Shown here: in pieces, positions 1 to 64,000 of the stretch
Numbering within the stretch: the stretch's first letter is position 1
How the letters are laid out: every line of letters starts with the position of its first letter
Source of the DNA: Weissella thailandensis
GTDB lineage: Bacteria > Bacillota > Bacilli > Lactobacillales > Lactobacillaceae
Length of the DNA: 64,000 nucleotides
NCBI RefSeq assembly: GCF_005405465.1
Contig: NZ_BJEC01000002.1
Coordinates: forward strand, 1 to 64,000
Direction of reading: 5' to 3'
Made by a program: the position numbers and the translations under genes
The notes under the pieces: generated by a model
What the model saw: only the letters and a program-made list of their open reading frames with translations
Databases searched by the model: none
Told to the model about the DNA's origin: nothing

Positions 1-222
1 CTCAAGTCGCCATTGAATTACCTTGATTTTAAAGGAATATTGATAATTTGTCTTACTTTGACTAGCGTTGTTTAATCCATAGACACCAAGTTCCTTGATA
101 TTAGTAACCCAGTTACGAATGGTGTCTGTTCCTTTAATACCAAACTTTTTCCGTATTTTATAAGGCGGAATACCTTGTAGGTACATCGTGACTGCTTCAA
201 TTTGTACTTCTTTTGAAAACAT
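1..222 (-). CDS. IS3-family transposase OrfA, N-terminal part (cut by window edge)
   Basis: The ATG at 222 opens a frame that stays open to the left edge, giving 74 visible residues starting MFSKEVQIEAVTMYLQG. The segment that follows (roughly residues 15-45, with KIRKKFGI and TIRNWV) reads as the helix-turn-helix DNA-binding region of an IS3-family OrfA, which recognises the element's terminal repeats. It lies 52 bp inside the IS end, the usual place for orfA. The DDE catalytic part, normally made with OrfB by frameshifting, is outside the window. The family call is firm, the exact IS is not. Confidence 0.75.
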   Translation of the reverse strand, partial: MFSKEVQIEAVTMYLQGIPPYKIRKKFGIKGTDTIRNWVTNIKELGVYGLNNASQSKTNYQYSFKIKVIQWRLE

Positions 223-274
223 AGTAAAACCCCGTAAGTTTTGGAAATTACTCCAACTTACGGGGTTCAGTTCA
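1..274 (-). mobile_element. Left-truncated IS3-family (IS150-type) insertion sequence end
   Basis: The element runs off the left edge of the window, so only its start is visible. Its terminal inverted repeat read on the minus strand begins TGAACTGAACCCCGTAAGTT at position 274. This resembles the TG-starting repeats of IS150-group elements. A nearly perfect hairpin (228-267, arms AACCCCGTAAGTT and AACTTACGGGGTT) sits between the terminus and the transposase start and could block read-through transcription into the transposase. The subgroup assignment is from recalled consensus, not from a search. Confidence 0.7.
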
Positions 275-316
275 CCGACTTCTTCAAGTCTAGGACGGCT
301 TTTATTATGTCGTTTT

Positions 317-1795
317 TTAGATATGCCGAGATAATGATTCATCACTAACATTTTGTGACATCGAATCATCCATATCTTGCAGCATCCGATGCATCTGCTG
401 CACCTCTTGCTTGCTTTGTTGCGTCATTTTTTTGGCAATTTTATTCATCTTACCCATCGGAGCAACGACTTTTTTATGAGCTGGTTGGTTCTTTTTTTTA
501 TCCTTGTTTTGTTGAATATCCTTGGATTCATTACCTTTTCTATCAACACCATTCGCCTGGCGAATTTTTTCAAAGTTACCATCCTTATTTTTTTGAAACA
601 AGCGATCAGTTTTATTTTTTATCTGCTGGTCATTGGTTGGTTCTTTAAAGTTTTCATTGAATTGTCGATAAATCCCGTTAGCTAATTCTTTACGCAACCG
701 ATTATCTTGCTTTTCTGACCACTTTAATTGGCCCTGATGCTGTTGACCATGTGTCTCTTGCATCATACCATCCATTTTTTGTGCGGTTGCTTGAAAGGAC
801 TGATAATCATCTTTCAATTCATGCGTTAGCATCTTATCAATTAATTGATTCATTTGCCGATTAGCTGTTGCCATCCGGCTAGAGTCGTCAGTTACTATAC
901 TATCAGTATTGCCAACTTTCCAACGTCCCCGTAAATCTTTTGGCAATACCTCAAAAATTTTCTGAAGGTCGGCCGCGTAATGGTGCGTTTCATCTAACTT
1001 AGATAACGTATCGTTTTTAATGCTACTACGATAATTACCCACTGCTTCGTAGACATCAGCGCGTTTAATTTTAGTAGCATCTGATTCTAACTCATAGCGA
1101 AATTTACTCTCTGCTTGTTTCTTGGCCTTAAAGTCAATTACCCCTTTGGGTTCACCGGACTTATGCAACATACTTGGTCGTGTTTCTTTAGATTCTTTAG
1201 CGTACCAAATGTGCATGTTTAAGTGGTCTGTATCTTGATGAACAGCACCAAACCAAATAACATCATCTGGACTTTCACCCAACGGCTGCGCCCCACCTTT
1301 ATCAAATAAATCTTGTACAATATGCTGTTCCGCACGCTTTAATCGATCTTGGTCTAATTGCTTAGTTTCTGGATCGTATAAGCCATTTTCACCTAACCAA
1401 TCACCACGCATTGAAAAAGCCATTTCATGTAAGATATTACCATTTTTCTGTGCGGTATTTAAACGATTTTCTAGACGATCCATCTGCTCATCAGTCATGT
1501 TCAATGTCTGCCCATCAAATAGTGGGTGTTCGTCACCCGTTGCCGAAAAGCGAGAACTGTATCCAAAGCTATCATTAGCTGTTATGATCATTTCCGAATC
1601 AGTAACATCCACCAGTGACTGATTATTTTCATCCATGACTTTAGAACTTTTCGCCGCATACGTTCGAACTAAATTACCAAATTGTTTACCTTCTTTATTT
1701 GCTTGTGATGCCGTTGAAAAGTGTGTGGGTAACAATACAGCACCGGTCTTTTTTTCACCGGTTGCAAAATTAGCAAAGCCCCCCGTTTTTGCCAT
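317..1795 (-). CDS. mobL: MobL/MobP-type relaxase
   Basis: This 492-residue protein is the likely plasmid mobilisation relaxase, which nicks oriT and stays bound to the 5' end of the transferred strand. The key motif HQDTDHLNMH (residues 186-195) supplies the metal-binding histidines H186, H191 and H195 typical of MobP/MobL enzymes. The expected catalytic Tyr lies nearer the N-terminus and Y46 or Y79 are candidates, but I cannot choose. The C-terminal third is Lys/Gln rich and looks like a disordered DNA-binding tail. It is the last gene of a five-gene minus-strand operon that starts at 3918, and begins 1 bp after the previous stop codon. A degraded copy of its 3' end lies at 12360-12590. Confidence 0.85.
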   Translation of the reverse strand: MAKTGGFANFATGEKKTGAVLLPTHFSTASQANKEGKQFGNLVRTYAAKSSKVMDENNQSLVDVTDSEMIITANDSFGYSSRFSATGDEHPLFDGQTLNMTDEQMDRLENRLNTAQKNGNILHEMAFSMRGDWLGENGLYDPETKQLDQDRLKRAEQHIVQDLFDKGGAQPLGESPDDVIWFGAVHQDTDHLNMHIWYAKESKETRPSMLHKSGEPKGVIDFKAKKQAESKFRYELESDATKIKRADVYEAVGNYRSSIKNDTLSKLDETHHYAADLQKIFEVLPKDLRGRWKVGNTDSIVTDDSSRMATANRQMNQLIDKMLTHELKDDYQSFQATAQKMDGMMQETHGQQHQGQLKWSEKQDNRLRKELANGIYRQFNENFKEPTNDQQIKNKTDRLFQKNKDGNFEKIRQANGVDRKGNESKDIQQNKDKKKNQPAHKKVVAPMGKMNKIAKKMTQQSKQEVQQMHRMLQDMDDSMSQNVSDESLSRHI

Positions 1796-1796
1796 C

Positions 1797-2135
1797 TTAT
1801 TTCACCCCCTGCTCCTTACAATACGTATCCAAAGCTTCTTGAATTTCTAATAAATTATCAAAGTCAATTTCTGGAAAACGTTTAATAGCACGTGCAATAT
1901 ATTTATGATCAGACTGCCGTAAAATACGTGAACAAGCACGATTACTTTGGTCAAATTGATTAATCAGTATGTGCGAAAATTGTGCCACCCAATAATACTT
2001 TTGTTGATACTTTTTATCTTTTTCTGATTCGATAATATCATCAACATCGTTAAAAGCCTTTTCTTCTGGATGCAACCAATCTTCTTCATGTAACTTTTCC
2101 AACGCTGCTTGTAAATCAAATGATGTTTTAGTCAT
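1797..2135 (-). CDS. Unknown protein of mobilisation operon (112 aa)
   Basis: I do not recognise this protein. It is soluble-looking, acidic, without signal peptide or membrane segment, and begins MTKTSFDLQAALEKLHEED. I chose the start at 2135 because GGAG lies 7 nt upstream. An earlier in-frame ATG at 2156 has no ribosome binding site. The start overlaps the stop of the upstream gene by 8 nt and the stop lies 1 bp from the relaxase start, so the three genes are translationally coupled. That tight packing suggests a relaxosome or plasmid-transfer accessory role, which is inference only. Confidence 0.6.
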   Translation of the reverse strand: MTKTSFDLQAALEKLHEEDWLHPEEKAFNDVDDIIESEKDKKYQQKYYWVAQFSHILINQFDQSNRACSRILRQSDHKYIARAIKRFPEIDFDNLLEIQEALDTYCKEQGVK

Positions 2136-2811
2136 GTTTAAACTCCAATCCTTCATTACTACGACGTTTTTGTTTATGAGCTAGATCCTGCTTACGACGT
2201 TCTTGATAAGCAGCAAAGTCTTTCGCATACTGACTAGAATCGTCTAACTCTGAGCGAATATCTGTTTGTATAACATCATCAAGCTGTCGAGACGGGCCGA
2301 ATGACGTAACATTTTCTAGATACTCCATCGCTGCTGTAAATGAGGCAATTTCCTTTATGTCCTTCATCTGATAATTAATTTCATTAAGCATCGGGTCGAC
2401 ATCGTTTAATTGATCCATTTTTTCTAGTAATTGAGCGTAAGACAACGTGTTATTTTTAGGATTAAGGATAACTTGATTAACAAAAAAGTTCATAGTAAAG
2501 CGATATAGGCTTGCTGATTTATCTGTATCAATCCCTGTTTCCGGATGCTGTTTTAACCAGCTAACTAATGTATCTCGATACCATAATTCTTGGCTGCTTA
2601 TTCTAATACCGACATGACCATTACGATTTCTCTCACTATCAATTTCATGATCCACCAACTCATTCACATTAATAATTCCATGTACTTCATCCGCTACTTT
2701 TGGGTCTAAATCTTCATCTGAATAATTTTTAAATTTCTTCTTTAAATACTTTAAACGATTCTGATTTTTACGCTTTAATTTTTGTCGAAATTCACTTAAT
2801 GTTTGCATCAT
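2128..2811 (-). CDS. Unknown protein of mobilisation operon (227 aa)
   Basis: The product is unrecognised. It starts with a very basic N-terminus (residues 8-30, rich in Lys and Arg), followed by acidic and polar mainly helical sequence, and ends in another basic stretch. There is no membrane segment. Its start codon overlaps the stop codon of the upstream nuclease gene in a TAATG arrangement, with GGAGAG just upstream, which indicates translational coupling. A DNA- or relaxase-binding accessory function would fit the charge pattern and the context but is not shown by any motif I can name. Confidence 0.6.
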   Translation of the reverse strand: MMQTLSEFRQKLKRKNQNRLKYLKKKFKNYSDEDLDPKVADEVHGIINVNELVDHEIDSERNRNGHVGIRISSQELWYRDTLVSWLKQHPETGIDTDKSASLYRFTMNFFVNQVILNPKNNTLSYAQLLEKMDQLNDVDPMLNEINYQMKDIKEIASFTAAMEYLENVTSFGPSRQLDDVIQTDIRSELDDSSQYAKDFAAYQERRKQDLAHKQKRRSNEGLEFKHD

Positions 2812-3596
2812 TAATTCTCTCCATTTTTCTGTAAGGCGGTTCCAGTATAATAATTAATCTGCCAACCTGGTTGACTGTTAAATACATACACGTGGAATTT
2901 GATACTATCATCACCAATTGACTGAGCTTGCATTTCTACACCACGTGGGACACGTTCCACATTTCGATATAACGGTGTTACTTGATAACGAACAAAATGT
3001 TTAGATGATTGTTTCAAATAATCAGCCACTGCGTTCTCGTAATCTTCCATTGACTGTTGTTGATCATATTGATGAGTCGCATTAAATGCCATCGTTCCAG
3101 TAACTAAATTGCGGGCATCGTTATTTAAACCAGATAGCTGATAACCAATTAAATGTGACCGATTATAAAGATAGTTTTCCTGCCTGGTCTGGTTAAATTT
3201 ATAAACATGATAGCCAGGCGTTTTAACTGTTAATCGTTCTCTTTTTTCAGTTGGCATTCGCGATTTATCTAACATGGCATTGGCTTGTTTTGGTCGACCT
3301 AACCAATCTCGTGGTGATAGGTCTAACCAACCACCTTTTTGTGTTTCTAATTCACTTTGTTTAAAGTCGGGTTGATTATTTGCAACTGGAATTGTTTGTT
3401 GGTTCGTGTAATCTTTTGCAGCTAAGTCATTAGATTGATTATCAATATTTTTAGCAACAGGTGCAGCACTAGATTCCCCAACTCGATTAAAGACTTTATC
3501 TAAAATCGCATCACGTTTTATAAAAATAAGCAGTGCCAAAACAATCACGAAAATGATACTAAATCTACGAAACCAACGATGATGAAAACTATACAT
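2811..3596 (-). CDS. Membrane-anchored EndA-like DNA/RNA non-specific endonuclease
   Basis: The 261-residue protein has a basic N-terminus, one hydrophobic anchor (residues about 11-27) with an outside C-terminal part, a variable linker to about residue 85, and then a beta-beta-alpha metal nuclease domain. The core reads YLYNRSHLIGYQLSG (from 143), matching the NRGH/DRGH motif of EndA and streptococcal DNases, with H148 as expected general base. It continues NLVTGTMAFN (163-172), where N172 would bind the metal. The predicted activity is cleavage of extracellular or incoming nucleic acid at the cell surface. It is second in the mobilisation operon, 10 bp after the RHH gene, which is an unusual place for a surface nuclease. 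Confidence 0.8.
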   Translation of the reverse strand: MYSFHHRWFRRFSIIFVIVLALLIFIKRDAILDKVFNRVGESSAAPVAKNIDNQSNDLAAKDYTNQQTIPVANNQPDFKQSELETQKGGWLDLSPRDWLGRPKQANAMLDKSRMPTEKRERLTVKTPGYHVYKFNQTRQENYLYNRSHLIGYQLSGLNNDARNLVTGTMAFNATHQYDQQQSMEDYENAVADYLKQSSKHFVRYQVTPLYRNVERVPRGVEMQAQSIGDDSIKFHVYVFNSQPGWQINYYTGTALQKNGEN

Positions 3597-3606
3597 TCTA
3601 ACCTCC

Positions 3607-3918
3607 CTATCTACCGTAAGAATCGTCGTACATATATTGAATCATACGATTAATCGAATCATTTAATGTCACTAAATCTTTTGAAATTGCATGTTGTGAT
3701 TCAGTCGTGACATGCGTTAATGTATTCAACTGTTTAGTAACATCCTGCAATGGTTCTAATAAAATCTCAGTAGCATTTGCTTGCTCTAAGTTCTGTACAA
3801 AGTTATCTATAATAATTTGTAAAAGTGCATTACGTGAAATCTTATTACGTGCAGCCTCTTCATCTAGAATTTTTAAAGTATGGTCTGATATGTTTCGAAG
3901 TACGAATTGATTTGCCAT
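3607..3918 (-). CDS. Ribbon-helix-helix DNA-binding protein, relaxosome accessory candidate
   Basis: The first gene of the mobilisation operon encodes 103 residues. The start MANQFVLRNISDHT has GGAGG 8 nt upstream, which is better than an upstream in-frame start. Residues 3-45 fit a ribbon-helix-helix fold: a short beta strand (QFVLRNI), a first helix around LKILDEEAARN, then ISRNALLQIIIDNFV. Such CopG/MobC-like proteins bind arrays of short direct repeats and assist relaxases, or act in plasmid partition. The C-terminal half looks like a helical oligomerisation region. The array of eight heptamers at 4081-4167, directly upstream, is the obvious binding target, though this is inference. Confidence 0.7.
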   Translation of the reverse strand: MANQFVLRNISDHTLKILDEEAARNKISRNALLQIIIDNFVQNLEQANATEILLEPLQDVTKQLNTLTHVTTESQHAISKDLVTLNDSINRMIQYMYDDSYGR

Positions 3919-4010
3919 TAAATAATCCTCCATCACTAAGTTCAATTTAAATTATTTAACCGAGGCTAAATAAAATTCAAAACCAATAAATAATAATTAA
4001 CAGGTTAAGG

Positions 4011-4056
4011 GGGAATGATACCACGCTGTGATATAACCCCGCTGTGCGGGCATTCC
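4011..4056. other. Candidate origin of transfer (oriT) inverted repeats
   Basis: Between the two divergent halves of the mobile region lies a nested repeat. The outer arms are GGAATG (4012-4017) and CATTCC (4051-4056), and an inner hairpin CCCGC-TGT-GCGGG occupies 4038-4050. CGCTGTG also occurs twice as a direct repeat (4024-4030 and 4040-4046). Position next to the relaxase operon and the RHH gene, plus the inverted repeat structure, are typical of MobP-family oriT sites. The nick site cannot be assigned by eye. Confidence 0.5.
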
Positions 4057-4080
4057 TTTTGATACTAAGAGATTTAAATT

Positions 4081-4172
4081 GTTTAACCTATGTTGAACCC
4101 CCTGTTGAACCTTTATTTAACGTCTTGTTTAACCTATGTTGAACCCCTTGTTTAACCTTTGTTTAACGTATT
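4081..4172. repeat. Two tandem 46-bp units carrying eight phased GTTKAAC heptamers
   Basis: Two 46-bp units (4081-4126 and 4127-4172) share an identical first 21 bp. Within them the heptamer GTTTAAC or GTTGAAC, once ATTTAAC, starts at 4081, 4092, 4104, 4115, 4127, 4138, 4150 and 4161. The spacing alternates strictly 11 and 12 bp, close to one helical turn. This is what an RHH protein binding cooperatively along one face of DNA would need. Function as operator, relaxosome site or centromere cannot be separated from sequence. Confidence 0.8.
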
Positions 4173-4187
4173 TTTTGGTTAAAAATA

Positions 4188-4223
4188 TTGCGGAATTGTC
4201 ATTTTTATTAGTCAATTCCGCAA
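4188..4223 (-). terminator. Intrinsic terminator of the leading-region operon
   Basis: Perfect 11-bp inverted repeat TTGCGGAATTG (4188-4198) with CAATTCCGCAA (4213-4223), followed on the minus strand by ATATTTTT. It lies just after the stop codon of the coiled-coil membrane protein gene. Confidence 0.75.
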
Positions 4224-4227
4224 GCTT

Positions 4228-5244
4228 TTATTCAAATAACTTGGCGACATTTAACTGTCCATTTTGTTGCTTAGTTTTTTGTTTTTCTAATTGTTGAATC
4301 TTATTTCTTTCGTCTGAAATATCTTCTTTGGCATTAGAAATATCTTTCCTAAAGTCTGTTATTTTCGACTCATAAGTTTCAATTGATTCGCTTGCTTGAT
4401 CTTGTTCATCATCCATCATATCTTTCATTTGTACACGGATTGATTTAATATTTTCTTCCTGTTCATCAATAGCTGTTTGCCACTTTTTAATTGCTGCTTT
4501 ATCTTTCTTAATATGCTGCTGTTGTTCTTGAATATTGTCACTCGTTTGTGCAATTACTAACTGCTTTTTACTCTTTACATTGAGCTTGTTATTCATGTGT
4601 AATTGATCATCATTATTAACAATCACCGTTGCTAATTGATCGCTCGATTGGGTCTTTTTAACTGAGCTATCACTCTCATTAGTTGCAATATTTATGTCCG
4701 CAGTATCAACTGTTTTATCCTCAAACGTGACCCGAACATCCTGGAAATTCGTCTTTAATTTTTCAAACTGAACGACCATGGTATTCGCTGACGTTGGGAT
4801 AATATGATACTCAGACTGACCTGATTGAATATAACGATCACCTGCAAATGAAAGCTTGTAGCGTTTCATGTTAATACCTGATAAAGTTGATTCATTGTTA
4901 TTACCAGTGAACTTAAAATGTAGTTCAAGTAACCCCGAATCTTCATTAAATCTTTTCTCTGTCAGCTGTACATTTGCCCCTTGATTGCCGAATGCCATTT
5001 TCTGATTAAGCTTAGTTGAAACGGTACCTGATGGCCGCGGCATGATCATTGAATAAGCAATGATCGCAACACCAATTCCAAGTAAACCAAGCAACCTAAT
5101 TGTCACTGATTTTCGATGTTGATCATACCGATTATATTTGTGGTTACCATGCCATACTCGCCAGTTATACCAAGTTCTACTCCACCATCCAGCCCTTTCT
5201 TTCAGGTGTGGCTTTTCGCTATACTTCACCTTGACATGTTGCAT
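4228..5244 (-). CDS. Single-pass membrane protein with C-terminal coiled coil, unknown function
   Basis: I do not recognise the family. The 338 residues comprise a basic, aromatic-rich N-terminus (1-48), one hydrophobic segment (about 49-66, LLGLLGIGVAIIAYSMI), a middle region of beta-type sequence (about 75-200), and a long charged heptad-like coiled coil (about 230-330). The arrangement suggests the bulk is outside the membrane. The gene is the last of the minus-strand operon that includes SSB, and starts 9 bp after SSB ends, with GGAGG in front. Possible roles are cell-surface exclusion or assisting DNA uptake after transfer. Both are guesses from context. Confidence 0.6.
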   Translation of the reverse strand: MQHVKVKYSEKPHLKERAGWWSRTWYNWRVWHGNHKYNRYDQHRKSVTIRLLGLLGIGVAIIAYSMIMPRPSGTVSTKLNQKMAFGNQGANVQLTEKRFNEDSGLLELHFKFTGNNNESTLSGINMKRYKLSFAGDRYIQSGQSEYHIIPTSANTMVVQFEKLKTNFQDVRVTFEDKTVDTADINIATNESDSSVKKTQSSDQLATVIVNNDDQLHMNNKLNVKSKKQLVIAQTSDNIQEQQQHIKKDKAAIKKWQTAIDEQEENIKSIRVQMKDMMDDEQDQASESIETYESKITDFRKDISNAKEDISDERNKIQQLEKQKTKQQNGQLNVAKLFE

Positions 5245-5253
5245 TAAAGCCTC

Positions 5254-5673
5254 CTACCTAATCTCTAAATCTTCATTTGTTAAACCATTTATTCCTTGCA
5301 AAGTTGACTCATACTCATCAACCATACCGTCATTTTTAGCAATCTCTTTTTCAGATTGTTTCGTCGTCCACGGCATGAATGACGTGACCACATTAGTTGC
5401 TCGATATTGTGATTGTCCCTCTGTCGTTTCATACATTTCACTTTGTATATTGAACTGTACTTCGATTGGCGCACCCTTTTTATTTGCATATTGATAAAGC
5501 ATCTCAGCAGTTTTACCAAACGCCACATAATAAATAAAATCCGTACGAGCTTTTTTACTTAAATAACGCTGCACAGCTAAACCAAAACGTACCATTTTAA
5601 TATCTTGTTTTTCACCAACTGTTTGTAGTTCAAACTCTTTTACAAGCCGACCAACATGAATATTTGTCTGCAT
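5254..5673 (-). CDS. ssb: Plasmid-type single-stranded DNA-binding protein
   Basis: This 139-residue protein has the SSB OB-fold layout: an N-terminal strand with TNIHVGRLVKEFELQ, then VRFGLAVQRYL, DFIYYVAFGKTAEMLYQYANKKGAPIEV-type sequence, and a strand ending about residue 105. It would coat single-stranded DNA. The C-terminus (LTNEDLEIR) lacks the acidic DDDLPF-type tip that recruits partner proteins in chromosomal SSBs. This fits a plasmid accessory copy. SSB is a classic leading-region gene of conjugative plasmids, expressed early in the recipient. It sits between an unknown 106-residue gene and the coiled-coil protein gene in one operon. Confidence 0.8.
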   Translation of the reverse strand: MQTNIHVGRLVKEFELQTVGEKQDIKMVRFGLAVQRYLSKKARTDFIYYVAFGKTAEMLYQYANKKGAPIEVQFNIQSEMYETTEGQSQYRATNVVTSFMPWTTKQSEKEIAKNDGMVDEYESTLQGINGLTNEDLEIR

Positions 5674-5693
5674 AACTTACCCCTTATTTCTTC

Positions 5694-6014
5694 CTACTTA
5701 TTAAAAAGATGTTCTAAATTATCGCAACCACCTTGCAACTTTTCTATTAGAAACTGTTCCAAATTTTGTGATGTTTTTGTTACCTCAGTTAAGCAATCTT
5801 TATCCGAAATCTGTTCATTAACTGCTGCATCTTCAATAACGAACAATTGACCATCTTTTGCTACCATTACTTGCCCCACAAGTATCTCATCTTTATCTAG
5901 TACGCTGACAAAATGCCCCACACCAACTAAACCATCGCTTTGCAAACATCTAGCAAAATAAATATTGGTTTCAGGCTCATCAACAAATAACGGTAATTCC
6001 ATTTGTTTCCACAT
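5694..6014 (-). CDS. Unknown small protein in ssb operon (106 aa)
   Basis: Unrecognised 106-residue acidic protein starting MWKQMELPLFVDEPE, with no membrane segment. GGGGG stands 7 nt before the ATG. It lies 20 bp upstream of ssb and 13 bp downstream of the preceding small gene, so it is surely co-transcribed. Small acidic leading-region proteins often act as antirestriction or SOS-inhibiting factors, but there is no motif here to support such a call. Confidence 0.55.
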   Translation of the reverse strand: MWKQMELPLFVDEPETNIYFARCLQSDGLVGVGHFVSVLDKDEILVGQVMVAKDGQLFVIEDAAVNEQISDKDCLTEVTKTSQNLEQFLIEKLQGGCDNLEHLFNK

Positions 6015-6027
6015 AAACTACCCCCGT

Positions 6028-6258
6028 TTATTCGGTCGGACGCACTAACTGACCAAATGATGCACCAGTTTGTGCCATCTTTTGTTGAACTTGATTTAAT
6101 GTTTGGCTATCAATTCGATAAATCCAAACTGCCTGCTTTTGAATAACCATTTGACCTCTTTGAGACAGAATAAATCGATTAAGCTCTGCCATTGAATTAG
6201 CTACTATTAAAATACGTTGACGCCCTAGATCAACTGCAATGTATTTAAAATCCATCAT
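6028..6258 (-). CDS. Unknown small protein in ssb operon (76 aa)
   Basis: Unrecognised 76-residue protein starting MMDFKYIAVDLGRQRILIVANSMAELNRF, of mixed alpha/beta character without membrane segments. Two ATG codons in tandem are possible starts and GGGAGG stands 5 and 8 nt upstream of them. Its ribosome binding site overlaps the stop codon of the 56-codon gene upstream. Co-transcription with ssb is very likely. Function unknown. Confidence 0.55.
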   Translation of the reverse strand: MMDFKYIAVDLGRQRILIVANSMAELNRFILSQRGQMVIQKQAVWIYRIDSQTLNQVQQKMAQTGASFGQLVRPTE

Positions 6259-6260
6259 CG

Positions 6261-6431
6261 TTACCTCCCTGGCTCTGCTGCATTAAATCCAATTAATACA
6301 ACCCCCTTCTGCCATTTCATGAAAGTACGTTGCCATAAACCAATTAGCAACCACTTACTCCACAAAATACTTACTAATTTTTCACATCTCTTACTTACTC
6401 TTTGACTTAATATAAAATCATTTGCTAACAT
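6261..6431 (-). CDS. Unknown 56-aa protein, first gene of ssb operon
   Basis: A short frame starts at the ATG at 6431, with AGGAAAACAAGG in front, and encodes 56 residues (MLANDFILSQRVSKRCEKL at the start). It is basic and tryptophan-rich in the middle (LWSKWLLIGLWQRTF), possibly a membrane-associated amphipathic helix. The stop codon overlaps the Shine-Dalgarno of the next gene, a sign of a genuine coupled gene. No family recognised. It lies directly downstream of the hairpin-dense segment 6520-7000. Confidence 0.45.
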   Translation of the reverse strand: MLANDFILSQRVSKRCEKLVSILWSKWLLIGLWQRTFMKWQKGVVLIGFNAAEPGR

Positions 6432-6519
6432 CCTTGTTTTCCTCTTTAACTACTCACTTTAACGACAAAGCTTTCATTATTCGGTGAAGCATTTCATGTT
6501 ATCTACTGGTGCTTAACTC

Positions 6520-7000
6520 ATCAAAACAACGCGTAGCGTTAGTTAGGAGAGTTCGCCCTTAAAGCGAGCTATCCCAACAAAACACTAACCTCGATCAGAG
6601 TGATCAAAATCACTGTTTTGTCGTCCAATTACAAGAATTGGCACACGTTTAAAGCCAGCACTGCCCAGCCACAATCACAACATCATTTCGAGTTAAACGG
6701 TCGAATTATGAACTAAGCACCATGAATCAATTATGATTGCCGTGTGACGCCATTTTCAGTACGTCCACCCTGACCTTTTTGTGCATTTACATGGTTGTCA
6801 CCACCAGTGAATATCATTAACTTCACATTACTTTAAACGCCCGCTACGTCGTTCTCAGGCACCCTTCTGACGACGTGTGAGCGATGCGAACTCCAACTGC
6901 CCATACAGGATTACGACGTCGCATTGTGTAACTGTTTCGGGATAATGTCGGTGTAATAAAAAACGTTACTACACCCCCTCTGTGGACATTAGTAACGTCA
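6520..7000. promoter_or_regulatory. Hairpin-dense non-coding region upstream of the ssb operon
   Basis: No open frame of note crosses this segment, and its base composition is higher in G+C than its flanks. It contains many inverted repeats: GATCAgagTGATC (about 6593-6605), CCAATTacaagAATTGG (6625-6641), TTCGA..TCGAA (about 6688-6706), GTGAA..TTCAC (about 6807-6825), a long stem (6843-6883) built from CGCT-ACGTCGT-CAG and CTG-ACGACGT-AGCG, and ACGTTACTA..TAGTAACGT (about 6963-6998). It could be a single-strand promoter, a single-strand origin or a structured RNA. Confidence 0.45.
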
Positions 7001-7043
7001 TTTCCGCACGCTTATGGCCACAAGATATGGCTTGGGTCATATC

Positions 7044-7072
7044 TTCACAAGTAACACAAAAAATGCTATAAT
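7044..7072 (+). promoter_or_regulatory. Sigma-A promoter of a candidate small RNA
   Basis: TTCACA (7044-7049), a 17-bp spacer and TATAAT (7067-7072) form a near-consensus promoter on the plus strand. No good coding frame follows. Transcription would start near 7079. Confidence 0.6.
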
Positions 7073-7078
7073 GGCAGA

Positions 7079-7286
7079 CGTATGGTTTAGTCAAAAAGAG
7101 CGCACTAAAACCAACTACATTTTTATCGTTTTTTACAAAAATGCAATTTGTACTATCTGTTCCAAACGGTATGCCAGTGCCATTATCAACAGAGGGTATT
7201 TTATTTAAATTTGGAAGATCAATAGCTTTTGATAACATCGTTCACTTTGGTCGGTGTGATGTTATCTTAGGTTATTGATCTTTTTG
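7079..7286 (+). ncRNA. Candidate small RNA of about 205 nt
   Basis: A strong promoter at 7044-7072 and a terminator-like hairpin at 7215-7286 bracket a transcript of about 205 nt. The hairpin arms are AAGATCAATA and TATTGATCTT, with inner GATAACATC and GATGTTATC, and end in TTTTT. A 45-codon frame starting at 7141 exists inside but lacks a ribosome binding site, so a non-coding RNA is preferred. The 3' hairpin also overlaps the end of the convergent HTH gene. A plasmid antisense or regulatory RNA is plausible, not shown. Confidence 0.35.
7215..7286. terminator. Bidirectional hairpin between small RNA and HTH gene
   Basis: Long two-tier inverted repeat: outer arms 7215-7224 and 7273-7282, inner arms 7231-7239 and 7258-7266. 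T-runs are present on the plus-strand exit (7281-7285). The minus-strand HTH gene ends inside it at 7272. Confidence 0.6.
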
Positions 7287-7508
7287 TATATCGCTAAAGT
7301 ATTTATCAAATACTTGACCACCTGTCATATGAAACACCGCCCCAACTCGTTGCAGATTTCTTAATTCAGGAATTGCGCCTTGTTCAATTCGTTGAACGGC
7401 TGGTACGGTCATATTAGCCGCTTTAGCAGCTGCTCTCATCGAATATTGATTTTTTCGTCGCCACTCTCGAAATGCCTTAGCTAACGTCTTTTCATCAACA
7501 TAGCTCAT
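7272..7508 (-). CDS. Small helix-turn-helix regulator (XRE-like)
   Basis: The 78-residue protein starts MSYVDEKTLAKAFREW. The ATG at 7508 has GGAGG 7 nt upstream, which decides against a TTG two codons earlier. Residues about 24-50 (SMRAAAKAANMTVPAVQRIEQG) form a clear Cro/XRE helix-turn-helix. It would be a DNA-binding repressor of plasmid or element genes. The upstream region contains GTATCGAATAC-type dyads that may be its own operator. It stands alone, convergent to the candidate small RNA. Confidence 0.7.
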   Translation of the reverse strand: MSYVDEKTLAKAFREWRRKNQYSMRAAAKAANMTVPAVQRIEQGAIPELRNLQRVGAVFHMTGGQVFDKYFSDIQKDQ

Positions 7509-7514
7509 CGGCAA

Positions 7515-8015
7515 GCCTCCTTTCTATAAGTATTGTATTCGATACGTTCAGCCCAAAAAATAAACCGAACACATCGGCATCGAGACCTATAAAAAAGCCC
7601 CTATGATTTAACAAGGGACTTTGCTGTCAGCTATGTAGAAAGAAGCATTAACTGCTCCACTTTTTTCACTGGCAGCAAGATTACAAATCCTGTAATACCA
7701 AGGGTTCCATGTCTCTTGTTGCCTTAAATATAAATGTAATGCTGTCAAGTATTTGACGCAACGTTACACCGGCATTTTTTACATTTTTATAACAAAAGTC
7801 ATTTTACAACATTTTTTGAGTCTTTTTTTGGTATTTTTTCTCTTTAATGCGCTTTTTTCTTTTTAAACCTAATTTAAGTACGCTTTTTAATTGCGACTCG
7901 CCAGAAACTATTTTAAGATTTAAGACACACCAAACACCGCCTCATCAAAATGCAGTTTTTAATCAGGCGTTCTTTATCTTAGTGTTGTTTTAGCTACGTT
8001 CTGAGTCGTTTTTGA
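7515..8015. other. Non-coding stretch without recognisable gene
   Basis: About 500 bp of AT-rich DNA between the HTH gene and the IS30 remnant. I see short hairpin-like sequence around 7590-7622 and long T-runs near 7790-7880, but no frame with a ribosome binding site and no clear IS30 terminal repeat. It may be decayed IS or plasmid sequence. Confidence 0.4.
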
Positions 8016-8540
8016 TTAACTAGCCACTAATTGACTCGGCCGTTGTCCGCGTTGTCTTAAATGCTTAGTTGCCCGTTTAAACAAATATTGTGGTGATTTT
8101 TGTTGTTTATTAGCGTGTGTTAGCGGTTTGCTATTGATTTCCTTAACCACCTGATCCACACGCTGTTGACTAACATCACTAAAGCGTGTGCCTTTGGGAA
8201 AATACCATTTGGCACGTAGATTACGATTGGTGCGCTCGTTAGTGCCACGTTCATACGGTGCGTAACTATTCGCAATATACAAATCACCTAAATACTGGCG
8301 AATATATTTGGTGACCAAACCATTCACAAATTCCCAGCCATTATCGTATGTGATTGATTTCACATAAGGGCCAAAACGGTCTTTAAATTGCATCACCACT
8401 TTTAAAATGTCGACTGCTCGTTTAGATTTCGCTTTTAAAGCCACTTGAAACCGTTTTTTTCGCTCGACGAACGTCACTAATAATGAATCATTAATTGGTC
8501 CTTCAACCCCGTCCATTTCCCAATGACCAAATACTTTATA
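8016..8540 (-). pseudogene. IS30-family transposase, C-terminal fragment
   Basis: The frame reads FGHWEMDGVEGPINDSLLVTF, then YDNGWEF, then SYAPYERGTNERTNRNLR and YFPKGT. These are the DDE catalytic blocks of IS30 transposases (D, D, and E in GTNERTN). The N-terminal DNA-binding half is missing: upstream of FGHWE the sequence switches directly to umuC. So it is a 3' fragment of about 170 codons, inactive by itself. No terminal inverted repeat could be made out downstream. Confidence 0.8.
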
Positions 8541-8845
8541 TCATTAACTTTCTTATTCATCGCAATATATCGATTCATCCGTGGCTGGACAATTAATAGC
8601 TGATCATCAACTGGTACATCACGTTGACGCATCACATTTTTAACACCCAGTTCTTTTTTTGCCCGTGGTGACGCGGCTAAAACCAACCCACCATTGGTAT
8701 TTTCCTGTTGACTCATCACGATTAACAACGAAGTCAGCGGGTTTAAGCCCCGATCAACACTTTCAACACTGGCATAAAAGCTTTTGGAATCAATAACCAT
8801 CACTTTTCGTCTTAGTTCATTGCTTGTCACTTGTTGTACATCCAT
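8535..8845 (-). pseudogene. umuC-like Y-family DNA polymerase, 5' fragment
   Basis: The frame starting at 8845 (GAGG upstream) gives the N-terminus of a UmuC/ImpB lesion-bypass polymerase: KVMVIDSKSFYASVESVDRG contains the catalytic Asp and the SFYASVE motif, followed by LIVMSQQENTNGGLVLAASPRAKKELGV. About 103 residues are umuC-like out of about 420-440 in the family. The frame then runs through the IS30 junction near 8535 in a different reading frame and stops at 8477. Plasmid-borne umuC genes are common in lactic acid bacteria, and this one is truncated and dead. Confidence 0.8.
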
Positions 8846-8963
8846 CACAATACCTCATTAGATAATTTATTATTTCCTAACAATGTTAGTTTAAACCTAA
8901 TATCATTTTCTGTAAATCAATTATTTATGCGTTATATCAAATAATCTTATTCATGATTAACAT

Positions 8964-8990
8964 AAAAAGCCTCATACCGTAGTATGAGGA
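8964..8990 (-). terminator. Terminator downstream of helD pseudogene
   Basis: CCTCATAC (8970-8977) and GTATGAGG (8982-8989) form a tight hairpin, followed by CTTTTT on the minus strand. Confidence 0.7.
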
Positions 8991-9034
8991 TCTTAATTTC
9001 ATTGCAAACTTTTCTTTGAGGAATCATATTAAAT

Positions 9035-11017
9035 TTATTCATAATCACTTTCATTTGGTATCCAATAAAGTGCTTTTGTAGCTCTGGTAGCAGCTACATA
9101 AATTTCGTTATGACTAACTAACGTCTCCTTCGAGTCATCAAAATACCCCACCATAAAAACACGATCAAACTCTAAACCTTTGGCAACAGCAGTATCTATA
9201 ATACTGATATTACCATTATTAGAATTAATCATGTGCTCTAAATGATTTACATTTGCCGTTGACCAACTGATAGGATAAACAATAGCAATTGTTTGATTCT
9301 TAACATCTAATTTTAAAAGATGTTTTTTCAACTCGTTTAGGTTACCTATCTTTTGAACCTTTTCACCTGAACGATTAATAGCTTGTAATTTATGATTGGT
9401 AAACGCGTTAGCAAAATTAATAATTTCTTTAGTAGATCTATAACTAGTCTCCAACGTCATCTTTTCAGCCGAAGTAAATATTGAGAGTATCTGCATGACA
9501 TCACTTCCACCTGGAAGTAACTGTTGATTCTCATCTCCTAGAATCATTTTTTGTTCTTTAGAAAAAATTTGATTAATATACCAGTATTGAACAACCGAGT
9601 AGTCCTGCATTTCATCGATAATCAAGTATTTAATACTATCCGAATACTTTTTGGCATCAGTTAACATTAATTGTAAAATCGCTAACAGGAAGATATCCCC
9701 GTACTCAATTTTTTTATTAACAAATTCCACCCCAAATTGACCTGCATAACTTTTAAAACTCTGCCATAATTGCTCTAAATTATGATTTACAAACATGTTT
9801 GTTATCACTTGCTTTAACTGTGCACGTGACTCAGCATGTTTCGACTTTGGATAATTCATTTTTGTTTTCTCAAATAGAATGTTAGTCAATACCTTGATTC
9901 TTTCTCTAATTGGCAACCCTTTTACTTGATTATGTAGATAATTTATTTGATCAATATCTATCATACCAGTGGGTGTTTTTATCTCTTGTGGATTAAAATT
10001 AATTTCATCAATTGTTTCTTTAAATTGTTTCATAATCTTAATGACGTCTTGGTTACTTTTACCAATGTATCGTTTTCTATACTGTCGATCATGATTTATA
10101 CGATAGATATACTCTGATTTTGCCTCACTTTTCTTTTTCCAAGAGTTAGTCAGATTATCAAGAGCAATATCATCTAACTGTTTAACAGGTATCATATCTT
10201 CACCCATTTCAGGTAAGACATTATTAATATACTCGGCAAAATCTTTTGAAGGTGCTAGTAACAAAAAGTTTTCGGCATTTAGAGTACCTCTTTTTTTAAA
10301 TAGCAGATATGCTATACGGTGTAGCGCCACAGATGTCTTACCAGATCCTGCAACACCTTGGATAACTATATCCTTACCTGTTTCTAAACGAATAATATCA
10401 TTTTGTTCTTTTTGAATGGTAGAAACAATATTCTTCATTTTTGAAGAAGTTGAGTGTTGTAATTCATATAACAAAGCATCTTCATTCGGCGTATCAGTAG
10501 TGGGTAAAATTTTTTGAATAATTTGATCTTTAATGATAATTTGCGCTTTATACTTGTTTAATCCGCTTATTTTATTATTAACACTTGGCACAAAAAAGCT
10601 TGCTCTACCAACTGGATAATCGTAATAAAGTGATGCAATTGGTGTGCGCCAATCATAAATTAAAGATTCGTATTGTGATGTCGTAATTCCTTAAAATCCT
10701 ATATGAATACTCTCCGTTTCAGATTCTCCATCTTCACAAAATTCAACATAACCAAAATAAGGTGAATCTTCAATTGCTTGCAACTTTAATATTTCTTTTT
10801 GGTTATCTTCCATTCTGATAATAGACTTTTCATTTTCAATTCGTCTAAATGCTAAGTCGGCTAAATCATTTGTACTTATAGTTTGATAAATATCACGTTT
10901 ATCATTAATTGTCTTTTGGTTTCTGTCAGCAAATTCGGCTATTAATTTGTTTTTTCGATTATGAATATACTTGGCTAACCATTTAAGATAGTATTTTTCT
11001 TGAATCAATATTGTCAT
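9035..11017 (-). pseudogene. HelD-like superfamily 1 helicase, interrupted by one in-frame stop
   Basis: Two frames, 10691-11017 and 9035 to about 10690, are in the same phase and separated only by a TAA at 10691-10693. Together they give about 660 codons. The N-part has the coiled coil and PYFGYVEF typical of HelD-type, RNA-polymerase-associated helicases. Just after the stop comes YESLIYDWRTPIASLYY, a HelD signature. Then follow Walker A GVAGSGKTSVALHRIAYL, Walker B YLIIDEMQDYS and motif VI YVAATRATKALYW. HelD proteins release or recycle stalled RNA polymerase. The length is slightly shorter than the usual 700-770. Only read-through or internal GTG initiation at 10591 would give protein. 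Confidence 0.8.
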
Positions 11018-11240
11018 CAAACTAGACTCCCCTTTTAGTTGCTTAGTTTAATTATCAATAAAAACTAAATAATTACTAGACTTATATTTTGATTTTTGAT
11101 AATCTAGTATATACGTGGGTATAAAAATAGACCATGTACATACAGTCACAACTATTTAAATAAACCATTGGATTTCAAAACTAGATTCAATAAATTAGCC
11201 AAGTTTTAATCAGACTTAGCTTAACATGCTATATTGAACG

Positions 11241-11347
11241 TAAAGAAAAAGCCTCATGCTACCAACACGAGGCCCAGCTATTTTAACAGTGGCTGATTCA
11301 AAATAAGTTTTAAGCCGCCTCACTCGTCAAAGTTAAGGGCGGTTTTT
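11241..11347 (+). ncRNA. Type I antitoxin RNA, copy 1
   Basis: A short plus-strand transcript is inferred from the hairpin CCTCATGCTACCAACACGAGG near its 5' end and a terminator at 11314-11347 (CCGCC..GGCGGTTTTT). It converges with, and overlaps the 3' end of, the toxin peptide gene. The promoter is only partly recognisable (TATATT at 11230-11235, weak -35). Sequence and layout match copy 2 at 12740. Confidence 0.55.
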
Positions 11348-11436
11348 AATTTGCCTTTCTTCTTGTGATTATCAATCAATGCCAACAAAAAGCTCCCGAA
11401 CAATATCATTAAAGATATTGCATCGTGAACAGACAT
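11320..11436 (-). CDS. Hol-Tox family type I toxin peptide, copy 1 (38 aa)
   Basis: The peptide starts MSVHDAISLMILFGSFLLAL and has one membrane-spanning helix (residues 6-21) followed by a charged tail. This is the pattern of the putative holin-like toxin family (PF16935, TxpA/BsrG-like in type I toxin-antitoxin systems), which inserts into the membrane. GGAGG precedes the ATG by 13 nt. Compared with copy 2 it lacks about 12 nt after LAL, which alters the frame so that the tail reads through the terminator stem, ending FDE. Whether this form is still toxic is open. Confidence 0.65.
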   Translation of the reverse strand: MSVHDAISLMILFGSFLLALIDNHKKKGKLKTALNFDE

Positions 11437-11602
11437 GTTCAGCTCATCCTCCATTCATTAGATTTTGAAGCTTACAACACTTGTCCATAGCATCAACCCC
11501 TTTTCGGAAAATTAGCCAACGCATTTTTAATTTGTATATATTAAGACTTTAGATTGTGCTAGGCTAGTTACTCCTAGCTTATTTTGCACGACATCTAATC
11601 AA

Positions 11603-12017
11603 TTAATTTTCCCTATAAAAATTAATGAATTCAGAAAAAAGAAATAAAAAGATACCCACAATCAAAATCACTAAGCCCATACTAGCACTGATTGATCCAT
11701 CAATTAGGAACATAATAACGGCAAATAGACCAGTCAAAATAATTGTTGAAATTATTATAGGTAAATGGCCAATTCTATCATCATCGTCATTTTTTACACC
11801 ATAGACTAGTGAAATAACCAAAACTGGAATGAAAAAAAATTAAGAATATAACTGCTATAGGGTTATCAAAAGTAACTACCTCCCGCAACGGCTTACTTTC
11901 AGACACTGCTTCATAAATCAGTTCTGTAGCTAGTATTATATTTTGAATTATAGCAACATAATAGATTAGTTTAGTTTTTCTAACTTTTAAGCGTTCATCC
12001 ATTTTCCTTCTATTCAT
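11603..12017 (-). pseudogene. Small membrane protein, frameshifted in a T8 run
   Basis: The frame from 12017 (GGGGGG upstream) encodes helical membrane segments and ends at 11787, while a second frame (11603-11821) continues the homology-like membrane sequence. They join if one T is removed from the run of eight T on the minus strand (about 11832-11839): ...IFLIFFIPVLVISLVYGVKNDDDD. The restored protein is about 137 residues with four membrane helices. It follows an XRE regulator by 9 bp, a common two-gene arrangement in Firmicutes. The frameshift may be real, phase-variable or a sequencing error. Confidence 0.65.
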
Positions 12018-12026
12018 AGTTCCCCC

Positions 12027-12215
12027 CTAATTCCAAAATAAATCGTCAAGTGTTACATTTAAAGACTTCGCAATACCAATAGCTAACTTCAAAGTCGGAT
12101 TATATTGTCCTTTTTCTATTAAGCTTAATGTCTGTCTTGTTATGCCAACCATTTTTGCTAAATCTTTCTGTGTAATAGACGAGGATATTCGAACTTGTTT
12201 TACGTTGTTTTTCAT
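12027..12215 (-). CDS. Small XRE-family repressor
   Basis: This 62-residue protein is almost entirely a Cro/CI helix-turn-helix: ITQKDLAKMVGITRQTLSLIEKG (about 15-37), followed by NPTLKLAIGIAKSLNVTLDDLFW, the typical ending of this regulator type. The start at 12215 is preceded by weak AGAAAG. Two 16-bp palindromes sit immediately upstream (12233-12268) and probably mediate autorepression. The gene downstream, 9 bp away, is the frameshifted membrane protein. Confidence 0.85.
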   Translation of the reverse strand: MKNNVKQVRISSSITQKDLAKMVGITRQTLSLIEKGQYNPTLKLAIGIAKSLNVTLDDLFWN

Positions 12216-12232
12216 CAAATTTTCTTTCTAAG

Positions 12233-12268
12233 GTAATATATATATTACTTTTGTAATTTATATATTAC
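12233..12268. promoter_or_regulatory. Tandem palindromic operators of the XRE regulator
   Basis: GTAATATATATATTAC (12233-12248) and GTAATTTATATATTAC (12253-12268) are two 16-bp palindromes, 20 bp apart centre to centre and 18 bp before the start codon of the XRE gene. The AT-rich cores overlap likely -10 sequence, so binding would shut off the promoter. Confidence 0.7.
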
Positions 12269-12359
12269 ATCATTTTCATTCCATGTCAAAAATGCCTTGG
12301 AATAAATTTGCGAACGCTTCCATCATTAACTTTAACGAATATATCTAGCAATTTTAAAT

Positions 12360-12590
12360 GTGCCGAGATAATGACTCATCACTGATATTTTGTGAAATCA
12401 AATCATCCATGTCTTGTACCCTCCGATGCATTTGTTTAATCTCTTGTTTTCCTTGTTACGTCATTTCTTTATTGATTATCCTTGGATTTATTATAATACC
12501 ATTAGCATGACGGATTTTTTCAAAATTACCATGCTTATCTTTTTTAAATGGTTGATCAGTTTCACTTTTCCCCTATTGGTCATTAGGATC
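12360..12590 (-). pseudogene. Remnant of a second mobL 3' end
   Basis: The sequence GCCGAGATAATGACTCATCACT and what follows aligns by eye with the 3' part of mobL (about 325-640), including ATCATCCAT, TCCGATGCAT and TATCCTTGGATT, with many substitutions. An internal segment matching about 431-511 of mobL is deleted. No long frame survives. This shows that a second, related mobilisable element once occupied this place. A plus-strand frame crossing it is a shadow. Confidence 0.75.
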
Positions 12591-12685
12591 GTTTTGACAC
12601 CTTCCTTGCGCTATTGATACGACAAACTATTGAATGTGTTAAGGTTCCTAACTTCGACATAGAGTTAGGCTACATATTACTTTAG
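12591..12685. repeat. Repeated non-coding block, copy 1
   Basis: From about TTGACACC-TCCTTGCG to CTAACTTCGACATAGAGTTAGG this block recurs at about 14650-14740 with few differences. It contains the dyad CCTAACT..AGTTAGG. It connects the mobL remnant to the second toxin-antitoxin module. No function recognised. Confidence 0.6.
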
Positions 12686-12704
12686 TCTTAATATAGGCTA
12701 TTAT

Positions 12705-12733
12705 TTGGTCAATAAAACAAGTCATGCTATAAT
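12705..12733 (+). promoter_or_regulatory. Promoter of antitoxin RNA, copy 2
   Basis: TTGGTC (12705-12710), 17-bp spacer, TATAAT (12728-12733). Transcription would start near 12740, directly before the conserved 5' hairpin of the antitoxin RNA. Confidence 0.7.
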
Positions 12734-12739
12734 TTAGTT

Positions 12740-12870
12740 GTAAACAAAAAAGCCCCGTGCTACCAACACGAGGCCTGGGCTACCAACACGAGGCCTGGGC
12801 TACTTCAACGGTGGCTGTATAAAATATATATTTTAAACCGCCTCACTCGCTAAAGTTAAGGGCGGTTTTT
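12740..12870 (+). ncRNA. Type I antitoxin RNA, copy 2, with tandem duplication
   Basis: The transcript runs from the promoter at 12705-12733 to the terminator CCGCC (12838-12842)..GGCGGTTTTT (12861-12870), about 130 nt. Its 5' region includes CCCCGTGC..CACGAGG pairing. A 20-bp segment TACCAACACGAGGCCTGGGC is present twice in tandem (12761-12780 and 12781-12800). Its 3' terminator is immediately beyond the stop codon of the convergent toxin gene, so the toxin and antitoxin transcripts overlap. Confidence 0.65.
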
Positions 12871-12878
12871 AGTTTGTC

Positions 12879-12971
12879 TTACTTTTTGTTGTGATTGTCG
12901 ATATATGTCAACAATGCCAACAAAAAGCTCCCGAACAATATCATTAAAGATATTGCATCGTGAACAGACAT
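12879..12971 (-). CDS. Hol-Tox family type I toxin peptide, copy 2 (30 aa)
   Basis: The 30-residue peptide starts MSVHDAISLMILFGSFLLAL, continues LTYIDNHNKK and stops. It has a single membrane helix (6-24) and a basic tail, the normal organisation of the putative holin-like toxin family in lactic acid bacteria. AAAGGAGGATT lies upstream of the ATG. It differs from copy 1 by an extra 12 nt that keeps the standard ending, so this is the better-preserved toxin. The long conserved 5' untranslated sequence (12972 to about 13060) is shared with copy 1. Confidence 0.75.
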   Translation of the reverse strand: MSVHDAISLMILFGSFLLALLTYIDNHNKK

Positions 12972-13087
12972 GTTCAGCTAATCCTCCTTTCATTAGATTT
13001 TGAAGTCTACGAACACTTGTCCATAGGCATCAACCCCTTTCGGAAAGATTAGCCACCGCCTTTTAACCCATAAATTTATTATATCAT

Positions 13088-13133
13088 AAAAGTCGTTAAA
13101 CCCTTGTTATATCAACGGATTTAACGACTTTTT
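13088..13133. terminator. Terminator downstream of glycerol dehydrogenase gene
   Basis: AAAAGTCGTTAAA (13088-13100) pairs with TTTAACGACTTTTT (13120-13133). T-rich sequence flanks both sides, so it can act in both directions. Confidence 0.75.
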
Positions 13134-13194
13134 AACCAGTATATATGCTAATTTATTTATCTATTTTCAGTCTCACTATATCGGCTAACTTATT

Positions 13195-14286
13195 CTACTT
13201 CCGATTTCTAACATAACTATCGACTGTCATAATCGCATTTGCAACATCTTCCGCCGTTACATCAAATGGCATTTGATGAATTGTTTCCGTTGGAATAGTT
13301 GCTTGTTGCCCAACCTTCAGGAAATCGTCATAGGTTGCTTTCTCCAAATGCAAGTCAGCCAAAGTGGTTGGTAAGCCTAACGATTGATTAAAATCGATAT
13401 ATTCATTTAAAACCTCAGTCGGCACATTATCCAACACCAATTCACAAAGATAACCGTAGGAAACTTTTTCACCATGCATCATCTTTTCACTTTCACCAGA
13501 AAGAACAGTAAATCCATTATAAATGGCATGAGCAGCAGCTAATCCTGAACTCTCAAAGCCGATACCGCTTAATAACGTATTGGCTTCTACGACTGTCTCT
13601 AATGCTGGTGTCACAACATTAGCTTTTGCTGCGGCAACGGCCTCATGGGCATGCGCGAACAAATTATCTTCACACGTTTGTGCAATTGCTAATGATGCAA
13701 GCGTCGGCGATTGTCCAATCATTGACTTATTATAACCTCTAGCAACATCTTGTGCCTCAATATTGGTAGCCATTGCATCACCAATACCAGCAATAAGATT
13801 TCGAACGGGTGCATTAGCAACAACCTTGGTATCAACTAGAACAATATCCGGATTTTTATCATAAAAAGCATAATTGGTAAATTGTCCTTCAGGTGTATAA
13901 AGTACCGATAGCGCTGAACATGGTGCATCAGTCGAAGCGACCGTTGGCAAGATAGCAACAGGGACTTGCAATTTATCAGCAATATCCTTTGCGGTATCTA
14001 ATGTCTTCCCTCCACCTAGGCCAATGATAAAATCATTGCTATTCTTTTGACCAATTGCAACAACGCGATCAATTTCTTTCTCTGACGCTTCACCACCAAA
14101 TGTCACATGCGTCACTGTGAAATCAGTTGCCAAAGTTTGATTTAATTTTTTACCAATAATTGACCAAACAATGTCATCACACAATAATATCGGTTTTTCT
14201 CCAAGATTCTCGAGGTGTTTATTGGGATGATCTAGTATCCCGTTTCCCTGAACATAGTGCGATGGACTTGCAAATGCTTTAACCAT
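13195..14286 (-). CDS. gldA: Glycerol dehydrogenase family (Fe/Zn-type alcohol dehydrogenase)
   Basis: The 363-residue product matches GldA-type NAD-dependent dehydrogenases, which interconvert glycerol and dihydroxyacetone. Visible motifs are GLGGGKTLDTAKDIAD (NAD-binding glycine-rich loop, about 95-110), TVASTDAPCSALSVLYT, and metal-ligand regions GIGDAMATNIEAQD, AAAHAIYNGF and MHGEKVSYG. The ATG at 14286 has GGGGGA 8 nt upstream, while another ATG five codons earlier has none. It is monocistronic and flanked by plasmid debris on both sides. Substrate specificity within the family is not certain. Confidence 0.85.
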   Translation of the reverse strand: MVKAFASPSHYVQGNGILDHPNKHLENLGEKPILLCDDIVWSIIGKKLNQTLATDFTVTHVTFGGEASEKEIDRVVAIGQKNSNDFIIGLGGGKTLDTAKDIADKLQVPVAILPTVASTDAPCSALSVLYTPEGQFTNYAFYDKNPDIVLVDTKVVANAPVRNLIAGIGDAMATNIEAQDVARGYNKSMIGQSPTLASLAIAQTCEDNLFAHAHEAVAAAKANVVTPALETVVEANTLLSGIGFESSGLAAAHAIYNGFTVLSGESEKMMHGEKVSYGYLCELVLDNVPTEVLNEYIDFNQSLGLPTTLADLHLEKATYDDFLKVGQQATIPTETIHQMPFDVTAEDVANAIMTVDSYVRNRK

Positions 14287-14301
14287 ATTAATATCCCCCA
14301 T

Positions 14302-14904
14302 ATCAAATGACTGTCCCTATTGTGATTTGTTTCACTAATAACAGTTTAACAAATATGAAAAGTAGATGGCTAATTAATTGCTCAAAGTTTTTTTAAACAG
14401 ACGCATGTATTAGTAATTGGCCATTTGAACTTACTTTTAAAAGATTACCGTTTATACTTCATTGTTCATTTTGAAGAAGATGACTTAGTCAACGCTCTTT
14501 AATGTCTCTAGCATATCAACAGTGAACGCCTATCTTCCTAACGTACAAATAATTAGCCCTTTACATGTAAAAGGCCTTTCAACAATTAAACACTAGAAAA
14601 TGATATAGTAACAGTAACTTGAAGAAATTGGAATGTGGCCGCCTTAAAGATCGCCTTGACACCCTCCTTGCGTTATTCATTGATACGACAAACCACTGAA
14701 TGTGTTAAGATTCCTAACTTCGACATAGAGTTAGGATACATATACCTTGTCTACTTATAAACAAAAAGACTCGTTGTCACACGAGTCTTTTTAATTTACC
14801 TTTTTTCTCGATTACTGTACTTAAACATCTTAATCTTAGATATTACCATATGCGTTGAATGGCATACAATTAGATAAAATAAACTATAACAATCACTTTC
14901 CTCA
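14302..14904. other. Non-coding stretch with repeat block copy 2 and terminator
   Basis: About 600 bp without a credible gene. It contains GCCCTTTACATGTAAAAGGC (palindrome near 14552), the second copy of the repeat block (about 14650-14740), and a perfect terminator-like hairpin AAAAAGACTCG..CGAGTCTTTTT (14763-14792). The stretch after the block, TATAAACAAAAAGACTCGTTG, resembles the start of the antitoxin RNA copy 2, so this may be a third, mostly deleted toxin-antitoxin cassette. Confidence 0.5.
14650..14740. repeat. Repeated non-coding block, copy 2
   Basis: Near-copy of 12591-12685, including TTCCTAACTTCGACATAGAG and the flanking dyad AACT..AGTT. It carries a few extra bases (TTCA) in the middle and several point differences. 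Confidence 0.6.
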
Positions 14905-15255
14905 CTAATTTATCTGATTGTTAATTAAATCTACAAAGCTTTCAGGTTGATCTACCCCTAAAACTAGCCGCGTAAATTTTTCTTTTTCTAGGTTAATAAC
15001 AACCGGTTTATTACCCTTTTTGATATTAAAAAAAGTCTTTTCCTTCTCTTTAGTGAAAGTACCTGCCCAATAGCCAGATATTGACGTACCAGGTCCTCTA
15101 AATCCCTTATACTGATTTAAAATTTCGTTGTCGATAATAGCGCTTTTTACATGTTTTAATGGCACTGTCATACTACCTTGGAATGAAGCTAATTTGTTTA
15201 TTCCTTGCGGTGTGACAACTAATTGATCACCATTAATCTCTACTTTATTCTGCAC
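14905..15255 (-). CDS. Small protein resembling bacterial PH-domain proteins
   Basis: The 116-residue protein is beta-rich with a C-terminal helix (VDQPESFVDLINNQIN). The pattern of several strands followed by one helix containing ...VDNPEEFV.LI.. recalls bacterial pleckstrin-homology-like proteins. Only fold-level resemblance is claimed. The probable start is GTG at 15255, preceded by AAGG at 5 nt. It has no membrane segment and stands alone between non-coding stretches. Confidence 0.5.
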   Translation of the reverse strand: MQNKVEINGDQLVVTPQGINKLASFQGSMTVPLKHVKSAIIDNEILNQYKGFRGPGTSISGYWAGTFTKEKEKTFFNIKKGNKPVVINLEKEKFTRLVLGVDQPESFVDLINNQIN

Positions 15256-15497
15256 AAAAGCCTTCCCTTCTTAACTATGTTTTAGTAACTCTTCCCAACT
15301 TAATTGTTTCACTGTACTTCCCAAAGTTTGTATATAAATAAATCATATCATAAAGGGGTATTAATAGACTAATCGTATCTTATGAAAATGTCTAGCTTCC
15401 TTTGCAGCTCAGATACCATGAATTATCGGCTGCACAACTGTTATCACTGGTTTCATGTCTCTTTAGGTATCTTTAGATAAAAAAGCATAACTAACTA

Positions 15498-15527
15498 AAA
15501 AAGCCATCTGTCTGACAGGTGGCTTTT
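15498..15527. terminator. Intrinsic terminator
   Basis: AAAAGCCATCTGTC and GACAGGTGGCTTTT form a strong hairpin with T-rich flanks. It lies downstream of the 46-aa DUF1737-like gene on the minus strand. The rest of 15256-15571 shows no gene. Confidence 0.75.
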
Positions 15528-15571
15528 GGCTAGTACATTTTTCAAATCATTATTTCATATTCAATCTATAT

Positions 15572-15712
15572 TTATTCTTTTACCATCGCTTGATAATTGT
15601 TACCAGATGAGCGACAAAAACCGCCTTGAACTCTCCAACCATCTTTAAGAAGTGCATTAACTTTTTCTTCAAGATCTTCAATCTTCGCACTTGAAACAAC
15701 TTGATATAACAT
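15572..15712 (-). CDS. DUF1737-like small protein (46 aa)
   Basis: The ATG at 15712 has GAGGAGG in front and opens a 46-codon frame: MLYQVVSSAKIEDLEEKVNA, then LLKDGWRVQGGFCRSSGNNY and QAMVKE. The pattern of a strand, a helix ending in ...LL.DGW..QGG, and a final YQAMV.. matches the DUF1737 family of small cytoplasmic proteins of unknown function. A longer frame in another phase (15580-15771) overlaps it but has no ribosome binding site and low-quality sequence, so this short frame is taken as the gene. Confidence 0.7.
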   Translation of the reverse strand: MLYQVVSSAKIEDLEEKVNALLKDGWRVQGGFCRSSGNNYQAMVKE

Positions 15713-15788
15713 CTATTAACCTCCTCTGACAAATCATTGATTACCCAGAATAATAGCATACAAAGCATCATTTTTTGACTAATAAGGT

Positions 15789-16349
15789 TTAATAATAGTT
15801 GATCATTGTCATGACTAACATATCTTCCCCTGTACTGTCATACAGATGCTCTGTGGTGGCATCGAAGGATATTGCCTCATTTCGTTTAACAACGAAAGTC
15901 TCCCCATCAACTATTAACGTTAACTCACCCTGAACAACTAATATGTACTCTTCCGCTTTTGAGCCTACTCTCGTCGTAGAATGACCGACAGAGTCATGCT
16001 TTTTTCCGGCATCTAATTCAACTCGAAATAATTCAAAATCCCTACGTATATTAGTCTGAAAATAACCAAAAATACGATACGAACCATCATCAGAAGATTG
16101 GAAAAGCGTGTGATCTTCTGTGATGACTTTTGCGAAATCACTATTATCACTCATCAGTTCCGTATAAGGAACATTAAGTCCTGAACTAATTTTCCAAATC
16201 GTATTAATCGTAGGATTAGTTGTTTGATTTTCTATCTGAGAAAGTATGCCCTTGCTAACACCTGAAAGTACCGCTAATTTACTAACGCTTAAATTCTTTT
16301 CTTGTCTAATTCGTATTAAATTGTTAGCAATCACTTCATTAATATCCAT
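15789..16349 (-). CDS. XRE-cupin transcriptional regulator, divergent from azlCD
   Basis: The 186-residue protein combines an N-terminal helix-turn-helix (IRQEKNLSVSKLAVLSGVSKGILSQIE, about 14-40) with a C-terminal cupin barrel (about 110-186; VQGELTLIVDGETFVVKRNEAISF). Proteins of this type sense small molecules through the cupin. It is transcribed away from azlCD, with 109 bp between the two starts, which is the usual arrangement for a regulator of a branched-chain amino-acid exporter. GGAGG precedes the start. The ligand is unknown. Confidence 0.85.
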   Translation of the reverse strand: MDINEVIANNLIRIRQEKNLSVSKLAVLSGVSKGILSQIENQTTNPTINTIWKISSGLNVPYTELMSDNSDFAKVITEDHTLFQSSDDGSYRIFGYFQTNIRRDFELFRVELDAGKKHDSVGHSTTRVGSKAEEYILVVQGELTLIVDGETFVVKRNEAISFDATTEHLYDSTGEDMLVMTMINYY

Positions 16350-16458
16350 ACAAAAAACCTCCGTGTTATTTAGGTCAATTTGGATTTACATTGCGTTTTT
16401 TATATTATACAATACGAATAATTAAAAGAACAAATTAAATATAAGGTGGGATTTTACT

Positions 16459-17166
16459 GTGACTAATTCGTTAACACCCAAAGCCGCTTTAAAAGAAGCA
16501 TTACCTACTATTTTTGGCTATATTGGTATTAGTGCTGCTTTTGGTATTATTGGCCAATCATCCGGTTTGAGTGTCTATATTATTTTATTTATCTCAATTA
16601 TTGTTTACGCGGGGGCTGCCCAATTTGTCGTGGTCACCATGTTATTGACACATAGCCCCATTCTATCAATTATTTTGTCTGTATTTTTAGTAAATTCACG
16701 TTTGATTTTAATGAGTGCCACCCTTGCACCCTACTTTAAAAAAGAGTCATTGATTAAAAACATTCTAATTGGTACTTTTCTAACCGATGAAAGCTTTGCA
16801 CTGGGGATGAACAAATTAAACTACACTGACAGCCACCTGAACTTTCGCTGGTTTCACACAGTAAATATTGTTGCCTATGTCACTTGGATAATAGGTACAC
16901 TGCTCGGAGCGACATTGAGTAGCCTCATTACGAATCCTGAAAAATTAGGTTTTAACTTTGCCATCACAGCAATGTTCATTGGTTTATTGTATTTACAAAT
17001 AATCTCAGATCGATCAATAAAAATAAATGTCCAATTAATCGTGATTCTCTTTACACTTGTAGTCGTTTATCTTGGTCTAATTTTTATTCCTGCAAATTTG
17101 GTTATTCTGTTATCAACAATTCTAGCTTGTTATTTGGGGACGGTGATTAAAAATGCCTTCAACTAA
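16459..17166 (+). CDS. azlC: AzlC-type branched-chain amino acid exporter, large subunit
   Basis: This 235-residue integral membrane protein shows the AzlC family start (LTPKAALKEALPTIFGYIGISAAFGIIG) and the conserved block YAGAAQFVVVTMLL, followed by about six more hydrophobic segments. AzlC works with the small AzlD subunit to export branched-chain amino acids or analogues. Translation starts at a GTG (16459), with GGTGGG 8 nt upstream. It overlaps azlD by 14 nt, so the subunits are coupled, and probably is controlled by the divergent cupin regulator. Confidence 0.88.
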   Translation: MTNSLTPKAALKEALPTIFGYIGISAAFGIIGQSSGLSVYIILFISIIVYAGAAQFVVVTMLLTHSPILSIILSVFLVNSRLILMSATLAPYFKKESLIKNILIGTFLTDESFALGMNKLNYTDSHLNFRWFHTVNIVAYVTWIIGTLLGATLSSLITNPEKLGFNFAITAMFIGLLYLQIISDRSIKINVQLIVILFTLVVVYLGLIFIPANLVILLSTILACYLGTVIKNAFN

Positions 17167-17479
17167 TTATATCCTTTATACAATCATTGGCTGTGGTTTG
17201 GCTACTTGGCTATCGCGAATCCTGCCTTTGGTTATTTTAAAAAATATGACACTATCAAAAAAAGTCATCGAATTTTTAAGTTTTGTTCCGATTGCTATTA
17301 TGTCTAGCTTATGGTTCGAAAGTTTATTTATCCAACATATTGGTCATTTACCAAGCATTGACTTCCCTAACTTACTAGCATCAATTCCCACAGTTATTAC
17401 CGCAATCCTCACAAAAAGTCTTTTGTTGATCGTTCTAGTTGGCGTTTTATCATTAAGTTTAATCAACTTTCTAAGTTAG
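17153..17479 (+). CDS. azlD: AzlD-type exporter small subunit
   Basis: The 108-residue hydrophobic protein has three to four membrane helices. It carries the AzlD hallmarks: TWLSRILPLVIL near the N-terminus and a region VIEFLSFVPIAIMSSLWFES. Its frame begins inside the end of azlC, consistent with a paired transporter. The gene is followed after 45 bp by an MFS carrier gene in the same direction, which may be part of the same transcription unit. Confidence 0.88.
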   Translation: MPSTNYILYTIIGCGLATWLSRILPLVILKNMTLSKKVIEFLSFVPIAIMSSLWFESLFIQHIGHLPSIDFPNLLASIPTVITAILTKSLLLIVLVGVLSLSLINFLS

Positions 17480-17524
17480 GATCAATCACTGATTGTGTTA
17501 CTATGATAGCCAAAAACATTAATC

Positions 17525-18694
17525 ATGAAAGGTCGTGTTGTTCACTTGAAAAATAAATACATTTTATTTACCAATATGTTGGTAAATATGGGAATTGGCT
17601 TAATTATGCCCGTCACTACCCTTTATATTCACAATGTGCTCCACATGAGCTTAGTCATTGCCGGTTACACACTTTTACTTTTTTCTGGAGCAATGGCGCT
17701 GGGCAATCTGGTAGGCGGTCGCTTATTTGATAAATGGCACACGAAACCACTCATGTACATTAGCGGGATGATCATTGTCGCTTCACTATCACTCTTGGCT
17801 CTCTATCCTTATTGGCCGTTATATCCAATTTTATTAACGTTATACGGTGCTGGCTTAGGAATTTTAAACGCCTCGGTTAATAGTTATTTAGCTTTTTTAC
17901 AAAAGTATGATGCTAATATCTTCAATAATGGCTACTGGGCTGCAAATATTGGTATGGGTCTGGCCACATTTCTATCGGGTATTCTTTTTAGTATTAATAT
18001 TAAGTTGGTTTTTGGTGGCTCAGCAATTCTATTTTTAGTGGCTTTACTTATTATCAAATTGCAATTTGTTTCGATTGATACTTTACGTAATTCTAAAACA
18101 GACAATATGGTTCACAGTCCACTTAATAAGCATATAATCGGTTACATTGCGTTACTGAGTTTAACGATGATTATTATTTGGGCTTGTTATGAACAATGGA
18201 ATAGTAATGTTTCTGTTCTGATGACCGATAATGGTATTTCAGTCAAAAAATACAGCATCCTATTCACAATCAGTACAATTGAGATTGTTGCTTTACAACC
18301 ATTTATCGTACGTCTGTTCCCAAAGACGTTCAATGCAGATAAATTACGTGTTATTTTAGGTGTTTTAACTTTCGCTCTGTCATATCTGGTAATCATTAAC
18401 ACTGATGACTATTGGCGTTTTGTCACCGGTATTACGCTTGTCTCTATCGGTGAAATTCTTGCTTTGACTGCTATTCCAAGTTTATTAAACCACTACGCGA
18501 CTGATACTAATCGTGGCACAATCCAAGCTATTGGTAGTCTTTCTGGATCAATTGGCCGTGCCCTTGGACCATTAATTGGTGGTTTTATGATTACTAGTTT
18601 TAATTTTAATACGACATTTTTCAGCATTTTTATTCTTCACTTGGTTGTTGTATTATCTTTAGTATTATTACGTGATTTTAAAACAAAGTATTAG
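17525..18694 (+). CDS. MFS transporter
   Basis: The 389-residue protein has twelve predicted membrane segments. The MFS motif between helices 2 and 3 reads GNLVGGRLFDKWHTKPLM (about 64-81), with the typical G-x3-D-x2-G/H-x-K/R pattern. Drug or solute export is probable but the substrate is not evident. The start is uncertain: ATG at 17525 has no ribosome binding site, while a TTG at 17546 has AAAGG 13 nt upstream. It follows azlD closely and ends before a strong terminator. Confidence 0.8.
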   Translation: MKGRVVHLKNKYILFTNMLVNMGIGLIMPVTTLYIHNVLHMSLVIAGYTLLLFSGAMALGNLVGGRLFDKWHTKPLMYISGMIIVASLSLLALYPYWPLYPILLTLYGAGLGILNASVNSYLAFLQKYDANIFNNGYWAANIGMGLATFLSGILFSINIKLVFGGSAILFLVALLIIKLQFVSIDTLRNSKTDNMVHSPLNKHIIGYIALLSLTMIIIWACYEQWNSNVSVLMTDNGISVKKYSILFTISTIEIVALQPFIVRLFPKTFNADKLRVILGVLTFALSYLVIINTDDYWRFVTGITLVSIGEILALTAIPSLLNHYATDTNRGTIQAIGSLSGSIGRALGPLIGGFMITSFNFNTTFFSIFILHLVVVLSLVLLRDFKTKY

Positions 18695-18718
18695 TGAACT
18701 GCTATTTAATATATAACG

Positions 18719-18760
18719 GGATTATCGTTCTACTATTTCGTAGGACGATAATCCTTTTTT
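18719..18760 (+). terminator. Intrinsic terminator of azlCD-MFS unit
   Basis: GGATTATCGT (18719-18728) pairs with ACGATAATCC (18745-18754), followed by TTTTTT. Confidence 0.85.
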
Positions 18761-18762
18761 AT

Positions 18763-18808
18763 TTTCTCCTACCTATAAGCAAAAAATTGGCATTATAGGT
18801 AGGAGAAA
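18763..18808. promoter_or_regulatory. Perfect 16-bp inverted repeat upstream of aldehyde dehydrogenase gene
   Basis: TTTCTCCTACCTATAA (18763-18778) and TTATAGGTAGGAGAAA (18793-18808) are perfect complements around a 14-nt loop. There is no T-run, so it is not a simple terminator. A possible promoter, TTGGCA at 18787-18792 with TTTATC at 18810-18815, overlaps the right arm. It may be an operator or a 5' leader hairpin. Confidence 0.55.
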
Positions 18809-18860
18809 CTTTATCATGAAGTCGTAGTCAAAAGTTCCCCGCTTAGGAGGTAATTTATAA

Positions 18861-20228
18861 ATGAGTTATACCGCAGTAAATCCATACAATGGACAAAAAA
18901 TTCGCGATTTTGACAACATAACCGATCAACAACTATCAATTGTTTTAGACAAAGCCCAAGCTTTTTATGACAAATCACAAAAACAAACCATTCAAGAACG
19001 AACGAAACTCTTAAATAAATTAGCCGATGAATTCGAAAAAAACACCGAAAAATACGCCCGTATACTCTCAACTAATATGGGTAAATTATTAACAGAAGCA
19101 GGTCAAGAGGTCGCAAAGACAAGCTCTTTTGCACGTTATTATGCGAAAAATGGCGTTAAGTTCATGCAACCAAAACCATACAATGACCTAACAAATGGCC
19201 AAGCGCAAGTTGAATTCTCTGGTACTGGCATCGTTTTAGCAGTTGAACCATGGAACTTCCCATATACTCAGGTCATGCGTATGTTCGCTCCTAATTTCAT
19301 TTTAGGAAATCCAGTCATCTTAAAGCACGCTAGCATTGTGCCAGAAACCGCGTTAGCCTTCCAAGAAGCCTGTGAAAATGCTGGCATGCCGGAAGGTGCA
19401 TTCACCAATATATTTGCCGATTATGACCAAATCAACCACATTATTGCGGACCCTCGTGTACAAGGCGTTGCTTTAACTGGCTCCGAAAATGCTGGTCGTA
19501 AAATTGCTTCGGTAGCTGGTCAAAATTTGAAAAAGTCAACGATGGAATTAGGTGGAACTGATGTTTTTGTCGTCTTAGATGATGTCGACGTTCCTGTAGC
19601 AGCTAAGGATGCTGTCAAAGCACGCTTAACCAATGCTGGACAAGTCTGCACGGCTGCTAAACGTTATATTGTATCCGCCAAAATTTATCCGGAATTTCTG
19701 AAAGCATTAAAAGAAGAATTTGCTAAATACCAATTAGGTGATCCATTAGATGAAAAGACGACACTAGCCCCACTTTCATCTAAAAGCGCCCAACAACAGT
19801 TACAAGATCAAGTCGATAAGGTTATTGCTGTCGGTGCTGAAATTTTGTATGGTGACCCAACGCCAGTTCCTGGCGTTGGTGCTGGCTTCTCACCATTAAT
19901 TTTGACTGGTATGAGTGACGATAATCCAATGTACGAAGAAGAACTATTTGGTCCCGTAGCACAGATTTATCAAGCCCAAACAGATGATGAAATCATTAAG
20001 ATTGCAAACAATTCCCGTCACGGTTTAGGTGGCGCCATCTACACAAAGGATATTGCACGTGGTAGGAAAATTGCTTCACAGATTGAAACTGGTCAAGTCA
20101 CGATAAACTCTATTTTAAGTTCTCAAGCTGAAGTCCCATTTGGTGGTGTTAAAGATTCTGGATATGGCCGTGAATTAAGCGACTGGGGTATCTATGAATT
20201 TGCTAATATCAAGCCAGTCATGTACTAA
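18861..20228 (+). CDS. Succinate-semialdehyde dehydrogenase-like aldehyde dehydrogenase
   Basis: This 455-residue enzyme of the aldehyde dehydrogenase superfamily oxidises an aldehyde to an acid with NAD(P). The catalytic residues are C263 in NAGQVCTAAKR and E229 in TMELGGTD, with the WNFPYTQ oxyanion Asn (N132) and a Rossmann segment ALTGSENAGRKIA. Length and sequence style match the bacterial SSADH group of about 455 residues common in lactic acid bacteria. A strong AGGAGG precedes the ATG. No GABA genes are nearby, so the natural aldehyde is not certain. Confidence 0.85.
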   Translation: MSYTAVNPYNGQKIRDFDNITDQQLSIVLDKAQAFYDKSQKQTIQERTKLLNKLADEFEKNTEKYARILSTNMGKLLTEAGQEVAKTSSFARYYAKNGVKFMQPKPYNDLTNGQAQVEFSGTGIVLAVEPWNFPYTQVMRMFAPNFILGNPVILKHASIVPETALAFQEACENAGMPEGAFTNIFADYDQINHIIADPRVQGVALTGSENAGRKIASVAGQNLKKSTMELGGTDVFVVLDDVDVPVAAKDAVKARLTNAGQVCTAAKRYIVSAKIYPEFLKALKEEFAKYQLGDPLDEKTTLAPLSSKSAQQQLQDQVDKVIAVGAEILYGDPTPVPGVGAGFSPLILTGMSDDNPMYEEELFGPVAQIYQAQTDDEIIKIANNSRHGLGGAIYTKDIARGRKIASQIETGQVTINSILSSQAEVPFGGVKDSGYGRELSDWGIYEFANIKPVMY

Positions 20229-20254
20229 TCGAATAATTAAATCTAGATAAACTG

Positions 20255-20304
20255 AACCATTCAGAAAATTGTGGTATTTGACCATATTTTCTAAATGGTT
20301 TTTT
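20255..20304 (+). terminator. Intrinsic terminator of aldehyde dehydrogenase gene
   Basis: AACCATTCAGAAAAT (20255-20269) pairs with ATTTTCTAAATGGTT (20286-20300) apart from one mismatch. A T-run follows. Confidence 0.75.
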
Positions 20305-20464
20305 ATTTACAAAAATAGGCACAAAATTAAAAGAAAATTATAATGATTGATGGTATTCTTATTATTAAATATACTAGCCACTTATTAAAAGCAGAAATAA
20401 ACTTACGGAAAAAATAGCTACCTAGTACTAAACAATTTAAATAATAAAGCATCTAAGGAAAAAT

Positions 20465-20992
20465 ATGGAATTACAATTAAAAGAACTAAAGCAAGATGAA
20501 CTAATAGATTTTTGGAACCTAGCCTTCAGTAATCCTAACGCCGAGTGGACAAAATGGAACGGACCCTACTTTCATGATAAATTGCCTGAAAAGCAAGCAT
20601 TTATTAATTTAAATCAAGATAATAAATACTTACAAAATCCCCTGCGTAAAATAATCTGGGTTGATAATCAAATGATCGGTATGGTATCAGCCTATTATGA
20701 AGATGAACCCCTCAACCAATGGTTGGATGTAGGCATTGTCGTTTATAAACAGGATAAATGGCATCGGGGCATTGGAAAATTGGCTTTAAAACAATGGATA
20801 GATGAATTATTTGAAAACACGTCTCTCCCCCACATCGGTTTAACAACTTGGTCAGGCAACTATCGTATGATTGGTTTAGCAGAAATTTTAGAACTTAAAA
20901 AAGAAGCTGAAATCCGCCAAGTCAGATTTTGGAAAAATCAATACTGGGATTCAGTTAAATATGGTGTCTTACGTTCCGAATGGATAAAATAA
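20465..20992 (+). CDS. GNAT-family N-acetyltransferase
   Basis: The 175-residue protein has the GNAT layout: a strand pair around VDNQMIGMVSAYYED, the next strand WLDVGIVVYKQ, then the acetyl-CoA pyrophosphate loop KWHRGIGKLALKQWI (about 100-115, matching Q/RxxGxG/A). It would transfer an acetyl group to an amine, but the substrate cannot be read from the sequence. AAGGA precedes the ATG. A second GNAT gene follows after 104 bp, possibly in the same unit. Confidence 0.8.
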   Translation: MELQLKELKQDELIDFWNLAFSNPNAEWTKWNGPYFHDKLPEKQAFINLNQDNKYLQNPLRKIIWVDNQMIGMVSAYYEDEPLNQWLDVGIVVYKQDKWHRGIGKLALKQWIDELFENTSLPHIGLTTWSGNYRMIGLAEILELKKEAEIRQVRFWKNQYWDSVKYGVLRSEWIK

Positions 20993-21096
20993 TTTCTAAA
21001 TAGTTCACAGCATTTTAAAGTGATTACGTACAAGAGAATTAGTTACGCAATCTATTTTTATTTTAATCAGGGAAATTATCGCAACGGAGGAAAAAT

Positions 21097-21642
21097 ATGT
21101 TTACATTTAAAATTGATAATGAAGTTAGTCTAGCTTTACCGAGACCAAAAATCGACGCTGAAGCTGTATTCCACTTGATGGATGAAAGTCGTGATGAATT
21201 AAAAACATGGTTACCATGGGTGGACAATACTAAAACTGTTGCAGATGAAGAAAAGTTCTTATCCGATACATTAGCAGAATTTGGGACTGGTGATTCTATG
21301 TCAACAATTATCCTTTACAAGGATCAACCTGCTGGTATGATCAGTTTTAATCGATTTCGGAGCATGGATAAAAGTGCCGAAATCGGCTACTGGTTAGGGA
21401 CGAAATTTGTTGGTAAAGGTATCATGCATCGGGCCGTGTCTGGTATGTGTCACATAGGATTTATTGACTATCGCGTAAACAAAATAGAAATCCACGCAGC
21501 TATTGATAATGAGCGCAGTAATCATGTTGCGCAACAGGCTGGCTTCCATTTGGATGGTTGTATTCGTGCCAATGAACTACTGTCGGATGGTTTCCATGAT
21601 GGCAATATTTGGACTTTACTTAAGAATGAATGGGAAAAATAG
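21097..21642 (+). CDS. RimJ/RimL-type N-acetyltransferase
   Basis: The 181-residue product resembles ribosomal-protein-serine acetyltransferases of the RimL group: LALPRPKIDAEAVFHLMDESRDELKTWLPWVD at the N-terminus, then GMISFNRF, EIGYWLGTKFVGKGIMHRAV (acetyl-CoA loop, about 107-123) and KIEIHAAIDNERSNHVAQQAGF. Members acetylate ribosomal protein N-termini or small amines. GGAGG is 6 nt before the ATG. A strong terminator follows at 21671-21713. Confidence 0.85.
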   Translation: MFTFKIDNEVSLALPRPKIDAEAVFHLMDESRDELKTWLPWVDNTKTVADEEKFLSDTLAEFGTGDSMSTIILYKDQPAGMISFNRFRSMDKSAEIGYWLGTKFVGKGIMHRAVSGMCHIGFIDYRVNKIEIHAAIDNERSNHVAQQAGFHLDGCIRANELLSDGFHDGNIWTLLKNEWEK

Positions 21643-21670
21643 TTACCAAAACTAGTTTATCTACAAAAAC

Positions 21671-21713
21671 GAACGGCATCCCCCGAGTATTTCCAACTCA
21701 GGGGATGCCGTTC
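21671..21713. terminator. Bidirectional terminator between acetyltransferase and alpha-galactosidase genes
   Basis: GAACGGCATCCCC and GGGGATGCCGTTC give a perfect 13-bp stem, extended inwards by GAG/CTC. It can serve the convergent genes on both sides. Confidence 0.85.
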
Positions 21714-21742
21714 TCGTTATTATGAAATATATTTATGTTCTG

Positions 21743-23950
21743 TTAGTCCGTAACCATTTTGAATCGATAGATTTTTGAAGCAAAGTCCTCAAACGATACT
21801 TCTTCGTAGAAACCAGTATTCATTAGTTCATCACCACCAATAATCTGACCAGTCTCAACATTTTGATAATCCTTATTTGGCATCAACCCCGTTAACTTTA
21901 AGACATGATACGCTGGTTGCGCTTCTGACAAAATCTTAAAGGAGAATGCCACAACATCTTGCTGATCCTCACTGACGAACATCCAAGCAGCATAGTTTGT
22001 CTCTTCTGGATTAAGTAATCGACTAAACTTACCATATTGAATAATTGGCCGAATCTCTTTATAAAATGCAATTTGCTCTTTAACCGCTTGCTTTTCATCT
22101 TCAGTCATCTGGGTTAGATCCAATTCATAACCAAACACCCCACTCATTGCAACCGCACCACGAGTTTCTAATGAAGTAAAACGACCAGTTTGTTGATTTG
22201 GCGATACAGAAACGTGTGACGTCATTGATGAAATTGGGTAAGCCAATGATGTACCGTACTGAATTTGCATTCTAGCAACAGCATCCGTATTATCACTTGT
22301 CCATGATTGCGGCATGTAATATAGCATACCGGTATCAAAACGGCCACCACCACCAGAGCAACCTTCCCATAGAATATCTGGATACTCGGTCGTGAGCTCC
22401 TCCAACAGTTCATACAATCCCAGTACATACCGATGCATGACTTCACCCTGTTGATCAGCTGGTAGATCATTCGAATAAATATCAGACAAATTTCGATTCA
22501 TATCCCACTTAATGTAATCAATTGGGCAATTATCTAATACTTGCTTCATTTGTTGATGGATGTTTTCACGGACTTCCTTCCGACCCATATCCAAAACAAA
22601 TTGACTACGTGCTGGACTTGGCTCACGATTAGGGACACGCAACATATATTCTGGATGTTGTCGATATAGATCTGAATCTATGGAAATCATTTCTGGTTCA
22701 AACCAAATACCAAACTTTAATCCTTCCTGATGGATATAATCTGAAAAATGCTGTAAGCCTTTAGGAAACTTTTGTTGGTATACCTGCCAATCACCCAGAG
22801 ATGAATCATCATTATCACGATGACCAAACCAGCCGTCATCTAAGACAAACATTTCTAATCCCATATCTTTGGCTTCATCCACCAGTGGTTGTAACCGTTC
22901 TTCATCAAAATCCATAAACGTGGCTTCCCAATTATTAACAACAATTGGTCGCAAAGCTTTCTGATGCTTTCCTCGAGCCACCCTATTTTGTAGCAAATCA
23001 GCCAAGGCTTGGCTCATACCATTGAGCCCCGTATTAGAGTAAGTCATGATAACTTCTGGTGCTTGGAAACTTTCATTTGGCGCCAATAACCAGTCAAACT
23101 GATCATCATTAATTCCCATATTAATACGATACGTACCAAATGGATCCTTGCTAACTTCTTCTTTATGATTTCCCGAATAGACCAAACTTAACCCAATGGC
23201 GCTACCTTGTTGTTCAGTTGTTTGACGATCCACTAGTGCAATAAAGTTATTCATGTGATGGCTAGTTGTCCCTCGACGACTTTGGAACACTTTCGTCCCA
23301 AAACTAATATCTTGCCGATCAACGTGACGTTCATTCACATGTGAACCAGGTAGAGAAATAACCTGCTTATCACCAGCTGGTAAGTCAATTGCCATTGAAG
23401 CAATTTTTTCTAGACGGACGTCCTCTACACCTTTATTAATTACTTGGACAGAACGCGTAATCACGGGCCGATTACGATAAATCGTATAGCTCAGTGCTAA
23501 CTTTAGCTGACTAACTTTATCAACCAACTCAATCACAAGCGTCTGAGCTTCATCATCAGTTTGCGTATAGGCAGCTGGTAACCCCTCGAGCTTTGGCTTA
23601 CCCATCATAATTGTGTGTTGATCATAAGTGAACATTGCTGAACGGCTACCATCACTCTGACGAACAATCATCGATGGCACACGATAATCACTATCTCCAG
23701 CTGAACTATATTCACGCAGGATGGCATCTAATGAGTATGTCCGATCATCTGAACTGGGTAAATTACCCGAAAAGCCGCGGTCTAACCGTGGATTTTTCAG
23801 CTGACCATGATAGTGATTAATTCGCTGACCATAATAGAGATGTGCTAAAACACCCCCTTCTTCAATTCCTAAAACATAAGAAATATAATCATTGTGTAAG
23901 TGAAACGTTTGTTGTTTATCATCAAATGTTATTAAGTCTGCTTTACTCAT
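21743..23950 (-). CDS. GH36 alpha-galactosidase (1)
   Basis: The 735-residue enzyme hydrolyses terminal alpha-1,6-galactose from raffinose, melibiose or stachyose in the cytoplasm. It has the N-terminal beta-supersandwich, the (beta/alpha)8 barrel from about residue 330, and a C-terminal beta domain. The nucleophile Asp is in YIKWDMNR (near 484), and the acid/base Asp is in SWTSDNTDA (near 554). WFGHRDDD-like WFGHRDNDDSSLGDW and CSGGGGRFD are also family marks. The ATG at 23950 has GGGGGAG 4 nt upstream. It lies 18 bp after the permease gene, forming an operon controlled from the region at 26000. Confidence 0.92.
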   Translation of the reverse strand: MSKADLITFDDKQQTFHLHNDYISYVLGIEEGGVLAHLYYGQRINHYHGQLKNPRLDRGFSGNLPSSDDRTYSLDAILREYSSAGDSDYRVPSMIVRQSDGSRSAMFTYDQHTIMMGKPKLEGLPAAYTQTDDEAQTLVIELVDKVSQLKLALSYTIYRNRPVITRSVQVINKGVEDVRLEKIASMAIDLPAGDKQVISLPGSHVNERHVDRQDISFGTKVFQSRRGTTSHHMNNFIALVDRQTTEQQGSAIGLSLVYSGNHKEEVSKDPFGTYRINMGINDDQFDWLLAPNESFQAPEVIMTYSNTGLNGMSQALADLLQNRVARGKHQKALRPIVVNNWEATFMDFDEERLQPLVDEAKDMGLEMFVLDDGWFGHRDNDDSSLGDWQVYQQKFPKGLQHFSDYIHQEGLKFGIWFEPEMISIDSDLYRQHPEYMLRVPNREPSPARSQFVLDMGRKEVRENIHQQMKQVLDNCPIDYIKWDMNRNLSDIYSNDLPADQQGEVMHRYVLGLYELLEELTTEYPDILWEGCSGGGGRFDTGMLYYMPQSWTSDNTDAVARMQIQYGTSLAYPISSMTSHVSVSPNQQTGRFTSLETRGAVAMSGVFGYELDLTQMTEDEKQAVKEQIAFYKEIRPIIQYGKFSRLLNPEETNYAAWMFVSEDQQDVVAFSFKILSEAQPAYHVLKLTGLMPNKDYQNVETGQIIGGDELMNTGFYEEVSFEDFASKIYRFKMVTD

Positions 23951-23968
23951 CACTCTCCCCCTGAATAA

Positions 23969-25921
23969 TTAGTCTTTACTTTTACGAAACTGCAAGACAA
24001 CTTGCGAGTTAGCTTCTAAATTAGTGTTTGCTGATTGCATCTGTTCAAAGTCCGTAAATTCTGTTTGATTTGTAACAACCACAGCCACTGTATCATCTAA
24101 ACCAGCTTTCTTAATCGCTGGATCCCAGAATTCAATCAACTTCGTGCCCTGCTTGATTTCCTGGCCTTCAATTACATAAGAAACGAATCCGGTACCATGC
24201 ATATCAACCGTTCCAAAGCCAATATGAATTAACACGGCAACCCCGTCTTTAGTGACTAACCCAATTGCATGCTTCGTTGGGAAGACTCGCTTAACCATTG
24301 CATCAAATGGTGCATAGACTTTTCCATCAAGTGGCTTAATCGCGAATCCTTGACCAACCTGACCACTAGCAAATGTTTTGTCTGATACCGTCTCCAAATC
24401 AACCACCGTTCCTTTAATTGGTGATGTCATGGTGATTGCTTTAGCATTGTCAGTCGTTACTGAATTATCTTCAGCAGAAACTGTCTTTCCCCATGTCTTT
24501 GCAAGTTCTTCAACAATTGCTGCGTGTCTTGTTTCCGTTAGTGTTGACTTACGCCAAAAGATGACAAAAGCAATAATAAGTAGCAATGCTGGTACGGCAA
24601 ACATCATAATTTTAAATTTCAACTGACCAGCCGCCGTAATTGAAGCAGCTGTTGCACCAGTTGTCATGCCGGCAATAACAGCAACTTGTCCAACAATTCC
24701 GTTTGACAAAGCACCACCTAATTTATCTAGCAGTGGACGAATTGACAAAGTTAGTGACTCATCACGATGTCCTAGTTTCAATTGACCATATTCTACCGAG
24801 TCAGAAATAATCATTAATACAACCAAGAAAATAACTGCTTGAGGTACTTGGAACATTTCAGCAGCAACCATAACCATAGCAAAGTTTTGACCTGCTAATG
24901 CAAAGATCAGTAACCCGGCTAGCATAATTCCAATACAAGCGGCAAAGACACGGCGACGATTAAACTTATCAACTAGCTTAGGAAAGATTGAAACAGATAC
25001 TAAACTAATGACAATATTTACCCCCTGGAAAACAGAGAACAAAGTGGACTTTCCCAAAATAAATGTGAAGTAATAAAGAACTAGCGAATTCTCAATATTG
25101 ATTCCAATTGCATAAATACCATAAGTCAGAGCAATCCACATCAATTGATCATTTTTAGCTAGTGAAGAGAAAATTTGCTTAAACCCAATCGTATCTGAGT
25201 CGTTTTTACGTAAATCTGATTGTACTTCTTTCGTACCTAAACCAACGATCCAAGACGTTGCAATACCGACTAATGCCACAACGAGTCCAAAGATAAACCA
25301 ACCACGAGCATCCCCAGTACCATTAGCTGGATTAACAGAGAAGAACAGCACAAGTGGCATCACGACAACACCAACTAAACCACCACCAAGCGTTGATCCA
25401 ATTCTGGCAAACGATGAGGTCCGTTCTCTTTCTTTAGAACTAAATGACAATGCCGGAATCATTGACCAAAAGGCAACGTCTTTAAAGGAATAAAAAACAT
25501 CCATGGTGATATATAAAATAGCAAATAGAACTAAATAGATAAATGGATGTGATTGGTTTAATCCACCTAAATCAGTAAATAGTATCATCAAGGTAATTGA
25601 AGTGATTGTCCCACCAATAACCACCCATGGTTTAAATTGCCCAAAACGTGTTTTTGTACGATCAATCCAATTTCCAATAAATGGATCAATGACCAATTCC
25701 ACAATTCTTAACATGGCGATGATTGCTGTAATATACATAATCATCCGGTCATCATGTACCTTGTCACCCGAATTAAATAAATGTGTGGTAACAAACATGA
25801 TAAAGTACGTTGAAATCGTACCATAGAAAACGTCATTCCCGAATGCACCAAAAGCATAGGACGTTCGAGATATCATTTTCTTTAAGGCACTCTGTTGTTC
25901 TTGCCCATTAATATTTTGCAT
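23969..25921 (-). CDS. LacS/RafP-type galactoside permease with EIIA domain
   Basis: The 650-residue protein has a GPH-family carrier domain with twelve membrane segments (about 20-455; ELVIDPFIGNWIDRTKTRFGQFKPW is the family signature) and a C-terminal IIA-Glc-like domain (about 495-645). The phosphorylatable histidine is H566 in HIGFGTVDMHG, so transport can be tuned by the phosphotransferase system, as in LacS of Streptococcus thermophilus. Proton or galactose exchange drives uptake of raffinose, melibiose or lactose. The alpha-galactosidase downstream favours alpha-galactosides as substrates. Confidence 0.9.
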   Translation of the reverse strand: MQNINGQEQQSALKKMISRTSYAFGAFGNDVFYGTISTYFIMFVTTHLFNSGDKVHDDRMIMYITAIIAMLRIVELVIDPFIGNWIDRTKTRFGQFKPWVVIGGTITSITLMILFTDLGGLNQSHPFIYLVLFAILYITMDVFYSFKDVAFWSMIPALSFSSKERERTSSFARIGSTLGGGLVGVVVMPLVLFFSVNPANGTGDARGWFIFGLVVALVGIATSWIVGLGTKEVQSDLRKNDSDTIGFKQIFSSLAKNDQLMWIALTYGIYAIGINIENSLVLYYFTFILGKSTLFSVFQGVNIVISLVSVSIFPKLVDKFNRRRVFAACIGIMLAGLLIFALAGQNFAMVMVAAEMFQVPQAVIFLVVLMIISDSVEYGQLKLGHRDESLTLSIRPLLDKLGGALSNGIVGQVAVIAGMTTGATAASITAAGQLKFKIMMFAVPALLLIIAFVIFWRKSTLTETRHAAIVEELAKTWGKTVSAEDNSVTTDNAKAITMTSPIKGTVVDLETVSDKTFASGQVGQGFAIKPLDGKVYAPFDAMVKRVFPTKHAIGLVTKDGVAVLIHIGFGTVDMHGTGFVSYVIEGQEIKQGTKLIEFWDPAIKKAGLDDTVAVVVTNQTEFTDFEQMQSANTNLEANSQVVLQFRKSKD

Positions 25922-25999
25922 AATGTTCCCTCCACGAACAAACTAACGAAATTAAAGCAGTTAAGTGAGTCTGTTTACTTGTTTACCAAACCGCAAAAC

Positions 26000-26017
26000 T
26001 ATTGTAACCGCTTACTT
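26000..26017. promoter_or_regulatory. cre-like operator of the permease/alpha-galactosidase operon
   Basis: TATTGTAACCGCTTACTT contains TTGTAACCGCTTACT (26002-26016), which fits the CcpA consensus WTGNAANCGNWNNCW at all defined positions. It lies about 80 bp upstream of the permease start. The identical 18 bases occur before the second alpha-galactosidase gene (55151-55168). The neighbouring LacI-type regulator could also use it. Confidence 0.75.
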
Positions 26018-26059
26018 TACTATTTGCAAGATTGTTCTCTTCGATAAAATTGCAAAAAA

Positions 26060-26091
26060 AAGATAGTTAGTATGTGATTACTAACTATCTT
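26060..26091 (-). terminator. Terminator of the LacI-family regulator gene
   Basis: AGATAGTTAG (26061-26070) pairs with CTAACTATCT (26081-26090). On the minus strand the stem is followed by TTTTTTTT. Confidence 0.85.
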
Positions 26092-26162
26092 CTGGTTGTT
26101 TTAATTATGTTTCGAGTATCTACAATATATAATTGTTTACTTTTTTACTCATTTATTATTTT

Positions 26163-27179
26163 CTAAATACTTTCCCTAATCTCTAAAGTTGAATTGACAG
26201 TCACCTGTACTGCTGCCAGTCTATCACCAACAATCTTATCCCGAACTAAATTAATGGCCACTTTGCCTAATTCGCGAGAGTTTGGCCGAACAGTCGTCAG
26301 AGATGGGAACAAATACTGTGACATATTAATATCGTCAAAACTGACAACCGCAATATCTTCTGGAATTTTGTAGCCTTTTTCTTGAATAACCCGGTATACA
26401 CCAACGGCCTGTAGATCATTTCCAGCCACAATTGCTGTTGGTTGCTTACCACTCAGGAGTATCTTCTTTGTTGCAGCAACCGCATCTTCTGTATCCCAAC
26501 CTGTAATCTGTTGGTTAACTTGTTCTAACAAATTATTGATTTTCATCCACTCAACATAAGCCTTTTGTCGTTCGTCAACAGCATCAATCTCTGATAAGCC
26601 CGTTTGCGCCATTAACTTTTTATTACCGCCAATAAAGGCAATATCTTGATGGCCACGTTGATATAATAAATCTAGAATCGATTTTGTCCGTCTGCCGAAA
26701 TCATTATGCACAACATCGTAGTTTTCAAAATCACGATAATCATCAATTATCACAACATTTTGGTTATAATGATAGATTTTGGCCAGTAAGTCCTCTGTTA
26801 AAACGCCCACAACAAGTACTGCGCCGTATATTGAAAGCCGTTCCCACTGAATATCAGCGCTAGTGGGCAATCTGATTTCATTAGCAATCTTCATCCCCCA
26901 TAAACTTGCTTGTTGCGTTAACCCTAGTTTAATTTGTTGAAAATACGAATCGCTCAGTTCCTGTTCAACTGAAACGGCACTCACCAATGCTAAGTGTAGC
27001 TTTTCTGAATTATCCCTCACGGCAACGTCTGACAATTTATACTGTAGTTTATTAGCAATCTGCCAAACACGGTTTCTAGTTGCTTCAGAAACAGAAAATG
27101 ACGTATCCTCATTTAAAATTCTCGACACGGTCGCCTTAGAAACCCCTGCTAATTTAGCAATTTCTTGAATACTCGCCAT
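26163..27179 (-). CDS. LacI/GalR-family repressor of alpha-galactoside genes
   Basis: This 338-residue protein has the LacI helix-turn-helix at the N-terminus (MASIQEIAKLAGVSKATVSRI), a hinge helix, and a periplasmic-binding-like sugar domain (about 60-330; PTAIVAGNDLQAVGVYRVIQEKG, VVSFDDINMSQYLFPSLTTVRP). It closely fits the MsmR/RafR/GalR type and stands directly upstream of the permease and alpha-galactosidase genes, so it probably represses them until galactose or an alpha-galactoside is present. GAGGGAG precedes the start. It has its own terminator, so the operon downstream is a separate unit. Confidence 0.88.
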   Translation of the reverse strand: MASIQEIAKLAGVSKATVSRILNEDTSFSVSEATRNRVWQIANKLQYKLSDVAVRDNSEKLHLALVSAVSVEQELSDSYFQQIKLGLTQQASLWGMKIANEIRLPTSADIQWERLSIYGAVLVVGVLTEDLLAKIYHYNQNVVIIDDYRDFENYDVVHNDFGRRTKSILDLLYQRGHQDIAFIGGNKKLMAQTGLSEIDAVDERQKAYVEWMKINNLLEQVNQQITGWDTEDAVAATKKILLSGKQPTAIVAGNDLQAVGVYRVIQEKGYKIPEDIAVVSFDDINMSQYLFPSLTTVRPNSRELGKVAINLVRDKIVGDRLAAVQVTVNSTLEIRESI

Positions 27180-27381
27180 TTTTCTCCCTCATCCGTTATG
27201 ATTAAAGCAACAGATAAATTTATACATACCTTATCTGTCAGCCTGATTAATTTCTTTTATTTTAAACCTTTTTTATAAACATTGATTATAGAAATTATTT
27301 TATATAATAAGTATAAAGTAAAACTAAAATAACTGTTAATGCTGATGCTACAAAATAATTCCTAACTGGAGGTAATTTACC

Positions 27382-28122
27382 ATGCAAATCATTATTGCAC
27401 CCGCAAAGAAGATGGTCACCGATGATGCCAATTTTCTACCAATTCAGACACCACTTTATTTAAACTATACGGAACAAATTTTCCAAGCGCTACAAAATCT
27501 GACCTATGACGAAGCCCAAAAGCTATGGCAAACTAGCGATAAACTCACACAAGAAAATTATCAGAATTTACAAAACATGGATTTGCAGCATCCTTTGACT
27601 CCCGCCATCCTAAGCTATTCAGGCATTCAATATCAATATATGGCACCAAATGTTCTGAGCCAAGCTGCGCTAAACTACCTGCAAAAAACACTATGGATCC
27701 TATCTGAATTCTATGGCGCACTACGACCTTTTGATGGGATTGTCCCTTATCGATTAGAGATGGGAGCTCATTTAAAGGTTGCTGGTACCAAAAACTTATA
27801 TGAATTTTGGGGTGACCGTTTATACCAAGCAGTTCGTAATCAAGGGCCAATTATCAATCTAGCATCGAAAGAGTATGCTAAAACAATTACCCCTTACCTA
27901 CAAGATGATGATCAATTCATTGATATTATCTTTGCCCATCTCATAGATGGTAAGCTCAAAACAAAAGCCACGTTAGCTAAAATAGCCCGTGGCGAGATGG
28001 TTCGATTTATCGTGGAAAACAGATTAACCACAGTCGCACAACTTAAACAATTTCAATCAGAAACATACACTTTTGATGCGGACCGTTCAGAATCACAACG
28101 ACTAGTCTTTATTGGTAAATAA
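27382..28122 (+). CDS. yaaA: YaaA-family peroxide stress / DNA-binding protein
   Basis: The 246-residue protein begins MQIIIAPAKKM, the conserved SPAKTL-like start of the YaaA/DUF328 family, and has the conserved core AILSYSGIQYQYM, LWILSEFYGALRPFDGI, PYRLEMG and NLASKEYAK. Escherichia coli YaaA limits intracellular iron and lowers oxidative DNA damage under peroxide. Here GGAGG precedes the ATG. The gene is divergent from the LacI regulator and ends 1 bp before the convergent metQ-like gene. Confidence 0.88.
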   Translation: MQIIIAPAKKMVTDDANFLPIQTPLYLNYTEQIFQALQNLTYDEAQKLWQTSDKLTQENYQNLQNMDLQHPLTPAILSYSGIQYQYMAPNVLSQAALNYLQKTLWILSEFYGALRPFDGIVPYRLEMGAHLKVAGTKNLYEFWGDRLYQAVRNQGPIINLASKEYAKTITPYLQDDDQFIDIIFAHLIDGKLKTKATLAKIARGEMVRFIVENRLTTVAQLKQFQSETYTFDADRSESQRLVFIGK

Positions 28123-28123
28123 C

Positions 28124-28951
28124 TTACTTTAAATTCCAAGCAGCATATTGTGAGTTACCAAATAACTTTTTAATATCATTTTTCGTTTCTTTTGTCTGAT
28201 AAAGTTTAACAATTTGCTTATAAACTTTCTTATTAGCCTCATCCTTACGCGCTGCAATCAAATTAACATATGGATCGACACCTTTCTTCAAATTTTGTGT
28301 CAGTAAAATATCCTTGTCTTTTAGGTTCGCATCATGGGCAAAGTTTCCATTAATAACCCCTGCATCTGCTGTCTGCAAGGCTGAGACGGCTTGTCCAGCA
28401 TCAACTTCCTTGATTTTCAAGTTTTTAGGGTTAGATGTAATATTCTTAGCTGTTGGATCAGTAACATGCTTATTGTATTTGATGAGCTTTGCTTGCACCA
28501 GAACATTTAAGGCACGCTCCTCATTAGTTGCATCGTTAGGGACAACAATCGTCGACCCCTTCTTAATATCACTAATTTTGTCAGCCTTTAATGAATATAA
28601 ACGCATCGGCACAATGACGGTCTTACCAATTGATTTTAGTTTATTCCCTAATTTCTTGTTTTGATCATCAAAGAAAATTTTTGTCTGAAAGGCATTCAGA
28701 TCCAAGCTACCATCAGCTAAAGCCTGATTAGGTTTTACATAGTCATTGAATTCCTTTAACTTAATTTTAATGCCATACTTTTTTTGGGCCCTTTGTCCAA
28801 TATCTTCCCAAAGTTCACGTGATGTGTCGCCAACAACACCAACAGTCACGGCCTTTTTTGCATCAGCATTTGCGTTGACTACCGGTAAGGCAGCCGTTGT
28901 TGCTAATGCAGTGGTTGCCAAAACAAGTCCAAATTTAATTTCACTTCTCAT
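28124..28951 (-). CDS. MetQ-like methionine-type ABC substrate-binding protein, non-lipidated
   Basis: The 275-residue protein belongs to the NlpA/MetQ family: VTVGVVGDTSRELWEDIGQRAQKKYGI, then a domain with VDAGQAVSALQTADAGVINGNFA and VDPYVNLIAARKDEAN. It would bind methionine or a related compound outside the cell and deliver it to a MetNP transporter. The N-terminus has a signal peptide (ALATTAALPVVNANADA) but no lipobox Cys, unusual for this family. The ATG at 28951 is preceded by GGAGGAG. It is an orphan, with no metN or metP next to it. A T-box leader controls it. Confidence 0.85.
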   Translation of the reverse strand: MRSEIKFGLVLATTALATTAALPVVNANADAKKAVTVGVVGDTSRELWEDIGQRAQKKYGIKIKLKEFNDYVKPNQALADGSLDLNAFQTKIFFDDQNKKLGNKLKSIGKTVIVPMRLYSLKADKISDIKKGSTIVVPNDATNEERALNVLVQAKLIKYNKHVTDPTAKNITSNPKNLKIKEVDAGQAVSALQTADAGVINGNFAHDANLKDKDILLTQNLKKGVDPYVNLIAARKDEANKKVYKQIVKLYQTKETKNDIKKLFGNSQYAAWNLK

Positions 28952-28974
28952 AATTTTCTCCTCCAAATAAAAAA

Positions 28975-29245
28975 TCCCGTCGTACTACATGATGTAATAC
29001 AACGGGACGATTAATTATCGTGTTACCACCCGAGTTCTGTCCAAATAAATGAACACTCAATTTGAGTACGCGCATCCATGCGGTGATACTCTAGCGCAAT
29101 AACGGGCGCTACCGGAAACGGCTAATCACATAACTCGCCAATTCTTAAACTCCAAGGCCATTTTCGTTAACTAATATTGACTGCTTCCCACCTAACGCAA
29201 CTCTCTGAACAATTTAGTTTTAACTACTTACCTCTTCTTCGTTGC
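28975..29245 (-). promoter_or_regulatory. T-box riboswitch, probably methionine-specific
   Basis: The leader of the metQ-like gene contains the T-box core: GGGTGGTAACACG on the minus strand (29019-29031), followed by the terminator hairpin CCCGTcGTA..TACaACGGG (28977-29006) and a T-run. Upstream, CAGAGAGTTGCG..GGTGGGAAGCA has the stem I features. The likely specifier codon is ATG (29161-29159) in AAAATGGCC, matching tRNA-Met. Uncharged tRNA would prevent termination and switch the gene on. Confidence 0.88.
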
Positions 29246-29249
29246 ATTT

Positions 29250-29278
29250 ATTATATTTAATACAAAATTAAAAGTCAA
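29250..29278 (-). promoter_or_regulatory. Promoter of the T-box/metQ transcript
   Basis: Read on the minus strand, TTGACT (29278-29273), 17-bp spacer, TATAAT (29255-29250). Transcription would begin about 29243, right at the start of the T-box. Confidence 0.75.
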
Positions 29279-29420
29279 TAAGTAAATTAGCGTTTTATCA
29301 TTTAAAGTCAATGTTATCACCACTTATTAATATCATATATTTTGGAATAACAGAAGTGATATTACGAATTAATTGAATTATGTTACCCTGGTACTATAAA
29401 TAATCCAGGAGGACGAATAA

Positions 29421-30284
29421 ATGGATGAATCATATGACAGAAAAGCCATTCGAAAAAAATTAAAACAGAAAGCAAAAACGACTTTACATAGAGATCTATG
29501 GGGAAATGTTGGTTTAACAGCCCCTATTATTCTAATTTTTTATTTAGAGCTTTTTGTCTCTTATGTAGCAGACGAACACAGTTCATCAACAGCCGTAGCA
29601 ATTACCAATCTAGTAGTGGCAATTGCTGCTATTCTTATTATTGCCTATACACAGTATGTACAATCATACCAATCACTTAAACAATTACGTGATGATTCTG
29701 AACTAGCTAAGCCAATGCAGTCATGGTTTAAAACCTATTTGACAAAGCATTGGCAAAGAACATTATGGCTAAGTGTCTGGATGGTAACCTTATTCCTAAT
29801 CGGTTGGGGCGCATTGGTATTTGTTGGCCAATTAGTCACGCAAGCTTCGTTTTTACTCATTATTATTTCTAGCTTGACTTACACGCCAGTGCCTAGTTTT
29901 GTTTATTGGTTATTAACAGTTGGGATTACTCTAATCGTAGTATTCGCTATTGTTTATCTCCTGAAATTATATAAGTACATCTTAGTCCCATTTATCGGTT
30001 ATAATGAACCGTCACTAAAAGGATTCCAATTAATTGCGAAATCACGTCAGTTAATGGTTGGACACCGCTGGGAGATATTTGTTATGCATCTAAGTTTCTT
30101 CTGGTGGGTACTATTGACAATAGTTACACTGGGTCTAGCTGGTTTTTATACCGTACCTTATATGGTATTAACCCTAGCCGGCTACTTTGACACATTAAAT
30201 GATGCACAAAAACAACAAGCTGAACTTGAAATTCAAGAGAATAAAAACAAGGTCCAACCAGTTGTATTACAACCTTCAAATTAG
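29421..30284 (+). CDS. DUF975-type integral membrane protein
   Basis: The 287-residue protein has a basic cytoplasmic N-terminus followed by a first helix (about 30-50), a loop, and further helices (about 58-78, 112-135, 138-158, 165-188 and 220-255). The architecture and the sequence LKGFQLIAKSRQLMVGHRWEIF recall the DUF975 family, common and uncharacterised in lactic acid bacteria. The last segment is followed by a polar tail. AGGAGG precedes the ATG. It is single and ends at a bidirectional terminator. Confidence 0.7.
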   Translation: MDESYDRKAIRKKLKQKAKTTLHRDLWGNVGLTAPIILIFYLELFVSYVADEHSSSTAVAITNLVVAIAAILIIAYTQYVQSYQSLKQLRDDSELAKPMQSWFKTYLTKHWQRTLWLSVWMVTLFLIGWGALVFVGQLVTQASFLLIIISSLTYTPVPSFVYWLLTVGITLIVVFAIVYLLKLYKYILVPFIGYNEPSLKGFQLIAKSRQLMVGHRWEIFVMHLSFFWWVLLTIVTLGLAGFYTVPYMVLTLAGYFDTLNDAQKQQAELEIQENKNKVQPVVLQPSN

Positions 30285-30293
30285 ATGAAAAAT

Positions 30294-30334
30294 AAAAATG
30301 CGAGTGTCATGAATAAATGACACTCGCATTTTTT
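30294..30334. terminator. Bidirectional terminator
   Basis: AAAAATGCGAGTGTCAT (30294-30310) pairs with ATGACACTCGCATTTTT (30317-30333). It serves the convergent DUF975 gene and the small gene at 30341. Confidence 0.85.
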
Positions 30335-30340
30335 ATGTCT

Positions 30341-30628
30341 TTATCGTTCAACAATCATTAACTGTTGCTTACCTGACTGACTTGCTCTATCCAGACCTAC
30401 TTCTTCGATTATGGCAATTGATCTTTGATCATTTCGCGGAATGATCAAAAACTTCGTAAAGCCTAAACGGTTCGGCGTATCAGTTTCGTAATATTCTTCC
30501 TTAGTTTGAGATTCATCCCCAACTATAATCCAAACATCCTTAGCAATACGTCGTCGCTTACCCATCAAATGCAGTACGCCTTCACGGATATGAAGTTCGC
30601 TACCATCAACCGTTTCAATACATTTCAT
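30341..30628 (-). CDS. Unknown small protein downstream of gpmA (95 aa)
   Basis: I chose the ATG at 30628 because GGGTGACTGGG stands just in front. The longer frame back to 30739 would overlap gpmA in another phase. The protein begins MKCIETVDGSELHIREGVLH and is beta-rich, with no membrane helices. It follows gpmA by 31 bp on the same strand, so it is probably co-transcribed. Family and function are not recognised. Confidence 0.55.
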   Translation of the reverse strand: MKCIETVDGSELHIREGVLHLMGKRRRIAKDVWIIVGDESQTKEEYYETDTPNRLGFTKFLIIPRNDQRSIAIIEEVGLDRASQSGKQQLMIVER

Positions 30629-30659
30629 CCCAGTCACCCTATTCTTACAACCTAACAGT

Positions 30660-31331
30660 TTAGTCAAACACTTGTTTATTAATAACTTGTAACTGATCAT
30701 CCAGTGTATAAATAATTGGTTTTGCATTTGGGACAGCAATTTGATCTAATTCATCATCGGCAACCTGGTCAAGATATTTAACCAAGACACGTAAACTGCT
30801 ACCATGGGCAACAATCAATTCATTGTTTCCCGCTTGCAGCCTTGGTGCAACATTTTTATCCCAATAAGCACGAACTCTCGTCAGTGTCATCTCTAAACTT
30901 TCCGATAATGGCACATCAACACCAATACGATCATAGGCGGGCTGGTGGTCTCTAACTGATAATTGCGGCGGTAAATCTTTAAATCCTCGTCGCCAACGCT
31001 CAACTTGTGGTTTACCAAATTGGCGGCGTGCTTCATCTTTATCTAAACCAGCTAATGCCCCATAATGTCGTTCGTTCAAACGCCATGTTTTAAAGATGGG
31101 AATCCAATTAATCATCAGTTCATCGCAAACAATATAAGCTGTGGTAATGGTTCTTTTCAAAAATGACGTGTGAACATCATCTATCTCAATATGTTCTTTT
31201 TTAAGCAATTGGCCAGCTGCTTTAGCTTGTGCACGTCCTGTATCTGTTAGTGCTGCGTCTGTCCAACCAGTAAAAGTATTTTGCATATTTGCCGTACTCT
31301 CACCATGACGCATCAATATTAATTTAACCAT
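30660..31331 (-). CDS. gpmA: 2,3-bisphosphoglycerate-dependent phosphoglycerate mutase
   Basis: The 223-residue enzyme interconverts 3- and 2-phosphoglycerate in glycolysis. The active-site signature LMRHGESTANMQNTFTGWTD carries the phosphorylated His of RHG, and ERHYGALAGLDKDEA and IVAHGSSLRVLVKYLDQ supply the other catalytic residues, with the second His in AHG. The usual family motif AHGNSLR reads AHGSSLR here. The ATG at 31331 with GGAGG 6 nt upstream is preferred to a TTG nine codons earlier. It may be one of several paralogues, as often in this family. Confidence 0.9.
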   Translation of the reverse strand: MVKLILMRHGESTANMQNTFTGWTDAALTDTGRAQAKAAGQLLKKEHIEIDDVHTSFLKRTITTAYIVCDELMINWIPIFKTWRLNERHYGALAGLDKDEARRQFGKPQVERWRRGFKDLPPQLSVRDHQPAYDRIGVDVPLSESLEMTLTRVRAYWDKNVAPRLQAGNNELIVAHGSSLRVLVKYLDQVADDELDQIAVPNAKPIIYTLDDQLQVINKQVFD

Positions 31332-31670
31332 GGGCAGCCTCCTTAATTTATTGTGCAATTATCATTCATTACCATAATGATTCCATTATAAACGTAAACC
31401 CCAGTTTGTTAAATATGTAACATAATTTCGTCGACGCATTTGTCCAATCATATAGAAAACAAATGATCTTTCAACGTAACACTAAAGAAATATATTATTC
31501 TTCTTATCAAATCTTTTGGTTCTAAATATATCAATTTTTCTTCAAAATAATATACTTTTGACAGTCTGTGATACTAATGTAAGTCTTTTTTAATGTTTTT
31601 TTTGGAAAAGTACGGTATTTTAGTTGCTAGGTAAAAAAGTCGCCTTAAGGAGATGGATAAATAACTTTTT
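31332..31670. other. Non-coding stretch upstream of the acyltransferase-hydrolase gene
   Basis: About 340 bp of very AT-rich sequence between gpmA and the divergent fusion gene. A TTGACA at 31558-31563 stands out, but no matching -10 at good spacing was found. A four-codon frame, ATGGATAAATAA, overlaps the AAGGAG just before the fusion gene start. No gene seen. Confidence 0.4.
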
Positions 31671-33629
31671 ATGAATACAGAAACAATTGATACAAACAAA
31701 ACAACAAAAAAGAAAAGAGTTTTATGGGCTGATTATGCAAAGTGTTTTGGAATTATCGCTGTCGTAACTGGTCATGCTATCAATGATGTGGCAGGAAAAG
31801 GCTTAGATGTTACCTACAACGCCATCTATTGGTGGCATATGCCACTATTTTTCATGATCGGTGGTTTTTTCCTAAAAAAAATCAGCCATGGCTTTAAAGG
31901 TTGGTCTTATTTATTTGGCCACCGTATTAAACCCCTATTAATTGCCTACTTTCTAAATGGTGCAATTTTAATTATTTTAAGTCACTTCTTTAGACAGCAG
32001 TCTTGGGAATACACTTTTTCTTATTTTGGACGTTTAATATATGGTGGTAGTACGCTTGATAATTACCTCAGTGTTTTCTGGTATATGACCACCTACATGC
32101 TCGCAATTTTCATGACAACCTTACTTATATCTTATGTTAAAAAAGTTTGGCTACAATTTGCGATTGCCATTGGTTCATTCGCTCTTGGTGTCGCACTGCA
32201 AGATATTACATTTTTCGGTAGTGCTGATTTCCCATGGGATGCACAAATAGCCTTGTTAGCAGTCTTTTGGATGTTGCTTGGCTATTATGTGTTTAAACTA
32301 TTCCCAAAAATCAACTGGCATCACAAGCAACTGTTTGCCTTCGTTGGTACGCTAACCTTCATTGGTTTAATTTATTTGTATGCCACGGATAATCTTGACT
32401 TTGTCCTTTGGTTAAAGTCTTCTAACATCCACAATGCGCTACAAGCTTTTGTGATTCCACCAATTCTATGTCTTGTTGTTTTTATTGCTTGCGAAGGTCT
32501 TGAACATCTTGGTAATTTTGCACCAACTACTTTTATTGGAAAAAATACCGAAATAATCATGTTTTACCATCGTGCAGCCTTTGATATAACGACGTTGACT
32601 GTCTTCACGGATAATTGGTATTTTAGAATTATCATTGGTTTGGCAGCCCCTATTTTGCTAGCCTGGTTGCTCCGCAAATTCAAAAATACTAACTTCTATC
32701 ATAGAAGGCAACAACTTGCAGAAGAAAAGAAATCAGAACGCGTAAAGATTGCTTTGCCAGTGACAATTGGCTTATCTGCTGTTGGTGCTGTGTGGGCATT
32801 TTCTTCATACCAACAACAATCACAAACGTCTAAAAATTACGTTATGTCAACGACCCCCACTATTTTTATGCATGGTTGGTCAAGTAATTTAACTGCTGAA
32901 CAATCATTCATTAAGGTTGGGACTGAACAGAATATTGTCACTGAAGAAATGATCATTCATGTGACACGTGATAATAAATTGCAAGTGCAAGGACGCTTAA
33001 CTGGTAACAATGATAATCCGGTCATTTTGGTACAGTTTGATAATAACCGTGTTGGTGAAATACGCTATGCTCAAGGTTTACGTCGCATCGTTAGTTATTT
33101 GAAGGATAAGTACAATATCAAAGATTTTAATGCCGTTGGCCATTCAATGGGAGCTTATGCATGGGTGTACTACGGGATGCACTGGGGCGCTGACCCCAAC
33201 CTTCCCAGACTGAATAAAATGGTCGTCTTAGCCGGTCCTTATAATGGTATTTTAGACAAAGGACATGCCAATCAACCCAAAAATGGTGCTTTAGCAGGTC
33301 TTTGGGATGATACCCCTCATGAAAATTCATTAGATAAGAATGGCCGTCCTAAAATTATTCACGAAGAATATAACACCTTACTTGCACGCAAAAATAACTT
33401 CCCCATCAATACCCAAGTACTTAATATTTATGGTGACTTAAAAGATGGGACTAGTTCCGATGGCTTAGTAACAGTTCAGTCTACAAGAGCACTACGCTAT
33501 TTAGTATCAGATCGTGCCCGCTCATATCAAGAATTTGAGGTTACTGGTGAAGGTGGTCAACATAGTCGCCTACACATCAACAACCCTGTTGTTAACGATA
33601 AATTAACTGATTACTTATGGGGTAAGTAG
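31671..33629 (+). CDS. Fusion of acyltransferase-3 membrane domain and DUF915 alpha/beta hydrolase
   Basis: The 652-residue protein joins two domains. Residues about 15-345 form an Acyltransferase_3 (OafA/OatA-like) membrane domain with ten or so helices (VLWADYAKCFGIIAVVTGHAIN with catalytic His, FFMIGGFFL). After one more helix (about 363-381), residues about 390-652 form an alpha/beta-hydrolase of the DUF915 type: PTIFMHGWSS, AVGHSMGAYAW with nucleophile Ser, YGDLKDGTSSDGLV with Asp, and GQHSRLH with His. It probably acylates and edits a cell-surface glycan. AAGGAG is about 17 nt upstream of the ATG, rather far. Confidence 0.8.
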   Translation: MNTETIDTNKTTKKKRVLWADYAKCFGIIAVVTGHAINDVAGKGLDVTYNAIYWWHMPLFFMIGGFFLKKISHGFKGWSYLFGHRIKPLLIAYFLNGAILIILSHFFRQQSWEYTFSYFGRLIYGGSTLDNYLSVFWYMTTYMLAIFMTTLLISYVKKVWLQFAIAIGSFALGVALQDITFFGSADFPWDAQIALLAVFWMLLGYYVFKLFPKINWHHKQLFAFVGTLTFIGLIYLYATDNLDFVLWLKSSNIHNALQAFVIPPILCLVVFIACEGLEHLGNFAPTTFIGKNTEIIMFYHRAAFDITTLTVFTDNWYFRIIIGLAAPILLAWLLRKFKNTNFYHRRQQLAEEKKSERVKIALPVTIGLSAVGAVWAFSSYQQQSQTSKNYVMSTTPTIFMHGWSSNLTAEQSFIKVGTEQNIVTEEMIIHVTRDNKLQVQGRLTGNNDNPVILVQFDNNRVGEIRYAQGLRRIVSYLKDKYNIKDFNAVGHSMGAYAWVYYGMHWGADPNLPRLNKMVVLAGPYNGILDKGHANQPKNGALAGLWDDTPHENSLDKNGRPKIIHEEYNTLLARKNNFPINTQVLNIYGDLKDGTSSDGLVTVQSTRALRYLVSDRARSYQEFEVTGEGGQHSRLHINNPVVNDKLTDYLWGK

Positions 33630-33653
33630 ATTTTTAATGACTATTTATTGAAT

Positions 33654-33697
33654 AAAACGTCCCGCTGGTTAAATTCTAATAACCAGCGGGACGTTTT
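33654..33697. terminator. Bidirectional terminator
   Basis: AAAACGTCCCGCTGGTTA (33654-33671) and TAACCAGCGGGACGTTTT (33680-33697) form a perfect 18-bp stem between the fusion gene and the convergent TetR gene. Confidence 0.9.
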
Positions 33698-33704
33698 ATG
33701 CTAT

Positions 33705-34226
33705 TTAACTAGTAGACGTATCTAACAAACTTACTGTTAGGTCTGCCAACTTTTCAATCGGTAAATCTTTATTTTGCTTATTCCAATCAGACAAAATTTG
33801 CGTTAATCCACCGGCAACAAAACCATAGACATATTGACTATTGTTCTCACCTGAAATTTGTAAACTATTCATGCATTCACGAGCGACTTCAGTCAATAAT
33901 GGTTCCAGGTGGTTAGCGAGTAACACATCAATTTCTTGTTCATGCATTTTATAGAATTTAAAAAATAAGTAGATCAATTGCGACGACGAATTATCGGATT
34001 TATCAATTGCTTGCTTATAATCAATAAAGATACGATTCAATTCACTACGAATCACTTCTTCACGATTGGCAAAATTCGCATAAAAAGTCTGTCGTGATAA
34101 TCCTGCGCGGTCAGCTAACTTTTTAACTGATATATTCTGATAACTCTCTTCTTGCAGTAATTCAAACATGGCACTGACAATCATCTGCTTTGATTGCAGG
34201 GCAGTTGAGTTATTTCCTTCGTACAT
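33705..34226 (-). CDS. TetR-family regulator (CrtC-like cassette)
   Basis: The 173-residue protein has a TetR helix-turn-helix at residues about 28-50 (NISVKKLADRAGLSRQTFYANFANREEV) and a helical ligand domain. It is divergent from the CrtC-like/DoxX pair, so these are its likely targets. The ATG at 34226 has no ribosome binding site and abuts the first of three direct repeats, so the mRNA may be leaderless. The start could also lie further in (ATG 34184). Confidence 0.75.
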   Translation of the reverse strand: MYEGNNSTALQSKQMIVSAMFELLQEESYQNISVKKLADRAGLSRQTFYANFANREEVIRSELNRIFIDYKQAIDKSDNSSSQLIYLFFKFYKMHEQEIDVLLANHLEPLLTEVARECMNSLQISGENNSQYVYGFVAGGLTQILSDWNKQNKDLPIEKLADLTVSLLDTSTS

Positions 34227-34277
34227 AAACTTGACACTTTCTGTTTTCTGACAAACTTAACACGTAAAAGTTGACAC
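34227..34277. promoter_or_regulatory. Triple direct repeat AAASTTRACAC between TetR and CrtC-like genes
   Basis: AAACTTGACAC (34227-34237), AAACTTAACAC (34253-34263) and AAAGTTGACAC (34267-34277) repeat in the divergent intergenic region. They are likely operator sites of the adjacent TetR protein. A TATAAT at 34310-34315 may be the -10 box of the CrtC-like gene. Confidence 0.5.
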
Positions 34278-34341
34278 ATGTAAAGCCTGCGTTTACTCTA
34301 AGGATATCATATAATAAGAGATATTGATAAGGAGAGTATTT

Positions 34342-35418
34342 ATGGCAAAGATGATTGCTCGTGCAGCAAATAAACCCGAAGATTACACTCGCTTTAATGT
34401 GACACCAAATACGATTCTTCCTAGAGAAGATGGTATGCGTACAAAAGCTGATGAAAAGAACTTCGAATGGTGGTATTTTGACGCTAACTTAACAGATGGT
34501 CGTAATGTTGTTGCCACCTTTATGACGAAAGATCCTTTTAATTTAAGTACCGAATTAAAACCTTGGGTATCGTTTGAAGTAACTGATACTGATGGCAAAA
34601 CAACAAGTTATCGTGAAGATGTCACCGCACAAGAGTTTTCTGCGCGTACTGATTATTGCGATGTCCATACCGGCAAAAATTACCTAACTGGTGATTTAAA
34701 AACATATACTTTACACTTTGAAAAGAACGGTTTCGTAGCTGATTTAACCATTAAAAACATCCTTTCTTCATGGCGTCCTGCTGCTGGTGCCAATTTATTT
34801 GGTGATAAACAATTTAGTTGGTTACCTGCCGTCCCTGCCGCTGACGTTACTGGTACACTAACTACAAATGGTCAAACAAGCGACATAACTGGTAAAGGCT
34901 ATCACGACCACAACTGGGGTGATGAACTGATGATAAAGATGATGCATCATTGGTATTGGGGTCGTGCGGATGTTGGTGATTATAAAGTTATTTCAACAGA
35001 AACAACCGCAGAAAAAGCATATGGTTATAGCAAACTCCCCGTTATGATGATTGCTGACCATGGTGAAATCATTAGTGGTGATGAAAGTAATATGGTCGTT
35101 GAAGATTCTGATGTTTTCATTGATGAGCATACTAAAAAGCCCGTGCAAAAAAACTTGAAGTATACTGTTAAAGGCGAAAAAAATACCTATGTTGTGACTT
35201 ATAACATGGACAACATTATCTCTGGTTTCAAAATGATTGATGAAATGACCGGTATTAAAAAACTATTAGCCAAGTTAAGCGGCTTTGATGGCGCTTATTT
35301 ACGTTTTACTGGTACCATCAAGGTAACAAAATATGCAGACAATAAAATTGTTGATGAGGCTGTTAATCCCGATGGTATCTGGGAATTAATGTACTTCGGT
35401 AAAACAATTGATGAATAA
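34342..35418 (+). CDS. CrtC/AttH-like lipocalin-type protein
   Basis: The 358-residue product carries the marks of the hydroxyneurosporene synthase CrtC / AttH / Svf1-like fold: NFEWWYFDANLTDGRNVVATFM near the N-terminus, and GYHDHNWGDELM with WYWGRADVGDYKVI in the middle. CrtC hydrates carotenoids, while many relatives have other or unknown ligands. The chromosomal cassette (TetR regulator, this gene, a DoxX protein) suggests an inducible membrane- or lipid-stress function, which is inference. GGAGAG precedes the ATG at 34342. Confidence 0.75.
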   Translation: MAKMIARAANKPEDYTRFNVTPNTILPREDGMRTKADEKNFEWWYFDANLTDGRNVVATFMTKDPFNLSTELKPWVSFEVTDTDGKTTSYREDVTAQEFSARTDYCDVHTGKNYLTGDLKTYTLHFEKNGFVADLTIKNILSSWRPAAGANLFGDKQFSWLPAVPAADVTGTLTTNGQTSDITGKGYHDHNWGDELMIKMMHHWYWGRADVGDYKVISTETTAEKAYGYSKLPVMMIADHGEIISGDESNMVVEDSDVFIDEHTKKPVQKNLKYTVKGEKNTYVVTYNMDNIISGFKMIDEMTGIKKLLAKLSGFDGAYLRFTGTIKVTKYADNKIVDEAVNPDGIWELMYFGKTIDE

Positions 35419-35439
35419 TTTATAAGGAGATACATCCCC

Positions 35440-35796
35440 ATGGTAATCGTACTTTGGATTTTACAAATTTTACTAGCGTTACTGTTCTTAAGTTCCGGCT
35501 ATTCTAAGACTTTTCAATACAATAAAAAGGAAGCCGAATTGAAAAAAATGGACCATCTCGAATCAAAAGGTCTCATTATGTTCATCGGAACGGCAGAAAT
35601 GTTAGGGGCTTTAGGACTAATTTTGCCTAAAGCAACAAGTATTCTACCCGTATTAACGATGTGGGCAGCTATTGGCTTGATGATCATTATGCTAGGAGCC
35701 TTCTTTACACATTTAAAGTTTAAAGAATACCAAAATGCAACCTTTGTAACGGTTGTATTCCTATTATTGTTAGCAATTGCCGTTTATGCCGTCTAA
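35440..35796 (+). CDS. DoxX-like membrane protein
   Basis: The 118-residue protein has four membrane helices: LWILQILLALLFLSSGYSK, IMFIGTAEMLGALGLILP, VLTMWAAIGLMIIMLGAFF and ATFVTVVFLLLLAIAVYAV. The first includes the FxxxGxxK pattern of DoxX/DoxD-like proteins. It begins 21 bp after the CrtC-like gene, with AAGGAGAT in front, and is co-transcribed with it. Related proteins are linked to quinone redox and membrane protection, and no specific reaction can be assigned. Confidence 0.8.
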   Translation: MVIVLWILQILLALLFLSSGYSKTFQYNKKEAELKKMDHLESKGLIMFIGTAEMLGALGLILPKATSILPVLTMWAAIGLMIIMLGAFFTHLKFKEYQNATFVTVVFLLLLAIAVYAV

Positions 35797-35820
35797 TTAC
35801 TACTAACTATATATTATATA

Positions 35821-35855
35821 AAAAACTCTCAAAGAAAAAATTCTTTGAGAGTTTT
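35821..35855. terminator. Bidirectional terminator
   Basis: AAAACTCTCAAAGAA and TTCTTTGAGAGTTTT form a perfect stem around a five-base loop between the DoxX gene and the convergent TetR gene. Confidence 0.85.
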
Positions 35856-36399
35856 ATTTATTAATAGCTGCCGACATTAAATCAATGCCATCCTGCAGCT
35901 CTTCACGTTTTGGTAACCGCCCTTCATTCAAAATAAAGTCAACATTACTCATCGCTAAACTGACCACTAAATAAATCACAAAATCAGACTGTTTACGGTT
36001 AAATATCTTTGAATAAATATCAACAAATAATTGTCGAAGTTGCGGATCAAAACTCATTTTCCCTAAAGAAATTTCTCGTAATAACTGAATGGTTTGTTTA
36101 TTGTCTAATAAATAATCAACCAACTCATCGGAGAAGAAGCTATAACTATCAAAACTACTTTGTAAATGCCTTTGCTTTTCCCCTTGTTCAAAAGCACTCT
36201 TAAATGGTGCTAAGTAATCTGCGATTAGTGCAGAAGCTAATTCAAATGTACTTGAATAGTGTGTATAAAATGTCGTTCGATCAATCATACTTATCTTAGC
36301 CAACTTAGTTACTGTCATATCATGAAATGGCATCACCAACAATTGTTCGATGAATTTTTCCTTTATCATTGTTTCAGTTCTTAAAAATCTTAAATCCAT
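35854..36399 (-). CDS. TetR-family regulator (second cassette)
   Basis: The 181-residue protein has an N-terminal TetR DNA-binding domain (TETMIKEKFIEQLLVMPFHDMTVTKLAKISMIDRTTFYTHY, about 7-47) and a helical TetR_C-type region. The ATG at 36399 has GGGGGGATT in front. It is divergent from an unknown 283-residue protein gene, with 158 bp between, and likely controls it. Confidence 0.8.
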   Translation of the reverse strand: MDLRFLRTETMIKEKFIEQLLVMPFHDMTVTKLAKISMIDRTTFYTHYSSTFELASALIADYLAPFKSAFEQGEKQRHLQSSFDSYSFFSDELVDYLLDNKQTIQLLREISLGKMSFDPQLRQLFVDIYSKIFNRKQSDFVIYLVVSLAMSNVDFILNEGRLPKREELQDGIDLMSAAINK

Positions 36400-36557
36400 A
36401 TACAATCCCCCCACTTTTATTCTACAACTGTTGTTTTATTATACACTATTTAAAATGTTGACGTGTTAATTAATCGTCTTAATTTATATACTTTACTTAT
36501 AAATTAATAAACAAAATAATAAGTAATCGCACAACAACACAAAGGAGCATGATAATT

Positions 36558-37406
36558 ATGGATAACTACACAGTTAACTTTTCTGTTGATGGACAACCTG
36601 TTAGTGAAGAAGAAATTCTTGATATGGAGTTAAGTCGGTACCATCATGTTTTTAAAATATTCAATGACAAGAATATTGATATTAAAAAAGATAATACAGT
36701 CATCCCCTACGAGGATTTGTTAAGACTACCTTTGTCTGAAGCAAAAGAAGCTTTAGCACAAACTCGTGAAGATATTGGTAAAGAAAAGACTTTGGAATTA
36801 TTTAAACCTGAAATCGTGCGTGGTGATGACATGTGGACTGAAATTGCTAATAATTCACGTGAAGGTGTCAACATGCAAGAAGCCTACGTTGACGTTGAAG
36901 TACATGGTATTACCTTAGTACAATTCATGATGTTTAATCAGAAATTAGCCAAAGAAAACAATCTATACATGCCTTCAATGATTCACCCAGAACATTACTA
37001 TTTTGATGCTGACAAGTCTGGTAAGCAAGTCATTATCGAAACATTTGGTATGTATAAGGATCCTTCATATCTTGACTTAAAGCCCGGCAAGATTGAACCT
37101 GATTTTTCAGTAAAACCTAAAGAAAATGCTGATATCGTCATGGCTGGAAACACATTCTTAAAGAACACTGGCTTGGATACTAAGATGTTGGGAATGCACC
37201 AACTAACAGGTACAGAAGACGGTATGAAAATCAAATTAGGTGTTTTGCTGCCGGAAGGTGCTCCTAAAGATATCGCCGATGGTCATAAGTGGCACTTGAT
37301 GGTTGAATTTAACAATGGGCTACACATTGCTGCCCAACAACATCCATCATTTATTCAAAGAAGAGCGTTGGAAACAGCCATCCATCACATGGCAAAGAAG
37401 AATTAA
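36558..37406 (+). CDS. Unknown 282-aa protein divergent from TetR
   Basis: I do not recognise this protein. It begins MDNYTVNFSVDGQPVSEEEI, is acidic and soluble, and has no signal peptide. An N-terminal helical region (about 1-70) precedes an alpha/beta section rich in aromatic residues: MPSMIHPEHYYFDADKSGKQ (about 138-157), and GHKWHLMVEFNNGLHIAAQQHPSF near the C-terminus. Such His- and Met-rich spots might bind a metal or cofactor, but that is speculation. AAAGGAG precedes the ATG. The context, one TetR gene next to one target gene, suggests a chemically inducible function. Confidence 0.6.
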   Translation: MDNYTVNFSVDGQPVSEEEILDMELSRYHHVFKIFNDKNIDIKKDNTVIPYEDLLRLPLSEAKEALAQTREDIGKEKTLELFKPEIVRGDDMWTEIANNSREGVNMQEAYVDVEVHGITLVQFMMFNQKLAKENNLYMPSMIHPEHYYFDADKSGKQVIIETFGMYKDPSYLDLKPGKIEPDFSVKPKENADIVMAGNTFLKNTGLDTKMLGMHQLTGTEDGMKIKLGVLLPEGAPKDIADGHKWHLMVEFNNGLHIAAQQHPSFIQRRALETAIHHMAKKN

Positions 37407-37420
37407 TTAGTTGTAACACA

Positions 37421-37458
37421 AAACAGTGCCGAACGATCATACGTTCGACACTGTTTTT
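37421..37458. terminator. Bidirectional terminator
   Basis: AAACAGTGCCGAACG (37421-37435) pairs with CGTTCGACACTGTTTTTT (37442-37458), with one unpaired base. Confidence 0.8.
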
Positions 37459-37471
37459 TCTTTATGACAAC

Positions 37472-38329
37472 TTAATTTTTTCGAGCAACTATCGAAAATG
37501 TTAATGGAATTTGTGGATAGCCTGCTGGCAATACCCATCCTTCTTTATCACGATCAAAAGTAAGCATTAGTAGTGCTTGCCAATCTGTTTCTCGATGTTC
37601 CCCCAATGATTCAATTACTAAACCAGCTTCCCGTAATGCTGAAATAATTTCTTGAAAATCATGTGCCCAATTATGATTACGTTGATGAGTTAAGGTTTGT
37701 TTTTCAGAACTATCCGTCACAACTGTATATGAAGTATCGGCATCATATGAAGACTCAGTACCACTAAAATAATCGTTCTTTATGGTCATCCCCTCATTAT
37801 CAAGGGCAAATAATAATGGATGGTTATCGCGAATCATAAAGATTCCGTTGGGCGCTAATAAATCAGCAATTGATTCTGCCCAATCTTTTAAATCAGGTAA
37901 CCATGTAATCGTGCCTGCACTAGTTATCACGACATCAAATTGTCCTAATTTATCTGGTAAAGCAGTGGATGCGAAACGTGCATCCCTTTCAACATAGGTA
38001 ACAGCAGCGCCTGCCTGTTTCGTTAACCGACGTGCATATTCTAATGAACGTGGTGAAAAGTCAAGCCCATAAACCGCTTGTGCGCCTAGTCGCCACCAAC
38101 TAATCGTATCATTACCAATATGGCATTGTAGGTGCAATAATCGTTGCCCTGTCAGCGACTGCTGTGGTAAAAATGGCTGTAGCACATCTAAATCACGCTT
38201 AACTGTACCAGTAATGGCCGATGAATCATTAACAAACTCATCTAAGTCACCATAACCCCCATTTGCGTGAACATTTGCGCGATCTTCCCAACTTGCTAAA
38301 TTATCACTAATATCATTTTGTTTTGTCAT
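37472..38329 (-). CDS. SAM-dependent methyltransferase
   Basis: The 285-residue protein has a class I methyltransferase core: LLHLQCHIGNDTISWWRLGA (motif I, about 63-82, with C/H instead of the usual GxG core), VYGLDFSPRSLEYARRL (motif post I), VVITSAGTITWLPDL and FMIRDNHPLLF. It is closest in style to the ubiE/COQ5-like and YodH-like methyltransferases common in Gram-positives. The methyl acceptor is unknown. GGGGGAG precedes the ATG. It may share a transcript with the ThrE gene upstream (29-bp gap). Confidence 0.82.
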   Translation of the reverse strand: MTKQNDISDNLASWEDRANVHANGGYGDLDEFVNDSSAITGTVKRDLDVLQPFLPQQSLTGQRLLHLQCHIGNDTISWWRLGAQAVYGLDFSPRSLEYARRLTKQAGAAVTYVERDARFASTALPDKLGQFDVVITSAGTITWLPDLKDWAESIADLLAPNGIFMIRDNHPLLFALDNEGMTIKNDYFSGTESSYDADTSYTVVTDSSEKQTLTHQRNHNWAHDFQEIISALREAGLVIESLGEHRETDWQALLMLTFDRDKEGWVLPAGYPQIPLTFSIVARKN

Positions 38330-38357
38330 AAGCTCCCCCCATTTATTGATGACTTAG

Positions 38358-39692
38358 TTATTTGGCATGCCGCCAATCAGGATCCATTATCATGCGAGCC
38401 ACAATTAATCCAAGTGGCAGGCACAAAACAATCATCATAGCCGAAACGAACCATTGAGCACCATTGGCAATACTTCCCACACCAATATAATACATCGCCC
38501 GGTACATGTATAACCCAGGCACCATAATCACAATAGCCGGTACGGTCAATGAAATACGGGGATATCCCATTCGTTTATGGAATAATGATGCTAAGATACC
38601 CGCAGTTAATGCACCAATGAAAGCCGCTGCTGCCGCAGGAAGTGATGTTAAGTCAACTAATTCAAGACGAAGGGTGTTAGCAACCGCTCCAATCAAGCCG
38701 GCCGTTGCAGCCATCTTAACTGGACTGTTAAACATAATCGAGAAACCAAATACCCCACAAAAACTCGCTGGAATTCTAAATAGGCAAATCAACCATGGAC
38801 CTAGTCCTAATGGTAAAAAACTGTCTGGCTTTAAATCACTAGCTAACGCCACTAACCAGCCGACTAGTGTTGCAATAACAATGATAGATACGGCATGTAC
38901 CAATCGCTCAATACCCGACCGCATATCTGACTTAGCTAAATCTAACCCACTAGTAATAAAAGGAAATCCTGGAATCGCAAATAACATTGCCCCAATATAA
39001 CCAGCTTCATGACCCACATTGATGTTGAAAAGTAACTCAAGTCCTCGTGAAAAGATCAAGTACGTTAAACAAGCCACTGCAACACCCGCAGCTAAACCGG
39101 CAAACAAAGTTAAATGCTTACCGTTCATTTTGGCTCGCGTATAATTACCTAATCCGGCACCGAAAAAGCTACACAACATTTCTACAGGACCACCACCTAG
39201 TAAGAACACGAAGGAACAACAGGCCAATGCCGCAGCTAACCCCAGCAAGACTGGTGTATAATTACCTTTTTTGGCATTAATTTGATCCAGCAGTCGATGA
39301 ACATCTTTTATTTTCAGGAAAGCCCCTTCGTTTTGAAACATGGTCACAAACTGTTGCATATTAGTCAGCTTATCGGTATTTACGCCACTAGATTTTAATG
39401 ATAACGACTCCGTGTAACTATTCACGCCATCAAAACATGTATATGAAATGGAAATCAAGCCAATATCTGCTGAACAATATATTTTTAAAATCCGTGCCAT
39501 TGTGTTCATTGCTTCACGGACACGCCAAGCTCCCGTTCCACAAGACAGCATGATTAATCCTACTCGACCAACAATAATGGTCTTTTCTTTCAGCGATGCA
39601 TTAATGACTAACTGATTGGCTTCTTTATCAGCAAGTTCCTTCCAAGGAATTTGCATATGATTAGCCATTAGTCCACCATCTTTTTCTACCAT
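38358..39692 (-). CDS. ThrE-type threonine/serine exporter (fused)
   Basis: The 444-residue membrane protein contains the N-terminal ThrE domain (DUF1212; IIVGRVGLIMLSCGTGAWRVREAMNTMAR) and the C-terminal DUF3815 domain in one chain. About ten membrane helices are visible from residue 130 on. This is the single-chain form of threonine/serine exporters such as Corynebacterium ThrE. It would export threonine, serine or small peptides. The first in-frame ATG after a plausible ribosome binding site (AAGGTTTT) is at 39692. Confidence 0.85.
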   Translation of the reverse strand: MVEKDGGLMANHMQIPWKELADKEANQLVINASLKEKTIIVGRVGLIMLSCGTGAWRVREAMNTMARILKIYCSADIGLISISYTCFDGVNSYTESLSLKSSGVNTDKLTNMQQFVTMFQNEGAFLKIKDVHRLLDQINAKKGNYTPVLLGLAAALACCSFVFLLGGGPVEMLCSFFGAGLGNYTRAKMNGKHLTLFAGLAAGVAVACLTYLIFSRGLELLFNINVGHEAGYIGAMLFAIPGFPFITSGLDLAKSDMRSGIERLVHAVSIIVIATLVGWLVALASDLKPDSFLPLGLGPWLICLFRIPASFCGVFGFSIMFNSPVKMAATAGLIGAVANTLRLELVDLTSLPAAAAAFIGALTAGILASLFHKRMGYPRISLTVPAIVIMVPGLYMYRAMYYIGVGSIANGAQWFVSAMMIVLCLPLGLIVARMIMDPDWRHAK

Positions 39693-39799
39693 TTTTAAAA
39701 ACCTTCTTCGTTGTACATCAATTTTCAATACTTTTTATTGTAACATAGCTTTTCTGCATGACTGATATTTCTTAACTAGCTGTCTCAAAGTGTAATTAT

Positions 39800-39863
39800 T
39801 TGCAATCTAAAAATGTCACTCCTACAATAAAAGTAGAGATAGTGATAAATTTATCAATCTCTA
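39800..39863 (+). promoter_or_regulatory. hsp20 promoter with 30-bp palindrome at the transcription start
   Basis: TTGCAA (39800-39805), 17-bp spacer, TACAAT (39823-39828). An imperfect palindrome (39834-39863, arms TAGAGAT..ATCTCTA, core ATAAATTTAT) covers the start region and early 5' UTR. It matches neither CIRCE nor CtsR sites. It could be an unknown operator or an RNA structure that melts with heat. Confidence 0.6.
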
Positions 39864-39890
39864 AATCACACAGTTTAGGAGGAAGTTATT

Positions 39891-40316
39891 ATGGCAAACG
39901 AATTATCAGATCGTTTTAATGGTATGTTTCATGATTGGGATCACTTCTTTAATGATTTTAATCATCTAATGCCTGCATTTAGTGCTGAGAGTCAGCAGTT
40001 GAAGAGTGATGTTGTAGATTTAGATGATCATTATGAAGTATCAGTAGATGTTCCTGGAATTAATAAGAAAGATATTAATTTAAGCTATCAAGGTGATACG
40101 TTAACGGTTACCGCTACAAGACACTCTTCTAATACTGAAAAAGACGACAAAGGCAATATCATAACCCACGAACGTACGGAAGGTCGTGTACAACGGAGTT
40201 ATTATTTACCTGAGGTTGCGCTAGATAAAATCAAGGCACAAGTTGATGATGGTGTGTTAAAAATTACATTATCAAAGTCAGAAAACAGCGACAAGCAACA
40301 GATTACGATTGACTAG
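39891..40316 (+). CDS. Hsp20/alpha-crystallin family small heat shock protein
   Basis: The 141-residue protein has an alpha-crystallin domain (about 40-130). It includes DVVDLDDHYEVSVDVPGINKKDINLSYQGDTLTVTA and, near the end, the conserved AxxxxGVL-like stretch QVDDGVLKITLSK. It holds unfolding proteins and may associate with membranes, as lactic acid bacteria small heat shock proteins do. A strong GGAGG precedes the ATG. It is monocistronic, ending at a perfect terminator. Regulation may use the palindrome 39834-39863. Confidence 0.93.
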   Translation: MANELSDRFNGMFHDWDHFFNDFNHLMPAFSAESQQLKSDVVDLDDHYEVSVDVPGINKKDINLSYQGDTLTVTATRHSSNTEKDDKGNIITHERTEGRVQRSYYLPEVALDKIKAQVDDGVLKITLSKSENSDKQQITID

Positions 40317-40333
40317 TCAATCAGTTTAAAACT

Positions 40334-40369
40334 AAAAAGCAAGCGCACAAAGTTGTGCGCTTGCTTTTT
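40334..40369. terminator. Bidirectional terminator
   Basis: AAAAAGCAAGCGCACAA and TTGTGCGCTTGCTTTTT form a perfect 17-bp stem between hsp20 and the metallophosphoesterase gene. Confidence 0.9.
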
Positions 40370-40371
40370 TA

Positions 40372-41214
40372 CTACTTATTAATTAACTGTTGCAATAACT
40401 CCACATAACCATATTGTTGGTTTATTTTTCCTAATAACTCATCATCATGAGTATGCGCTACCCCATCAAATAATATTTCTTGATACAAATTCAAATATGG
40501 TAAAACTGATTCTTTCGCATAATCTAATTCTTGGGTCAAATCATAACCCACTTTGCGGAAAGTCACTTCTGCCAAACCAGCATCATCAATTTCCAAAATT
40601 GCGTATTGTGCTCGTCGATCAGCATTCAAACGTCCATATTTAAAAAATGGTTGTCCGACAGACCCTGGGTTAATAACCATTTGGTCTTGGCTACTATAAC
40701 GTAACATTTGATGATGGACATGCCCATATACCGCAATATCAGTTGTCTGGTTTAAAAATAACTCATCAAAATGACTCGTAGCTGCATCTGCTAATAATGC
40801 TGGTCCTGAATTAAGCGTATTCAAATTATGTGACAGGTTGATTGACAAGCCATTAACCTCTTTGGTTGTATGAATCGGCAATGATTTTAGTTTGTTTTGG
40901 TAGTCAACTTTCAAATGTTCAGCCACATATTGGCCAAGTAATCCAATATAAACGTCCGATGGATCATCAAAATGGACCCCCACTTTTTTCTGCTGGACAT
41001 CTAAAAAGCAATCATCCCAGTTCCCCCTAATATAAACAGACGTATTAATGTTTTCTAATAGCTCAAACACTTCATTAGTTGCCGGTCCAGGCATGACAAG
41101 ATCACCTAAAAACCAGCAGTCGTCAATAGCTTGCTTAGATAAATCTGCAATCACTGCTTTTAACGCGGTCTGATTGCCATGAATATCCGATAATAAAGCA
41201 ATTCTTTTTGTCAT
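40372..41214 (-). CDS. Metallophosphoesterase, YfcE/MJ0936-like
   Basis: The 280-residue protein has the metal-binding signatures of calcineurin-like phosphodiesterases: LLSDIHGNQTALKAVI (metal 1), FLGDLVMPGPA, YIRGNWDD (GNHE-like motif), and YGHVHHQM (GHxH), with NPGSVGQP. The end includes INPGSVGQPFFKYGRLNADRRAQYAI. It would hydrolyse a phosphodiester such as a cyclic nucleotide or metabolite. It precedes the acyltransferase gene on the same strand by 21 bp, but a functional link is not clear. Confidence 0.88.
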   Translation of the reverse strand: MTKRIALLSDIHGNQTALKAVIADLSKQAIDDCWFLGDLVMPGPATNEVFELLENINTSVYIRGNWDDCFLDVQQKKVGVHFDDPSDVYIGLLGQYVAEHLKVDYQNKLKSLPIHTTKEVNGLSINLSHNLNTLNSGPALLADAATSHFDELFLNQTTDIAVYGHVHHQMLRYSSQDQMVINPGSVGQPFFKYGRLNADRRAQYAILEIDDAGLAEVTFRKVGYDLTQELDYAKESVLPYLNLYQEILFDGVAHTHDDELLGKINQQYGYVELLQQLINK

Positions 41215-41235
41215 TTTTTACGACCCTTTCAAACA

Positions 41236-43083
41236 TTATTTCTTTACTGGTCCATTGACGGCCGTTTGTAATCCTTCGTTAATAGTTTCTGCAAAGATAA
41301 CATCACCGGCATGTCTACCTGCAAAATGGATTCCATCAGTACCTTCAAAGACCTCTGGATGTTTTTGCGCCTTCTTTTGCCAATCAGCAACCGTCACATA
41401 ATCATATTTTTGAGGTAACGACCGTTCAAAATCTGCTAATTTTGAAGAATTCCAAGTATCATCTGCACGACGATCATATGGTGTTACAATGATCAAGCGA
41501 TGACCAGGCGCTAAGTCATGAACCAATTTATTTAATTGTTCTTGACTACCCGCTAAGGCATTTGTGCCAATACAGATAACAACATTTTGCCGCAAGATTT
41601 TATTAGATTGTGCTCGCATCATCACTTGATAGGCCAAATCCATCGTACGTTCGCCAGCAGCATCGACCGTGCTATCCGCAACATTTTTTTGTAGATAATC
41701 ACGGGTACCTAATGTGACGCTATCGCCAATAACAGAGACGCCTTTAGGAATTGTGGCCGCTTTTTTATTTTCTTTAGCTAATTTTTGTTGCTTAATAGAT
41801 GCCGCAACAACATCTTTCGTTGTATTCAAATTATCTCGTGCTTGATAAAGGCTCCCCGTCCACAAACGTTGTTCCAGACTCGTTAAGTTTGGCGCTTGAT
41901 AGATGGTATACCCGGTAACACCTAATAAAACAATGGTGACTAATAACATCAACGATTTCACTTTAGGTAGTGTGTTCACTTTTTTGATAGCATGGGGATG
42001 CTTACCAGCCAAAATTGGCTTAATAATATAATACGAAATTGCTGAGCAAGGCACTCCAATCGCAACAGTCAAGATAACTGCCCAAAATACACTGGTCATT
42101 TGTGAAAAAATAACAAATAACGGCCAATGGTACAAATACATACTATAACTGATATCAGCAATAAACGTCGCCCACTTAGGCTCATCGATATTTGGTGTGA
42201 CTTGGTGTAACGTACGTGCTTTGACAATTGCAAAAGCAGATATAACACTTGCCAATAATAGACCACCTAAATAAGTGAAGTGGCTATCAAATGTCATCAC
42301 GTATCCCAGTACACCCAAAATAATGAATGCTCCCGATATTTCAATGACTGTTGTCAATGGTTTTGCGTGCTTCAACTGTTTCATGAACCGTCGTGGTATT
42401 GATTGAATTCCAGTCAATGTCGCAGTAAGTGCACCAACAAAAAAGGGAAAACAATGCGTCAAACTTGAAAAATAGACGGCCGAGTAATCCGTTAGACCGA
42501 AGCTCCGCAACCCCATGACGCTAACACTAATAATAATGACAATCATCGACAACATTGATAACCGAACCCGAAAAGTCTTCAGTGCTTCACCTTGGCTCAA
42601 CTGCGAATGACGAAGCCTTTTAGCAATCAGCGCAACTACTAATCCCCATAAAATATAAAAATGCATTTCAACCGCTAAAGACCAAGTATGCACAAATAGA
42701 TGAGGAATAAACTTACTTTCGTAGCTACCACCAGTTGCAATTTCAAAATAATTTGTCGTAAATCCGATAGCTGCTGCCACCTGTTTACCTAAACCAGTAA
42801 TATAATCCGGACTCACAAAATATGTAAATGGTATCACCACCAAAATTGATAACAATAATGGAGGCACGATGCGATTAAATCGGCGTTGGTAAAACTTTAT
42901 TAATTTGAACTGACGTGATTTGGCAAACTCATCAATCATCAAAGCCGTAATCAAAAATCCTGAAAAAGTAAAGAATATATCAACACCAATGAAGCCACCT
43001 GAATAAGCGTTCGAAAAGAAGTGATAAGACAATACTGCTAACAAACCGGCAATACGGACAAAACTAAACCATTTAATGCGCAT
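41236..43083 (-). CDS. OatA-like acyltransferase with C-terminal SGNH domain
   Basis: The 615-residue protein combines an Acyltransferase_3 domain of about ten membrane helices (about 1-365; MRIKWFSFVRIAGLLAVLSYHFFSNAYSGGFIGVDIFFTFSGFL) with an extracytoplasmic SGNH-type hydrolase/transferase domain (about 440-612; SVIGDSVTLGTRDYL with catalytic Ser, FEGTDGIHFAGRH with the Asp-His pair). This is the architecture of peptidoglycan O-acetyltransferase OatA and related wall-polymer acyltransferases. A Tyr or Asp in the His motif could vary the substrate. Its start overlaps the MORN gene upstream by 11 nt. Confidence 0.85.
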   Translation of the reverse strand: MRIKWFSFVRIAGLLAVLSYHFFSNAYSGGFIGVDIFFTFSGFLITALMIDEFAKSRQFKLIKFYQRRFNRIVPPLLLSILVVIPFTYFVSPDYITGLGKQVAAAIGFTTNYFEIATGGSYESKFIPHLFVHTWSLAVEMHFYILWGLVVALIAKRLRHSQLSQGEALKTFRVRLSMLSMIVIIISVSVMGLRSFGLTDYSAVYFSSLTHCFPFFVGALTATLTGIQSIPRRFMKQLKHAKPLTTVIEISGAFIILGVLGYVMTFDSHFTYLGGLLLASVISAFAIVKARTLHQVTPNIDEPKWATFIADISYSMYLYHWPLFVIFSQMTSVFWAVILTVAIGVPCSAISYYIIKPILAGKHPHAIKKVNTLPKVKSLMLLVTIVLLGVTGYTIYQAPNLTSLEQRLWTGSLYQARDNLNTTKDVVAASIKQQKLAKENKKAATIPKGVSVIGDSVTLGTRDYLQKNVADSTVDAAGERTMDLAYQVMMRAQSNKILRQNVVICIGTNALAGSQEQLNKLVHDLAPGHRLIIVTPYDRRADDTWNSSKLADFERSLPQKYDYVTVADWQKKAQKHPEVFEGTDGIHFAGRHAGDVIFAETINEGLQTAVNGPVKK

Positions 43084-43447
43084 TGATCAATTCCCCCTTT
43101 TTGAAGGTTGCTTGATAACTTTGCTTGTTCATTTTTAAAACGCCTTGCCCATGCGGTAAATTCTTTTTAAACTGGCCCTTAAATTCCCAATGATTATGAG
43201 AAATAAATCTACCTTGCCCATTAAATTGCCCATTAGTAAAATGACCCACGTAGGTATCGTCATTTTTAAATTTAACGGTTCCCTGCCCGTTAAATTTTTG
43301 TTTAAACATACTGCCCTGATAAATAATACCGCCATCATCAATTGATAAGCGCTGATTGTGTTTTGGCTTATCAGGAAGCAAACTATATACCGCCGCAATT
43401 AACAACACAACGATAACTAACCCTTGTATGATGTTTTTTAGTTTCAT
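43073..43447 (-). CDS. Membrane-anchored MORN-repeat protein
   Basis: The 124-residue protein has a signal-anchor helix (about 5-24, IIQGLVIVVLLIAAVYSLL), then three to four MORN repeats from about residue 42: YQGSMFKQKFNGQGTVKF, YVGHFTNGQFNGQGRFI, FKGQFKKNLPHGQGVLK and a degenerate YQATFKKGEL. MORN arrays usually mediate lipid or protein binding at membranes. Here the repeats face the outside. The stop lies 11 nt inside the OatA-like gene, so the two are translated together. GAGGAG precedes the ATG. A cre-like sequence (TGAAAGCGC near 43520-43528) lies upstream. Confidence 0.8.
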   Translation of the reverse strand: MKLKNIIQGLVIVVLLIAAVYSLLPDKPKHNQRLSIDDGGIIYQGSMFKQKFNGQGTVKFKNDDTYVGHFTNGQFNGQGRFISHNHWEFKGQFKKNLPHGQGVLKMNKQSYQATFKKGELINAH

Positions 43448-43562
43448 AAATACTCCTCAATTTTTCAACCCCATCATTAGTTTATATTAATAATAGAATA
43501 CATCACGCTACTTGCATAGCGCTTTCAAATTACCTATAACTTATTTAAAAAATAACAAACAA

Positions 43563-43592
43563 AAGGCAGACCAGTTGGAGCTAGTCTGCCTT
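43563..43592 (-). terminator. Terminator of the trp-type ABC operon
   Basis: AAGGCAGAC (43563-43571) pairs with the 3' arm GTCTGCCTT (43584-43592) around a short loop. T-rich sequence follows on the minus strand. Confidence 0.65.
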
Positions 43593-43614
43593 ATTAAAAT
43601 CCTTTTATTATTTG

Positions 43615-44388
43615 CTAATCCACGAAAAGATTCATAATCTGTTGAATCGTCAATTGATCTTTGTCAGCGCCTCTAACATCTAAAGTGATCTGCCCATCAT
43701 GCAATACTACTAAACGGTTACCGTATTTTAGGGCATCTTCCATATGATGAGTGATCATTAAGCAAGTTAACTTTTGTTCAGCTACTGTTTGACTTGTTTG
43801 TTCCATTAAGGCAGCACTCGTTTTTGGGTTAAGTGCTGCTGTATGTTCATCCAGCAACAAAATATCTGGACGATTTAATGTGGCCATTAAAAAACTTAAA
43901 GCTTGACGTTGTCCACCAGATAAATTCTCAGTCGGGGTATCCAGGCGTTGTGCTAATCCATTTCCCATGCCGGCTGCTAATTTTTTAAAACGCTCCTTAT
44001 TCCCACGTAAATTACGGAACTGTAAGTTGCGTCTTTGACCACGTTTTGTAGCTAATAGTAGATTTTCAGCAACTGACATTCTTGGAGCAGTCCCCATCTT
44101 TGGATCTTGGAAAACACGGCTTAAAAACTTTGTCCGTTTTTCAACTGAAGTCCGACTGATATCTTGCTCATTATGCAAGACTTGGCCTGCAGCTGGTAAA
44201 ATGTCACCTGAAATGGTATTGAATAAGGTAGATTTACCAGCCCCATTTGATCCGATGACGGTAATAAAATCACCAGGATAAACAGTTAAATTTAGGCCCT
44301 TTAATATTTTCGTTTGATTGGGTGTATGACGATTTACAATCGTGGAAACATCCTTCAATTCTAGAACTGCTTGATTACTACTTGTCAT
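43615..44388 (-). CDS. ABC transporter ATP-binding subunit (TrpZ-type)
   Basis: The 257-residue ATPase has Walker A GSNGAGKSTL, the signature LSGGQRQALSF, and Walker B DILLLDEHTAALNP, with the H-loop MITHHM. It closes the transporter encoded with the permease and substrate-binding protein genes upstream, overlapping the permease gene by 11 nt. The set corresponds to the TrpXYZ family, which imports tryptophan or other amino-acid analogues. I chose the ATG at 44388 (AAAGGGG about 12 nt upstream) over one ten codons earlier. Confidence 0.88.
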   Translation of the reverse strand: MTSSNQAVLELKDVSTIVNRHTPNQTKILKGLNLTVYPGDFITVIGSNGAGKSTLFNTISGDILPAAGQVLHNEQDISRTSVEKRTKFLSRVFQDPKMGTAPRMSVAENLLLATKRGQRRNLQFRNLRGNKERFKKLAAGMGNGLAQRLDTPTENLSGGQRQALSFLMATLNRPDILLLDEHTAALNPKTSAALMEQTSQTVAEQKLTCLMITHHMEDALKYGNRLVVLHDGQITLDVRGADKDQLTIQQIMNLFVD

Positions 44389-45280
44389 TTGTACTGAGCC
44401 CCTTTCGTAAAATATCATTTAAATGCAACGCATTGCGTAAATTAGGTAACATCATACTGAGTGTTAAGATGATTGCAGAAATTAAGTTTAAATCGTTGGT
44501 TGAAAAACCAAGTTGCAAGACCAACAACAGTACAAAACGGTAGATAATACTACCAAGTGCAACGGCAACTAAACGTTGATTTAAGGTCAATTCACCGAAT
44601 ACTACTTCACCGATAATAATCGAAGCTAATGCGACTACAATGATACCAATTCCCATGTTGGCATCGGCATAGCCATTACTTTGTGAAATCAAAGCACCAC
44701 ATAACCCAACTAAACCATTAGATAATGTCAAACCTAAGATGGTCATGTTGTCAGTATTGATTCCCTGTGAACGTGCCATCTTCTTATTATCACCCGTTAC
44801 AATGAAAGCCTGGCCAAGATTCGTTGCTAAAAACAATATCACTAAAATAGTAATGCTAATAATGGTAATGCCACCAATAATAATGCTGTCAAAATACTTA
44901 GGCAAAGTTTGGAAAAAGTTAGCTGAGAAGAAAGTCGTTTTCCCAATCAAAGAAACATTAGATCCGCCCATGATACGCAAGTTGACCGATAAAGAACCAG
45001 TCATAACTAAAATTCCAGCCAACAAAATGGGAATCTTACCTTTGGTATATAGCAAACCCGTAATTAGACCCCCAGCAGCTCCGGCTAGAAAGCCGTACAG
45101 TGTCGCTAACATAGGCGAAGCCCCGTTGGTAATGGCAGTAACAGTGACAGCAGCCCCAAGGGGAAAAGTTCCTTCAACCGTCATATCTGGAAAATCCAAG
45201 ATTCTGAAGGTCAAAAATAAAGCGACCCCTAAAATGGCCCAGAGTAACCCTTGTCCGATACTTGATGTGATTAAACTCAT
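44378..45280 (-). CDS. ABC transporter permease (TrpY-type)
   Basis: The 300-residue permease has about nine hydrophobic segments (MSLITSSIGQGLLWAILGVALFLTFRI at the start; ANMGIGIIVVALASIIIGEVVF near the end). The sequence resembles the YckA/livH-like permeases that occur with the ABC_sub_bind binding proteins. GGGAGGG precedes the ATG, and the gene overlaps the binding-protein gene by 4 nt (ATGA-type overlap), so translation is coupled. Confidence 0.87.
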   Translation of the reverse strand: MSLITSSIGQGLLWAILGVALFLTFRILDFPDMTVEGTFPLGAAVTVTAITNGASPMLATLYGFLAGAAGGLITGLLYTKGKIPILLAGILVMTGSLSVNLRIMGGSNVSLIGKTTFFSANFFQTLPKYFDSIIIGGITIISITILVILFLATNLGQAFIVTGDNKKMARSQGINTDNMTILGLTLSNGLVGLCGALISQSNGYADANMGIGIIVVALASIIIGEVVFGELTLNQRLVAVALGSIIYRFVLLLVLQLGFSTNDLNLISAIILTLSMMLPNLRNALHLNDILRKGLSTNDK

Positions 45281-46284
45281 TTGATTACCCTCCCATTTTT
45301 GTGTGCTTGTTGCATGATTTTTTCTGGTATTTGAATGTTTAATTTATCAACTTGTTTTTGATTGATCACGTATTTACCTTTAACAACATATTCGACTGGA
45401 TAGTTCGCAGGCTTTTTACCATGTATCACTTTAGCGGCCATATGTCCTGCTGTACGACCTAAGTCATGTTGGTCGATGGCGTAAGAAGCAGTACCGCCGT
45501 CAGCAACCATGGTATCAGCGGCTGGGAAAACCGCTTTGCCAGCTTGATTTGCATTGTTAACCAATGTCTTCATCGATGAAGCAACACCGTTATCTTGCGG
45601 TGCATAAATGACATCAACATCACTGGCCATCTGTTGGCTAATTTGTTGCATATCATTAGTATTAGCAATCGTATACATTTTTGCCTGTAAGCCGGCTTTT
45701 TTAACGAGCTTTTCAAACTTTTTTGCATTACTCTGACCACCAGAATCAGAAGACGTGTAGACCACACCGATTTTTTTGGCTTGTGGCATGACGTCTCGTA
45801 TCAATTGCAACTGTTTATCTAAGGGAGAGTCACCCGAAGAACCCGTTACGTTCGCACCAGGACGCTTTTCTGACTCAACTAGCCCCCCGCCGCCAACTGG
45901 ATTACTAATTCCGGCCATCATAACAGGTGTTGTCTTATTAGCTGCGTTTACCAGTGACTGAGCGGCTGGCGTTGCGATACCAAATAAAATATCATCACGA
46001 TTTGCCAATTGTTGTGCCATCGTCTTCAGATTACTTTGATCTCCCTGAGCATTTTGAAATTCAACTTTGATGTTTTTCCCCTCTTTAAAACCTTCGTCTT
46101 TCAAACCACTGATAATTCCCTGGTGGATCTGATTCAAAGCTGGATGACTGACTAATTGTAAAATACCAACCTTGATTACTTTGTGCTGGACTAACTTATT
46201 ATTTGCATTTTGTGCTGGCTGAGTTACCAAGGCAAACCCTAAGAAAACTAAGATTGCCCCGATAAACGTAATCATTCGTTTCAT
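45277..46284 (-). CDS. ABC transporter substrate-binding protein (TrpX-type)
   Basis: The 335-residue protein has a signal peptide (MKRMITFIGAILVFLGFALVT..) without a lipobox Cys, and then the two-lobed ABC_sub_bind fold: KVIKVGILQLVSHPALNQIHQGIISGLKDEGF, IFGIATPAAQSLVNA-type and ITGSSGDSPLDKQLQLIRDVMPQAKKIGVVYTSSDSGGQSN. TrpX proteins bind tryptophan, but other ligands are known in this family. The ATG at 46284 has GGAG 8 nt upstream. A 270-nt leader with a terminator precedes it. Confidence 0.85.
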   Translation of the reverse strand: MKRMITFIGAILVFLGFALVTQPAQNANNKLVQHKVIKVGILQLVSHPALNQIHQGIISGLKDEGFKEGKNIKVEFQNAQGDQSNLKTMAQQLANRDDILFGIATPAAQSLVNAANKTTPVMMAGISNPVGGGGLVESEKRPGANVTGSSGDSPLDKQLQLIRDVMPQAKKIGVVYTSSDSGGQSNAKKFEKLVKKAGLQAKMYTIANTNDMQQISQQMASDVDVIYAPQDNGVASSMKTLVNNANQAGKAVFPAADTMVADGGTASYAIDQHDLGRTAGHMAAKVIHGKKPANYPVEYVVKGKYVINQKQVDKLNIQIPEKIMQQAHKNGRVIK

Positions 46285-46333
46285 TTCATTCACTCCAATT
46301 CATAGATTATTAGGTAAATTTGACAAAAAAATA

Positions 46334-46363
46334 AGGGCAAACCAGCATACTCTGGTTTACCCT
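46334..46363 (-). terminator. Leader terminator in front of trpX-type gene
   Basis: AGGGCAAACCAG (46334-46345) and CTGGTTTACCCT (46352-46363) form a strong stem followed by TTATTTTTTT on the minus strand, just 40 bp before the start codon. Its position suggests conditional termination. Confidence 0.75.
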
Positions 46364-46472
46364 AAAAATGGTTACGCCAAATCCTGCTATGTTGGACCAT
46401 GCAGACTTTGACAAACGAAAAAGAAGTCGACACGGATACAAACTGTTTGCCAGATCGTACCCATTATCGGAA

Positions 46473-46535
46473 TTACGACCTTAAGTGTCGGCTTTGCCAA
46501 GCCATATTCAAACTGTTATTAACTGACTTTTGCAT
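46473..46535 (-). CDS. Possible leader peptide of the trp-type operon (20 aa)
   Basis: An ATG at 46535 with AAAGGA 9 nt upstream opens the frame MQKSVNNSLNMAWQSRHLRS. It contains one Trp codon (TGG) inside a short hairpin-forming segment GGCTTGGCAAAGCC. The frame lies in a leader that runs from the promoter at 46570-46598 to the terminator at 46334-46363. A role in tryptophan-sensing attenuation is a hypothesis only, as one Trp codon is few. Confidence 0.3.
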   Translation of the reverse strand: MQKSVNNSLNMAWQSRHLRS

Positions 46536-46569
46536 TCTCTTTCGTCCTTTCTACTTATTGATTGCCTTA

Positions 46570-46598
46570 AGTTTAGGCAAAGTTTTATGAGTTGTCAA
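46570..46598 (-). promoter_or_regulatory. Promoter of trp-type ABC operon
   Basis: On the minus strand TTGACA (46598-46593), 17-bp spacer, TAAACT (46575-46570). Transcription starts about 46563, giving a leader of about 270 nt. Confidence 0.75.
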
Positions 46599-46659
46599 GT
46601 ACAAAAAGGAAAATACGATTAAATAAAATGAAAAATCACTCATATTAATCAGTGAAAAA

Positions 46660-46699
46660 AGCAATAGCTGTCATCTCAACAGAGATAACAACTATTGCT
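46660..46699 (-). terminator. Terminator of dld
   Basis: AGCAATAGC.. and ..CTATTGCT arms, extended by an inner ATCTC/GAGAT stem, with TTTTTT on the minus strand after the stem. Confidence 0.75.
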
Positions 46700-46742
46700 T
46701 CATTTTTTATTTCAGTAGTGTCTGAACTAATAGATTCAGCTA

Positions 46743-48425
46743 TTAGTAGATTTCCCACCACTTCTTCTTTGAAGACTTTCCAAGTCCAGGGTTGAAACTG
46801 TTCGTTGGATCGTTCTTCTTGTAGTGCTCAAGCAATGCAGGAGCTGCTTCATACAAGTGACCAACGTTGTGCTCAGCTGGGTAGATCGCACCACGCTTAT
46901 CAAACAACTTCAACATTTTCTTCTTTAACTCATGACCATCAACACCTGGCTTCAAAATGTAGTCTTGGTGCATAACGTGATCAAGGAAGTGACCGTAGTA
47001 CAACTTGTATTCGATCTTGTCATCAATTTCCTTTGGTAGGTGCTCGAACCAGTCATCATCATTACGACGTAGCGCAACGTCAATTGGCAAAATATCAATT
47101 GAATCTTGCTTTAATTCTTGGTAACGAATAGGAACTGATGCCGTTACGTAACGGTGCAATGAAGCCTTGTTTGTCTCATCGGCATTAGCCTCAAAGAAAT
47201 CACCTTCTTCTTCCTTGAAGAATTCAGTCAAGTATGCACGAGCTTCGTCAATACCTGCTCCTGACATCTTCAATTGCACGTAGTGATCAAAACGGTTCGC
47301 ATAATCCTCAATACGCTTTGGCAATTGGTTAGGGAACAAATGTCCAGCCTTTTGCAAGAAACGATCTGGGAAGTATGGCTTAAAGAACGGTACATGACCA
47401 AGCATACGCTCAGCAGATGCCTTCATACCGAACATTGTAGGTAACATACCTGTTCCTAGCTTGTCGATAACCATTAATGAATCCTTACCATAAATCTTGG
47501 CCAATTCATAGGCTGTTTTGTGCATGTACTCACCTGATACTGGTAAGTTCTTAAATTCAGCCAAAATGTGACGACGCATCTTTTCTAGAACAGCTGGTGA
47601 ATTAGTTCCAATGTAGAACACTTGCGATTGACCTGCTGATGGATAAGTATCCAAACGAACAGCAAATGTTGCGACCTTTCCAGCAGCACCTGATGCTTCG
47701 TACAATCCCTTAGGATCTGCATTATAACGCGTTGGCATATCTGAATCCACATCACGAACACGCTTCTCATAATCACGGTTGTGTCCAACACGCTCATCAG
47801 AACTTGGCACCTTGTTCAAATCAAAACGACGGTTTGCAAGGTTATCCAAAATTTCTTCTGGTGTGTCACCAAGATCAATACCCAAGTGATTTACCAAGTG
47901 TAATTCATCATTTTCATCAATTCGTGCATACAAAGCCAACTCAGTATAAGCTGGTCCACGTTGAATCAACGCACCACCTGAATTGTTGTTAATTCCACCA
48001 ATAACTGATGCACCTAATGTTGATGAACCGATAACAGAATGTGGCTCACGATTTAATGGCTTCAATGACTTTTCCAAGTTGAACAAAGTTGTTCCTGGGA
48101 AGGCAATAACTTGCTTTCCTTGGTTGATCAATTGCAAGTCTTTCATGCGGCTACCTTTAACGATAACAACATCACGATCATAACCTTCTGTAGGTGTTGA
48201 ACCCTCTGTCAAACTAGTATTTGAAGCTTGCATAAGAATGATAATATTATCTCTATGCAAAACTTGCAAAACCTTCCACATTTCAACAAGAGTTCCTGGC
48301 ATAACAACTGCTAGTGCCTCTCCGTAACCTGAACGATATCCTTGACGATAACGCAATGATTTGGCCGCGTTAGTCACAATATTGTGGCTACCGACAATGG
48401 CCTTTAAATCCTCCACCGTAGACAT
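46743..48425 (-). CDS. dld: Quinone-dependent D-lactate dehydrogenase (FAD)
   Basis: The 560-residue enzyme oxidises D-lactate and passes electrons to quinones at the inner face of the membrane. The FAD-binding (PCMH) domain spans about 30-260: QASNTSLTEGSTPTEGYDRDVVIVKGSRMK, then IAFPGTTLFNLEKSL and HSVIGSSTLGASVIGGINNNSGGALIQRGPAYTE. The membrane-binding and C-terminal domains follow, ending in YPAEHNVGHLYEAAPALLEHYKK and DPTNSFNPGLGKSSK. Length fits Dld of lactic acid bacteria (about 560). AGGAGG precedes the ATG. It is monocistronic. A cre-like site lies about 290 bp upstream. Confidence 0.92.
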   Translation of the reverse strand: MSTVEDLKAIVGSHNIVTNAAKSLRYRQGYRSGYGEALAVVMPGTLVEMWKVLQVLHRDNIIILMQASNTSLTEGSTPTEGYDRDVVIVKGSRMKDLQLINQGKQVIAFPGTTLFNLEKSLKPLNREPHSVIGSSTLGASVIGGINNNSGGALIQRGPAYTELALYARIDENDELHLVNHLGIDLGDTPEEILDNLANRRFDLNKVPSSDERVGHNRDYEKRVRDVDSDMPTRYNADPKGLYEASGAAGKVATFAVRLDTYPSAGQSQVFYIGTNSPAVLEKMRRHILAEFKNLPVSGEYMHKTAYELAKIYGKDSLMVIDKLGTGMLPTMFGMKASAERMLGHVPFFKPYFPDRFLQKAGHLFPNQLPKRIEDYANRFDHYVQLKMSGAGIDEARAYLTEFFKEEEGDFFEANADETNKASLHRYVTASVPIRYQELKQDSIDILPIDVALRRNDDDWFEHLPKEIDDKIEYKLYYGHFLDHVMHQDYILKPGVDGHELKKKMLKLFDKRGAIYPAEHNVGHLYEAAPALLEHYKKNDPTNSFNPGLGKSSKKKWWEIY

Positions 48426-48711
48426 AAAACTAACCTACCTCCTAAAGTTGTACAATATATAATTATAATATACCACTTTTCTTAGCTTTTAAAACGAAAA
48501 ATTTGTGAAATTTAGCAACCTACAATTGTACTATTTTTCACAATTAAAGGTCAAGACAAAGAAAAGCTTTTTATTTATGGCATCCTCTAAAATTCACAAA
48601 AACTTTAAAGGGTTATCACCTATTTTATGTATCTCGTATGTGTTTAGTAATCGATATTGCCTATCCTATTTTCAACACCACCAAAGGTACAAAATCCACT
48701 TTACCATAATT

Positions 48712-48726
48712 TGTAACCGCTTCCAA
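48712..48726. promoter_or_regulatory. cre-like site between dld and the hydroxyacid dehydrogenase gene
   Basis: TTGTAACCGCTTCCA matches the WTGNAANCGNWNNCW consensus. It lies in the 370-bp stretch (48426-48794) upstream of dld, which otherwise holds AT-rich sequence and a terminator for the hydroxyacid dehydrogenase gene. No further gene is seen in this stretch. Confidence 0.45.
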
Positions 48727-48748
48727 CAGTTTTATTGGATAAAAATAA

Positions 48749-48781
48749 AAAAGTGACATACTTTTTTGTATATCACTTTTC
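48749..48781 (-). terminator. Terminator of the hydroxyacid dehydrogenase gene
   Basis: AAAAGTGACATAC pairs with GTATATCACTTTT (one mismatch). On the minus strand it is followed by a T-run. Confidence 0.65.
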
Positions 48782-48794
48782 TCAATATTTTCAA

Positions 48795-49760
48795 TTAATC
48801 ATTAACTACGTTTTGTGGTTTATGATCCAAATAACTTTGAATATTTGCAACAACGATGTCTAACAGACGTTGTCTCGTCTCTAATGGTGCCCAGGCAATA
48901 TGTGGTGTCAAATAACAGTGCTTCGCGGTTAGCAAAGGACTATCATCATCAATTGGTTCTTGCGTTGCAACATCTAATGCAGCATAAGCAATTTTATTAC
49001 TATTTAAGGCAGCGGCTAAGTCTGCATCGTTAATTAACTTACCACGAGCAGTATTGATTAAGATTGCTGTATCCTTCATCTTGCCAAGCGTTTCCGCATT
49101 AATGAATTCTGACATTTCTGGTGTAAATGGAATGTGTAGGCTAATAATATCTGACTCCGCATACAAGGTTTCTAAATCTACCTGCTTGATGCTATCATCA
49201 AATACTTCACGTGGTCGATGGTTATAAAAAATAACTTGCATATTAAATGCCAAGGCCATCTTAGCAACTGCTTGCGCAATCTTTCCAAAGCCAACTAAAC
49301 CAAGTGTTTTTCCTTTTAATTCCATTAATGGTGCATCCCAAAATGAAAAACGACCCGCTTTGGCCCATTCACCTGCATGAACCAAATCATCATGTTGCTT
49401 AACACGACTCGTGACAGCTAGTAACAGTGCAAAAGTAAATTGGGCTACAGCATCAGTACCGTAGGTCGGTACATTCACGACGGCAACACCTTTTGTTTTC
49501 GCATAGTCCACATCAATATTGTCATAACCTGTGGCCGTTTCAGCAATGACCTTCAAATCAGGTACAGCATCTAGAATTGCCGACGTCACTGGTACCTTAT
49601 TCACCAAAGCAACCTCTGCTCCTGCTAAACGTTTGATAATTTCATCTTGATCATCATATGGTGTTGCATCATAAACTTCAACGTCACCAAATTGATCTAA
49701 AATATGCCAATCTAAATCCCCTGGGTTTAAACTTAACCCATCTAACACAACAATTTTCAT
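48795..49760 (-). CDS. D-isomer specific 2-hydroxyacid dehydrogenase
   Basis: This 321-residue NAD-dependent enzyme reduces a 2-keto acid to the D-2-hydroxy acid, or the reverse. The Rossmann motif is GKTLGLVGFGKIAQAVAKMA (about 147-166). The catalytic Arg, Glu and His lie in LINTARGKLINDADLAAAL, LDVATQEPIDDDSPLL and CYLTPHIAWAPLETR. The ending is most like glycerate/D-lactate-type enzymes of Firmicutes, and the exact substrate is open. GGGGGG precedes the ATG at 49760. Confidence 0.87.
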   Translation of the reverse strand: MKIVVLDGLSLNPGDLDWHILDQFGDVEVYDATPYDDQDEIIKRLAGAEVALVNKVPVTSAILDAVPDLKVIAETATGYDNIDVDYAKTKGVAVVNVPTYGTDAVAQFTFALLLAVTSRVKQHDDLVHAGEWAKAGRFSFWDAPLMELKGKTLGLVGFGKIAQAVAKMALAFNMQVIFYNHRPREVFDDSIKQVDLETLYAESDIISLHIPFTPEMSEFINAETLGKMKDTAILINTARGKLINDADLAAALNSNKIAYAALDVATQEPIDDDSPLLTAKHCYLTPHIAWAPLETRQRLLDIVVANIQSYLDHKPQNVVND

Positions 49761-49863
49761 AATACCCCCCATTGCTTATAAATCTACATGCTCAGTATAT
49801 CATACTGTATACATCAAGCTGTTGGTAACGTACTAGAAAAGTATACCAACTTGTTTTTTAATT

Positions 49864-50943
49864 TTAGAAGAAAATACCATTACCCACAATAAAACTCACA
49901 ATTGAAATCAACAGAATAATTGATAAGCAAATAGCATGAAATACCTTATGATTAGCTAATAGCGCAATATACTCTCTAATAAAGGCGTTAGGAATAAAGA
50001 ACCGACTGGTTTTTGCACCTAACCCATCTATTTGTAAACCGACTAAGCGAGCATAACCATCTGCCCTAAACGTATGATAATCACTCGTCGCAAATAGACC
50101 TTGCGCTAAATTCAATCCATGTGATTGCAATATTTTCTTTGAAAACAACATGTTTTCGTATGTCGTTTTTGACTGATCTTCAATTAAAACTCGGCTCGTT
50201 TGTGCCCCGTGATGATTAGCGTAATCAGCCATGGCAACACCTTCCGGTAATTCCTCGTCACCACCTTGACCACCTGAAAAAATTAACCAGGGATAGTGAC
50301 CTGTTTTGGATTGCTGTTTATTAGCAAAATCCAAAGCAATTTGAATCCGTGAAGCCAATAATGGTGAAACTTCTTTACCATTAAGTAACCCTGCTCCTAG
50401 TACAATAATATATTCTTGATTATATTTCGGTCGATATAATCTGGTCAAAATAAACGACGTAATAAATGCCAAGAACCAAAAAGCCAAATATAGAATAACT
50501 GGTTCAACCAACGTGACATATAAGCCAACTGCCTGATTGCTGAGTAATCTACTATCAATAGACCGTACAATTGGTAAAATGACAATGATTAAAATACCTA
50601 GGAGTAAAGTAAGCATATTGCCCAATGTATGACTTTCACGACGCCATACCGTCCAAGCATTCCAAAGTAATAGAACCCCTAACAACGAATATAAAATTGC
50701 TAATGGAATCAAAATAAGGATAACACCAACATAAAAAATTACTCTTAACCATTGGATATCCATTAGCTCAACCAAAAACATTAGTGTAATTCCAAGTAGT
50801 ATTACTGAAAAATTTGCCAAAACCCCATTTAATAATCGAAACTTATTTTGACGCATACTTAACACTAATGCGGTGATACAAGTCACAGTTAATATCAGCA
50901 ATAGAATCAACGGCACACTAGCGACACCATTTATCATAGTCAT
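49864..50943 (-). CDS. YdcF/SanA-type membrane protein (DUF218)
   Basis: The 359-residue protein has five or so membrane helices in the first 170 residues. The DUF218 domain follows from about 178: YIIVLGAGLLNGKEVSPLLASRIQIALDF, then FSGGQGGDEELPEGVAMADY and LIEDQSKTTYENMLFSKKIL. A final hydrophobic helix ends the chain. Proteins of this type act in cell-envelope maintenance. The ATG at 50943 has AGGAGG 10 nt upstream, better than earlier ATGs. Confidence 0.8.
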   Translation of the reverse strand: MTMINGVASVPLILLLILTVTCITALVLSMRQNKFRLLNGVLANFSVILLGITLMFLVELMDIQWLRVIFYVGVILILIPLAILYSLLGVLLLWNAWTVWRRESHTLGNMLTLLLGILIIVILPIVRSIDSRLLSNQAVGLYVTLVEPVILYLAFWFLAFITSFILTRLYRPKYNQEYIIVLGAGLLNGKEVSPLLASRIQIALDFANKQQSKTGHYPWLIFSGGQGGDEELPEGVAMADYANHHGAQTSRVLIEDQSKTTYENMLFSKKILQSHGLNLAQGLFATSDYHTFRADGYARLVGLQIDGLGAKTSRFFIPNAFIREYIALLANHKVFHAICLSIILLISIVSFIVGNGIFF

Positions 50944-51107
50944 TTCCGCCATACCTCCTATAATCATGTTTAACACATATGAAAATTACACAAAAAGACC
51001 GGCTAGAAGACTACTAAATCATACAACAAATAAGGACACGTTACAGGGTATCACTTTTATGATATTCTTAATTAAGATTATTTCAAAAAAGAAAGATAAA
51101 TAAAATT

Positions 51108-51758
51108 ATGAAAAAGAAAATTATTACCGTTGTTGCGGGAATACTTGCAATTATCCTAATCGTCGTTGTCTCAGAACACTCCCAAGATACGACTAGTCAT
51201 CATGACAGCAATGTCAGTGCTAGTAAATGGACCAAAAAATCCTTTGACAAACTAAAAATTGGTGATTTCAATAAAAATGGCCAAGGTGGCGCAAGCTACG
51301 AAGAAGTTATCGCTAAATATGGTCGACCAGACAAAAAGTCAAAATCAAAGACTAATGGCTATACAATAACTGTTGTTTCTTGGAAGAACATAGCTGGCGA
51401 TTATACTGGTGTCACGCTAACCTTCTTAAGTCAAAAAGATACAACTAAAACTGCCAAATTAACTTCTAAGACCATATTAGATTCGAAAACCATCAATTTG
51501 GCTAAAAAATGGACGATGTCTAACTACAACGCCATCACACTTAAAGACAAAGATAGTAATGAACATGATGGTGATTCATTAGATAGCTTAACTAATAAGT
51601 ATGGTAAGCCAGCTTCGTTAACCCTTGCCCGGATTAATGGTAAAGTCCAAACTAATGCCGTTTGGCATAACACAAATGGTGGTGCTAACGGAACTGTGTC
51701 TGTTGATTTTTCAGAACAAAATACCGCAACTGATAAAAAACAAGAAAAATTACGCTAA
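51108..51758 (+). CDS. Secreted or anchored protein with two DUF3862-like repeats
   Basis: The 216-residue protein has a signal-anchor segment (about 4-22, IITVVAGILAIILIVVVS), a Ser/His-rich linker, and two repeats of a small domain: FDKLKIGDFNKNGQGGASYEEVIAKYGRPDKK (about 44-75) and YNAITLKDKDSNEHDGDSLDSLTNKYGKPASL (about 145-176). Such repeats resemble DUF3862 / BLIP-like extracellular domains. The function is unknown, probably at the cell surface. The ribosome binding site is weak (AAGAAAG). Confidence 0.7.
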   Translation: MKKKIITVVAGILAIILIVVVSEHSQDTTSHHDSNVSASKWTKKSFDKLKIGDFNKNGQGGASYEEVIAKYGRPDKKSKSKTNGYTITVVSWKNIAGDYTGVTLTFLSQKDTTKTAKLTSKTILDSKTINLAKKWTMSNYNAITLKDKDSNEHDGDSLDSLTNKYGKPASLTLARINGKVQTNAVWHNTNGGANGTVSVDFSEQNTATDKKQEKLR

Positions 51759-51761
51759 ATA

Positions 51762-51826
51762 AAAATAGGTTTGAAACTTCACCCATACTGTAGCACCTGG
51801 GAATCAGCTTCAAACCTATTTTTTTA
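51762..51826. terminator. Bidirectional terminator
   Basis: AAAATAGGTTTGAA (51763-51776) pairs with TTCAAACCTATTTT (51809-51822) around a long loop, between the DUF3862-type gene and the DyP gene. Confidence 0.75.
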
Positions 51827-51837
51827 TTTTATGCTAA

Positions 51838-52782
51838 TTAATTAAAAAAATTACCGTCTGCAATGTCCGCCAATGTATCTCTTGAAGGAATAAAGAATAA
51901 CTGACCGCTCAACAATGTTGAGAATGTTAGTAGAAAATCTGACTTCTCTAACATTTGCTCTAACATCTGCTTTGTAACCTGCCAGTGGCGAGCATAACCA
52001 ATGAAATAAGTACCGGTATAATCCATGGCCGGATCAGAAAATGGGACATTCATACGAATAATTTTCTGTTCCTCACCATCAATTTCTAATTTAGAAGCAA
52101 CGTTGTGCGCATTTTCCAATTTATCATCATCATCTAATTCCATATCATCAAATTTATGACGACCAACAGCCTTTTCTTGATGTTCAACGGATAGATTTTC
52201 CCAAAATGCCATATCATGCTGCCATTTTTGCGCAAATGCATAAGATCCATTTATAAAATCAGAATCCTCGTCACCAATAATTGCATAATCAGCAGCATCC
52301 TCAGGGGCTGGTGCCTCAGTACCATCAATAAACCCGATAATCGCACGCCCTTCTAGGTAGCGAAAACCCTTGGTCTCATCGATAACTGTTGTAACTGGTG
52401 CCAATAGCTTCATAAATTGACGAACAATTTCATAGACGACCGCTTCTTCACTCGCGCGAATATGCAAAAAAATGTCGCCATCACTAGCTGGCATGCTATA
52501 TTCTGCCCCAGTTAATGTTTGATAGGTCTCTAGTTCCTGCGGCTTTTTCGCATTTGGAAATAGGTAGTCCCATGCCTGATTACTAAACCCGATAGCAACC
52601 TGTAAACCTGCTTCTGGTTTGCGAATACGCATTGAACGGATGATAGCCTGTGACATATCAGCAAAATTTGCAACTTGCTCTTGTTCATCAGTCAAATCTT
52701 GGCGATTCAATGCCAAAACAATAAATGATACATTCTTACCTGGATCTTTCCAAACATCCTGCGCTAGGCTCGCATTAAACAT
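51838..52782 (-). CDS. DyP-type haem peroxidase
   Basis: The 314-residue enzyme uses haem and hydrogen peroxide to oxidise dyes or other reductants. The distal motif IIGFIDGTEAP (about 148-158) has the catalytic Asp of GxxDG. The proximal haem-ligand His is likely in LENAHNVASKLE, and the family segment KIIRMNVPF follows. No signal peptide is present, so it is cytosolic. It may help remove peroxide in a catalase-negative organism, and a link to the divergent surface protein is unlikely. GGAGG precedes the ATG. Confidence 0.9.
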   Translation of the reverse strand: MFNASLAQDVWKDPGKNVSFIVLALNRQDLTDEQEQVANFADMSQAIIRSMRIRKPEAGLQVAIGFSNQAWDYLFPNAKKPQELETYQTLTGAEYSMPASDGDIFLHIRASEEAVVYEIVRQFMKLLAPVTTVIDETKGFRYLEGRAIIGFIDGTEAPAPEDAADYAIIGDEDSDFINGSYAFAQKWQHDMAFWENLSVEHQEKAVGRHKFDDMELDDDDKLENAHNVASKLEIDGEEQKIIRMNVPFSDPAMDYTGTYFIGYARHWQVTKQMLEQMLEKSDFLLTFSTLLSGQLFFIPSRDTLADIADGNFFN

Positions 52783-52865
52783 TTTAGGACACCCTCCAAA
52801 AAAATATTTTTTAATATACCTTAATCATACAATAGATAACTACTATTTAGAACATCCCTTTTATG

Positions 52866-55085
52866 CTAATTTTCTAAATAATAAGACCTGACTTGAGAAG
52901 TAAAGTCTCCCGCTTGGGTGGGGTCATCATAACGGCCTATATTCATCAATTCATCACCTGAGAATTTGTTACCGGTTGCTTGATCAACATAAATTCCTTC
53001 TGGTAATAGCCCAACAAGCTTGGTGATAGTGAAATTCTGTTGAGACGAAGCCAAAAGTCTAAAATGATAAACCAAAACGTCATGACCGTCTGGACTAACG
53101 AATTCCCATGCCGCTTCATTGCTTTGGAACGGATCCTTCAACCGATAAAAATCACCAAATTGAATGAGATGACGGTGTGCCTTATAAAAAGCAACTTGTT
53201 CTTTCACCAACTCCTTCTCTGCGACGGTCATTTGTTGTACATCAAGTTCATAACCAAACACACCGGAACTGGCAACGTCTCCTCGTGTTTGCAATGAAAT
53301 AGTCCGTTGTGTTTGCGGATTTGGCACTGCTGCAACATGCGCCGTCATACTAGAAACCGGATAGCCAAATGTTGTCCCATATTGAATTTTAATACGTTCA
53401 GCAGCATCAGTACTATCTGATGTCCAAGTTTGTGGGAAATAATAAAGCATCCCAGCATCAAAGCGACCACCACCACTTGAACAACCCTCAAATAAAATAT
53501 CGGGATAACGTTTTGTCAAACGATCTACTAAGTCATAAACGCCAAGTATATATCGGTGAGCAACTTCTCCTTGTTGTTCACTGTTCAAAACAGCAGAATA
53601 AACCTCAGTCATATGACGATTCATATCCCATTTAATATAATCAATCGGTACCCGATCAAGAATCGCAATCATTTGTTCGTAAATATTGTCGACAACTTCT
53701 GGTCGAGAAAAATCCAACACATATTGATCTCTTGATAACGACATTGGCCGATTAGGAATGCGAATCGCATAATCTGGATGCTGACGATACAAATCTGAAT
53801 TTTCTGAAATCATTTCGGGCTCAAACCATAAGCCAAACGCCATATTCTTAGCATGTACCTTTTCAGCTAAACCACGTAAACCACCACCGCTGGCTAACTT
53901 ACTTGTATATTCATACCAATCACCCAATGAACGACGATCGTCATCACGTTGACCAAACCAACCATCATCCAAAACAAACATTTCAATTCCTAATGGTGCT
54001 GCTTCGTCTAAAATTGCTTCAATTTTTTTAGCACTAAAGTCAAAATAGGTAGCTTCCCAGTTGTTAATGACAATTGGTCGATCTTGATATTGATGAGTAC
54101 CACGAGCAACCCGTTCACGTAACAAATGATGATAAGTCTGTGACATACCATTCAAGCCTGCATCTGAATAGACTAAAATCGCTTCTGGAGATTGAAAACT
54201 TTCGTTTGGTGCTAATTGCCAGCTAAAGCCAGCTTCATTGATCCCCGTCACGAGACGTACTTGATCAATATAGTCTTTTTCAAAAGTAAATTGATGATTT
54301 CCTGAATAGACTAGTTGAATTCCCACCGCCTCACCAGTTTGTTCTGTAGTATTAGGGTCAACTGCAATAACAAATGGATTCATGTGATGTGAACTGGCTC
54401 CACGACGACTACTAAATGTTGTAATGCCTTGGCGTAAAGGTGCTCGCTCAACCTGGCGCTCATGGAATTGTGAGCCAGGGAACGAAATAACCTCCATAGC
54501 TTGTTTTGGAAAATCAAGTTGTAACGAAGCGACTTTTTCAATACTAAATGAGTATTCACTTTCATTGAAAACCTGCGTTGATCGTGTAATCACGGCCCGA
54601 TTAGCATAAATTGTATAGTAAAGCACGACCGATGCATTTAACGTCGCATCTTTTAATTTAATAGCTAAGGTCTGTGCTTCTTCCTCTTGTTTGACATATG
54701 TTTGCGGCAATCCTGTCAATGATGGTTTCCCTGGGAAAATTTCATATGAATCATAACGAAAATCAGTTGCCAAGGCACCGTCTGCAGATTTAATGACAAT
54801 TGCGGGACTTCTAAAATCACCGGTTTGATTACCAGCAAATTCTTGTGGCAACACATCCTTGGAGTAATGCCGATCGACTGCCCCAGGCCGACCTGCCAGA
54901 TTAGGAGATAATCCCCGTTCATATCTTGGATAATGACGAGAGCCATGATATCCCGTCACCCGTTTACCAAAATATAAATGACTTAAAATACCGCCTTCTT
55001 CAATCGACATTAAATATGAAATTTTTTCATTTCTCAAATGGAACGTCCGTTGCGCTTTATCAAACGTGATGACTGCTTTTTCCAT
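52866..55085 (-). CDS. GH36 alpha-galactosidase (2)
   Basis: This 739-residue enzyme has the same architecture and catalytic motifs as the first one: nucleophile Asp in YIKWDMNRHM, acid/base Asp in TWTSDSTDAAE, and CSSGGGRFDAGMLYY. It differs substantially in sequence, including WFGQRDDDRRSLGDWYEY, so it is a paralogue, not a recent duplicate. The ATG at 55085 has GGAGG 5 nt upstream. It has its own promoter region with the same cre-like operator (55151-55168). No transporter is adjacent, so it depends on the carrier at 23969. Confidence 0.92.
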   Translation of the reverse strand: MEKAVITFDKAQRTFHLRNEKISYLMSIEEGGILSHLYFGKRVTGYHGSRHYPRYERGLSPNLAGRPGAVDRHYSKDVLPQEFAGNQTGDFRSPAIVIKSADGALATDFRYDSYEIFPGKPSLTGLPQTYVKQEEEAQTLAIKLKDATLNASVVLYYTIYANRAVITRSTQVFNESEYSFSIEKVASLQLDFPKQAMEVISFPGSQFHERQVERAPLRQGITTFSSRRGASSHHMNPFVIAVDPNTTEQTGEAVGIQLVYSGNHQFTFEKDYIDQVRLVTGINEAGFSWQLAPNESFQSPEAILVYSDAGLNGMSQTYHHLLRERVARGTHQYQDRPIVINNWEATYFDFSAKKIEAILDEAAPLGIEMFVLDDGWFGQRDDDRRSLGDWYEYTSKLASGGGLRGLAEKVHAKNMAFGLWFEPEMISENSDLYRQHPDYAIRIPNRPMSLSRDQYVLDFSRPEVVDNIYEQMIAILDRVPIDYIKWDMNRHMTEVYSAVLNSEQQGEVAHRYILGVYDLVDRLTKRYPDILFEGCSSGGGRFDAGMLYYFPQTWTSDSTDAAERIKIQYGTTFGYPVSSMTAHVAAVPNPQTQRTISLQTRGDVASSGVFGYELDVQQMTVAEKELVKEQVAFYKAHRHLIQFGDFYRLKDPFQSNEAAWEFVSPDGHDVLVYHFRLLASSQQNFTITKLVGLLPEGIYVDQATGNKFSGDELMNIGRYDDPTQAGDFTSQVRSYYLEN

Positions 55086-55150
55086 ATAATCCTCCATAGC
55101 TGCGGCTCATCCTTCTTTTATCACTAAATTAATAAATAAACTTCTATTAA

Positions 55151-55168
55151 TATTGTAACCGCTTACTT
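55151..55168. promoter_or_regulatory. cre-like operator of the second alpha-galactosidase gene
   Basis: TATTGTAACCGCTTACTT is identical to 26000-26017. It stands 66 bp upstream of the start codon. Confidence 0.75.
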
Positions 55169-55194
55169 AAAAAGTAACAAATGATTAAAAAAGC

Positions 55195-55238
55195 CCACGA
55201 CCTTCCTTTAAAACAGAAAGTCATGGGTTTTGGATGTT
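55195..55238 (-). terminator. Terminator of the small gene at 55281
   Basis: CCCACGAC and GTCATGGG arms, followed on the minus strand by a T-rich sequence. Confidence 0.55.
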
Positions 55239-55280
55239 ATTAAACTGGTTAACACATCCCATAAATTATTCAGTAATTAT

Positions 55281-55550
55281 TTAACGAGCTCTCGCCGAAC
55301 GTAACCGACTATTTGTCACAATTTCAATTTGTCGTAACGTTGCTGCATCAACATGCAAGCCACTCGCTATTTGACCAAATGTCCACGTTGGGTGGCGCTC
55401 ACATAGATCATGAAAATGGGCAATCAGTTTGTCATTGACCTGTGGTTGCGTCGCTGTTTGTGATTCCCCAGCAACAAAATTAGTGACATCTGTCTTCTCG
55501 AAACTATAATGTAAACGACTTGGTCCCATTGCTCCAGTTGCAAAATCCAT
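55281..55550 (-). CDS. Unknown 89-aa protein with HTH-like C-terminus
   Basis: The ATG at 55550 has GGGAGG 9 nt upstream and is preferred to an earlier ATG at 55631. The product begins MDFATGAMGPSRLHYSFEK. The second half (LIAHFHDLCERHPTWTFGQIASGLHVDAATLRQIEIV) reads like a helix-turn-helix, so a DNA-binding role is possible. It stands alone between the alpha-galactosidase and MFS genes. No family name can be given. Confidence 0.5.
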   Translation of the reverse strand: MDFATGAMGPSRLHYSFEKTDVTNFVAGESQTATQPQVNDKLIAHFHDLCERHPTWTFGQIASGLHVDAATLRQIEIVTNSRLRSARAR

Positions 55551-55812
55551 TGTACTTTTCCTCCCAATTACCAGGTTAAAAATATCAACAACAACTCCTA
55601 TGGAAAATATATTAACACTTTTATTAAACAAAATAAAGCTAACTTTAATAGTTTAACCTTAAATTTTAATTCGTATTTTTTAGATTTATGCTTAATTATT
55701 TTTAAACATTAAAAATAAAGTTCGCTTATTATGCATAAACGACGTAAAAAATTACGTATAATAAAACACTCGTTAGACTAGTTAAAAGAAAATAATAAAA
55801 AAGAGATATCAT

Positions 55813-55840
55813 TTACAAAGGATATCTCTCATAACATTTA
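55813..55840 (-). terminator. Terminator of the MFS gene
   Basis: GAGATATC (about 55803-55810) and GATATCTC (about 55821-55828) arms. On the minus strand the stem is followed by TTTTTT. Confidence 0.65.
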
Positions 55841-55842
55841 CT

Positions 55843-57045
55843 CTACGGACGTACTGTCTTTTCATTTGTTTCTCTGGGGAACTTAAGCATAAAAGTGATT
55901 AAGAACGAAACCGCCAAGAAAACAGCGACAATCATATATGGATAACTTGGGTGAAGATCCAACAATGCACCGGCAACTAATGGACCAATCACATTACCAA
56001 CACTAGTTAGTGACATATTCAACCCATTAATAACACCCTGATTATGTGGGCTAATTTTAGTCAATATAGTCGTGATTGCAGGACGAATCAAATCAAATGC
56101 TTCAAAGACCAACAAGGTTGCTAAAATAACACCAACCTTTGACTGTGCAACTAGGATCCAAATCGTACCAATCAAAGAAAACAAGAAACAATATTTAATG
56201 ATATTCTTTTCGCCAAATTTAGATACTAACCAGTCGAACATCGCAACCTGTAAGAACAAAGATAGTGCCCCGTTCAAGGTCAACACCAAAGCGATATTAT
56301 TCAAACTAAAATGATGAACCTGGTTAACGAATAGACTATAAATACTTTCAAAGCCTTGCAATCCAAATGACGAAACAAGTATCAAAACAAATAATATAAT
56401 GCCCGACTTACCCAATATTTGCATCATATTGTCATGCTGTTCAAGGTTGTCTTGCACATCAACTTCATATTCAGCCAGATTTTGTTGTTCAAGTTCCTTC
56501 GGTAACATGAAATACATCGCAATCATACTGATGATTCCTAAAGTACCTGCAAACCAGAAAGGTAACTTATAATCAATATTGGCTAGTAAACCTCCTAAAC
56601 CAGGGCCTAAGATCAGACCACCTGAAAAGGCAGCCGATAGCCAACCAATGGCACGTGCACGATACTTTTTTGTTGTAATATCAGCAGCCAAAGCCATTTC
56701 AGTTGGCACAATCATTGCTGCTGAAATACCCCCGATGATTCTCGAAACATCAAAAACCAATAATTGATTGGTGATTGCGAATAAATACTCTGAGACAGTA
56801 AACAAAAACAACCCCAATAGTATAATCGGTTTACGCCCTATTTGATCAGAAATTCGCCCAATAATTGGAGAAGCAATGAACTGCGCAAAAGCAAACAGCG
56901 CATTCATGACCCCCATATCAAACCCAGACAAATTTAATTCATTCCTTAAAAAAGGCATGACGGGAATAACAATAGAAATCCCTAAACAAACTAAAAATTC
57001 ACTAAAAATTAAAATAAACAGAGCCTTTTTAACTGTTTTTGACAA
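55843..57045 (-). CDS. MFS multidrug efflux transporter (NorA/TetA type)
   Basis: The 400-residue protein has twelve membrane segments. The drug-proton antiporter motif reads GRISDQIGRKPIILLGL (about 64-80), and motif C in helix 5 reads LGPGLGGLL (about 153-161). These place it in the 12-TM drug antiporter group. The start is probably TTG at 57045, with GGAGG 7 nt upstream. It is divergent from the lepA-like gene, with 234 bp between. Confidence 0.85.
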   Translation of the reverse strand: MSKTVKKALFILIFSEFLVCLGISIVIPVMPFLRNELNLSGFDMGVMNALFAFAQFIASPIIGRISDQIGRKPIILLGLFLFTVSEYLFAITNQLLVFDVSRIIGGISAAMIVPTEMALAADITTKKYRARAIGWLSAAFSGGLILGPGLGGLLANIDYKLPFWFAGTLGIISMIAMYFMLPKELEQQNLAEYEVDVQDNLEQHDNMMQILGKSGIILFVLILVSSFGLQGFESIYSLFVNQVHHFSLNNIALVLTLNGALSLFLQVAMFDWLVSKFGEKNIIKYCFLFSLIGTIWILVAQSKVGVILATLLVFEAFDLIRPAITTILTKISPHNQGVINGLNMSLTSVGNVIGPLVAGALLDLHPSYPYMIVAVFLAVSFLITFMLKFPRETNEKTVRP

Positions 57046-57279
57046 TTCCCTTCCTCCTTAATGTTATAACCGCCAGTTCATTGAATTCATAATTCTCAAC
57101 CATTAGCTAAAACTTTATTTTTATTTGAGACTAATTTTAATATCATAACAGAGAAAGATAGATAAAGTCCACTAAAATATATTTTTATTTCATTTAACCT
57201 GGCCAATAAGTAAAATATCAAATCGTAACATTTCATGAAAATGGTATAATATGAGCACTATAGATTTTAAGGAGCTAAA

Positions 57280-59061
57280 ATGTCTACACGTCAAAAATTT
57301 ATTCGCAATTTTGCCATTGTTGCCCATATTGATCACGGTAAATCAACCCTTGCTGACCGTATTATGGAAATGACTAGTACCATCTCAGAACGAGAAGCTG
57401 AAGACCAACTACTTGATGATTTAAGCGTTGAAAAAGCACATGGTGTGACTGTCAAATCACGAACTGTTCGGAACTATTTCATTGATGATCACGGTGATGA
57501 ATATCAATATAACTTGATTGATACCCCTGGTCACGTGGACTTCAACTATGAAGTCTCACGTAGTTTATCAGCTACCGATGGTGTTCTATTACTGGTCGAT
57601 GCGACAAAAGGTGTGCAAGCCCAAACCGTTGCTAACTATCGCCTTGCAAAAGAAGCTAACCTAGTTATCATCCCCATTGTCAACAAAATTGATACCGCTG
57701 CAGCTGAGGTTGAAGCAACTATTAATCAACTGGGTGATTTGGATGATGCCTTTACGCCAGAAAACATCATTAAAATTTCTGCTAAAAGTGGCCTTAATGT
57801 TGAAGCAGTCTTAACAGCTATTCGTGACCGCATCCCTGCACCAGCCGGTGATGAAAACTCAGCTTTACAAGCCCTAGTTTTCGACTCAAAATTTGATCCT
57901 TATAAAGGTATCATTGTTCAGGCGCGACTCGTTCAAGGAACGTTAAATAACAATGATCAAGTATTATTTATGGCCAACGAAATTAAATCAGGCATTAAGG
58001 AAATGGGTGTATTCGCGCCATTGATGACGCCAGTTAAACAATTAAGAGCTGGTGATGTCGGTTTTATCGTCACTGGTATCAAAGACCCTGAAGCTGTGAA
58101 AGTTGGAGATACAATTACCCTAGCTAAACAACCTGTTGCGGCCGCCCTACCTGGTTATCAAGACGTGGAGCCCATGGTTTATGCTGGTCTTTACCCTCGC
58201 GGCAGTGAATTTAAAGATTTAAAAGTTGGCATTGAAAAACTTGCTCTGAATGATGCTGCTTTTCAGTACGAACCCGAACAATCCGAAGCCCTTGGTATGG
58301 GATTTCGTGGTGGTTTTTTAGGTATCTTCCATTTGCAAATTATTCGTGAACGTTTGAAAGAAGAATTTGGCTTAGATGTATTGACCACTATGCCTAATTC
58401 GACCTATCGCGTTACTGTTAAAAATGAAGACGAACCAATTTATATTGAAAATCCAACCCAGTTCCCAGATTATGGACAAATTGTTTTAGTAGAGGAACCT
58501 TATATGTTAGCTAAAATGACCATGCCTAATGAGATGTTAAATGACGTCATGCGTTTGGCAGAAGGTCGACGTGGTGAATTGGTTGACTTGGAAACCATTG
58601 GTGCTATGCTCTTAGTTACTTATCGGATGCCAATTTCAGAAATTGCCTATGATTTCTTTAATGAGTTAAAGTCTGTTTCGCATGGTTTCGCCACCCTTTC
58701 AACAACGTTTGATCAATACCAACCATCAGATTTAGTTAGAATTGACGTTGCTATCGATTATGCCAAAATTGACGCACTAACTTTCGTTGTCCATCGATTA
58801 AAAGCTAATCGTATGGGTATCGAACTGGTTGACAAACTGAAAGATTTAATTCCTCGTAAACTACAAGCAATGCCAGTACAGGCTATTGTTGAAGGACGAG
58901 CAATTGCTCGCGCTGATGTGCCGCCTTTGCGTAAAGCTCAAGCTTCAGGTACGAAAGTATCAAAGAAACAACAACAGATGCGTCGTCAAGGTGTGAAAAA
59001 GAGTGATATTGAATTACCACAATCCGTCTTTGATGCTGTTTTACAAATGAATAGTAATTAA
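57280..59061 (+). CDS. LepA-like translational GTPase, paralogue (EF4 type)
   Basis: The 593-residue protein has the EF4 domains: GTPase with AHIDHGKSTL (G1), DTPGHVDF (G3), NKID (G4) and SAK (G5); domains II and III; the EF4-type LepA domain ending KMRLAEGRRG-like MRLAEGRRGELVDLE; and a basic C-terminal tail. The G2 segment departs from canonical LepA: LSVEKAHGVTVKSRTVRNYF replaces the usual DLERERGITIKAQ. That resembles the second LepA of Lactobacillus plantarum (lepA2). It probably has a specialised ribosome function, and the standard lepA is expected elsewhere. AAGGAG precedes the ATG. Confidence 0.82.
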   Translation: MSTRQKFIRNFAIVAHIDHGKSTLADRIMEMTSTISEREAEDQLLDDLSVEKAHGVTVKSRTVRNYFIDDHGDEYQYNLIDTPGHVDFNYEVSRSLSATDGVLLLVDATKGVQAQTVANYRLAKEANLVIIPIVNKIDTAAAEVEATINQLGDLDDAFTPENIIKISAKSGLNVEAVLTAIRDRIPAPAGDENSALQALVFDSKFDPYKGIIVQARLVQGTLNNNDQVLFMANEIKSGIKEMGVFAPLMTPVKQLRAGDVGFIVTGIKDPEAVKVGDTITLAKQPVAAALPGYQDVEPMVYAGLYPRGSEFKDLKVGIEKLALNDAAFQYEPEQSEALGMGFRGGFLGIFHLQIIRERLKEEFGLDVLTTMPNSTYRVTVKNEDEPIYIENPTQFPDYGQIVLVEEPYMLAKMTMPNEMLNDVMRLAEGRRGELVDLETIGAMLLVTYRMPISEIAYDFFNELKSVSHGFATLSTTFDQYQPSDLVRIDVAIDYAKIDALTFVVHRLKANRMGIELVDKLKDLIPRKLQAMPVQAIVEGRAIARADVPPLRKAQASGTKVSKKQQQMRRQGVKKSDIELPQSVFDAVLQMNSN

Positions 59062-59100
59062 AAACGAAACCCGCTCATCAAAATGAACGGGTTTCGTTTT
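59061..59100. terminator. Bidirectional terminator
   Basis: AAAACGAAACCCG (59061-59073) and CGGGTTTCGTTTT (59088-59100) form a perfect 13-bp stem between the lepA-like and queT genes. Confidence 0.85.
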
Positions 59101-59104
59101 TTAA

Positions 59105-59605
59105 TTATTTTTCTAAATCAATCGTTCGACTAATGATGTAAACAATAATTGCTCCGATAACTAAAGCACCAAATTCACCCAATGCGGTCCAAGCATATGT
59201 TGCCCAGAATGGTGTCTTAGCAATATAGTATAGTTCAGCAGCAATCACCCACATCATCAAAGTGTCAACCACAGTACTAATAGCCAGACGTGCCACAATA
59301 CTTTTAACATGCTTAGCCAAATAGTAAGAAATTGATAACATCAACAATGTCTGCAAGGTACCAACAATCATGTCAACAATCCCGTATGGCGACCAAATAT
59401 TAGCAATAAATACACCCAGCGTGATAGCCACGATATAGCGTTTATTAAACACTGCTAAATGATTAAAGGCTTCAGAAAAGCGCAATTGAACCGGTCCATA
59501 TGAAGCAAATGGTAGTGCCACAGTTGCCACCACGTAGAGTGCGGCGATAACAGCTGTTATTGTCATATTTCTTGTTGAACTAATTTGATGAGTTTTTTGT
59601 GCCAT
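59105..59605 (-). CDS. queT: QueT-type queuosine precursor transporter
   Basis: The 166-residue membrane protein has about five helices and the QueT signature SYGPVQLRFSEAFNHLAVFNKRYIVAITLGVFIANIWSPYGIVDMIVGT. It is the substrate-binding subunit of an ECF transporter for preQ0/preQ1, which needs the common energising module encoded elsewhere. GGAG precedes the ATG. A preQ1-I riboswitch covers the ribosome binding site. Confidence 0.92.
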   Translation of the reverse strand: MAQKTHQISSTRNMTITAVIAALYVVATVALPFASYGPVQLRFSEAFNHLAVFNKRYIVAITLGVFIANIWSPYGIVDMIVGTLQTLLMLSISYYLAKHVKSIVARLAISTVVDTLMMWVIAAELYYIAKTPFWATYAWTALGEFGALVIGAIIVYIISRTIDLEK

Positions 59606-59613
59606 ATTTTCTA

Positions 59614-59650
59614 CTCCTAGTTTTTTTGAGTGGGATGGTTACGAACCACT
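59614..59650 (-). promoter_or_regulatory. preQ1-I riboswitch in front of queT
   Basis: Read on the minus strand, AGTGGTTCGTAACCATCCCA is followed by CTCAAAAAAACTAGGAG. The P1 stem (AGTGG with CCACT), the C-rich loop, the A-rich tail and the pseudoknot with the ACTAGG segment match class I preQ1 aptamers. The tail includes the Shine-Dalgarno GGAG, so ligand binding would block translation. Confidence 0.85.
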
Positions 59651-59699
59651 GTTATTTAAAATAGCACTATCAAATAATAATTGCAACTACCTGTATAGA

Positions 59700-60323
59700 T
59701 TAGAAAGATACGGCAATTGGCTGATCACGGAATGATTCAACTAAAGCTGAATCAAGCGTTAATTGAATAATGACATGGTTGTTAAAATTATCACCTAATG
59801 CTTTAATCTCTGGGTGTTTTTGTAAAGTTGCTTGCACTTGATCGTCAGCGATGACAGATGCGGCAACATGCTTTGAACTAAACCGTGCGCCTGTCTTTTC
59901 ATCATACCAAGTAGTGACCGCAGCCACACCATTACGAGCAATATTGGCTGTACGTTCTGTATCCGAACCAGTAACGACAAAGAAAACATTGTCATCACTT
60001 GCGGATTGCTTGAAGGTGACAATGCTTGCCGTTAAATTCCCCGTTTCTGACTTTGTCGCAAGGACAAAAACATTTTCTACTTTAGCTAATGTATTGTTAA
60101 ACACATCATCACTATTACTATCAGTATTGCTACTAAACTTCTTCCGTTGTTTTAAGATGGTCAACGTTGTTAATGGGATAATTAAAACAATATAACCGAT
60201 AATAGTTATCAAAATACCCTGTAGCCAAAAATCGCTCACATTAAATAAACTAACGATGCCTAATGATATAAAAATTGTGATAAAAAATATAATAAATAAC
60301 TGAATAAATCTTTTGGGATACAT
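59700..60323 (-). CDS. Membrane protein with pyridoxamine oxidase-like (split-barrel) domain
   Basis: The 207-residue protein has two membrane helices (about 10-27 and 33-55) and then a soluble domain (about 75-207) of the split-barrel flavin/F420-type fold. The fold is suggested by NVFVLATKSETGNLTASIVTF, NVFFVVTGSDTERTANIARNGVAAVTTWYD and HVAASVIADDQVQ. The classic pyridoxamine 5'-phosphate oxidase is soluble, so membrane anchoring is unusual. A role in haem or flavin handling is only a guess. The start at 60323 has GGAG 10 nt upstream. Confidence 0.7.
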   Translation of the reverse strand: MYPKRFIQLFIIFFITIFISLGIVSLFNVSDFWLQGILITIIGYIVLIIPLTTLTILKQRKKFSSNTDSNSDDVFNNTLAKVENVFVLATKSETGNLTASIVTFKQSASDDNVFFVVTGSDTERTANIARNGVAAVTTWYDEKTGARFSSKHVAASVIADDQVQATLQKHPEIKALGDNFNNHVIIQLTLDSALVESFRDQPIAVSF

Positions 60324-60451
60324 GTTTGTTTTCTCCTTCACAAGTGATTTTATCACAAAACACTAGTGCTACTCAAAACATATTATGGTAAAACTATATA
60401 CAATTCAATAATTAATGATATTCATCATTATCAAAAATAAAACAGCATAAA

Positions 60452-60499
60452 AAAATAAGACAATCCCGAAAGTTTCAATTTCAGGCATTGTCTTATTTT
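60452..60499 (-). terminator. Terminator of the disulphide-reductase gene
   Basis: AAAATAAGACAAT (60452-60464) and ATTGTCTTATTTT (60487-60499), a perfect 13-bp stem. T-rich on the minus strand. Confidence 0.75.
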
Positions 60500-60520
60500 A
60501 GTCAATAATCAAATGTATGC

Positions 60521-61852
60521 TTACAATTGACCCCATGCTTGTGAAGCAATTGATGGGAACAAGTAAACCATGCGTTCTAGTTCAGCTGGACCAAACTTAA
60601 ACTCAATAGCTGGCAACAAAGCATCGATGACATCTTCTGCCTTGTTAGAAACCTCTGTTGCCCCCACTAGCTTGTAATCAGCATCAAAAATCAATGTATT
60701 ATGACCGATTTGCTCTTTGTCAACTTGACGATACCAGTCCCCTGACAAGTCATTTTCAACGATCGTGTAATTGTCTGGATCTGCTTGAGCTTCAGCAACA
60801 GTCACACCAGCCTTAGCGATACGAGGTGAAGTGAACACAACTGATGGAATTACTGGATATTGAATAGCGTCAGTTGTTTCACCAGCAAATGTGTGCATCA
60901 AATATGTTGATTCAAAAATTGCTGTTGGTGTCAACTTTGGTTGCTCTTTATCAATCACATCACCAGAAGCGTAAATATTTGGTACTGAAGTACGTAGATG
61001 ATCATCTACTTCAATACCCTTTTCATTAAACTTGATACCAAGTTCTTCAAGACCTAAGTTTTCAACGTTTGGAATTCGACCAGTAGCATCTAATACCCAA
61101 TCAGTGTCAATATTTAAATCACTGCCACGAACAACCAAGCCATTTGCACCACCGACGATTGCTTCTACTTCAATTTCACGGACAAACTTAACGCCCTTTG
61201 ATTCTAGGTCAGAGATAACCGTTTCAACGTATGGTTGGTGGTAAGCACGTAAGGCCTTGTCACCATGCAAAACAACTGTTACTTCTGAGCCAGCTGCTTG
61301 AGCCATTGTTGCAAATTCCATTGCAATATAACCAGCACCAATAATCGTTACTCGCTTAGGCATCTCACTCAAATTCATAAACTCTTCTGAATCATGAGCT
61401 AGGTCATCACCAGGAATATCCAAGCGATGTGGACGTAGACCTGTTGACAAGACAATGTTTTCAGCCGTCTTTTCCTCACCGTTTACTTTAACGGTATGGT
61501 TATCAACAAGGGTACCGCGACCAAATAGGATATCAATATCTGAAGAATCCAACAATCCTTGAATGAAATCTGGCAAACCAGCGATAATTTCGTGCTTATG
61601 TGCTTGGTTTTCAGACCAATTAATTTTAATATCACCATCGACAATACCATGGACTTCTTCTAAGTGACGCTTCAAAGCGACAGGTGAATCCAAAGCAATT
61701 TTGGCATTACATCCACGATTTGGGCAAGTTCCTCCAATAAGATCTTGCTCGACAACAGCTACTTTCTTACCTTTAGCTGCTAATGGTGCTGCACCATCAA
61801 ACGTCCCATGACCACTACCGATATACAATACATCATAATCATATGCTGTCAT
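60521..61852 (-). CDS. FAD/NAD(P)-dependent disulphide reductase
   Basis: The 443-residue flavoprotein has the FAD motif LYIGSGHGTFDGAAPLA, the redox-active cysteine pair GGTCPNRGCNAK (C-x4-C, about 41-52), the NAD motif VTIIGAGYIAMEFATMAQ, and the second FAD motif NIYASGDVIDKEQ. It groups with glutathione reductase/dihydrolipoamide dehydrogenase enzymes. The C-terminus (LFPSIASQAWGQL) lacks the usual HPTxxE that provides the catalytic His-Glu pair. The natural substrate is unknown and may not be a classic disulphide. GGGAGG precedes the ATG. Confidence 0.85.
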   Translation of the reverse strand: MTAYDYDVLYIGSGHGTFDGAAPLAAKGKKVAVVEQDLIGGTCPNRGCNAKIALDSPVALKRHLEEVHGIVDGDIKINWSENQAHKHEIIAGLPDFIQGLLDSSDIDILFGRGTLVDNHTVKVNGEEKTAENIVLSTGLRPHRLDIPGDDLAHDSEEFMNLSEMPKRVTIIGAGYIAMEFATMAQAAGSEVTVVLHGDKALRAYHQPYVETVISDLESKGVKFVREIEVEAIVGGANGLVVRGSDLNIDTDWVLDATGRIPNVENLGLEELGIKFNEKGIEVDDHLRTSVPNIYASGDVIDKEQPKLTPTAIFESTYLMHTFAGETTDAIQYPVIPSVVFTSPRIAKAGVTVAEAQADPDNYTIVENDLSGDWYRQVDKEQIGHNTLIFDADYKLVGATEVSNKAEDVIDALLPAIEFKFGPAELERMVYLFPSIASQAWGQL

Positions 61853-61979
61853 TCTGTTTCTTCCTCCCGTGGAATTTTACTAAAAGTTCTCAATCAGCTG
61901 ATATCTCTTAAATCAACCGTTACACCTAGTATATAAGAAAAGTATCAAGCGTGCATTTATTTTAGCTTAATTTTTTGCA

Positions 61980-62552
61980 TTACTTAAAAATTGCTCCAGT
62001 TGCCATCACAATAAATTCTTCAACCTCAGCATCAGAAACTGTCAGGCCATTTTGGATACGTGATTGTAATAACCACTGCATAGGCTGAATCGTTTGCGCA
62101 ACAATCAAATCAACACTACCTGTTACTAATAAACGTTGTCGGTATGCCTGTGTAATAACGGCCAATAACTCATTATTTAATAATGAACCACTGTTCTGTA
62201 ATTCTGCTGGTAAAAATTGTGGATTTGCTAGCATTGCTGCTAGAAATTCAACCTCCTTCACATTATTTTTAAAGCGTGCCGCATACTGTCTGAGGATATC
62301 CGCAAATTGTTCCTTAATTGGTAAATCTGCCGCGGGCATTGTCATATTGTTGATTAGCAAATTTTGTACCTGCTGGAATAATTTCCCCAACAAATCTGCT
62401 TTATTATCATAATAAACATACGCCGTTGCAACTGAGACACCAGCTCGCTTAGCCATTTTATTAATACTTAAATTGATAATTCCCTGTTCTGCAACTAAAT
62501 CAATAGCTGCCTCGGATAAAGCTGATATTTTATTTTCATCTCGTTGTCTCAT
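61980..62552 (-). CDS. TetR-family regulator
   Basis: The 190-residue protein has the TetR helix-turn-helix in IINLSINKMAKRAGVSVATAYVYYDNKADLLGKLF (about 20-54), and a C-terminal helical domain of the type with QFADILRQYAARFKNNVKEVEF. The neighbour on one side is the disulphide reductase gene, 127 bp downstream on the same strand, which could be its target. The ribosome binding site is weak. Confidence 0.8.
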   Translation of the reverse strand: MRQRDENKISALSEAAIDLVAEQGIINLSINKMAKRAGVSVATAYVYYDNKADLLGKLFQQVQNLLINNMTMPAADLPIKEQFADILRQYAARFKNNVKEVEFLAAMLANPQFLPAELQNSGSLLNNELLAVITQAYRQRLLVTGSVDLIVAQTIQPMQWLLQSRIQNGLTVSDAEVEEFIVMATGAIFK

Positions 62553-62579
62553 GATTCTATTTTAGCCTGTTTAATCAAA

Positions 62580-62628
62580 AAAAATAAGAGTGAACCTTTA
62601 AATTAAGGTCACTCTTATGATTTTATTT
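62580..62628 (-). terminator. Terminator of galT
   Basis: AATAAGAGTGAACC and GGTCACTCTTA arms with one mismatch near the loop. On the minus strand it is followed by TTTTTTTT. Confidence 0.75.
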
Positions 62629-62640
62629 TAGAAATACTAA

Positions 62641-64000
62641 TTATTTAATACTTGCTAAATATTTAATAAAGCGATCCAAGCCTGCTTGTCCCTCTGCATC
62701 ACCCTTATAGACACCAGCATCTTCAAGCACGCGAACGAATACTTTACCAACTTCTTCTTGAACAATTTCTGTTACCGTAGCTGGACTGACTTGTCGACTT
62801 TGCTTAATTTGTTGTGCCCAATCACGATGACCTTCGGCAATTTCATCAAGTGATGCACGATCAATTAAGAATTCTTCAACCTTCTGCAATTCCTTTAATA
62901 AGCGTGCTGGCAAAATAGCCAAGCCCATCACTTCAATCAAACCGATATTTTCTTGCTTAATGTGTTGGACATCGGCATGGGGATGGAAAATTCCCATTGG
63001 ATACTCTGCTGAAGTCCCATTGTCACGAAGAACTAAGTACAACTCGTACTTACCATCTTTAAACTGCGCAATTGGTGTGACCGTATGTTGACGATCACCT
63101 TCATCACTAGTTGCAGAAATCATTAGTTTTTCATCAGAATACTTTTCCCAAGCCCGACGAATAAATTCACCAGCTGCCACAACATCAGCTGCATCAGTTG
63201 CGGATACTCGGAAAGCAGTCATTGGCCAATTCAATACATCAACTGAAACATTTTCATATTCAGGCAAAGCAACGTGTTGCTTGACCTCTGCCTTCATCAT
63301 TGGAAATGCATGACGACCTGCTTGATAATGCTCTTGTGACAAAATTGATCCACCAACAATTGGCAAATCCGCATTTGAACCAACCATGTACATTGGATAC
63401 CGCGTAACAATTTGCATTAGACGTGTAAATGTCCGTAGACCCATCTGCATTGGTTGTCGTTTAAAGTTAACAAAAATGGCGTGTTCTTCAAAATATGCAT
63501 ATGGAGAATAATGCCAACCCCAAGTTTCATTACTGAAATTCTCACGAATAAAACGGTGTGTCAAACGTGGCGCTGCTGTCACTGTACCAAGATAACCTTC
63601 ATTAGTATAATCTAATGCAGTTGGCGGATACGTAGCTTTCGGCGCACTAGCAGCGGCCTTAATTTCAGCAGTCGTCTTTTCCGGCTTTGACAAATTGATT
63701 GTAATCTCAATGTCCCCGTACTTAGAGTTATGGGTAAAAGCAATGTTTCGAGCAATGTCTTTCACTTTAACATTTTCAACTGATTCGCTAACAAAATAAT
63801 AATATTTAACCGCTTGTTCAGGATCAACCTTGTACAAGCGTTCAAACTCAGTTGCCAAAACATCTGGTGTCGGCGTCACAATGTTTAGCAATTCCGTACG
63901 ATTAATGGCTGCTTGCCAGCCCATTTCAAACTTAACGTCTTGGATTGCAATCAATTGATCAGCTAAGTCGCTTAAATTAGTATCCGTATTACCCGTTAGG
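62641..64000 (-). CDS. galT: Galactose-1-phosphate uridylyltransferase, class II, 5' end beyond window
   Basis: The frame is open to the right edge, so the true start lies outside. 452 residues are visible, against about 490 in the family. It shows the class II (Gram-positive) GalT sequence: LTHRFIRENFSNETWGWHYSPYAYFEEHAIF, VGSNADLPIVGGSILSQEHYQAGRHAFPM (active-site His-Gly-Ser type region), and EYPMGIFHPHADVQHIKQENIGLIEVMGLAILPARL. It exchanges UDP between glucose-1-P and galactose-1-P in the Leloir pathway. It uses the galactose freed by the two alpha-galactosidases. Other gal genes are presumably upstream, beyond the edge. Confidence 0.9.
   Translation of the reverse strand, partial: LTGNTDTNLSDLADQLIAIQDVKFEMGWQAAINRTELLNIVTPTPDVLATEFERLYKVDPEQAVKYYYFVSESVENVKVKDIARNIAFTHNSKYGDIEITINLSKPEKTTAEIKAAASAPKATYPPTALDYTNEGYLGTVTAAPRLTHRFIRENFSNETWGWHYSPYAYFEEHAIFVNFKRQPMQMGLRTFTRLMQIVTRYPMYMVGSNADLPIVGGSILSQEHYQAGRHAFPMMKAEVKQHVALPEYENVSVDVLNWPMTAFRVSATDAADVVAAGEFIRRAWEKYSDEKLMISATSDEGDRQHTVTPIAQFKDGKYELYLVLRDNGTSAEYPMGIFHPHADVQHIKQENIGLIEVMGLAILPARLLKELQKVEEFLIDRASLDEIAEGHRDWAQQIKQSRQVSPATVTEIVQEEVGKVFVRVLEDAGVYKGDAEGQAGLDRFIKYLASIK

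Follow-up and report, generated by a model that had tools for sequence, protein, structure and literature searches.

A phased repeat array beside an oriT-like hairpin at a Weissella MobL operon, and a candidate protein reader distinct from the RHH protein of the operon's first gene

Introduction

Two described systems stand closest to the locus reported here: pLS20 with its proteins Aux1 and Aux2, and pWBG749 with SmpO. In pLS20, gel shifts localised Aux2 to a region containing TGTGCAT words, the suggested Aux2 sites (PMC5675868), and in the pWBG749 family the oriTs share largely conserved inverted repeats IR1 and IR3 and a diverged IR2, possibly folded into a branched hairpin (PMC8136818). 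PcfF of pCF10, an accessory factor of the ribbon-helix-helix (RHH) kind, binds oriT, bends it and brings in the relaxase (PMC6514445), and ParR is a protein that binds direct repeats, 11 bp in R1, whose sequence and spacing vary between families (PMC9426499).

The present locus lies in a 64,000-nucleotide stretch of Weissella thailandensis DNA (contig NZ_BJEC01000002.1, positions 1 to 64,000; hereafter the window). It is like pLS20 in having a MobL relaxase and the gene for a small, putatively RHH protein directly downstream of an oriT-like core (PMC5675868, PMC5313138). The likeness to the pWBG749 family consists of an identical core with largely conserved IR1 and IR3 and a diverged IR2, a possible branched hairpin, an RHH-type protein that there reads, and here would read, IR2 and one more site, and oriT mimics on plasmids without the genes (PMC8136818). 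Next to the core, the window carries an unbroken array of short phased repeats, and searches of openly licensed papers gave no description of such an array together with a reader.

The Locus in the Window

In the sense of the genes, which lie on the minus strand, a 338-aa gene is followed by an inverted repeat with a T-run, the array, a short spacer, the branched-hairpin core and the gene for the RHH protein, RHH1, and then by a nuclease-family gene, the 227-aa gene, the 119-aa gene and the MobL/MobP2 relaxase. The features are as follows.

317..1795, minus: MobL (MobP2) relaxase, 492 aa (PF18555 and NCBIfam MobP2)
1797..2156, minus: 119-aa operon protein, without a family match
2128..2811, minus: 227-aa protein, proposed array reader (profile search and swap comparison)
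2401..2628, minus: residues 62-137 of the 227-aa protein, its putative DNA-reading domain (alignment and AlphaFold2)
2811..3596, minus: DNA/RNA non-specific endonuclease family protein, 261 aa (PF13930, E 7.3e-23)
3607..3918, minus: RHH1, Aux1/SmpO-like, 103 aa, ATG at 3918-3916 (Pfam and hhalign)
3999..4056, minus: oriT-like core, an IR3/IR1/IR2 branched hairpin at 4012-4056 and then CCCCCTTAACCTGTT, conserved in relatives
4057..4068, minus: candidate RHH1 site beside IR1, TTAGTATCAAAA (suggested by its position and, by eye, its resemblance to the IR2 arm)
4081..4167, no strand: array of eight 7-bp sites in alternating steps of 11 and 12 (sequence read and pattern search)
4182..4229, no strand: inverted repeat at the end of the 338-aa gene, with a T-run after it in gene sense

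A sequence-only reading of the window had reported eight GTTKAAC-type heptamers in steps of 11 and 12 bp, built from two 46-bp units, and this is what the DNA contains. Sequence reading and pattern search place GTTTAAC at 4081, 4127, 4150 and 4161, GTTGAAC at 4092, 4104 and 4138, and ATTTAAC at 4115 (in gene sense GTTAAAC or GTTCAAC, with one GTTAAAT), in steps of 11, 12, 11, 12, 11, 12 and 11, and the two units, 4079-4124 and 4125-4170, are 91% identical. The heptamer by itself is not clearly enriched in the window (33 matches against 24 expected, with 7 of 100 shuffles reaching 33). The phased chain has a length of 8, whereas among 200 first-order Markov sequences the longest chain was 1 in 183 and 2 in the other 17, so the array and its phasing are real and far above chance. 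The array had also been placed between a candidate oriT and a mobilisation operon whose first gene encodes an RHH protein; it does lie near both, but it is the core at 3999-4056 that stands between array and operon. The inverted repeat at 4182-4229 is perhaps the terminator of the 338-aa gene; it is not in the output of the terminator scan, whose limit its 14-nt loop exceeds, and repeats like it are present, as judged by eye, in several relatives.

The operon is that of a MobL/MobP2 relaxase, whose product matches PF18555 with E 1.5e-19 (70.7 bits, above the cut-off of 28.5) and NCBIfam MobP2 with E 6.9e-82 (275.8 over a cut-off of 200). RHH1 gives E 6.4e-4 and 20.1 bits against the Pfam FitA-like_RHH profile, which is under the cut-off of 27, and aligns to pLS20 Aux1 by hhalign with a probability of 69% and E 4.4e-5, while its homologue at L093 (relatives are referred to by locus number) scores 20.8 bits against RHH_1, for a cut-off of 20.5. 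The RHH1 gene sits between the oriT-like core and the relaxase, as is the case for accessory factors of the Aux1/SmpO type. The endonuclease-family gene at 2811-3596 lies between RHH1 and the 227-aa gene, and in several, not all, relatives a gene of similar length and start has that place. Elsewhere in the window, at 8016-8848, what we take to be an IS30-like transposase fragment overlaps a truncated, presumably UmuC-like, ORF.

The oriT-Like Core

The core segment GGAATG-CCCGCACAGCGGG-ATATCACAGCGTGGTAT-CATTCC (spacers omitted) folds into a three-armed hairpin, with a z of -2.37 and 3 of 200 shuffles folding equally well. Of the 24 distinct cores, all but L089 and L094 were compared. In these 22 the pairing of the 18 positions of the hairpin holds in 88.8% of cells against 76.4 in shuffled sequences, and changes on both sides occur in 13 of the 18 pairs against 7.1 after shuffling, a count that none of 500 shuffles reaches; in IR2, all 7 pairs show them in these 22 distinct cores. 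The window core has the IR1-IR3 branched-hairpin layout of the pLS20 and pWBG749 oriTs, and we regard it as oriT-like and as a putative place of nicking by the relaxase. The candidate RHH1 site at 4057-4068 occupies the same place as ossA in pWBG749 and the Aux1 palindrome in pLS20.

Since the array lies upstream of the operon, it could be read as an operator at which an operon protein binds and represses its own promoter, and relaxosome proteins elsewhere do autoregulate, TraM (PMC8136818) and MobC of RA3 (PMC4175270) being examples. We hold this to be quite improbable: the sole promoter-like site (3980-3951, minus strand; 1 found against 2.3 in shuffles) is downstream of both array and core, and array and core occur on two elements, L042 and L043, that are without the operon. 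The roles of operator and of reader-bound site could nevertheless coexist.

The Array in Relatives

RHH1 has homologues in 8 of the 28 genomes of the genus, and 8 of 397 genomes of the family carry the core pattern. When plasmids were searched by BLAST, the whole 391-bp region returned nothing and the 66-bp core returned four Weissella plasmids. Clusters of three or more literal heptamers were present in none of the other loci covered by a search for them; the turnover of the word became visible only by inspecting the same place upstream of the core, where many relatives carry a phased array with a different word: GTTACC/GTAGCC in L003 and L007, GGGTGTC in L005, GGCTGTC in L006, GGGTACT in L016 and L042, GTATTAC in L014, GGTTWAA in L086-L092 and GGGTACAG in L093. 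Six loci from a pattern scan of viral contigs, which by eye look like chance matches, were set aside.

The rhythm of these arrays is shared. Mean autocorrelation over 18 representatives, chosen by us from 28 regions and compared with shuffles that preserved base composition only, peaks at lags 11, 12, 22, 23, 34 and 46, and no lag from 5 to 49 stands out except multiples of 11-12. The strongest peak is at 23 or 46 (11+12) in the window, L003, L005, L006 and L018, and the arrays of several other relatives step by 11. Of 29 regions chained without supervision, 18 have their last array site 40-41 bp from the core (eight of the 18 are closely related genus-g17 loci, and some are near-duplicates), and 2 have it at 52, one repeat further out. 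At least 6 of the 29 are without a convincing array (L015, both copies of L041, the plus-strand core of L043, L085 and L094); the array is weak in L040 and L083 and irregular in L013 and L020. In these counts duplicate loci of one place enter once, and L041, a near-perfect dimer record, enters twice.

Between relatives the array keeps its place and its rhythm, while its sequence changes. The sequence-only reading had named a relaxosome-type array next to oriT as one possibility, which the phasing conserved in many relatives supports, and had proposed that it be sought in close homologues; it is present in many of them, with conserved spacing and a word that differs per element. A tandem-repeat relic that no protein reads, with words turning over by simple slippage, would agree with the 46-bp duplication within the array and with the likeness of the repeats inside each element, but slippage leaves unexplained both the 11-12 bp phasing common to different words and the equal distance between array and core, and we find this account scarcely credible.

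The genome to which the window belongs carries the operon once more, in decayed form, on contig C6 at 98063-101553 (L008, L018 and L113), where the 227-aa gene is split, the relaxase has an internal stop and the array word differs (GGGTAGC/GGGTATT).

Elements without the Operon

Core and array are also found together apart from the operon. L042, the whole plasmid pWKW_2 of W. koreensis, has both, and tblastn over the whole plasmid matched none of the three queries, RHH1, the 227-aa protein and the relaxase. L043, a whole contig, likewise has core and array without the operon genes, its only two RHH1 matches, 13-15 residues long, both falling on translated cores. L098 is a Leuconostoc citreum plasmid of 28.9 kb, of which 12.6 kb were read; it has the core, the array (last site at -41, counted by eye) and a 57%-identical homologue of the 227-aa protein; within the 12.6 kb read there is no relaxase match and no RHH1 gene, and one 14-residue RHH1 match lies on the core. 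These partial sets resemble the staphylococcal oriT mimics (PMC8136818).

Two further observations concern the elements themselves. The 14.6-kb contig of L043 (G214:C6) has a ParA-like ORF, identified by eye, and two cores of the oriT-like kind, only one of which has an array (GTTAAAC in 11-bp steps). In the W. confusa plasmid L041 (NZ_CP120517.1) the genes repeat at an offset of about 7945, half of 15890 bp, and the record looks like a dimer; each half has a core and RHH1-like and 227-aa-like genes, and the stretch read contains no relaxase match.

A plasmid centromere, also suggested by the sequence-only reading, has gained no positive evidence, and array and core occur together without the operon as well. 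In its parC-like form, in which the 227-aa protein would act as the ParR-like adaptor, the idea can point to the family-specific direct repeats that ParR binds, of about 10-11 bp in some systems and 11 bp in R1 (PMC9426499). Here, however, many relatives have the array in a set register to an oriT-like core, the neighbouring operon is that of a relaxase, and no gene for a filament partner (ParM) was seen by Pfam among the ten neighbouring ORFs scanned; we judge a centromere very unlikely.

Co-Variation and Exchange of the Two Parts

That RHH1 coats the array to shape oriT was the proposal of the sequence-only reading, and RHH1 as array reader was our starting hypothesis. RHH1 is encoded next to the array and is similar to oriT-binding proteins (PMC5675868, PMC8136818), and the raw Mantel correlation of array with RHH1 is r 0.36 (p 0.005); the hypothesis was dropped on the Mantel tests and the swap profiles taken together. 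The tests covered 17 loci, 13 in the dereplicated set. Left out were L013/L049, with an irregular array; L015/L051, L085 and L094, with no clear array; L018, in which the 227-aa gene is broken; L040 and L041, with a distant 227-aa homologue only; L020, L042 and L043, with no 227-aa match; L004, where the array is cut by the contig end and there is no upstream sequence; and L097, where the 227-aa gene is cut. (At L094 the 227-aa gene has no start, and one word resembling that of L093 remains, by eye.) Array steps for the comparison of words were set by hand, mostly from the automatic chains, L083 departing from its automatic chain (23, 22).

The core follows the N-terminal domain of RHH1 closely, with r 0.83 and a partial r, with the 227-aa patch and the relaxase controlled, of 0.83 (p 0.001); the partial r of core with the patch is 0.02. 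For the array, the raw r is 0.57 with the patch and 0.52 with the relaxase, and the partial r with RHH1 is 0.08 (p 0.26), or 0.09 (p 0.31) in the 13 dereplicated loci. Array against patch, with RHH1 and relaxase controlled, gives a partial r of 0.26 (p 0.07) in the 17 loci and 0.14 (p 0.20) in the 13, and 0.12 (p 0.27) when set against the rest of the 227-aa protein, so that the global statistic for a link between array and patch is weak and not significant after control.

Near-identical elements that differ by local replacement are more telling. Identity profiles were computed for seven pairs in 60-bp bins, with positions counted from the core. When L091 or L092 is compared with L093, the array bins stand at 0.63-0.73, the core bin at 0.95-1.00 and the RHH1 bins at 0.87-1.00, and bins 1380, 1440 and 1500, in the 227-aa gene, fall to 0.63-0.70, lower than any other of the 60 bins between +60 and +3600; similarity is lost past about +3660, near or after the end of the relaxase. 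There are two separate divergent stretches: one is the array, and the other, at a distance of about 1.4 kb, covers 180 bp of the 227-aa gene. In L092 against L090, the array bin is at 0.98 and the 227-aa patch at 0.93-0.97, while bins -60 to +180 are at 0.57-0.68, the replaced stretch spanning the spacer, the core and the first third of RHH1, its N-terminus. An event resembling this one in kind separates the Weissella loci L003 and L007, where bins -60 to +180 are at 0.62-0.78, the patch at 0.92-0.98 and the array bin at 0.88; the array position-weight distance of this pair, 0.35, is not small because the words differ inside each array.

In the seven pairs profiled, core and RHH1 are thus cleanly exchanged together twice and array and 227-aa patch once, and there is no clean crossed case. 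L005 and L006 differ in array and patch, but their nuclease-gene stretches and relaxases differ equally, and the pair was not counted as clean. Between the window and L004, the 227-aa proteins are 87-100% identical ahead of the patch and fall to 13% per 15 residues within it, with a second, smaller dip (0.47) behind; the patch of L004 is similar to that of L003.

Because the hairpin arm and the N-terminus of RHH1 change together while the array stays (L092/L090, L003/L007), the protein of the first gene is probably the wrong array reader. Coating of the array by RHH1 is unlikely in view of the array bin that remains 98% identical when RHH1 N-terminus and core are replaced, of the converse comparison with L093, in which RHH1 and core are kept and the array is replaced, and of L098, where core, array and 227-aa homologue occur with no RHH1 gene in the 12.6 kb read. 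The 227-aa protein is the most likely reader, since array and patch change together in L091/L092 against L093 while RHH1 and hairpin stay, an assignment that rests on one clean event.

The 227-aa Protein

Aligned over 21 of 23 fragments (L089 and L091 omitted), the variable patch of the 227-aa protein reads x-I-x-I-[KR]-x-S with variations, and the helices after it hold an invariant Trp and a Phe-Phe. In the window, the putative domain begins with an extended H66 V67 G68 I69 R70, with helices after it. AlphaFold2 models the 76-aa fragment, residues 62-137, with pLDDT 86.5 and pTM 0.66, as an extended start and then helices at 12-27, 38-54 and 64-75 (fragment numbering); the model of the full-length protein is poor (pLDDT 65, pTM 0.28). 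In a ribbon-helix-helix monomer a strand is followed by two helices. We put forward an RHH fold, and with it the name RHH2, as a hypothesis, since the fold searches listed no RHH (neither Foldseek nor VIA gave an RHH chain for the 76-aa model) and no homology to pLS20 Aux2 was detected. The hhalign probabilities against Aux2 are 0.2 and 0.0, which is why the protein is compared with Aux2 and not filed as one.

The 227-aa protein has no supporting match in Pfam, NCBIfam, PDB profiles or Foldseek. Its own profile matches 19 of the 397 genomes of the family, in a few cases weakly or over part of its length, and finds no relative among viral contigs, and a plasmid search with the protein of L092 returned only the already-known Leuconostoc citreum plasmid. 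A Gly in the middle of the strand is shared by the window (HVGIR) and the genus-g17 proteins (MIGIK), the arrays of both being GTTWAA-like in spite of the large distance between the proteins (0.62-0.65 for the patch); with two lineages, the coincidence is no more than suggestive.

A Probable Two-Part oriT

We think it probable that the oriT has two parts, RHH1 reading the IR2 of the hairpin and the 227-aa protein reading the phased array. The array would form the outer half, and the inner half would be the branched hairpin (IR1/IR2/IR3) beside the CCCTTAACCTGTT segment. RHH1, as an Aux1/SmpO-like protein, would read IR2 and probably also the short site just upstream of IR1. The 227-aa protein would read the array through a small domain of a strand and two helices, several copies sitting side by side every 11-12 bp from a fixed point about 41 bp off the hairpin, and these copies may bend or coat the DNA and help the MobL relaxase to load. 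Each part would be exchangeable with its own reader, giving a two-part address that chooses which oriT is processed.

The comparison with described systems runs in both directions. The pLS20 oriT has, by eye, a similar hairpin layout, followed by CCCCTT, and direct-repeat words upstream. Counted from the corresponding GCAC of that layout, its TGTGCAT words stand at -118, -97 and -42, the last of them at nearly the place of the last word in the relatives here, -40/-41. It differs in having three exact words at irregular steps (21, 55) where the array here is unbroken, and in a mapped nic further downstream than the segment conserved here. In pWBG749 one reader, SmpO, is described for two sites, whereas here the second, array-based part appears to change independently together with a second protein. 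PcfF of pCF10 offers a model for the step of relaxase loading, yet it binds inverted repeats in oriT, and an array is absent from the excerpted description (PMC6514445). The likeness to parC/ParR is set off by the ParM partner, which was not seen here, and by the tie between the array and an oriT-like core.

Evenly poised, in our estimation, is the wider proposal that two lock-and-key cassettes, the hairpin arm with the RHH1 N-terminus and the array with the 227-aa patch, recombine separately, that their combination sets which elements and mimic plasmids can be co-mobilised, and that the Gly in the middle of the proposed reading strand belongs to a recognition code. In the staphylococcal case, the range of plasmids that a conjugative element can mobilise has been traced to one accessory protein and its oriT sites (PMC8136818). 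If a second exchangeable pair of array and reader exists, host elements and hitch-hiking plasmids could be matched by the combination of the two, in a way that could be predicted from sequence; if true, this would also give a role to a protein that is without a supporting family match and whose profile recurs in those 19 family genomes, and would add to the accessory systems of Gram-positive relaxosomes.
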